A stretch of DNA of 26,759 bases from a virus: the IMG/VR virus record IMGVR_UViG_3300032731_001053, positions 1 through 26,759 of that record; one strand, 5' to 3'. This document shows, in pieces, positions 1 to 26,759 of this stretch; position 1 is the stretch's first letter, and each line of letters begins with the position of its first letter. Both the position numbers and the translations under genes were made by a program. A model generated the notes under the pieces. The model had not been told where the DNA came from. It saw only the letters and a program-made list of their open reading frames with translations, and made no database searches.

Positions 1-1
1 C

Positions 2-112
2 TTCGAGCGGTCCGCCCTCCAGCGGCGGTCCGTGATCGCGGCCATCGCCGGGCGGCGCGAGTTCCTGGCCTTCGCCGGGCCACGCTTCGCCGGGGCACGC
101 AAGGCGCTGTGA
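2..112 (+). CDS. 3' end of an unidentified upstream gene (partial)
   Basis: An open frame enters from the left edge and runs 36 codons to a TGA at 110-112. The visible C-terminal peptide is rich in Arg and Ala (it ends GARKAL) and gives no family assignment. The stop overlaps the GTG start of the next gene in a GTGA arrangement, which is the main reason to think it is a real gene end coupled to the resolvase gene. The function cannot be read from this fragment. Confidence 0.5.
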   Translation, partial: FERSALQRRSVIAAIAGRREFLAFAGPRFAGARKAL

Positions 113-708
113 CCGTCGTCCTCGCCATCGACCCGGGCTGGGGTGGGACGGGGTGGTGCCTCGCTGCCCCGTCCGGCCCCTTCACGGTCGGCCACGTCGT
201 CCTCCCCGGGAAGGGCAGCAGGACGCGGTACAGCCGGCTCGTGAAGTGGCTCGACGAGCTGGCCGCCCTGGCGGGGCCCATCGCGGCAGACGTCCGGGTC
301 CGGGTCGTGCTCGAGGAGGCGCCGGAGGTCTACGGGGGCCGGGGCAACCAGAGCGCCACCGGCTACGGCATGGGGACGCTCGCGGGCGCCGTCCTGCTGT
401 GGGCTACGCGGCTGGCGCTGCAGGAGCCCGAGTCCTACGACTGGCCCTGGCCGGTCCCGGTCCGGGACTGGCGGAGCTGGTGGAACATCATGGGCAGCCG
501 GGACGTGTCGAAGCGGGCCGCGCTCCAGACCGTCAGCACGCACCGCTGGGGGGCCTTCCTCCAGCCGTGGGAGCCGAGCAGGACCGAGACGTCGCACGCT
601 GCGATCGACCGGATGCACGCCAGGAGGGGAGACGTCGCAGAGGCGATGCTCCTGGGAGTCGGAGCCGCGATGCGGCCGGAACTGGCGCCGAAGGGACCGA
701 GACGATGA
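109..708 (+). CDS. RuvC-like Holliday junction resolvase
   Basis: This 199-residue protein has the layout of the RuvC/RNase H-fold resolvases. The first strand carries AIDPG with Asp8, a following Gly-rich turn (GWGGTGW) matches the family, a second strand ends in VVLEEAP with Glu69/Glu70, and a late helix carries GDVAEAMLLG with Asp175. These are the expected positions for metal-binding carboxylates. Phage resolvases of this type cut branched recombination or replication intermediates so that concatemers can be packaged. The start is GTG at 109, overlapping the previous stop. The end overlaps a short ATG reading of no value, and a small ORF and an adenine methyltransferase follow. The fold call is fairly firm from the motifs. 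A role in packaging rather than recombination repair is inference. Confidence 0.75.
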   Translation: MTVVLAIDPGWGGTGWCLAAPSGPFTVGHVVLPGKGSRTRYSRLVKWLDELAALAGPIAADVRVRVVLEEAPEVYGGRGNQSATGYGMGTLAGAVLLWATRLALQEPESYDWPWPVPVRDWRSWWNIMGSRDVSKRAALQTVSTHRWGAFLQPWEPSRTETSHAAIDRMHARRGDVAEAMLLGVGAAMRPELAPKGPRR

Positions 709-721
709 GCGGTGCGCGGAG

Positions 722-850
722 GTGATCGCGACGGGTGAGGTCCAGGCAGCGGCGAGCCGGCGGAATGCCGTTGTTGTCGAGTCGATGGAGTGGTCAACGA
801 TCTACGTCTGCGCCGAGACCATCCGAGCGCTCAAGGAGGGCCAGCCATGA
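722..850 (+). CDS. small ORF coupled to the methyltransferase gene
   Basis: A 42-codon frame starts at GTG 722 and ends with TGA at 848-850, which overlaps the methyltransferase ATG at 847 as ATGA. The peptide is mixed and soluble, with a possible helical stretch (EVQAAASRRNAVVVESM) and no Cys cluster or membrane segment. The start is uncertain: GGAG lies directly against the GTG, closer than a normal ribosome site, and no other ATG, GTG or TTG is seen in this frame shortly upstream. The precise stop-start overlap and the otherwise empty 140-base gap are the evidence for it. It may be a small phage protein of unknown role or simply leader sequence. Confidence 0.4.
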   Translation: MIATGEVQAAASRRNAVVVESMEWSTIYVCAETIRALKEGQP

Positions 851-1674
851 TCGACCTGCGCTGCTGCACCGCTGCCGAGCTGCTCGCGGAGGGGCTCCCG
901 GAGCCGCCCCGCCTCATCATCGCGGACCCGGCCTGGGGCTACGACAACGCCGCGGGCGGGTCGATGGAGTCCGGCTCCGCCGCGGTCTACGAGACGATGA
1001 CGGAGGAGGCCGTCGCGGACGACCTCTCCGCCGCCTACCGCGCCGCCGCGGAGGACGCCTACCTCGGCCTGTGGTGTACCGGACCGAAGCTCCGTGAGTG
1101 GTTCCAGGAGTCGCTCCAGGGCTTCCCCTGGCGCTACCTCGGGCTCGGAGGGTGGGTGAAGGACCAGCGGCAGATCGGGATGGGCTTCCACTGGCGGGGC
1201 CACCTGGAGCCGGTGCTCCTGTACGCGAAGGGCGCCCCGAAGCCGTGCGGCACCGTCCGCTCCGCGTGGACAGGCAGCCGCCGGAGCCACTCCGAGAAGC
1301 TCCCCGAGGCCCTGGACGACCTCCTGCGCCTCGGGACCGTCCCCGGAGACCTGGTGGTTGAGCTCTACGCCGGGGAGACCGCCTCCGGTCCCCTCTCCGC
1401 CCAGCGGATGGGCCGGCGCTACCTCGGGTGCGAGTCCAGCTCGGCGCGGTGGATGAAGGCGCGGGAGCGGCTGCTGCGGGCGTCTGCCCCGGAGCCCGTG
1501 GCCGTTGCCTCCGCTGCCTGCGTCCGCGTCTACCGAGCGCTGGGGAGGCCCGGCGAGACGGTCGTGATGTCGTCGATCCCGGATAGCTGGCCGCCGACCG
1601 CCACCTCCTCCGCTCGTGTCGTCAGCCGTGGAGCCGAGGACGGGCAGCCCTGGACGGACGTGATCCCGCTCTAG
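847..1674 (+). CDS. MT-A70-type adenine N6-methyltransferase
   Basis: This 275-residue protein resembles the phage MT-A70 family, which transfers methyl from S-adenosylmethionine to the N6 of adenine in DNA. The catalytic motif is DPAWGY at residues 27-32, a variant of the usual DPPW. A conserved HSEKLPEALDDLL segment follows further on, then PGDLVVELYAGETA, which fits the SAM-binding loop. The catalytic motif precedes the SAM motif, as in this family. The start is set by AAGGAGG at 833-839, seven bases before ATG 847; the longer frame from 790 ignores it. The last 70 or so residues are Ala/Ser/Pro-rich and look like an added tail. A likely role is self-modification against host restriction. 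Substrate and site are unknown. Confidence 0.78.
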   Translation: MIDLRCCTAAELLAEGLPEPPRLIIADPAWGYDNAAGGSMESGSAAVYETMTEEAVADDLSAAYRAAAEDAYLGLWCTGPKLREWFQESLQGFPWRYLGLGGWVKDQRQIGMGFHWRGHLEPVLLYAKGAPKPCGTVRSAWTGSRRSHSEKLPEALDDLLRLGTVPGDLVVELYAGETASGPLSAQRMGRRYLGCESSSARWMKARERLLRASAPEPVAVASAACVRVYRALGRPGETVVMSSIPDSWPPTATSSARVVSRGAEDGQPWTDVIPL

Positions 1675-1697
1675 AGACCCAGCAACCAGGAGGACGC

Positions 1698-2156
1698 ATG
1701 AAGAGGACGAAGGACTACCGGCACCCCACAGGCCGCAAGCTCAACCGCGCTGAGAAGCGCCTCATGTCGCCAGCGGTCAAGGCCGCGGACGGCGGGACGA
1801 AGATCGACGTGGCGCTGGTCATCGGCTGGAAGCCCGAGTCCTCGCCGCCGCGGCCGAAGAGGGCGCAGCGAGGGCGGGGGCCGAAGCGCATGGGCTTCAA
1901 CCGCATGAGGGCGTGCCGGGACGTGTCCGGCGTCCGCGGTCGCGCCGAGCCCGTCGCCCCGGCCATGCCGAGCGACGGCGCGCTTCTGGCCGGCAAGTCA
2001 GCGGTGACCAGGTGGCGGAAGGCCCTCACGCGCTTCCTGACCCGGAAGGGCGCCAGCGCGGAGGACGCGAAGCTCCAGGCCCACCGCAGGCTGGAGCGGG
2101 AGAAGGACAACGCCAGGGCGTCGCGGAAGGTCGCGACGGTCGCGGAAGACGAGTAG
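1698..2156 (+). CDS. hypothetical basic protein
   Basis: The 152-residue product is strongly basic throughout. An Arg/Lys-rich N-terminus (KRTKDYRHPTGRKLNRAEKR) is followed by a Pro/Arg-rich middle and a charged helical C-terminus around residues 100-145. The start is well supported by AGGAGG at 1688-1693, four bases before ATG 1698. It lies 23 bases after the methyltransferase stop in the same direction, so they probably share a transcript. The composition would suit a nucleic-acid-binding protein, but no fold or motif is recognisable, so no function is assigned. Confidence 0.6.
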   Translation: MKRTKDYRHPTGRKLNRAEKRLMSPAVKAADGGTKIDVALVIGWKPESSPPRPKRAQRGRGPKRMGFNRMRACRDVSGVRGRAEPVAPAMPSDGALLAGKSAVTRWRKALTRFLTRKGASAEDAKLQAHRRLEREKDNARASRKVATVAEDE

Positions 2157-2161
2157 GGACG

Positions 2162-2443
2162 GTGGGCTACTTCGACCCCTGGACACCCCCTCGGCGGCGC
2201 CGTGGTCCTGCGGAGATCCTAGCGGCACAGCACCGGCCGAGCCGGAACAGCGGACCACAACCCACCTCGGCAACGAAGCGGCGGGCGACGACGGGGCCCA
2301 CGGCGACCGCTGCAGATCCACCGAGCCGCCCGGAGTACCGGGACCAGCGACCGCCGCCTGCCCTCTGGCCGACCCGGGTCGGCATCGTCCCCGGTCGCCA
2401 GCCTCACGGGCGGCTGGACCGGCGGGCCTGCGAGGCCAGGTAG
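2162..2443 (+). CDS. Pro/Arg-rich hypothetical ORF at the convergence point
   Basis: A 93-codon frame begins at GTG 2162, six bases after the previous stop, and ends with TAG at 2441-2443. The N-terminus (GYFDPWTPPRRRRGPAEILA) looks protein-like; the rest is low-complexity Pro/Arg/Thr. Third positions carry noticeably more A and T than in neighbouring genes, and only a weak GGGA lies before the start. It ends exactly where the convergent lipoprotein gene on the other strand ends. It may be a genuine small gene or a non-coding 3' region with an accidental frame. Confidence 0.4.
   Translation: MGYFDPWTPPRRRRGPAEILAAQHRPSRNSGPQPTSATKRRATTGPTATAADPPSRPEYRDQRPPPALWPTRVGIVPGRQPHGRLDRRACEAR
2368..2383. 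repeat. 16-bp perfect palindrome near the convergence point
   Basis: The 16 bases GCCGACCCGGGTCGGC read the same on both strands. The site is about 60 bases beyond the stop of the - strand late cluster and about 60 bases before the stop of the last + strand ORF. It could fold as a GC-rich stem in either transcript, but no T tract follows on either side, so a terminator role is only a possibility. Confidence 0.5.
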
Positions 2444-2866
2444 CTACGGGGCCAGCTCGTCGAGCGCCCTGTCGATCCCCGCGCACCCGCCAGCGCCGAC
2501 GCCGACACCCGCCGCGAACGCCCGCCACTGCGCCCGCCTCGCCTCGATCAGCGCCGCCACCTTCGCGCGGTCGACCTCGCTGGCGTACGTCCTGTCATCG
2601 GCGATCTGAGCCTGCAGCCGTCCGATCTCGCTGAGCGTCCGATCGAACTCCCGATGGATGCGATTCCAGTCCTCATCGGTCAGAAGCCAGCCGTGGAACG
2701 GCGCCGAGTCCTCGCCGAACAGCTCCACCGGCCTGCCATCGCCGACCAATTCCTTGAGCTCCGGCGCGTCGTACGCGGTGACCGGCGACCACTGGAGATA
2801 GGACGTCAGCGGGGAGCCGCAGCCGGTCAGCAGCGCCAGCAGGACGACGAGACGGGTCAGTCCCAC
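2444..2866 (-). CDS. lipoprotein of the lysis cassette, possible outer spanin
   Basis: The 140-residue product begins with a short charged N-terminus, a hydrophobic stretch and the lipobox LTGC with Cys16, so it is predicted to be lipidated and exported. After a Pro-containing segment there is a long charged helix, about residues 66-118, with coiled-coil character, and a Gly/Ala-rich C-terminus. It starts at GTG 2866, overlapping the end of the upstream membrane-protein gene by 10 bases in another frame. This mirrors the overlapping inner- and outer-membrane spanin pairs of Gram-negative phages, which fuse the two membranes at lysis. It is longer than most outer spanins. The lipoprotein call is firm; the spanin role is inference from position. 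Confidence 0.7.
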   Translation of the reverse strand: MGLTRLVVLLALLTGCGSPLTSYLQWSPVTAYDAPELKELVGDGRPVELFGEDSAPFHGWLLTDEDWNRIHREFDRTLSEIGRLQAQIADDRTYASEVDRAKVAALIEARRAQWRAFAAGVGVGAGGCAGIDRALDELAP

Positions 2867-3210
2867 GGGTCGCCGAAGCTCCGGTCGTCGCGGTCGTCGT
2901 CGTCCACCGGCGGGATGCTGTCGAGCGTGTCGTCGAGCTGGGCGTCCGCGACGTCCTGGTCTGACGCCTCCTGGTCCACGGCTCGGTCATCGTTCCGTGC
3001 CGTCGTGCTGGCGTCGTGCTGGTCTCGCGCCCTGTTGGCGTCCCTGCGCGCTCCGAGCTTCGCCCGCGTCGCCTCGGCCACGCCAGCCCCGCCGAGCAGC
3101 CAGCCAGCCAGCTCCACGGCACCCTTCGCTGCTGCGACGACTGCGACGACTGCGACGATGACGAACAGGAGCCGCACCCACAGCGGCCGGGCCTTGATCC
3201 ACTCCCCCAT
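2857..3210 (-). CDS. single-span membrane protein, possible inner spanin or holin
   Basis: The 117-residue product has a short basic N-terminus, one strong membrane segment at about residues 11-28 (possibly extended by the Ala/Gly/Leu stretch to 44) and a hydrophilic tail. The tail is basic at first and ends in a very acidic, Asp-rich region (DDDDRDD near residue 104-109). The ATG at 3210 shares one base with the upstream stop (TGATG), so the longer frame starting at 3525 is rejected. It overlaps the lipoprotein gene downstream. An N-terminal anchor with a polar tail next to an overlapping lipoprotein gene suggests an inner-membrane spanin, although the tail is acidic and disordered rather than a clear coiled coil. 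A holin is the alternative. Confidence 0.62.
   Translation of the reverse strand: MGEWIKARPLWVRLLFVIVAVVAVVAAAKGAVELAGWLLGGAGVAEATRAKLGARRDANRARDQHDASTTARNDDRAVDQEASDQDVADAQLDDTLDSIPPVDDDDRDDRSFGDPWD
3132..3158. repeat. three perfect 9-bp tandem units
   Basis: The unit CTGCGACGA occurs three times in a row. On the coding strand it gives the alternating Val/Ala membrane segment of the protein at 2857-3210. The repeat keeps frame, so copy-number change would lengthen or shorten the membrane helix by three residues. Confidence 0.8.
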
Positions 3211-3725
3211 CACTCCCCCCCGTAGCCGCTGATGTCCTCGGCGCTGGGTAGCTCCTCGTCGAGCGTGTCCATCGTTCCGGTGACGGAGCCGCCGGAGGCC
3301 CACCGCTTCAAGCCGGCCTGGCCGCCGAGCATCCCCACGAGAGCCTCCGGGAGCAGCGCGGCGACGGCCGGGATCAGCTTCTCCACCGCGGCGTGGATCG
3401 GGATACACATCCCGCCGGCCACCCCGCCGAGCACCGGCCCCCAGGCCAGCCTCGTCCAGCCGGGCCACAAGGGCAGGAGCCCCACTGCGACGCCGAGCAG
3501 CCCGCAGGTCAGGCGCACGATCCACCGGTTGATGGCCGACCTGCGCACGGCCAGCCGTCGAGCCGCCCGCGCCCTGGCTCCCTCGTCCTCTACCTCCGGG
3601 GGCACGACCGGGGGCGGACGGAACAGGCGCAGCCCCTCCTTGAGGAGCCGGCCCGGGATGGAGTAGATCAGCACGCCGAGCACGCAGACCTCGACGGTCA
3701 GGAGCAGGTAGTCGGCGGGGGTCAC
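3210..3725 (-). CDS. multi-span membrane protein, holin candidate
   Basis: The 171-residue product has hydrophobic segments at about 6-23, 68-87 and 94-111, plus a further amphipathic or hydrophobic helix near 117-134. A basic, Pro-containing loop (about 35-67) and a polar C-terminus complete it. It starts at GTG 3725, overlapping the endolysin stop as GTGA; the open frame extending upstream to 4019 lies inside the endolysin gene and is a shadow. Its position directly after an endolysin and before the possible spanin pair makes a holin or lysis-timing protein the natural guess. The sequence does not match a holin family that I can name. Confidence 0.62.
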   Translation of the reverse strand: MTPADYLLLTVEVCVLGVLIYSIPGRLLKEGLRLFRPPPVVPPEVEDEGARARAARRLAVRRSAINRWIVRLTCGLLGVAVGLLPLWPGWTRLAWGPVLGGVAGGMCIPIHAAVEKLIPAVAALLPEALVGMLGGQAGLKRWASGGSVTGTMDTLDEELPSAEDISGYGGE

Positions 3726-4207
3726 GCTGCCATCCGCACGCCGAGGATCTGGCCCGCCGGGTAGATCTTGATGGAGACCGCGTTGCCCTGGTTGGCGCCG
3801 AGCACGATCGCGTTGCCGTGCGGTGTCCAGCCTAGGAAGATCGCGACGTGGCCTCTCCAGTCCGAGATGGAGACCCGCCAGAAGACGATGATGTTGCCGG
3901 GCGAGGCGTCCATGATGTCCACGGCCTTGCCCCACTTGAGCCAGCTCCGGGCCGCCTTGTTCCGCGTCCCCTGAAGCCCCGCGAGCAGCATGATCCAGTT
4001 GATGAAGCTGGAGCACCACGAGACCTCATCCGGCAGCTCCCCGTCCCCGTCGACGCCTCCCGCGTCGCAGGCGTCGTGCATCGTGACGATCTCGGGGTTG
4101 TGCTTGTCCCCGGGGACCTCCCGGAGGCCGATGTACTGGAGCGCGATCAGTGCGTAGACGGGCAGACCCGGCGCACGGCTGCGGACGAATGGGATGACGT
4201 TGGGCAT
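3722..4207 (-). CDS. endolysin, NlpC/P60-like cysteine peptidase
   Basis: The 161-residue product matches the phage cysteine peptidase type often seen in lysis cassettes (TIGR02594-like). Cys65 sits in VSWCSSFINW, His120 in WRGHVAIFLG and Asn139 in VLGANQGN, giving the order Cys-His-polar of the NlpC/P60 fold. The N-terminal part (ALIALQYIGLREVPG) fits the helix that precedes the catalytic Cys in this family. It would cut the peptide part of murein from the cytoplasmic side once released. There is no signal peptide, so release should depend on a holin. The ATG is at 4207. Membrane-protein genes lie on both sides. Confidence 0.78.
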   Translation of the reverse strand: MPNVIPFVRSRAPGLPVYALIALQYIGLREVPGDKHNPEIVTMHDACDAGGVDGDGELPDEVSWCSSFINWIMLLAGLQGTRNKAARSWLKWGKAVDIMDASPGNIIVFWRVSISDWRGHVAIFLGWTPHGNAIVLGANQGNAVSIKIYPAGQILGVRMAA

Positions 4208-4271
4208 GGGGGCCTCTCTGAGGGACAGCAGGAGGTTGGCTCGCTCAGGCTACGCCGGGGGCCGGTCTGCG

Positions 4272-4511
4272 TCACCTGCCGACGAGGCCACCTGGGGGCG
4301 ACGGGAGGATGGAGTCGGGGATCGCGTCGATCGCATCGAGGTCGAAGACGACCGAGCCGCAGGTGCCGGCGCAGTCGCAGCTGTGGCGGTGGGACCGGAA
4401 GAGGGCGACGAGGGAGGCGAGGCGCTGGTCTACGCGCCGGATCACGAAGTAGGCGGCGACTCCCCAGGCCAGGCCGGTCCCGACGGCTACCGCTGGTAGC
4501 AGCTCCCCCAT
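4272..4511 (-). CDS. small single-span membrane protein
   Basis: The 79-residue product has one membrane segment at about residues 5-24, a basic juxtamembrane stretch (RRVDQR), a small Cys cluster (Cys45, Cys47, Cys51) and an acidic, Pro-rich tail. It starts six bases after the stop of the upstream virion gene, with only a modest TAGG before the ATG. Size and position just before the endolysin would fit a holin, antiholin or other lysis accessory. The Cys cluster is unusual for those, and no family is recognised. About 60 bases with no recognisable signal separate it from the endolysin gene. Confidence 0.55.
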   Translation of the reverse strand: MGELLPAVAVGTGLAWGVAAYFVIRRVDQRLASLVALFRSHRHSCDCAGTCGSVVFDLDAIDAIPDSILPSPPGGLVGR

Positions 4512-4517
4512 CTGGAC

Positions 4518-5032
4518 CTACGTGTGCTCGTGGTACTGGAGGGCGAAGTTGCCCGAAGCGCCGCCGACCGACGAGGCGAGCTTCGCCCGGACGCGGGCGT
4601 TGGCCGGAATGACCGGGGTCTGGAGCTTCACGGACTGGAGCCCCCCGAAGCCGACCACCGAGTTGCGGTTGAGCCGACGCTTGCAGACCAGCGTGTCAGC
4701 GCCGCCCTGGAAGAGGTGAAGCTCGTAGACCGCGTCTGTGTCCAGCGCCTCGACGTTGAGGAAGTGGAGGCTGTAGGGGTTCGTGATCGTGCTCGCCGGG
4801 ACGACCTCGACGAAGGCGCCCAGCGTCCAGACGCCGCCGCTGTCTGCGACCGTGACGCCGCCGGCCAGGGTCGGGTAGCACATCCCCTCGCCGTGGAGGT
4901 GCGCGTTGATGCTCTCCAGCTCTGCGAAGGCGCTGTCCGCGGTCGGGGAGCCCGGCAAGGCGGTGTTGATCTCGACGAGGCAGCAGCCAGGGCGGCTGCC
5001 TCGTCGAGATCAGGTACGCAGTCCCAGCCCAT
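4518..5032 (-). CDS. small virion protein gene interrupted by a -1 frameshift
   Basis: The ATG at 5032 has an ideal GGAGG six bases upstream and overlaps the preceding TAA as TAATG, so it is the natural start. From there the frame reads MGWDCVPDLDEAAALAAA and then turns into Arg/Ser/Thr-rich nonsense that runs open to 4628. A normal-looking protein continues in the -1 frame from about 4979 (LVEINTALPGSPT) to the stop at 4518. It has a beta-rich body (YELHLFQGG, TPVIPANARVRAKLASS) typical of small phage structural proteins. The downstream frame has a TGA at 5010-5012 and only an unsupported TTG at 4958 as an internal start. The intended product is about 171 residues. The shift falls inside the perfect hairpin at 4968-5011. 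A sequence error, a mutation or recoding are all possible. Confidence 0.65.
4968..5011. repeat. perfect 17-bp inverted repeat with 10-base loop
   Basis: The arms GATCTCGACGAGGCAGC (4968-4984) and its exact reverse complement (4995-5011) flank a 10-base loop. The repeat lies near the start of the virion gene at 4518-5032 and covers the place where that gene's reading frame changes. Neither arm shows T-rich flanks as in a terminator. Confidence 0.9.
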
Positions 5033-5460
5033 TACCAGCCTCCGAACTCGATGACGATCTCAGTGAGGATGTCGTTGTCCGCTGCGGCGTCGACCTTGCT
5101 GCGGCCGTAGAGCGTCCCGCCGGAGCCCACGGAGCAGGAGACGCGGGTCTGGTCACGGACGTGGGCCGCCGCTGCCTCGGTGCTGATCGCGATGAGCCCT
5201 TGGTCGGTCGCCACCCCGGCGCCGGTGGCCGTGAAGCTGGCCGCGTTGCCGAGCTGGAGCGGGCCGACGGTCGTGCCCGTCGACGTCGCGACGACCAGGG
5301 TGGCCTTGTAGGAGATGACGTCGAAGTGGGGCGGCAGCTCGTCGACGCTCCACTCGCTCCCGTCCGCCGCGTCGGCCTCGGAGAAGGAGAGGGTCTGGCG
5401 GTAGCGACCCCCAAACCGGGTGACTGCGCCTCGGACGACTGCGCTCTGTAGGTAGGCCAT
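5032..5460 (-). CDS. small virion protein, function unknown
   Basis: The 142-residue product is beta-rich with many small residues, no Cys-based motif and no membrane segment, like small tail or capsid-surface proteins. A purine-rich AAGGGGA lies upstream of ATG 5460. The gene sits between the frameshifted virion gene, which it overlaps by one base as TAATG, and an inserted + strand lipoprotein gene that cuts it off from the upstream tail genes by about 440 bases. It therefore either depends on read-through antisense to the lipoprotein gene or has a promoter of its own in 5461-5545. No family is recognised; the virion role is inferred from position and composition. Confidence 0.65.
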   Translation of the reverse strand: MAYLQSAVVRGAVTRFGGRYRQTLSFSEADAADGSEWSVDELPPHFDVISYKATLVVATSTGTTVGPLQLGNAASFTATGAGVATDQGLIAISTEAAAAHVRDQTRVSCSVGSGGTLYGRSKVDAAADNDILTEIVIEFGGW

Positions 5461-5545
5461 GCTCGATCCCCTTCTTGTGGACTATCTGCCGGGTCTTGTG
5501 AAAGATCCAGGGCAGGTCACCGTTGGATCAATGGGAGGTTCCCCC
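5461..5545. promoter_or_regulatory. divergent intergenic region, probable promoter for the lipoprotein gene
   Basis: These 85 bases separate divergent starts at 5460 (-) and 5546 (+). They are visibly less G+C-rich (about 58 per cent by count) than their surroundings. They hold the strong GGGAGG at 5533-5538, seven bases before the lipoprotein ATG, and a purine-rich site for the - strand gene. A TTGTGG with a poor partner 17 bases on is the nearest thing to a sigma70-type promoter, which is not convincing. The need for a promoter is inferred from the isolated orientation of the lipoprotein gene. Confidence 0.35.
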
Positions 5546-5902
5546 ATGAGATACGCCACCGCCGCCCTCTTCCTCATCATCCTCGCCGCCTGCATCGACG
5601 CCGAGCCGCCCGTGGGCGCCGGAGACGACGACGACGCCGCACCCGTGAGCGTCGACCTCGGCTGCGTCAGCCTGACCCCGGACGCCGGAGAGGCCGACGG
5701 GCCGGTGGTCCTGCGCATCGACAACGACTGCGACGGGCCGATCAGCTGTGAGGTCTTCGGCGGCGGGATGCTGTGGTCCGCCTCCATCCCGAGCGGAGAG
5801 GCATGGACCGAGCCGCCGGCCGTGTGCGGGGACTTCTTCGGTGCCTGCACGTCGGTCACGTCGTCGGTCTCCTGGGAGTGGCTCCTGAGCTGCCCCAGCT
5901 AG
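5546..5902 (+). CDS. inserted lipoprotein gene (moron-like)
   Basis: The 118-residue product has a classical lipoprotein signal: a short Arg-containing N-terminus, a hydrophobic core and the lipobox LAAC with Cys16. A flexible Asp-rich linker (GAGDDDDAAP) follows, then a compact domain with six Cys (40, 62, 68, 94, 101, 116), which could form three disulfides in the periplasm or on the cell surface. The start at ATG 5546 is fixed by GGGAGG seven bases upstream; a longer frame from 5459 lacks a signal at its start. It is the only + strand gene inside the late cluster and ends overlapping the convergent neighbour through CTAG. This isolation is typical of a moron gene expressed from the prophage. 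Superinfection exclusion or host surface change is plausible but unproven. Confidence 0.78.
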   Translation: MRYATAALFLIILAACIDAEPPVGAGDDDDAAPVSVDLGCVSLTPDAGEADGPVVLRIDNDCDGPISCEVFGGGMLWSASIPSGEAWTEPPAVCGDFFGACTSVTSSVSWEWLLSCPS

Positions 5903-6486
5903 TTGATGTCGAGGATGTGGATCACGTAGCGGCCGACCAACCCTGCGGTCGCGCCGGTCGCCATCGAGGCCGTCAGGTGCTCCCCGACAGCCCAGGAGAC
6001 GACCGCCTTGCCGTTGCCTCCGGCGTGGACCCCGTTGTCGTTCGCATCGAGCGACGAGCGCGCGAAGGGCACGACCTTGCCGGGGTTGACGTCGAGTCCG
6101 TCCATGAGGGTGTCGTAGGACGCAGCGGCGACGCCGACCCCGACGTCGATCGTGCAGGCCCCAGGCTTGGTGGTGACGAGGAATCCCACCCAGACCAGCA
6201 GCGTCGAGCCGTAGGTGTTGATCTGGTCGAACACCCCGGCCGCGGCGTCGTTGGCGGTCAGGTTCCCGATGATCGACGTCCCGGCGAACTTGGACATGCC
6301 GGTCCGCGGCACGCCGGTCGCGAGCGAGGCGCCCTGCGGCATGACCCGGAGCTTCCCGTCCGCGCTGTTCCGCTCGAGGCTGGAGGCGTCGGCCATGCTG
6401 GCCTTGGTGGCCAGGTTGCCCATGGAGCCCGAGGTGACCTCGCCCGTGATGTCGTCGACGGTGAAGGCTGCGCCCAGCTTGCTCAT
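5899..6486 (-). CDS. virion protein, possible tail tip or fibre component
   Basis: The 195-residue product is rich in Gly, Ala, Thr and Asn with alternating hydrophobic residues (TLLVWVGFLV, KAVVSWAVGEHL), which suggests a beta-structured virion protein. GAGGAG seven bases before ATG 6486 gives a firm start, and the gene follows the hub gene by two bases. It is the last gene of the contiguous tail block, where receptor-binding or fibre proteins are often found. It ends with TAG overlapping the TAG of the + strand lipoprotein gene in CTAG. No family is recognised. A structural role is likely from context; host recognition is a guess. Confidence 0.68.
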   Translation of the reverse strand: MSKLGAAFTVDDITGEVTSGSMGNLATKASMADASSLERNSADGKLRVMPQGASLATGVPRTGMSKFAGTSIIGNLTANDAAAGVFDQINTYGSTLLVWVGFLVTTKPGACTIDVGVGVAAASYDTLMDGLDVNPGKVVPFARSSLDANDNGVHAGGNGKAVVSWAVGEHLTASMATGATAGLVGRYVIHILDIN

Positions 6487-6488
6487 GC

Positions 6489-8327
6489 TCAGTCTCCTCG
6501 GTCCCCGGAGTCGGCGTGGACCTCGATGTGGACGGAGCGGAGGGTAACCTCCATCAGCTCCAGGTTGAGGGCCCTCCCTCGGGCCTGACCGCTCTCATCG
6601 TACACGCCCGGGACGTCGTACCGCACCACGTCACCGAGCAGCGTCCCCATCAGCCGGTAGTTGCCCTTGCCCGTCATGCCGCGCTGGCGCTGTGATCGCT
6701 CGTCGAGCGCGTAGACGGCGGAGTCCACGTACCCGTTCGCCCCGTGCATCAGCCAGAGCTCCCAGTCGACCTGCCCATCGCGGACCCCGTTGAAGCGAGC
6801 CGCGCCCTGCTCCACGGCGTCGTTGACCACGCTGTCGCGCTTGTCCTCGACCTTGATCTGGTGCTCGGGAGCCACCCGAGGGGCGGTGTAGAAGGCGGGG
6901 GAGGTCACGCGGATGCTGTTCGCGTAGAGGCCGGTCTCGTCGTCCATCATGGCGGCGGACGCGGGCCGCTTCACTCGGAGGTCGTACTCCCGGATCACGC
7001 GGTCAGGCGTCTGGCCCGGACGAGGGCCACGCCAGATCGGGTAGAGCCGCAGCTCCTCGGCGGCAGGATCCCAGCGCTGCACCAGGTCCGCGCCGACAGG
7101 CCGGAGCATCCCGACGAGCAGGTCCCTCATCTCGGGGCGGCTCTGGACTACCTCCGGCGGCAGAGCGCAGAGCCCGTAGATCCAGTCCGAGAAGAACCCC
7201 ATCGGCGCGGACGAGGCGAAGGCTGCGATGGCGCCTGTCCCGAAGACGTTGCCGAGCCCGAGGTAGAGGGGATCCTCGAAGAGAAGCTCCAAGATGTCCC
7301 AGACCCGACGGACGCTCACCCCCGTGTTGGTCCGGTAGTTGCCGAGGTTCACGGGATCCTGGTTGACCCCCATGTCCGGGCCGGAGACCCGACCCCAGCA
7401 GCGCAGGTCGACCAGCGGGTTGTTGTAGGCGTAGTTCCCGGAGGCCAGGCCGGTCGAGGTGAACTGGACCCCGGTCCCCAGCGGCCCGCGGGCGGGGTCG
7501 TCCTGGAGGTAGGTGTTGATGACCCCCCCCTCTCCCAGGACGTCGACCACCAGGCCGGTCGAGCTCTCGTAGAAGACCTCGTGGACGTAGGCGTTGGGCT
7601 GGCCGGTCACCAGGGCGTAGGTCGACGTCCCCCGGGTCCCGTAGGGGAGCAGCTCGATCCAGATGTAGTCCGTCTCGCCGGAGGCGTTGCCCCAGACCAG
7701 GCCGCGGTAGCCCGGGGAGAGGTGCGGGTGGAGGTGGTAGGTGTTCGGCCACCACATGTTGCCGCCGGGCGTGGACACGTCCGTCCAGCCCGCCTGGTCC
7801 GCATCCGAGAGCAGCGAGCCGGGGACCCGGAGCGCCGGGTCGAGGATCCCGCCGGTGGCGACGATGGAGAAGCCGCGGGGGGTCACGTTGTCCGGGTTCC
7901 GATCCCAGCGCCCGCCGAAGACCTGCTCCCAGCGGTCAGGGTGGTCGATGTCGAACAGCCACGCCTTGACCTCCTGGTTGGCCCACCAGCCGTCCTCCAC
8001 GTCCTTCCTCAGATCGTTGTCCCGGTCAGCTCGAGCCCCGGTCCCGTGGGGATCGCCCAGCTCGATCGTCAGAGTCAGGTCGCTCAATGCCTGGATCGTC
8101 TGGTCGAGGCCGCCCAGCGTCTCGTCGAACTTGGCGCCGGAGCAGCGTCCCTCCCAGAGGACCGCGCCGGCCGGGCCTGGTCCGGGCTCGCTGAGTACCA
8201 GCGCCGTGCCGACCACGGCCCGGGGCCCCACCAGCCGGAGGACCTGGAGCGATCCGTCAGCCGCTCTGTACTCGCCGCGGATGAGGTAGCCGAGCCGGAG
8301 GCCGGGGCGGAGGAAGTCCAGCGTCAT
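6489..8327 (-). CDS. tail hub or tail-tip protein
   Basis: The 612-residue product is the second gene after the tape measure, where long-tailed phages encode the baseplate hub or tail-associated protein. It has no membrane segments. It opens with a beta-rich region and contains aromatic-rich stretches (NMWWPNTYHLHPHL), a segment resembling hub modules with paired strands, and a C-terminal part (YRLMGTLLGDVVRYDVPG) that reads like a coordinate or surface-domain strand pattern of tail hubs. The start overlaps the distal tail gene stop as ATGA and has no strong ribosome site of its own, implying coupling. No peptidase or lysozyme motif is seen. The specific hub assignment rests mainly on position. 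Confidence 0.65.
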   Translation of the reverse strand: MTLDFLRPGLRLGYLIRGEYRAADGSLQVLRLVGPRAVVGTALVLSEPGPGPAGAVLWEGRCSGAKFDETLGGLDQTIQALSDLTLTIELGDPHGTGARADRDNDLRKDVEDGWWANQEVKAWLFDIDHPDRWEQVFGGRWDRNPDNVTPRGFSIVATGGILDPALRVPGSLLSDADQAGWTDVSTPGGNMWWPNTYHLHPHLSPGYRGLVWGNASGETDYIWIELLPYGTRGTSTYALVTGQPNAYVHEVFYESSTGLVVDVLGEGGVINTYLQDDPARGPLGTGVQFTSTGLASGNYAYNNPLVDLRCWGRVSGPDMGVNQDPVNLGNYRTNTGVSVRRVWDILELLFEDPLYLGLGNVFGTGAIAAFASSAPMGFFSDWIYGLCALPPEVVQSRPEMRDLLVGMLRPVGADLVQRWDPAAEELRLYPIWRGPRPGQTPDRVIREYDLRVKRPASAAMMDDETGLYANSIRVTSPAFYTAPRVAPEHQIKVEDKRDSVVNDAVEQGAARFNGVRDGQVDWELWLMHGANGYVDSAVYALDERSQRQRGMTGKGNYRLMGTLLGDVVRYDVPGVYDESGQARGRALNLELMEVTLRSVHIEVHADSGDRGD

Positions 8328-9508
8328 CGGATCTGCCGGAGCACCACCGCGCCCGAGATGAACGCGGACCGCTCACCGTTGAAGTTGTCGCCGTCCTCCT
8401 GCTCCTGGAGGGCCGCCCAGACGATCTCCCCCTTGTCCACGGCGAGGTTGATCGTGATCGACCCGCCGACGACGCCGGAGAAGTCCAGGAACCACCCGAG
8501 CCCCCGCTGTCGCCCGTGCCGAACGACCTTGTGGAAGACGTCCCTGTAGCTGACCTCCGGCCAGAGCCGGAAGCGGAGCGGGACGATCCAGGAGAGGTAG
8601 CGGCCGACGCCGCGGGAGTGGTCCGGCCCGATCGGGGTCGACGGGTCGCTCAGGCGGTGGCCCTGGAGCACCTGAAGGGTCTTCCCGTTGGTGGTGTCCC
8701 AGGTCGTCGTGAAGCCCTTGCAGAGCCCGATCCGGTGGACGGGGCTCTCGTCCCAGTGCCGCCAGAACATCGCGTACCACCGGCGGGTCGTCGGTGCCGC
8801 CGTCGACTGGTGGGCGATCTGGATCTTGCTCTCGTCCGCGAGCGGCCTGGAGGAGAAGGCGACGGAGACAGCCGCGCCGGCCTCCCAGGCGGCGGCGCCC
8901 TGCCCGAGGAAGCCGCCATGAGCGAACAGCCTGACCGAGGAGTAGTCGGTGTCGTCGTCCCCGTCGAGGGAGAGCCAGACGGAGGAGATGGACCGGCCCG
9001 TCCCGAGGTCGAAGATCTGGTAGCTCCGCGTGTGGTAGCGCCGCTCCCCGGCGACGCAGGTGGGGGCGCCCGTGTCGTCGGCGCTGTTGTCGAAGCCCAG
9101 CTCCGCCCAGGCGTTGTTGTTGGCCCCGGCGTTGGCGCCGGTGGCCCAGAGCAGGGAGAAGTTGGGCAGCGCCAGGTTGCGGATCACCGCCCGCTGGTCG
9201 TGGTTCCAGTAGACCTCGAAGCTGGCGTGGTGGACGACGAGGGCGGCCTGGAGAGCGACAGCCATGCCGAACCGCTCGTAGTGCCCGACCGGGATGGTCA
9301 CGGTCAGAGGCCCGCCGCCGATGTCCAGGTCGATGATCCAGAGCGCCGACTCCCACTCGAAGCTCGCCCCGTCTCCGGTCTTCCCCTCCGTCGCCACGGC
9401 CGGGTCGTCGTCGCTGGCGTTGGACGGCGGCAGCTCGACGTTGTAGGCGGACCAGTACTTGAGGTTGCCCTCGAAGTAGTCGGTCAGGCAGAAGGACGTC
9501 TGGGGCAT
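8324..9508 (-). CDS. distal tail protein-like virion protein
   Basis: The 394-residue product directly follows the tape measure gene, starting two bases after its stop, with GGAGAGG upstream of ATG 9508. It is beta-rich and aromatic-rich, for example NLKYWSAYNVELPP near the N-terminus and YQIFDLGTGRSISSVWLSL in the middle. In siphoviruses this position is held by the distal tail protein that joins the tube to the tip complex. The sequence does not show an unmistakable Dit signature, so a minor tail protein of another kind is the alternative. It is coupled by ATGA to the hub gene. Confidence 0.62.
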   Translation of the reverse strand: MPQTSFCLTDYFEGNLKYWSAYNVELPPSNASDDDPAVATEGKTGDGASFEWESALWIIDLDIGGGPLTVTIPVGHYERFGMAVALQAALVVHHASFEVYWNHDQRAVIRNLALPNFSLLWATGANAGANNNAWAELGFDNSADDTGAPTCVAGERRYHTRSYQIFDLGTGRSISSVWLSLDGDDDTDYSSVRLFAHGGFLGQGAAAWEAGAAVSVAFSSRPLADESKIQIAHQSTAAPTTRRWYAMFWRHWDESPVHRIGLCKGFTTTWDTTNGKTLQVLQGHRLSDPSTPIGPDHSRGVGRYLSWIVPLRFRLWPEVSYRDVFHKVVRHGRQRGLGWFLDFSGVVGGSITINLAVDKGEIVWAALQEQEDGDNFNGERSAFISGAVVLRQIR

Positions 9509-9510
9509 GT

Positions 9511-11604
9511 CTACGCCTCTCCGTAGCGCTGGCGGTCGTCGTGGGAGATGCCGCGCTCACGGGCGCGGATCCGGCGCTTCTCCGTGGCTTCGTACACCGG
9601 ATCCCCATCGACGTTGACCACGATCGGGATCGTGACCTCCCCGCCTCCGCTCGACTGGCGGCCGGACAGGATCTGGTTGGTCAGCTGGACGGTCCGCCCC
9701 AGGTCCTTCGTCGTGGCCGGGTCCGTCACCATCTCGTCGTCCCGAACGAATAGCGCGGAGTGCTGGCCGAAGCCCGCCTTGGAGAGGGCGCCCGGGAGCA
9801 TCCCTGCGTCCGCGATGCCGGCGATGGTGGTCCCGGCGATGCCTGCGATCTGCACCCCGCCCGTGAAGCCGGCGGCGATCATGGCGGCGATGCTCTGGGG
9901 GTAGCCCAGCTCGTTGGCCTTGGCGATGGCGACGAACATCGAGATCGTGGCCTGCGCGATGGCGACGATCTGCTGGGTCACGAAGGCGGCCTTGGCGGCC
10001 TTCTTGCCCTCCTCCGTCTGCTCCCCGTACAGGGCCGTGACCAGATCCCCGATCTGGCCGGCGAACGTCGACACGGAGCCCATCGTGGACATCGCGTAGC
10101 CGACCGCCTGCTGACCCTCCCGCTCCCGGATCCGGATCCGCTCCTCGCTCGCGGCCCGCTCGCCCTCGACGGCCTGCTGGTGGAGGGCCTCGATCTGACG
10201 GGAGGTGTCCGCCTCGATCGCGACGATCGCCTGAGCACTGGCCTCCCGGACGGAGAGCCGCTCCGCCTGGGACAGCATCTCGTTGGAAAGGAGGGCGTCC
10301 CGCTGTAGCTCGATGGCTGCAGTCCGCTGCGCCAGCTCGAAGGAGAGCTTGTCGACGCCGGAGAGGGAGGCGGCCTCCATCTGGACCATGACGGCGGCCA
10401 GGCTGTCCAGCGTGGTCTTGAGGTCCGCCGCCGCGCGCTCGCGGTCCTTGAGCACCTGGGCTGTGCCGTCGTCGGTCCCGCCACCGCCCACCGCAGAGGG
10501 CGCGCTCACCCGGCCGGAGGTCGCGGCCTCGGCCCGGAGCCGCGCCTGCTCGCGGAGGAGCTTCGCCTGCTTGGTCAGGATCCCCGCTTCGGCGCCGAAC
10601 TCGTTGGCCAGCGAGACGACGAGGGACTTCTGACGCTCGACTCGCTCCTCCCAGGTGGCCACCATCATGTCTCGGAAGGCTTCGGTCTCTCCCATCTCCG
10701 CCAACTCAGCGGCGGTCATCTGCTGCCAGGCGCGGAGGTTCCGCTCGAGCCCGCGCAGCCGGTTGTCCGCGTCGTTGATCTGGTCCTGCGCCGCCTCCGT
10801 GCGCTCCGCGTCCATCTGCCGCTGGGTCTTCCCGAGGACCAGGAGCGCCTCGGTCGCGATCGCTGCCCCGACGGCGATGTCCGCCATCAGCGGGATCCAG
10901 GACATCGCGAACGTCTGGACCATCCCGTCGCCGGCCGTCTTGAGCCGGAGGATCGCGTCGTTGAAGTCCTCGGCGGCCTGGGTGTCGTCCTCGGACCAGA
11001 CCACCCCGAGGGCTACGGACTCCTGGTGGAGGCGCGACATCGCGTCGGCGCCCTGGTTGAGCAGCGGGATCATCTGGGTCCCGGACCGGCCCATGAGGTC
11101 CTGGGCGAGCCCCGCCTTGACCGCGCCGTTCTCCATCAGCGAGAAGGTGTCCGCGACGTCGGCCATCACGGCCTCGGTCGAGCGGAGGTTGCCTTCGGCG
11201 TCCCGCAGCTCGATCCCCATCACCCCGAGGGCATCGTTGACCGGCCCGGTGCCCTTCGTCGCGGCGTCCAGCATCCCCTTCTGGAGCTTCCGGATCCCGC
11301 CGGCCAGGGACTCGACCGAGGTCCCGGCCAGGCCCGCCGCCAGCTTCAAGCCGGAGAGCTTCTCCGTGCTGATCCCGGTGATCTCAGAGAGCTTCGCGAT
11401 GGCGTCGGCAGCATCGATCGCCTTGCCGGTGAGGTGCGCGAGGCCGACTACTAGCGCGGCCAGAGCGGCGCCCATCGCCGCGGTGCGGAGGGTGGTCCGG
11501 GCGGAGGCAGCGCCTACCTCGTCGACACCACCGCCGAGCCCCTTGAGCTCGCCCTTCGCCTTGCTGGCGTCGGCGTTGATCAGGAGGGTCATCGCGTTGG
11601 ACAT
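9511..11604 (-). CDS. tape measure protein
   Basis: The 697-residue product has the usual layout: an N-terminal Gly-containing region, an early hydrophobic helix (AALAALVVGLAHL), a long helical middle rich in Ala, Glu, Gln and Arg (about residues 270-500), and two hydrophobic stretches near residues 545-610 (QQIVAIAQATISMFVAIAK, GIAGTTIAGIADAGML). A Gly-rich end follows. Tape measures set tail length, fill the tube and help DNA entry. At roughly 0.15 nm per residue, the size would give a tail of about 100 nm, which is an estimate. The ATG at 11604 has GAGGGG upstream. It lies downstream of the frameshifted chaperones and upstream of the tail tip genes, exactly as expected. About 110 bases without a convincing gene precede it. 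Confidence 0.88.
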   Translation of the reverse strand: MSNAMTLLINADASKAKGELKGLGGGVDEVGAASARTTLRTAAMGAALAALVVGLAHLTGKAIDAADAIAKLSEITGISTEKLSGLKLAAGLAGTSVESLAGGIRKLQKGMLDAATKGTGPVNDALGVMGIELRDAEGNLRSTEAVMADVADTFSLMENGAVKAGLAQDLMGRSGTQMIPLLNQGADAMSRLHQESVALGVVWSEDDTQAAEDFNDAILRLKTAGDGMVQTFAMSWIPLMADIAVGAAIATEALLVLGKTQRQMDAERTEAAQDQINDADNRLRGLERNLRAWQQMTAAELAEMGETEAFRDMMVATWEERVERQKSLVVSLANEFGAEAGILTKQAKLLREQARLRAEAATSGRVSAPSAVGGGGTDDGTAQVLKDRERAAADLKTTLDSLAAVMVQMEAASLSGVDKLSFELAQRTAAIELQRDALLSNEMLSQAERLSVREASAQAIVAIEADTSRQIEALHQQAVEGERAASEERIRIREREGQQAVGYAMSTMGSVSTFAGQIGDLVTALYGEQTEEGKKAAKAAFVTQQIVAIAQATISMFVAIAKANELGYPQSIAAMIAAGFTGGVQIAGIAGTTIAGIADAGMLPGALSKAGFGQHSALFVRDDEMVTDPATTKDLGRTVQLTNQILSGRQSSGGGEVTIPIVVNVDGDPVYEATEKRRIRARERGISHDDRQRYGEA

Positions 11605-11716
11605 CAGGCAGCCCCTCTGGAGGTGGTATCCCGGCAGCAGGCCAGGCGCTCTGCCGTTTTCCGGGTCTCCGACCTACGCCGACCCCCCTGGAGCGGCCAG
11701 CGCGGCAGACAGGCGC

Positions 11717-12160
11717 TCAGGCGCCGGAGTCCGCGTCTCGCTTCGCCTCCTCCGCGTACCACAGCGACTGGCGGCGCGACGTGGCGGTCAGGACCCGGAA
11801 GGCGTCCGTCATCCAGGCCGGCTGGTCGAGGAGTCCGCCGGGGAAGGGGTAGCCGCTCTCGCCGTAGTAGGTCCAGTCCGTCCACGCCTGGATGGTAGCA
11901 GCGACCATCGGCTCGCTCAGAATCTCCGCCGGGCAGCCGCGGACGGAGTGGTCGGCCCGCAGTTCGCCTGGCGGCATCCGGGCCGGGAGCAGGGCGGGGC
12001 TCTCCCACTCGTCGTGCTGTGGATGGTCCGGCTTGCAGCGGCCCTGGCAGCCGGCGGCCAGCTTGCACCCGGCCCAGCCTTCGATGTCGTGGAGCGCCTC
12101 CTCCTCTTCCTCCGTCTCGGGGCCGGGGAAGGAGAGGTAGTGCAGAGCCGCTCTCAGCTT
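11717..12160 (-). CDS. tail assembly chaperone T extension, made by -1 frameshift
   Basis: This 147-codon stretch reads in the -1 frame relative to gene G and overlaps its end. It begins KLRAALHYLSFPGP after the slip, has a run of five Glu, several Cys and Trp residues and a charged helical end (RRQSLWYAEEAKRDAD). No start codon with a ribosome site lies near its beginning; the only ATG in frame is deep inside G at 12286. Expression is therefore expected as a G-T fusion of about 302 residues, as in lambda and many long-tailed phages, where G and G-T coat the tape measure during tail assembly. The position immediately before the tape measure gene supports this strongly. Confidence 0.78.
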   Translation of the reverse strand, partial: KLRAALHYLSFPGPETEEEEEALHDIEGWAGCKLAAGCQGRCKPDHPQHDEWESPALLPARMPPGELRADHSVRGCPAEILSEPMVAATIQAWTDWTYYGESGYPFPGGLLDQPAWMTDAFRVLTATSRRQSLWYAEEAKRDADSGA

Positions 12161-12624
12161 TTTGCTTCGCCCCCGGGGAGGGTCCCGCGGCGCTTCAGCT
12201 CGCGCTCCAGCTCCAGCATGAGGCCGTTCTGCGCCATCACGAAGCCCTTGAGGCCGACCTTCGGATCGAGCCCGGAGTGGTCCCACGCCTCCTCCGGGAT
12301 CTCCAGGCCGACGACCTCGACCAGGTGGTCCGCGATGAAGTCGCGGCGGACCTGCAGCGCTCGGTCCGACTCCTTCTGCATCGCCTCCAGGTCGGTCTTC
12401 GCGGCCCGCTCGGCGGCCTCGTCCGTCAGCCCCTCGGCGCTCTCCTTCACGGAGCGGGCGAGCTGCTCTCGGGCGAGCTGCGCGCGGTCCATCGTGAGCC
12501 GGTCGAGGGTGAGCATCGAGGCCCTGGAGGGGGACCGGAGCTGGACATGGAAGGGGTGGGGGGTCGCGCGGTTGTCACCCCACAAGGGGACATACTTGCG
12601 GATCAGCAGATCGAGGACGTTCAC
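12154..12624 (-). CDS. tail assembly chaperone G
   Basis: The 156-residue product is largely helical and charged in its second half (RAQLAREQLARSVKESAEG, and later LMLELERELKRRG), as in phage tail assembly chaperones. The start is GTG 12624 with GGAG six bases upstream. The end carries an A5 run followed by TGA, which allows a -1 shift into the T frame. It lies between the tail tube and the tape measure genes, the canonical place. Its role would be to bind the tape measure protein and tail tube subunits before assembly; it is normally absent from finished virions. Confidence 0.8.
   Translation of the reverse strand: MNVLDLLIRKYVPLWGDNRATPHPFHVQLRSPSRASMLTLDRLTMDRAQLAREQLARSVKESAEGLTDEAAERAAKTDLEAMQKESDRALQVRRDFIADHLVEVVGLEIPEEAWDHSGLDPKVGLKGFVMAQNGLMLELERELKRRGTLPGGEAKS
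12159..12163 (-). promoter_or_regulatory. probable -1 slippery site (A5) of the G/G-T genes
   Basis: On the - strand the G gene reads GCA AAA AGC TGA. The run of five A lets a Lys-tRNA on AAA slip back by one and keep full pairing, after which reading continues AAG CTG in the T frame. The G stop follows one codon later. The site is not a perfect two-tRNA heptamer, because the following AGC would not re-pair well, so slippage by the P-site tRNA is the simplest model. Confidence 0.65.
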
Positions 12625-12648
12625 GGGGCACTCCGTGGGTGGGTGGGG

Positions 12649-14052
12649 CTAGCAGAAGAAGATGCAGCACTCGTCCTGGCCGGAGTTGCCTCGGGCCGGG
12701 CCGCTCAGGGAGATGGAGATCTCCTGCGCGTCGCTCGGGTTGGCCTCCGGGACCTTGAGCAGGCAGTTCGGGGAGTAGGCCCCGACGATCGAGCCCTGGG
12801 TGGTGTTCTGCTGCATGAACATCGAGGGGGTCCCGCGAGCGATCGTGTCGTGGACGATCGCCATCGTGGCGGCATCGCTCCAGCCCTTGACGTCCCAGGT
12901 CACCTCCTTGGTGTCCTGCATGTAGCCGCCGAAGGCGTAGCCGTCACCGTGGCAGTTGTCCCGCGTGGCGAGCGACAGGGCGGCGTTGACGTCGACCGTG
13001 TTGGCCTTGATCAGCGTCCCGCCGATGCGGAAGTGCCCGGCCGTCGCAGGCACCGGGCTCCCGGCGTACACGCCCGTGGCGGTGTAGGGGACGATCGTTG
13101 CGCCGTCGGGGTGGAGGACCGCACCGGCGCCAGCCGGGCTGTTCCGCACCATCGTGAGGACCGCGCCGGCCTTCGCCGTGACCTCGATGTTCTCGTTGCC
13201 GTTGACGGAATCGATGATCTGGAAGTGGTAGGGGTTCGCCGCGGACACGTCGTCCGGCACCTTGTCCGGGTCGGTGACCGTCATCGACGTCACCACGTTG
13301 TCGATGCCCCCCACGTCGTTCATCGTGGTCCAGCCGAGCATCTCGACCTGGCGGCAGGGACCGGAGTGGTTCATCCGGGCGGTCCGGTTGCCACCGAACT
13401 GGAAGCCGAAGGAGTCCGGGACGTAGCCAGTGCCCCGCTTGAGGAAGCGGTTGATCGCCCCCCACAGCGTCGCGTTGTCCTCGGCGTCGTCCCGGCTGTC
13501 GTTCGTCCAGAAGGCGACCCCGCAGAGGATGGCGCCCGAGGTCGGAGCCGAGGAGAAGGGCGGGTCCACCACGATGTCGGTGCCCAGGGAGTCGACCGCG
13601 GTCACGATCCGCACCTCGCCCAGGAGGGCGGAGTAGGCGGCCTGGCCGATCGCCCAGTTGGTCGAGAGGTTGAGGTCCACCCGGCTCGTCGTCGACGTAC
13701 CAGCCGCGACCGCGGCGTTGCCGCCGGAGACCTTGCGCCAGCCGCCGGACTCGAAGTCCGTCACCAGGTCCGGGTCCGTCCCGATCACGCCGGACGGGAT
13801 GAGGTAGCCCTCCCAGGAGCCCTGGCCGGTCCGCTGCATCGGGATCGCGTCGTTGAGCAGGCTGGCCGTCCCCTGCGCGTGCTCCGGGTTCTCCGTCGGC
13901 GCGTCGGGGATGAGGTTGGCGGAGATGGTCCTGCGCGAGCTGGCCCCGACCGGGTAGGCGGTCGTCGGCGGGTCGCCCCAGGTCGTCGGACCTGCCTCGA
14001 TGAAGGACTCCAGGAAGCGTCGAGCGCTGCGGATGGGGCCTGGATCGGTCAT
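12649..14052 (-). CDS. major tail (tube) protein
   Basis: The 467-residue product lies between the tail terminator and the tail chaperones, where the tube subunit is expected. It is beta-rich and has no membrane or coiled-coil segment. The C-terminal part (ATMAIVHDTIARGTPSMF, then QEISISLSGPARGN) resembles the end of phage tail tube proteins, in which such strands precede a short tail. It ends in an unusual Cys-rich CCIFFC. At 467 residues it is longer than a minimal tube protein, so it may carry an added surface domain. AGGAG six bases before ATG 14052 fixes the start. Abundance in the virion would be the test. Confidence 0.7.
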   Translation of the reverse strand: MTDPGPIRSARRFLESFIEAGPTTWGDPPTTAYPVGASSRRTISANLIPDAPTENPEHAQGTASLLNDAIPMQRTGQGSWEGYLIPSGVIGTDPDLVTDFESGGWRKVSGGNAAVAAGTSTTSRVDLNLSTNWAIGQAAYSALLGEVRIVTAVDSLGTDIVVDPPFSSAPTSGAILCGVAFWTNDSRDDAEDNATLWGAINRFLKRGTGYVPDSFGFQFGGNRTARMNHSGPCRQVEMLGWTTMNDVGGIDNVVTSMTVTDPDKVPDDVSAANPYHFQIIDSVNGNENIEVTAKAGAVLTMVRNSPAGAGAVLHPDGATIVPYTATGVYAGSPVPATAGHFRIGGTLIKANTVDVNAALSLATRDNCHGDGYAFGGYMQDTKEVTWDVKGWSDAATMAIVHDTIARGTPSMFMQQNTTQGSIVGAYSPNCLLKVPEANPSDAQEISISLSGPARGNSGQDECCIFFC

Positions 14053-14061
14053 GGGGGGCTC

Positions 14062-14607
14062 CTACCAGTCTTCGATCATCATCAGGGTCGCGCTGGTGAA
14101 CAGGGCCTTGTTGCCCCGCCCCTTCTGCGCGGTCGGCATCTTGACCGAACCTACCCGAGCAGGCCCGAGGATAGCACTCTCCACTCGGCCGTCCGCCACC
14201 GTCCCGCCGCCGGCCAGGTTGACGCCCTGGAGGAAGACAGTGCGGCGGTTCATCAGGTCCTGGAGGGCGTCGAAGTAGCGCCACAGCGTCAGGATGGCGG
14301 ACTCGGCCGTCCCGCCGATGTCCTTCCCGGGAGCGATGATCGTGATGTCGATGGACAGGGGGTAGAGCCGGGAGTTGGGCTCCGTCTCCGGGCTGCTGCC
14401 GGAGCACCACAGGTTGAGGTGGGGGAAGGTGCTCGCCTTCTCCGGCCGCCACTCCCACAGGGAGTAGGACTTGATAGACGGGAACTGGGCCTCTGTCAGC
14501 CCGCCCAGCTCTGCGCGGGCAAGGACGATCTGGGAGTTGAGCCCGTTCGTCGCGTCCTGGAGGAACTCGGACAGGGCAGTCATCCCGGCTTCGACGCGGT
14601 AGCTCAT
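14062..14607 (-). CDS. tail terminator-like protein
   Basis: The 181-residue product shows a mixed alpha/beta pattern with a central strand segment (YPLSIDITIIAPG) and a following helix (AESAILTLWRYFDALQDLM). This fits the tail terminator or tail completion proteins found between the morphogenesis gene and the tail tube gene in Mu-like and lambdoid phages. These proteins form a ring that ends tube growth and docks the tail to the head. The gene starts four bases after the upstream stop, with a weak ribosome site, so it is probably coupled. The assignment is from order and general pattern, not from a signature motif. Confidence 0.6.
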   Translation of the reverse strand: MSYRVEAGMTALSEFLQDATNGLNSQIVLARAELGGLTEAQFPSIKSYSLWEWRPEKASTFPHLNLWCSGSSPETEPNSRLYPLSIDITIIAPGKDIGGTAESAILTLWRYFDALQDLMNRRTVFLQGVNLAGGGTVADGRVESAILGPARVGSVKMPTAQKGRGNKALFTSATLMMIEDW

Positions 14608-14611
14608 GGGG

Positions 14612-15244
14612 TCACCCTGTCATCCCTTGGGCCGCCAGGTCCAGCGCTCCGTCCAGCTCGGACTCGTCCCCGGTGGCGTGCTGCATCATCGCGTCGATCC
14701 GGCTGGCGAAGCGGGTGTCCTGGAAGGGGTCATCCACCCCCAGGGCCTTCCGGCGGGTCCAGACGATGTACGCCTGGAAGAGCTGGGTGATGGCGTAGCC
14801 GAAGGTCCCGGAGCGGGCGCGCGGCCCGAAGTCCGGGTCGAACCGGACGATCTCCCGCTGCGGCATCGGCGGCTCACCGAAGGCGTGGGCCCGGGCGTAG
14901 GGGATCGCCTCGTCGTCGACGCCGACCTCCAGGAGGCGGGACCCGATGTTGAGGAGAGAACCCGGGCCGCCCTCCACGATCGCTCCCCGGAGTGCCCCGG
15001 TGAGCACCATGATCGGACGACCCGGGAAGTTGTCCTCTTTCCACTCCTCGTAGGCCGTGCTCAAGGCGCGGTGCCGAGGTCCGGTGTAGGTCCCCTCCGA
15101 GTCGAAGTGCTTGCGCTCGTGGATGCGGAACAGCTCGACGACGCGGCGGAACACGTCCTCGAAGTCGACCATCAGGTCCGCCCACTTCTCGATCCCGAAC
15201 TTCAGCCGGGAGGCGGAGGGGTCAAGCCGGAAGTCGAAGTCCAC
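14612..15244 (-). CDS. virion morphogenesis protein, Mu gpG / HK97 gp10-like
   Basis: The 210-residue product carries the pattern of the phage virion morphogenesis family. An N-terminal helical region is followed by RPIMVLTGALRGAI, then PYARAHAFG and a PQREIVRF segment that resembles the conserved ArihqfG...PpR of the family. These proteins act in joining head and tail or completing the tail. The start is GTG 15244 with GGGAG upstream, 11 bases after the previous stop. The position between a probable adaptor and the tail terminator agrees. The C-terminus extends beyond the usual core in a helical tail of about 60 residues. Confidence 0.75.
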   Translation of the reverse strand: MDFDFRLDPSASRLKFGIEKWADLMVDFEDVFRRVVELFRIHERKHFDSEGTYTGPRHRALSTAYEEWKEDNFPGRPIMVLTGALRGAIVEGGPGSLLNIGSRLLEVGVDDEAIPYARAHAFGEPPMPQREIVRFDPDFGPRARSGTFGYAITQLFQAYIVWTRRKALGVDDPFQDTRFASRIDAMMQHATGDESELDGALDLAAQGMTG

Positions 15245-15255
15245 CGTGGGGCTCC

Positions 15256-15807
15256 CTACAGCGGGTCGCCGTCCTCGAAGGTCGGCTGGGGCAGGTAGGG
15301 GACGTCATCCCCACCAGGCGTGACGTCGAAGTTCGGGTCCGCGCCCTCGACCGCGGAGGTCCGCGCCCGGGAGGTGTCGGCCGCCGTCAGCTCTTCGGTG
15401 GCGCCCTGCGCGATGAGGACCTGACGGAGCTGGCCGAAGTCGCCCTGGACCCAGCGGCCGTCCTTGTCGGTGTAGCCGGTGACTCCGCGCGCCAGCTCCA
15501 GGAGCATCTTTGCGGACTTCTCCTGGCCCTCCAGGAGGGAGGACTTGCTCGTCAGGACCAGGAGGCTCGCCCAGAGGGTCTCCGCGTTCCGGGCCAGCTC
15601 GAGAGAGATGGAGGCGGCGGTCAGGGTGACCGACAGGCTCTCCCGGAGGAGGGCTACCTGGACGGTGGTGGAGGCCCGGTCCCAGAGGTAGGTCGCGTCA
15701 GTGAGGGTGGGCTCGGTGGCAGACGCTCCGTCCGCGAGGGTGCCGCCGTCGATGTCCGCGACCGCGGCGAGGGCGTTGGCGAGGCTGGCGCAGTAGTGGT
15801 CGACCAC
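15256..15807 (-). CDS. probable head-tail adaptor or connector protein
   Basis: The 183-residue product is mostly helical (about residues 40-110, including ISLELARNAETLWASLLVL) with an acidic, Pro-rich C-terminus (GDDVPYLPQPTFEDGD). It starts at GTG 15807 three bases after the previous stop, with GGAGG eight bases upstream. It precedes the gpG-like gene, the place where Mu-like phages encode head-tail adaptors. There is no recognisable signature, so a minor head protein is equally possible. Confidence 0.5.
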   Translation of the reverse strand: MVDHYCASLANALAAVADIDGGTLADGASATEPTLTDATYLWDRASTTVQVALLRESLSVTLTAASISLELARNAETLWASLLVLTSKSSLLEGQEKSAKMLLELARGVTGYTDKDGRWVQGDFGQLRQVLIAQGATEELTAADTSRARTSAVEGADPNFDVTPGGDDVPYLPQPTFEDGDPL

Positions 15808-15810
15808 GGG

Positions 15811-16017
15811 TCAGCCCTCCGTGGACTTCCCCGCCTTGGGGCCACGCCGCTTCGCTGCGCGCTCCGGACTGTCGATCACCAGCTCGGCATGACGGCGCTC
15901 GACCAGGAGGGCGGCGCTGTCCGGGGTCACGGAGAAGACCTCGCCCTGACGGACGCGGACCCTTCCGGGGCCGAGGCCGAGGGAGAGGGCCACCAGAGCA
16001 CGGAGCTTGACCGTCAT
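15811..16017 (-). CDS. small hypothetical phage protein
   Basis: The 68-residue product begins with a strand-rich part and has a segment (RVRQGEVFSVTPDSAALLV) resembling the small phage proteins in which a short beta barrel is followed by a residue-binding or docking helix; such proteins often lie among head-tail joining genes. The C-terminus is basic (RAAKRRGPKAGK). The ATG at 16017 overlaps the upstream stop as ATGA, which decides the start; the larger frame reading from 16356 is a shadow of the upstream gene. The function is unknown. Confidence 0.6.
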   Translation of the reverse strand: MTVKLRALVALSLGLGPGRVRVRQGEVFSVTPDSAALLVERRHAELVIDSPERAAKRRGPKAGKSTEG

Positions 16018-16406
16018 CCCAGCTCCGGGAGGGGCTCGTCGTCGGTGTCGCCGCCGCCGGCCTTGAGCTTCTTCTCCAGGCGGGTGACCTTGCCCCGGAG
16101 GACGGCCCGCTCGCCCTTGACGGACTTGAGCTCTGCGTGCACCTCGTCGAGCACCGTCCCGAGGCTGGCGATCTCCCGGAGGGCGTCGACCAGCTCGGCC
16201 TCCGCGCCGCCCTCGGTGACCAGGCCCTCCCGGCGGACCGGGCGGATGCAGGTCTCGTGGCCGGGGACGAGCCAGTCGCCGTCCTCGCCCTGGACCGCCT
16301 TCGCGGCGAGGACGTCCGGGACAGCGGCGCCAGCGCGGAGGAGCTCTCCGCCCCACCGGAGGGAGCCGGGGCCGATCTCGAAGAGGGGGGGGGTGGGCTC
16401 AGACAT
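16014..16406 (-). CDS. hypothetical protein with coiled-coil end
   Basis: The 130-residue product has a compact N-terminal part that includes GDWLVPGHETCIRPV. From about residue 65 to 115 it is a charged helix with a heptad-like pattern (EVHAELKSVKGERAVLRGK), then an acidic end. AGAGGAG nine bases before ATG 16406 supports the start. It lies between the large repeat-built virion protein and the head-tail joining genes, in the same direction and coupled to the next gene by ATGA. It could be a minor head or head-tail joining protein; no family is recognised. Confidence 0.6.
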   Translation of the reverse strand: MSEPTPPLFEIGPGSLRWGGELLRAGAAVPDVLAAKAVQGEDGDWLVPGHETCIRPVRREGLVTEGGAEAELVDALREIASLGTVLDEVHAELKSVKGERAVLRGKVTRLEKKLKAGGGDTDDEPLPELG

Positions 16407-16442
16407 CGAGGGGCACTCCTCTGGATGAAGGGGGCTGTGGAG

Positions 16443-18959
16443 CTACGCGCCCCAAGCCTCCACGGTCAGGACGTCGTTGACCTGGATGTCGGGAGCGGCG
16501 CCGCCGCCGAAGGTGCAGGCCACGTCGCCGCCGCCGCCGACCATGAAGACGTCGGTTCCGAACCGAATCGTCCCGGCCGCCGGGTCGTGGGCCTGCACCA
16601 GGAAGCTGACCACCGCGAAGGGGAAGGCCACCGACAGGCTGTTGGCGATCATGGCCGCGGTCACCACGACCTCGGTCGCGCTGTGCCGGCGGGCCGCCTT
16701 CGCCCGGCCGCCGAGGGTGTTCATGTTGACGTTACCCACGTTCCAGATGGAGTTGATGTGGGTGATCGCCTCGGCCAGGACGATGCTGGGGTCAGCCCCG
16801 ACGGGGGTGCCGCCAGCACCGTCGGCAGACAGGATCCGCAGGTCGGTGCCCGCGGCCTGGCCGAAGATGTTCTCGGTGCCCGAGCCGTTGATCGCCGTGA
16901 CGAGGTTGGTCAGCGTGGCCGCAGGGGTGCCGCCGATGACCACGTTGATGTTGCCGCCGACGCCGCCGAACTCGTAGACGTCCGCGCCGATGGTCAGCGT
17001 GTCGTTGGCGTTCGGCTGGTTCACGAAGTCCAGCGAGGCCACGGCCACGCAGCCCTCGTCGCCCACCTTCTCCGCGAAGGCCACGTCCAGCTTGTTGATC
17101 GAGGCGAATAGCGACTCGTCGTCAGCGACCACGTTCTCCTCGGTGTAGTCGCGGGCTGCGTCGTTGGTGCCGCCGATCAGCACGCCCAGGGCGGTGAGCA
17201 CGGTCTCCAGGTCGGCGCCGGCCCAGAAGCCGGCCGTGTCGAACAGGCCGATCCGGGAGGCGCCGCCTCCGGCCAGGATGGACGCCAGCAGCGCGCTGGA
17301 CGGACCCAGGGACAGGACGTGCCAGTTGGTGCCGTCGCTGGCGATGTAGAGGCTCTCGCCCGCGTTGACGGTCGCGACCAGGCCGGCGGCGTCGTTGTTC
17401 ACCGTGAGGATGTCCGCGGCGGCCGTGCCGGTGTTCACCAGCCAGTACCAGAGGCGATCGGCTTCCGCCGGCAGGGTCACGACGCGCGTGGCCGCGTCCG
17501 GGTCGAGCCGGTGGAGGTGCGGGTCCGTGATGACCAGGGTCTTGCCCGCGGCCAGCACCTCCTCGTTGGTGGAGCTCGGGCCGGTCGCCAGCTCCGCTAG
17601 GGCGCCCTCGACCGTGGTGGCCGTGATGATCGCCAGAGCGTCCGCGATGCCGATCCGGGTGGCGCCCAGGCCGGCCACCGTGCTGGCGAGAGCCGCCGAG
17701 GACGAGCCCAGGAAGCCCACGGTCCAGGTGGCGCCGTCGCTGACCACCAGCAGGGTCTCGCCCGCGTTGACGGTCGCGACCAGGCCGGCGGCGTCGTTGT
17801 TCACCGTGAGGATGTCCGCGGCGGCGTCCCCGCTGTTGCGGATGAAGTACCAGCGCCGGTCCTCCTCCACCGGGAGCGTGACCACGCGGGTCGCGGCGTC
17901 CGGGTCCAGGGTCTGGAAGGCCGGCTCGCCCGTGGCGATCACCTTGCCCGCGGCCAGCGTCTCGACGTTGTGCCGGCCCAGGCCGGCAGCGGTGCTGACG
18001 GCGACGACCGTCGCCTGGGTGGTCCCGCCGAGCAGCAGCACCCGGTCGGACTCCGCCGCCAGGATGATGGGCTGTCCGCCCGGGGTCGCGATCTTGCCGG
18101 CGCCGATGGCGTGCCGGATGGTGATCGGTGCGCCCGCCGGGTCGTCAGCCGCCAGGACCAGGAACTCACCAGCGGACAGGCCCGAGATGTCGTCCAGGTC
18201 GTCGGCCGTGGCGCCCGCGCCGTCCACCGACATGTAGCCCTGCGACTTCGCGATGGCGCCCGCGCCGTCGATCTCCACCCGCACGGCGTCGACGAAGAGC
18301 ATCCCCAGCACGGTCAGGATCGCTCCCGCGGTCTGGCCGGGGCTCAGGGCGAGGACGCTGGAGGTCGCGGTGGTGATCTCGGCGGAGGTCGCCATCCAGC
18401 CCGCACCGAAGTCAGCCCAGGCCGCGCCGGTCCAAGCGATCTCGCTGCCGGCCTCGAACACGGCGCCGGTGTTGGTCTTGGTGGCGTCGTTGTCCGTGAC
18501 GTCGGCCGCGATCCGGTAGTACCAGCCGGGGCGGACCGCGGCGAGGGTCGGGAAGTCGGCCGCGACGGTGATCACCCCGCGGAAGATCAGCGGGGCGGTG
18601 GCGCTCGCGTCGATGGCGAGCGGGATGATCACGATGTTGGTGCCGTTGTGGTACGCCAGCACCATGTCGTCGGCGTCGGCCAGGGAGATGTCGAGGCCGC
18701 CTGGACAGCTCAGGTTGCCCACGCCGTCCCGCAGCACGACCGTCCGAGCTCCGCTCTCAGGCTGGAGGTAGGCCATGTCCCCGTCGGACATGCCGTTGAT
18801 CGTGTCGAGGTTGTCCGACGCGGCGTCCGCCTCGGTGTCCACGCGGACCCGACCGGACTTCACCGTGATCGCGCCGGTGGCGATGGTCGCCTCCTTCGAG
18901 GGCACCGTCATGCCCAGGTGGGCGACGATCTGGGCGTAGAAGTGGCCGGGTCCGCTCAT
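16443..18959 (-). CDS. large repeat-built virion protein, possible head fibre or decoration
   Basis: The 838-residue product directly follows the major capsid gene, with GAGGAG six bases before ATG 18959. It is built from beta-rich modules. One type occurs near residues 36-112 and again near 240-315 (shared pattern DLDTI..SGD..L, then GG..I.L...D.VLL). Another occurs near 351-414 and 485-548 and begins LDPDAATRVVTLP in both, followed by AADILTVNNDAAGLVATVNA. The second type contains a perfect 70-bp DNA repeat. Similar modules occur in fibrous and decoration proteins of phages. The location inside the head block suggests a capsid-attached fibre or surface protein rather than a tail fibre, but that is inference. 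No enzyme motif is seen. Confidence 0.75.
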   Translation of the reverse strand: MSGPGHFYAQIVAHLGMTVPSKEATIATGAITVKSGRVRVDTEADAASDNLDTINGMSDGDMAYLQPESGARTVVLRDGVGNLSCPGGLDISLADADDMVLAYHNGTNIVIIPLAIDASATAPLIFRGVITVAADFPTLAAVRPGWYYRIAADVTDNDATKTNTGAVFEAGSEIAWTGAAWADFGAGWMATSAEITTATSSVLALSPGQTAGAILTVLGMLFVDAVRVEIDGAGAIAKSQGYMSVDGAGATADDLDDISGLSAGEFLVLAADDPAGAPITIRHAIGAGKIATPGGQPIILAAESDRVLLLGGTTQATVVAVSTAAGLGRHNVETLAAGKVIATGEPAFQTLDPDAATRVVTLPVEEDRRWYFIRNSGDAAADILTVNNDAAGLVATVNAGETLLVVSDGATWTVGFLGSSSAALASTVAGLGATRIGIADALAIITATTVEGALAELATGPSSTNEEVLAAGKTLVITDPHLHRLDPDAATRVVTLPAEADRLWYWLVNTGTAAADILTVNNDAAGLVATVNAGESLYIASDGTNWHVLSLGPSSALLASILAGGGASRIGLFDTAGFWAGADLETVLTALGVLIGGTNDAARDYTEENVVADDESLFASINKLDVAFAEKVGDEGCVAVASLDFVNQPNANDTLTIGADVYEFGGVGGNINVVIGGTPAATLTNLVTAINGSGTENIFGQAAGTDLRILSADGAGGTPVGADPSIVLAEAITHINSIWNVGNVNMNTLGGRAKAARRHSATEVVVTAAMIANSLSVAFPFAVVSFLVQAHDPAAGTIRFGTDVFMVGGGGDVACTFGGGAAPDIQVNDVLTVEAWGA
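17354..17423. repeat. 70-bp perfect direct repeat, copy 1
   Basis: Seventy bases here are identical to 17756-17825, 402 bases away, a whole number of codons. Both copies code for the same part (AADILTVNNDAAGLVATVNA) of two modules in the large virion protein. Identity at silent positions contrasts with the divergence of the module sequences on either side. Confidence 0.93.
17756..17825. repeat. 70-bp perfect direct repeat, copy 2
   Basis: This is the second copy of the 70-bp repeat at 17354-17423, in the same orientation and reading frame. Recombination between the two copies would delete 134 codons from the gene without breaking the frame. Confidence 0.93.
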
Positions 18960-19012
18960 GCTCGTCTCCTCGGCCCGGGGCTACCCGGGGCTCATGCTCC
19001 GCCGCCGGCGGT

Positions 19013-20017
19013 CTAGCCGTGGGCGTTGACGACCAGGTAGCTCTCGTCCCAGCCGCCGGTGCCGTCGATCTGGAGCCACTGCTCGTCCCAGCTGATCGTG
19101 TTCCGCTCGACCCCGGGCTTCGGGAACCAGCGCTTCACCGCGCCCTCGTCGCCGTTGGCGAGCTGGTAGCGCGCGAAGGCGCCGTTGGGCTCGTCAGCGA
19201 CCAGGCTGTCCACCTTGTTGAGCAGGGTGATGTGGTTGCCCCACACCCGGGAGAGGCTGGCCGTCTGGCCCGGCTCCGCGGTGTTCCGCCGCGAGCGGCC
19301 GATGAACACGTTCTGCTCCGGCACCATCCAGATCCGGGCGATGACCGCCTTGAGCAGCGACGGGGCGCGGGAGTCGACCATCCGGCCGATGCTCTCGCGG
19401 ACCTGGGCTCGGAAGGTGTTGAACTGCGGGTGGGCGTTGTACTTCTGGGCCACGAGATCGTTCATCACGATCCCGTTGGCCTCGATGCCCTTCGCCTCCA
19501 GGAACGTGTTGCGAACGGAGTCGATCAGCGCGAGCTGGTCGCTGTTCGGGTTGTCCACCTGGTCGGCCGCCAGCCAGGTCTCGGACCGGCCCGCGGCGCC
19601 GGCCGTGGTCGTGTTCTGCACGATCGCCTGGCCGAGCACCTCCCGGCGCAGCATCAGCATGTTCATCACCCGCCGGCCGAAGCTCCGCCGCAGGTTGATC
19701 TTCGTCGCCGGGCCGCCGAGGCGCCGCTGGGCCTTCTCGTCGATCGTGAAGCCGCCGCCGAAGTCGTTGAGGTTCCACCCGGAGACCTCACCGAAGAGGA
19801 TCTCGAACTCCGGGTAGTCCCCGCCGATCCCGCGGAAGTAATCCATGTCCGGGAAGGCGGCGCCGAACCCACCGAGGACCTCCATGAAGTCGCCGGTGAA
19901 GTCGTTGACCGCGACCCGCGTGAAGACCTGCTCCGCGATGTAGTCGGAGAGGCTGTTGCCGTAGGCCCGGAGCTGGCTCTCGAGGAGTCCATCGCGGGAG
20001 ACGCTGGGGTTGGGCAT
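19013..20017 (-). CDS. major capsid protein
   Basis: The 334-residue product follows the protease-scaffold and cement genes, the standard place of the major capsid gene. It has the size and mixed alpha/beta composition of HK97-fold capsid proteins. There is a helical N-terminal arm, a Gly/Phe-rich early region (GGFGAAFPDMDYF) that could correspond to the extended loop, a long central helix region (RRSFGRRVMNMLMLRREVLG), and later strands around NGIVMNDLVAQKYN. AAGGAG seven bases before ATG 20017 is one of the best ribosome sites of the window, fitting high expression. The exact capsid family could not be named by eye; the call rests on order, size and strong start. Confidence 0.78.
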   Translation of the reverse strand: MPNPSVSRDGLLESQLRAYGNSLSDYIAEQVFTRVAVNDFTGDFMEVLGGFGAAFPDMDYFRGIGGDYPEFEILFGEVSGWNLNDFGGGFTIDEKAQRRLGGPATKINLRRSFGRRVMNMLMLRREVLGQAIVQNTTTAGAAGRSETWLAADQVDNPNSDQLALIDSVRNTFLEAKGIEANGIVMNDLVAQKYNAHPQFNTFRAQVRESIGRMVDSRAPSLLKAVIARIWMVPEQNVFIGRSRRNTAEPGQTASLSRVWGNHITLLNKVDSLVADEPNGAFARYQLANGDEGAVKRWFPKPGVERNTISWDEQWLQIDGTGGWDESYLVVNAHG

Positions 20018-20069
20018 CGTGGTGCTCCTTGGGGCTCAGGGCTGTAGCAGAGGGGCCGAGCCGCTAGGG

Positions 20070-20480
20070 CTAGGTGACCTCGTAGTAGAAGTGGTTGATC
20101 TCGATCGCGAACTCGTCGCCAGCGGCGCCCGGGGTGCCCTTGGAGTAGCCGCAGGACCAGTTGCCGTCGCTGGCGGTGACCACCCTGCTGGTGGCGTCGA
20201 CCATGACCGGAACGTCGAAGGCGATCGCGGCTCCGGCGATGACGCGCGCGCCACCCTCCGTCACGACGTCGACGCGGGCACCCGCCGGCAGGGCGGAGTA
20301 GTCCCGGACGTTGGCGGTCAGGAAGCCGGTGGTCTTGCCGGTCGCCGGGTGCGACGGGTCCGTCTGGAGGTCGGTGTCCGCCCCGGTCGACTTGACCGCG
20401 AGGTACTTGGACGTGGAGAAGTCGGCGTCCGTCGGGAACGACTGGACGACCGGCTTGGGGAGGGGGAGGGCGACGGACAT
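20070..20480 (-). CDS. capsid cement / decoration protein (DUF2190-like)
   Basis: The 136-residue product shows the pattern of small beta-barrel capsid stabilising proteins. After a variable N-terminus come VVTEGGARVIAGAAIAFDV, a strand with PVMVDATSRVVTA, then GYSKGTPGAAGDEFAIEI, in line with the AiagGa...G..V.vd...kv.pA...GvA...A..Ge.v.V pattern of this family. Such proteins bind outside the expanded shell. AGGAG seven bases before ATG 20480 overlaps the end of the previous gene. The position between protease-scaffold and major capsid genes is typical for lambdoid and Mu-like head blocks. Confidence 0.75.
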   Translation of the reverse strand: MSVALPLPKPVVQSFPTDADFSTSKYLAVKSTGADTDLQTDPSHPATGKTTGFLTANVRDYSALPAGARVDVVTEGGARVIAGAAIAFDVPVMVDATSRVVTASDGNWSCGYSKGTPGAAGDEFAIEINHFYYEVT

Positions 20481-20489
20481 CGTGGGCTC

Positions 20490-21053
20490 CTACGCCTGCG
20501 GCTCGTGGGGGTTGAAGTCGGCGTTGAGGTACGCCGTCATGTGGCCGGGGCGGGCCAGCACGGTGTCCTCGGCCTGGGTCCGCAGCTCGAGCGTCGCCTG
20601 GTCAAGGCCCTCGGCCTTGACCAGGCGGGCGACCTCGGTCTCGACGGCCGCCACGACCTTGGCCGCGGTCAGGGCGTCGTCGCCGGTCTCGCCGTGGCCC
20701 CGGAGGGTCCCCAGCTCCTCGGTCTTGCCGGCCTCGAAGAGGTCCTCGACGAAGGCGACGGCCTTGTCCCAGCCGCTCACCTTCGTCTCGCCGTCCAGGA
20801 TGCGCAGCAGGCCGTCCTTCTTGGCCGGCTTGACCCGGCCCTCCTTCACGAACCGGGCCACCAGGGAGTCCCGCTGGGCGGAGAGCAGGGTGTCCCGCTC
20901 GGCCTTGAGCGTCACGATCGCCTGCTCCCGGACGCTCAGGGTCTCCGTGGAGGTCTTGAGCTCGTCCTGGATCGCCTCGACGGCGACGGACAGCTCCTGA
21001 TCGGAAGCCTCGGCTCGGAGCTTGAGGCGGCTGGTCACGAGGGGGAGGGTCAT
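20490..21053 (-). CDS. nested in-frame scaffold protein (Mu gpZ-like)
   Basis: An ATG at 21053, residue 233 of the protease-scaffold frame, is preceded by GAGGAG (21063-21068) with nine bases between, as good as most gene starts in this window. The product would be 187 residues. It begins MTLPLVTSRLKLRAEASD, continues as the charged helical scaffold, and lacks the protease domain. In Mu and lambda an internal start makes the scaffold in excess over the protease, and the boundary between protease and helix lies at the same place here. The internal start is seen in the sequence; its use is inference. Confidence 0.65.
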   Translation of the reverse strand: MTLPLVTSRLKLRAEASDQELSVAVEAIQDELKTSTETLSVREQAIVTLKAERDTLLSAQRDSLVARFVKEGRVKPAKKDGLLRILDGETKVSGWDKAVAFVEDLFEAGKTEELGTLRGHGETGDDALTAAKVVAAVETEVARLVKAEGLDQATLELRTQAEDTVLARPGHMTAYLNADFNPHEPQA

Positions 21054-21749
21054 CGGGGTCTGCTCCTCGGCTGGGCGCTGCTGCCCGTGACGCGACAGTA
21101 GCATGACGGTCCTTGCGCTCTGCAAGGACTCCGCGGGGGGGACAGGAAGATCGGGGAGCCGGAGCCCCTGGATCATCGGGTCGTTGCAGAAGGTCGCGCC
21201 CTCTACCAACCAGCCGCCGAGGGGCTTCTCGTCGACCTTCGAGAGCGCGAAGTCGGGGTGGACCAACTCCACCGAGGTGCCCGCGAAGTCTCCAGACGCC
21301 CGGGTCTCAACCCCGGCTGCCGTCCACTCGTAGAGGGCTTCGAGGATCGGGGTGCCTGCGGGGAGCTGCTGACCGGGCCGATCCCCGCCGGGCCACTCCT
21401 TGACCCGGAGGTCGACGATCCGAGCCCGTGCCTTGGTCTCCTCGGCGGCGCAGGAGCCGAAGGCGAGCGCGTGGTTGATGTCCACCTTCGGCCCGCCGCC
21501 GGGCCAGTAGCCCTCGGCCTGCGCCTTGCGGAAGACCGCCGGCATCCCGCGGATGTCCTCCTCCGTGAAGGTCACGGAGCGCTGGCTCTTGCCGCCGGGC
21601 TTCCGGGCCACGTAGTGGTGGAAGGTCCCCGGGTAGAGCTGCTCGACCCAGGAGCGGCCGGCGGACCACTCCGCCTCCGCCTGGGGGTCGGCCGCAACCC
21701 TCTCCGTCTCCCGGAGGGCGACCCAGGGGCTCCACAGCTCGGTCGTCAT
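20490..21749 (-). CDS. prohead protease with C-terminal scaffold, Mu gpI-like
   Basis: The 419-residue product matches the Mu gpI type. KVDINHALAF near residues 88-97 corresponds to the conserved D-x-x-H region. EALYEWTAAGVETRASGDFAG and the later SVELVHPDF and LVEGATFCNDPMIQGL fit the family's W-T-x-x-G, S-P-x-F and L-x-x-N-P segments (residues 138-196). The C-terminal half is a charged, coiled helix (about 245-320) typical of scaffolds, ending in an acidic region. It would process the prohead interior and then itself. The ATG at 21749 overlaps the portal-MuF stop as ATGA. An internal in-frame start at 21053 probably makes a separate scaffold. Confidence 0.82.
   Translation of the reverse strand: MTTELWSPWVALRETERVAADPQAEAEWSAGRSWVEQLYPGTFHHYVARKPGGKSQRSVTFTEEDIRGMPAVFRKAQAEGYWPGGGPKVDINHALAFGSCAAEETKARARIVDLRVKEWPGGDRPGQQLPAGTPILEALYEWTAAGVETRASGDFAGTSVELVHPDFALSKVDEKPLGGWLVEGATFCNDPMIQGLRLPDLPVPPAESLQSARTVMLLSRHGQQRPAEEQTPMTLPLVTSRLKLRAEASDQELSVAVEAIQDELKTSTETLSVREQAIVTLKAERDTLLSAQRDSLVARFVKEGRVKPAKKDGLLRILDGETKVSGWDKAVAFVEDLFEAGKTEELGTLRGHGETGDDALTAAKVVAAVETEVARLVKAEGLDQATLELRTQAEDTVLARPGHMTAYLNADFNPHEPQA
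20595..20627. repeat. perfect 15-bp inverted repeat with 3-base loop
   Basis: The arms CGCCTGGTCAAGGCC and its exact reverse complement flank the loop CTC. It lies inside the scaffold part of the protease-scaffold gene, where it codes for ARLVKAEGLDQAT without disturbing the frame. No T tract follows, so it is not a standard terminator. Confidence 0.92.
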
Positions 21750-24397
21750 GCCGCTCTCCTGTCGTCCTGGATGATGAAAAAGACCAGGCAGTTACAGCGG
21801 TCGCCGCCCTCGCACTCGGAGTAGGGCGTGGCGAACTCGTCGAGGCGGCTGATCAGGAAGACCCGGCCGTCCTGCGCGGCGCAGGGGTCACAGGTCTGGC
21901 TCTCCGCGAGGTTGGAGAAGACGCCGTGGGTGGCGCCCTGGGCGCGGCCCTCCTGGGCTCGGCCCAGCCCGAAGGTGGTGTTGATGTCCCTCTGCGCGTT
22001 GCTCGCGTCCTCCCGCGGGGACATGCCGAAGATGGACCGGACGATGTTGTCCCGGATGGTCGGCTTGTTCTTGGGCGGGATACCCCCGACGATCGAGCGG
22101 GACTGAATCTCCGTGATCGCGGTCTGCATCACCTTGGACGCCACGGCGTCCGCGGTCGTCCCGGCGACACCCTGGATCAGGCCCTCCGGGTCGAGGTCAT
22201 CGAGGACGGAGGTCCCCGGCGACTTCGCCTTGCGCTTCTTGACCTTCGCCAGCCCCTTCCGGGGCCCCGGCGCGAGGACGACCAGCCCGGCGACGTCCCC
22301 CCAGGTCAGGCCGCCGTGCCCGTGCCCTCGGAACTCCATGTCGGCGGCCCGCTCCTCGACGTCCGTCCCGATGTCCTCCCCGTCCTCTCCGCGGTCGATC
22401 ATCCCGTCGAGCACCTGGGCCTTGAGCTCGGGGTCCTCCTCCAGCCGCTCCATCTCGTTGCGGACGCTGACGCCTCCGGCTCGGTACGCCCGGCGGAGGA
22501 CCGCCTCCAGGCGAGCCGCGAGCTGTCCGGTGGCAGGAGCCTGGACGGTCCGCAGCCCCTTGATATCCGTCTCCTTGAGGAGGCGCTTGGCCAGGGGCTC
22601 GGCTACGGACTCCCTCCAGTCCACGATGACCTGGACCATCTCCTCCCGTCCCGAGAGCATCTGGGTCTTGGTCTCAGCGAGTCGGAGTGACCGCTCGATG
22701 GGGCGGAGCGGCCGTCCGCCGGGTCCCGTCTCGGGGGTCCCCAGCCCGGAGAGCCGCTGGCGCGCGGCCTCCTTCGCCTCCTCGGCCTGGTCATCGTTCG
22801 CCTCGGAGGCGTCGCCGTCACCCTCCGTCGCCGTCGGGTCTGCCGCGGGCTGGGAGGCGGTAGCCGGGGGGGCAGCGGCCGGGGGTACGACCTCCGGGGT
22901 CACGGCCGGGGTCTTGACCCTGGCCTCCCACTGCTCCCGCGTCTCCACCGGGGTGTCCGGGAGGGCGCCGACGAGGCGGAAGTAGTCCTCCAGGTCGACG
23001 CCCGGGGTGAGCACCTTCGACTCGATCCCCGCCTTGATGTAGTCGGCCTGGGCCTGGATATCGCCCATGCGGACGCGACCGCCGACCATCGACGGGTAGG
23101 CCCGGACGCCGGGCCAGTTGGCGTCGATCAGCCGGTGGATATGGGAGTGGGGACCGTGGGAGTGGAGGTCCGCGATGGTGTTGACCGCGGTCTGCAGGAA
23201 GCCCATGAACGCGAGTATCTGGCCCTGGATCAGCGCCTCCGTGCCGTTGTCCTCTCCGGTGAACAAATGGGTTGCGTGCGCGGCCCGGCACATCTCCCGG
23301 CCCGCGTTCCGCTTCGCGTCTCCGAGCGCCGCTGCCTCGAAGGGAGGCTTGGCGAACTCGACCTCGTAGCCGTGCGGCAGGACCATCCCGTGCCGACCGC
23401 CGACCCGGTAGCCCTGGATCGCTGCCCAGGCCGCCTCGTCGTCGCCGCGGGGGGCGTTGGGCTGGACCTTGAGGACGGGGATCCCGAAGGCTCCGCGCTC
23501 GAAGCCTGCGGTCTCCAGCTTCGTGTAGGTCACCCGCTGGGCGTAGGAGGCGTGGCAGGCCCGGAGGATCCCGATCCCCTCGGGCGAGGTGCCGTCCTCA
23601 TTCCAGGTCAGGTGGAGGAGGCGGTCGGGGTGGATCGTCGGCCCATCCCAGCCGGTCTGGTCAGCCTCCCACCAGGCGCCGCCCTGGTTGGGCGCGTCGT
23701 TGGAGCTGGGGTACTGCTTGATCCCCCAGCGCTTCGCCAGCGTGGTCTCGTCCTCGTAGGCGTCCCAGCGGTCGATGGTCCGCGGGTGGCGGGGCTCCGT
23801 CGTGGCGAGGGTAAGCATCGGGCCGTTCACGCCGAAGTCGGCGCCGATCGTCTCGTCGACCCGCCAGGCCAGCTCGTGGAGGAGGCAGCCGGTCAGGGCG
23901 TAGGGCGCCGCCTCGCGGAGGTAGCGCCGGAACGGGACCGCGGAGTGCTCCTCGTAGGCCGCCCGGATGAAGGCCGCCATGAGGAAGTCGGACTCGTCGC
24001 CGTCCTTCGCCGGGTCGAAGGTGAACGGCGTGGAGGAGATGCCGACCGTCCACGCGCCCCAGATCGCCATGACGACCGGGTCGGACCGGAGCATCTCGCC
24101 CCAGCGACCGATCGTCCCCGTGGTCCCTCGCCAGTCCTCGGGGGTGAGGTGGGGGTTGTGGTCCCAGTTGATGAGCTGGCCGCCGCTGAGCTCCGTGCCG
24201 CTCCAGCCGTTCAGCTCGAGCATCTTCGAGCCGGGGAGGCGGGATGCGTTGAGGTGCTCGAAGCCTGGGGCTGGGAGGTAGGAGGGCTGGCCGGAGGTCC
24301 GTGCCTGCTCCGCAGCGGCCTGAACCTGCGCGAAGGTCCAGGGCACCCACAGCCGGCCGTCGCTGGGGACGAAGGGGTCTGGGATGGCTGAGGTCAT
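21746..24397 (-). CDS. portal protein fused to a MuF-type minor head domain
   Basis: The 883-residue product combines two proteins usually separate. The N-terminal two thirds resemble the DUF935/Mu gp29-type portal: LRSDPVVMAIWGAWTVGI at 103-120, and later HLFTGEDNGTEALIQGQILAF before a helical stretch. A Pro/Ala and then acidic linker (about 505-560) follows. The C-terminal part resembles minor head proteins of the Mu gpF/SPP1 gp7 type, ending in C836-D-P-C839-AAQDGRVF, with further Cys at 862, 868 and 870, the place where this family has its conserved C-x-x-C...D-G...C pattern. The start ATG 24397 has no clear ribosome site; an open frame reaching 24568 lies inside the terminase gene and is unlikely. 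It overlaps the protease gene by ATGA. Confidence 0.82.
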   Translation of the reverse strand: MTSAIPDPFVPSDGRLWVPWTFAQVQAAAEQARTSGQPSYLPAPGFEHLNASRLPGSKMLELNGWSGTELSGGQLINWDHNPHLTPEDWRGTTGTIGRWGEMLRSDPVVMAIWGAWTVGISSTPFTFDPAKDGDESDFLMAAFIRAAYEEHSAVPFRRYLREAAPYALTGCLLHELAWRVDETIGADFGVNGPMLTLATTEPRHPRTIDRWDAYEDETTLAKRWGIKQYPSSNDAPNQGGAWWEADQTGWDGPTIHPDRLLHLTWNEDGTSPEGIGILRACHASYAQRVTYTKLETAGFERGAFGIPVLKVQPNAPRGDDEAAWAAIQGYRVGGRHGMVLPHGYEVEFAKPPFEAAALGDAKRNAGREMCRAAHATHLFTGEDNGTEALIQGQILAFMGFLQTAVNTIADLHSHGPHSHIHRLIDANWPGVRAYPSMVGGRVRMGDIQAQADYIKAGIESKVLTPGVDLEDYFRLVGALPDTPVETREQWEARVKTPAVTPEVVPPAAAPPATASQPAADPTATEGDGDASEANDDQAEEAKEAARQRLSGLGTPETGPGGRPLRPIERSLRLAETKTQMLSGREEMVQVIVDWRESVAEPLAKRLLKETDIKGLRTVQAPATGQLAARLEAVLRRAYRAGGVSVRNEMERLEEDPELKAQVLDGMIDRGEDGEDIGTDVEERAADMEFRGHGHGGLTWGDVAGLVVLAPGPRKGLAKVKKRKAKSPGTSVLDDLDPEGLIQGVAGTTADAVASKVMQTAITEIQSRSIVGGIPPKNKPTIRDNIVRSIFGMSPREDASNAQRDINTTFGLGRAQEGRAQGATHGVFSNLAESQTCDPCAAQDGRVFLISRLDEFATPYSECEGGDRCNCLVFFIIQDDRRAA

Positions 24398-24485
24398 GCT
24401 CGCGAGGGTAGCACCGGCCGGGAGGCGGCGCCGTCGGTCCTGCTCTCCGCCTCGCTCGTCGAGTCGATGGCCGAGCCGTTCTGAC

Positions 24486-25973
24486 CTACCACTGGTCCGG
24501 CCCGCCAACGGAGTAGACCTCGGGGTCGGCGAACATGCCGCCCTCGCCGGACGCCTCTGTCCTGGCACCTGGTGGAGACCTGCCGGCGCCGTCCTCGTCG
24601 AGGTCGAGCACGCCCCACCGGTTGATCACGTAGTAGCGGAGGGCGTCCGCGAAGTCCTCGTTGACCTTGTCCTTGACGGGGTGGTCGCTCTTCCCCGTCT
24701 TCCCCTCGGGGTACTGGTAGCCGAGGAGGGACCGGTGGATCCCCACCGGAGCCGGTGGGTACTTCGACGTGACCTTGGGGTCCGCGAGCCTGGAGGCGAT
24801 GAAGAGGCGGCGCTGGTCCTGGTGGTCGGTGAACCTGGCGCGGACCGCCTCGACGCCGTTGGGGATGTACCGCTCGATCGGGGAGAGGGTCCACTGCAGG
24901 CCCTTGGCGAGCAGCACGCTCCGCTCCGCGAAGACCGCCTCGTAGGCATCGATCGCTGACCGGCCTACCGCGGCGTTGGAGTGGTCCCCTGCCGGGTCGA
25001 TGTAGCACTCCTCCATCTGGACGCCCCACCGCTGGCAGGCGTCAGCGATGGCGTGGGCGTGCCTCTTCTCCAGGCTGTTGGCGAGGACCACCTCGTCGAC
25101 GACGACCTCAACGGTCCGGCCTCCGGCGACAGGGACGTCCTGGATGAGGAGGAAGGCGGGGCGTCGGTAGCCGGGGTCGATGGTCCCGAAGGTCCGCCGG
25201 CCCGCCTTTGGGAGGACGGGGAGGAGGGAGCCGCCCTCCTTCGCCGGGGTCGGGTTGTAGGTGTGGAAGACGAGCCCGGCGAGGACCACGAACTCCCCGC
25301 CCAGGTACGCCTTCGCCATCTGAGGGGAGAGGCTGGCGGCCAGGTCGCTGGCGTAATCCTTCGGGAGGAACGGGTTGTCGGCGGTCCTGGCCTTGATGTA
25401 GGTCCGCCCGGGGATCCCGCTGTTGAACTCCTCCCAGAGCCAGCCGATCTGCGGGACGCTCGCGACGCAGCGGCGCCGGCAGCGGGAGGCCGGGTCACGG
25501 ACCCGAGCGCTGGCGATCTCCCACGCCTCCCGGCTGATCAGCCTGCCCTCGTCGAGCAGCACCCACGCGAGGTTGACCCCTTCGAGCGAGCCGGGGACGT
25601 CGGCGGACGCGAAGTAGGTCCGGGCGTCGTTCCACCAGGTCAGCACGAGGTCCTGGGACGACCAATCCTTGACCATCGGGCCGAGGGCGGCGCGCGCTCT
25701 GTCAGACCGGGTGGGCCAGCGCTTCGCGCCGGGGAGGTTCTTGACGAGGGTTGCGTAGATGGTCCGCCGCTGCGTCCTGTAGGTCGGGGAGATCAGCATC
25801 CCGCCCAGGTTCGGGTTCGACGCGACGCAGCGGAGGTGCTCGAAGATCGCCAGCCAGTCCGTCTTGCCGCTGCCCCACCCGCCGCCGACGAAGACGAAGC
25901 GATCCGGGCACGTCAGGCCGCGGAGCTGGGCGCCGAAGGGCTTGATCGGGAGCTGGAGGATCTCCTGCCCCAC
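24486..25973 (-). CDS. terminase large subunit
   Basis: The 495-residue product has a Walker A motif GGGWGSGKT at 30-38 and a Walker B motif WVLLDEG with Asp141-Glu142, which power DNA translocation. The RNase H-fold nuclease follows, with Asp266 in GTIDPGY, Asp326 in CYIDPAGD and Asp440/Asp443 in NEDFADALRY. The protein binds the portal and cuts and pumps concatemeric DNA into the prohead. It starts at GTG 25973 sharing one base with the TerS stop (TAGTG) and has GGAGG just upstream. All the expected catalytic positions are present. An 88-base spacer without a recognisable gene separates it from the portal gene. Confidence 0.93.
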   Translation of the reverse strand: MGQEILQLPIKPFGAQLRGLTCPDRFVFVGGGWGSGKTDWLAIFEHLRCVASNPNLGGMLISPTYRTQRRTIYATLVKNLPGAKRWPTRSDRARAALGPMVKDWSSQDLVLTWWNDARTYFASADVPGSLEGVNLAWVLLDEGRLISREAWEIASARVRDPASRCRRRCVASVPQIGWLWEEFNSGIPGRTYIKARTADNPFLPKDYASDLAASLSPQMAKAYLGGEFVVLAGLVFHTYNPTPAKEGGSLLPVLPKAGRRTFGTIDPGYRRPAFLLIQDVPVAGGRTVEVVVDEVVLANSLEKRHAHAIADACQRWGVQMEECYIDPAGDHSNAAVGRSAIDAYEAVFAERSVLLAKGLQWTLSPIERYIPNGVEAVRARFTDHQDQRRLFIASRLADPKVTSKYPPAPVGIHRSLLGYQYPEGKTGKSDHPVKDKVNEDFADALRYYVINRWGVLDLDEDGAGRSPPGARTEASGEGGMFADPEVYSVGGPDQW

Positions 25974-26446
25974 TACGCCTCCGGGAGGTCTTCCTCCCCC
26001 TCGACCCCGATCTCATCGTAGGAGGGGATCCCGAGCATGACGGTCGTCGGGAGCATCTCCTTGGCGTCCTTGACGCGACCCATGAAGACCCCGCGGAGCT
26101 TGAGCAGCCGGTCGAGCCAGTAGCCCACCGCCCTGGACCGCTTGTAGCCGGACATCGGGACGTAGCCTGCGGCGTTTCGGTCGGTGATCTCCAGGCGGCG
26201 GAGCCAGTCCTCGCACTTGCGGATCCCCTGGAGATGGGCCTCCGCCTCCGTCTCCGCCGCGTCGGTCCTCCATCTCTCGGTGGCGGCCGCAATGACCCGC
26301 TTCGCCGTCCGCTCGCTGATCGGGCTCCCACCCTGGCCCTTGAAGTTGGCCTGGAGGTGCCGCACCACGTCCGAGTAGCGCACCCCGTTCTCCAGGAGCC
26401 GGGAGGCGACGCGGAGCCGCTGCTCGTGCTCGACCTTCGTGGTCAT
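25973..26446 (-). CDS. terminase small subunit
   Basis: The 157-residue product has a helix-turn-helix-like N-terminus (LENGVRYSDVVRHLQ, then ISERTAKRVIAAATERW), a charged helical middle (TEAEAHLQGIRKCEDWLRRLE) and a short acidic end, as in phage small terminase subunits that recognise the packaging site and assemble as rings. It lies directly before the large subunit and overlaps it by one base. Its ATG at 26446 overlaps the ParB-like gene stop as ATGA. The packaging site itself cannot be located by eye. Confidence 0.8.
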   Translation of the reverse strand: MTTKVEHEQRLRVASRLLENGVRYSDVVRHLQANFKGQGGSPISERTAKRVIAAATERWRTDAAETEAEAHLQGIRKCEDWLRRLEITDRNAAGYVPMSGYKRSRAVGYWLDRLLKLRGVFMGRVKDAKEMLPTTVMLGIPSYDEIGVEGEEDLPEA

Positions 26447-26751
26447 GGCCTGGCCTTCCTCTGGTCCTCCCGGAGGGCCTCGGTCTTGGTGGTGTCGAAG
26501 AGGTCCGCCTCGATGGGGCAGTCACCCTCCAGCTCGGCGGCGAGGACGACCCCGTGGCCCGTGAGGATCGTGAGGTCTTCCGCGGCCACCACGTTCTTGT
26601 AGAAGCCGTGGTCTCGGAGGCTCTCCCTGATGCGGGTGAGCTGCTTCGCCGGGTGCTTCCGGTAGTTCCTGGGGTGCGATCGGAGGTCCGAGACCTTCAC
26701 CAGCTTCGGCCTGAAGCCTCCCGCGCGATCGTCGGTGTCAAGAGGGGACAT
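26443..26751 (-). CDS. short ParB-like nuclease-fold protein
   Basis: The 102-residue product resembles only the N-terminal ParB/sulfiredoxin-fold domain. VSDLRSHPRNYRKH, then QLTRIRESLRDHGFYKN, then DLTILTGHGVVLAA correspond to the three conserved segments of phage ParB-like proteins, the last matching the G-H-G-x-x-A box. The following helix-turn-helix or methyltransferase part seen in longer relatives is missing, and the protein stops about 25 residues after the box. It overlaps the TerS gene by ATGA. Phage copies of this domain often lie by the terminase and may act in DNA binding or nicking, or hydrolyse nucleotides. An earlier start outside the window cannot be excluded. Confidence 0.7.
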   Translation of the reverse strand: MSPLDTDDRAGGFRPKLVKVSDLRSHPRNYRKHPAKQLTRIRESLRDHGFYKNVVAAEDLTILTGHGVVLAAELEGDCPIEADLFDTTKTEALREDQRKARP

Positions 26752-26759
26752 GCCGGGTC

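What the first reader, a model, noticed from the sequence alone, without database searches (positions are those of the whole stretch)
4518..5032. Virion gene broken by a -1 shift inside a perfect hairpin
The best start in this stretch (ATG 5032, GGAGG, TAATG overlap) leads into nonsense, while the clearly protein-like continuation lies in the -1 frame and has no supported start. The shift must fall within about 5009-4979, which is inside the perfect 17-bp inverted repeat at 4968-5011. Adding one base, for instance one more C in the CC at 4979-4980, would restore a smooth DLDEAAALAA-LVEINTALPG. Three readings are possible: a sequencing or assembly error caused by the hairpin; a real mutation in which fold-back template switching turned an imperfect palindrome into a perfect one and shifted the frame (quasipalindrome mutagenesis); or recoding or ribosome bypass at the hairpin. 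No canonical slippery heptamer precedes the stem, which counts against ordinary programmed shifting.
Basis: partly seen in the sequence, partly recalled or inferred. Interest (0 to 1): 0.68.

Follow-up and report, generated by a model that had tools for sequence, protein, structure and literature searches.

The report
Phage virion gene broken at hairpin
In this uncultured phage a surface-protein gene loses its reading frame exactly where the DNA holds the longest perfect hairpin of the whole record, most likely because a polymerase copied one arm of the hairpin from the other; the process is well known and a sequencing or assembly error cannot be excluded.

Summary
On the minus strand, ATG 5032 (GGAGG, TAATG overlap) opens a frame that becomes nonsense, and the real protein lies in the -1 frame (4518-4976). 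The inverted repeat is 18 bp (4967-4984/4995-5012, loop 10), the longest in the 26,759-base record. Shuffles reach 13 bp at most, and the break falls inside it. Homologues, found only with purpose-built patterns, show that a gene is broken. The three closest distinct ones read open from an ATG exactly 13 codons before the Asn that aligns with AAC 4967; one has the same GGAGG-TAATG junction. None has the hairpin. In the window that distance is 65 nt, not a multiple of three. So TTG 4958 is not the ancestral start.

Programmed frameshifting is unlikely: no slippery heptamer, no conserved hairpin, and the zero frame runs on to 4628. Best explanation: one template-switch (quasipalindrome) event created or perfected the hairpin and shifted the frame. 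Which arm was the donor is unresolved. Whether it happened in the phage or during sample preparation or sequencing cannot be told without reads. The protein is predicted to be a beta-sandwich of fibre/lectin type. Known process, new instance, modest interest.

The parts
4518..4976 (-). protein-like -1 frame of the broken virion gene (VEINTALPG... to TAG); beta-sandwich protein, 152 residues readable
   Evidence: 47% identity over 149 aa to L029; 29 homologous loci; model pLDDT 87; codon usage
4628..5032 (-). ATG frame: the first codons, up to about 4982, are the presumed authentic N-terminus, the rest out-of-frame nonsense down to 4628
5030..5043 (-). GGAGG ribosome-binding site (5043-5039) and TAATG stop/start overlap (5034-5030)
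   Evidence: sequence; same arrangement before the homologue in L029, about 11529-11546
4967..5012 (.). 18-bp perfect inverted repeat, arms 4967-4984 and 4995-5012, 10-nt loop; the frame break lies inside it
4977..5009 (-). interval that holds the frame break; codon and residue choice weakly favour its 3' part as transcribed (about 4985-4977)
   Evidence: TGA at 5012-5010 closes the -1 frame upstream; codon sums; Cys is 0.6% of residues
5032..5460 (-). upstream gene, 142 aa, coupled by TAATG; unknown virion-module protein
4272..4511 (-). downstream gene, 79 aa, one membrane segment by eye; followed by a CHAP/NlpC-like hydrolase at 3722-4207

Best explanation
The gene starts at ATG 5032 and encodes a small beta-sandwich virion protein with a short N-terminal helix. 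Its frame was lost by one template-switch (quasipalindrome) event. A polymerase stalled in a short inverted repeat already present, of which TGATCTCGAC / GTCGAGATCA is the likely seed. It folded back and copied one arm from the other, then returned to its template. That left a perfect 18-bp hairpin and a length change that is not a multiple of three. Shown: the break, its position inside the hairpin, the hairpin's exceptional length, and intact homologues without it. Inferred: that hairpin and break are one event, and that it happened in the phage rather than in the tube. Not resolved: which arm was the template. The product is now either absent or a protein lacking the N-terminal extension, if the poorly supported TTG 4958 is used.
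For: Longest inverted repeat of the record, beyond all shuffles, exactly at the break. Coding signal of the -1 frame reaches to about 4990, beyond TTG 4958. The closest distinct homologues, L029/L030, L031/L032 and L036/L037, have 13 codons from ATG to the conserved Asn, against 65 nt in the window. L029 has the same GGAGG...TAATG junction. No inverted repeat with arms of 8 bp or more around the start in 14 homologous loci, apart from one 9-bp repeat well inside the L040 gene. No further stop or frame break in the rest of the gene, so the lesion looks recent (inference). The literature describes this outcome: QP mutations make the repeat perfect or more perfect (PMC7202029), first noted in yeast CYC1 and phage T4 rIIB, and single template switches create perfect hairpins (PMC8794818).
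Against: No ancestor or near relative was found, so the pre-mutation sequence is unknown and templating cannot be read off directly. Codon scores do not single out the arm boundaries as the mutated segment. Scores against the homologues' N-termini are also ambiguous. A second perfect 15-bp repeat inside ORF 20490-21749 breaks nothing, so long perfect repeats can exist here without a frame change. A library or sequencing artefact would look the same.
Confidence: 0.52

Rival explanations
1. Sequence artefact: the gene is intact in the phage and the change was introduced by polymerase fold-back during library amplification, by sequencing through a stable GC-rich hairpin, or by assembly of a thinly covered stretch.
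For: The record is an uncultured IMG/VR contig with no reads available. DNA hairpin of -25 kcal/mol. Another family member has a 118-bp frame-breaking deletion, assembly-like or real, against a contig whose compared flanks are 100% identical (L044 versus L039), so broken copies do occur in this collection.
Against: An 18-bp repeat is shorter than the k-mers normally used, so graph collapse is unlikely (general knowledge). A random one-base error would not by itself be expected to make the repeat perfect. No other frame break was noticed in the 26.7 kb.
Confidence: 0.33
2. Recoding: the ribosome shifts -1, or bypasses bases, at the hairpin, and the full protein is made.
For: Strong stem directly at the break; well supported start upstream and coding frame downstream.
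Against: No X XXY YYZ heptamer in any phase between 5032 and 4940. The zero frame does not stop near the stem but runs to 4628. Homologues have neither hairpin nor break at this place. The same genome has an ordinary-looking -1 site with A5 and an immediate stop before the tape-measure gene.
Confidence: 0.06
3. No break: translation starts at TTG 4958 and everything upstream is untranslated or a short leader.
For: Some remote homologues have N-termini of about this length (L035, L041). TTG 4958 would keep the whole beta-sandwich and the helix at model residues 16-28.
Against: Codons between about 4990 and 4959 carry full coding signal (11 codons at the 51st percentile of in-frame windows, no off-frame window as high). 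Residues N-T-A upstream of the TTG align with N-T-A of L031. No ribosome-binding site before the TTG, and the stretch before it lies beside or inside the stem. The ATG 5032 frame would be translated across it.
Confidence: 0.08

Closest known systems
Quasipalindrome-associated template-switch mutations (phage T4 rIIB, yeast CYC1, E. coli thyA; lacZ reporters, PMC7202029)
   Same: Frameshift located in an inverted repeat that ends up perfect; 18 bp is also the size of the lacZ reporter palindrome
   Different: Seen here only as an end state in one environmental sequence; the earlier, imperfect state is not known
Template-switch mutations that create perfect hairpins in one step (PMC8794818)
   Same: A perfect stem not present in relatives
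   Different: Here in a protein gene, destroying the frame, rather than in RNA genes
Programmed -1 frameshift of tail-assembly chaperone genes
   Same: Same direction of shift, structural gene of a tailed phage
   Different: No slippery site, no conservation, no early stop; this phage's own chaperone site (about 12154-12165) looks quite different
Translational bypassing, phage T4 gene 60 type
   Same: Hairpin between two reading frames
   Different: No matched take-off and landing codons with a stop after take-off were recognised by eye; homologues read straight through
C1q/TNF/carbohydrate-module-like beta-sandwich tips of phage fibres
   Same: Predicted fold with short N-terminal helix; best PDB matches include phage tail-fibre, spike and portal-tail entries and a lectin domain
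   Different: TM-scores of only about 0.3-0.46, no sequence family in Pfam and no consistent one in PHROGs

Membership tests
Quasipalindrome template-switch mutation | Mutated site lies in an inverted repeat that is perfect after the event | tested here: met
   18 of 18 pairs, break inside it
Quasipalindrome template-switch mutation | The repeat was less perfect before the event | tested here: inconclusive
   Homologues at up to 47% identity lack it, but none is close enough to show the prior state
Quasipalindrome template-switch mutation | All changed bases are explained by copying the other arm | tested here: inconclusive
   Codon and homologue scores do not fix the changed segment or the donor arm
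Programmed -1 ribosomal frameshift | Slippery heptamer upstream of a stem | tested here: not met
   none found
Programmed -1 ribosomal frameshift | Conserved in relatives | tested here: not met
   homologous genes are single open frames without this hairpin
Translational bypass | Full-length product from the broken frame | not testable with these tools
   needs protein data
Sequencing or assembly artefact | Reads disagree with the consensus | not testable with these tools
   no reads held

The most novel reading that the evidence does not exclude
The hairpin is a recurrent fold-back hotspot that switches a receptor-binding-like surface protein on and off in the phage population, in effect phase variation by template switching.
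Probability: 0.05. Interest if true: 0.65.

Novelty: new member of a known kind. Interest (0 to 1): 0.27.

Why it matters
If real, it is a clean natural example in a phage virion gene of one fold-back event that both makes a perfect hairpin and breaks a frame, a mutation class described early in phage T4 but seldom pointed out in environmental genomes. It also warns that a hairpin at a frame break in a metagenomic phage is better read as mutation or error than as recoding. By-product: a previously unassigned family of small beta-sandwich virion proteins with members in more than 25 environmental contigs.

Tried and rejected
Single-protein searches with the target, its upstream neighbour, ORF 6489-8327, the capsid and terminase found no related contigs. 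An eight-terminase alignment was too divergent to search with. A terminase DNA pattern gave 14 contigs, all only distantly related. The apparent hit in Achromobacter phages lies on the wrong strand of the annotated gene and is chance. Genome contigs, plasmids and isolated phages gave no relative of the gene. Direction of copying: codon usage slightly favours the 3' arm as sense-like and the 5' arm as its antisense; the loop and the implausible Cys-Cys of the -1 frame favour the opposite, so it is left open. The idea that the window exceeds its relatives only by an inserted arm fits the length class but is not favoured by codon scores. Terminator, promoter, Rfam and tRNA scans found nothing at the site.

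Full report
What is in the sequence. The window is a whole IMG/VR virus record of 26,759 bases, linear, uncultured. The virion genes, terminase and capsid among them, and the lysis-type hydrolase run on the minus strand. At 5034-5030 the stop of ORF 5032-5460 overlaps ATG 5032 (TAATG), with GGAGG at 5043-5039. That start leads into MGWDCVPDLDEAAALAA and then Ser/Arg-rich nonsense to 4628. The protein-like frame (VEINTALPGSPTADSAF... to TAG 4518) is the -1 frame; it is closed upstream by TGA 5012-5010 and offers only TTG 4958 as a common start at its head. The inverted repeat is 18 bp with a 10-nt loop (4967-4984/4995-5012). It is the longest in the record, whereas the longest arm in 20 shuffled versions was 13 bp. 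It folds very strongly as RNA and as DNA.

Is a gene really broken? Three lines of evidence say yes. First, codon usage: third positions are 94% G+C over 18 genes. The -1 frame carries full coding signal back to about 4990; its 11 codons 4991-4959 score at the median of true coding windows and above every off-frame window. So coding sequence extends upstream of TTG 4958 and into the hairpin. The codons after ATG 5032 score weakly as coding (2nd percentile of in-frame windows) but above 99.97% of off-frame ones.

Second, homologues. Ordinary searches failed. A purpose-made DNA pattern for a motif near the C-terminus found two contigs, one of them 47% identical over 149 residues (L029). An alignment of these found 29 loci in viral contigs, L028 and the L029 contig (again, as L030) among them. 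The three closest distinct ones with full N-termini (L029/L030, L031/L032, L036/L037) read open from an ATG that lies exactly 13 codons before the Asn aligned with AAC 4967; L036 could also start three codons earlier at a GTG. In the window the same distance is 65 nt, not a multiple of three. N-T-A upstream of TTG 4958 is shared with L031.

Third, the junction: L029 has GGAGG and a TAATG overlap in front of its gene, as the window has. ATG 5032 is therefore very probably the ancestral start, and the frame is broken between it and the body of the gene. More remote members have different N-termini (L033-L035, L038-L043), some as short as a start at TTG 4958 would give. Such a shortened product is conceivable now, but it has no ribosome-binding site.

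Recoding is unlikely. There is no slippery heptamer. The zero frame does not stop near the stem. The homologues examined have no hairpin there and a single open frame. The phage has an ordinary-looking -1 site elsewhere: GCA AAA AGC TGA at about 12165-12154, before the tape-measure gene, with the -1 frame continuing to 11717.

Mechanism. The best explanation is a single fold-back template switch. Published work gives the defining outcome: a quasipalindrome becomes a perfect or more perfect repeat (PMC7202029), and a perfect hairpin can arise in one event (PMC8794818). It accounts for both oddities at once, the exceptional repeat and the break inside it. Which arm was copied is open: 5'-arm codons look like the antisense of the 3' arm, but the -1 frame upstream of 4980 would need Cys-Cys in a proteome with 0.6% Cys, and scoring of possible segments was not decisive. 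No restored gene is written out here.

Real mutation or artefact? Not decidable here. An 18-bp repeat should not trouble an assembler, and a simple read error would not be expected to perfect a repeat (general knowledge). Fold-back copying can also happen in the tube. A related case shows that frame-breaking changes do occur in this collection: L044 lacks 118 bp of the gene relative to L039 while the flanks compared (486 and 614 bases) are 100% identical. I put a real template-switch mutation at about 0.52 and an artefact at about 0.33.

What the gene is. The 152 readable residues, aligned with 12 homologues, give a confident model (pLDDT 87): an N-terminal helix and a beta-sandwich. Structure matches are at fold level only (TM about 0.3-0.46 in the PDB) and point to phage fibres and spikes, carbohydrate-binding modules, a lectin domain and viral jelly-roll proteins. 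A virion surface or fibre-tip role is inference. No Pfam family describes it, and of 13 members one matches a PHROG of unknown function, weakly.

Noticed in passing
window 12154-12165 (-), ORFs 12154-12624 and 11717-12286: Likely tail-assembly chaperone -1 frameshift: GCA AAA AGC TGA just before the tape-measure ORF 9511-11604, with the -1 frame open to 11717.
   Followed up: partly
window 5459-5902 (+): A plus-strand ORF with a lipoprotein signal (MRYATAALFLIILAAC) sits head-on between minus-strand virion genes: a candidate accessory lipoprotein (moron).
   Followed up: no
window 20595-20627: A second perfect inverted repeat (15 bp, loop 3), also beyond the shuffles, lies inside ORF 20490-21749 without breaking it.
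   Followed up: partly
L044 about 10186, against L039 about 2428-2546: A homologue of the gene carries a 118-bp frame-breaking deletion relative to a contig whose compared flanks are 100% identical; the 144 bases before the junction are also identical to L028.
   Followed up: partly
window 2444-2866 (-): Small ORF with a lipobox (LLALLTGCGS) near the lysis genes; possibly a spanin-like lipoprotein.
   Followed up: no
L030, L031, L033-L043 and others: A family of about 160-residue beta-sandwich phage proteins (motifs YPTLAxGV, WTLGxFVEVVPASTIT, PANxRIxAKLAS, YHxY) with no Pfam model, no consistent PHROG match and variable N-termini.
   Followed up: partly
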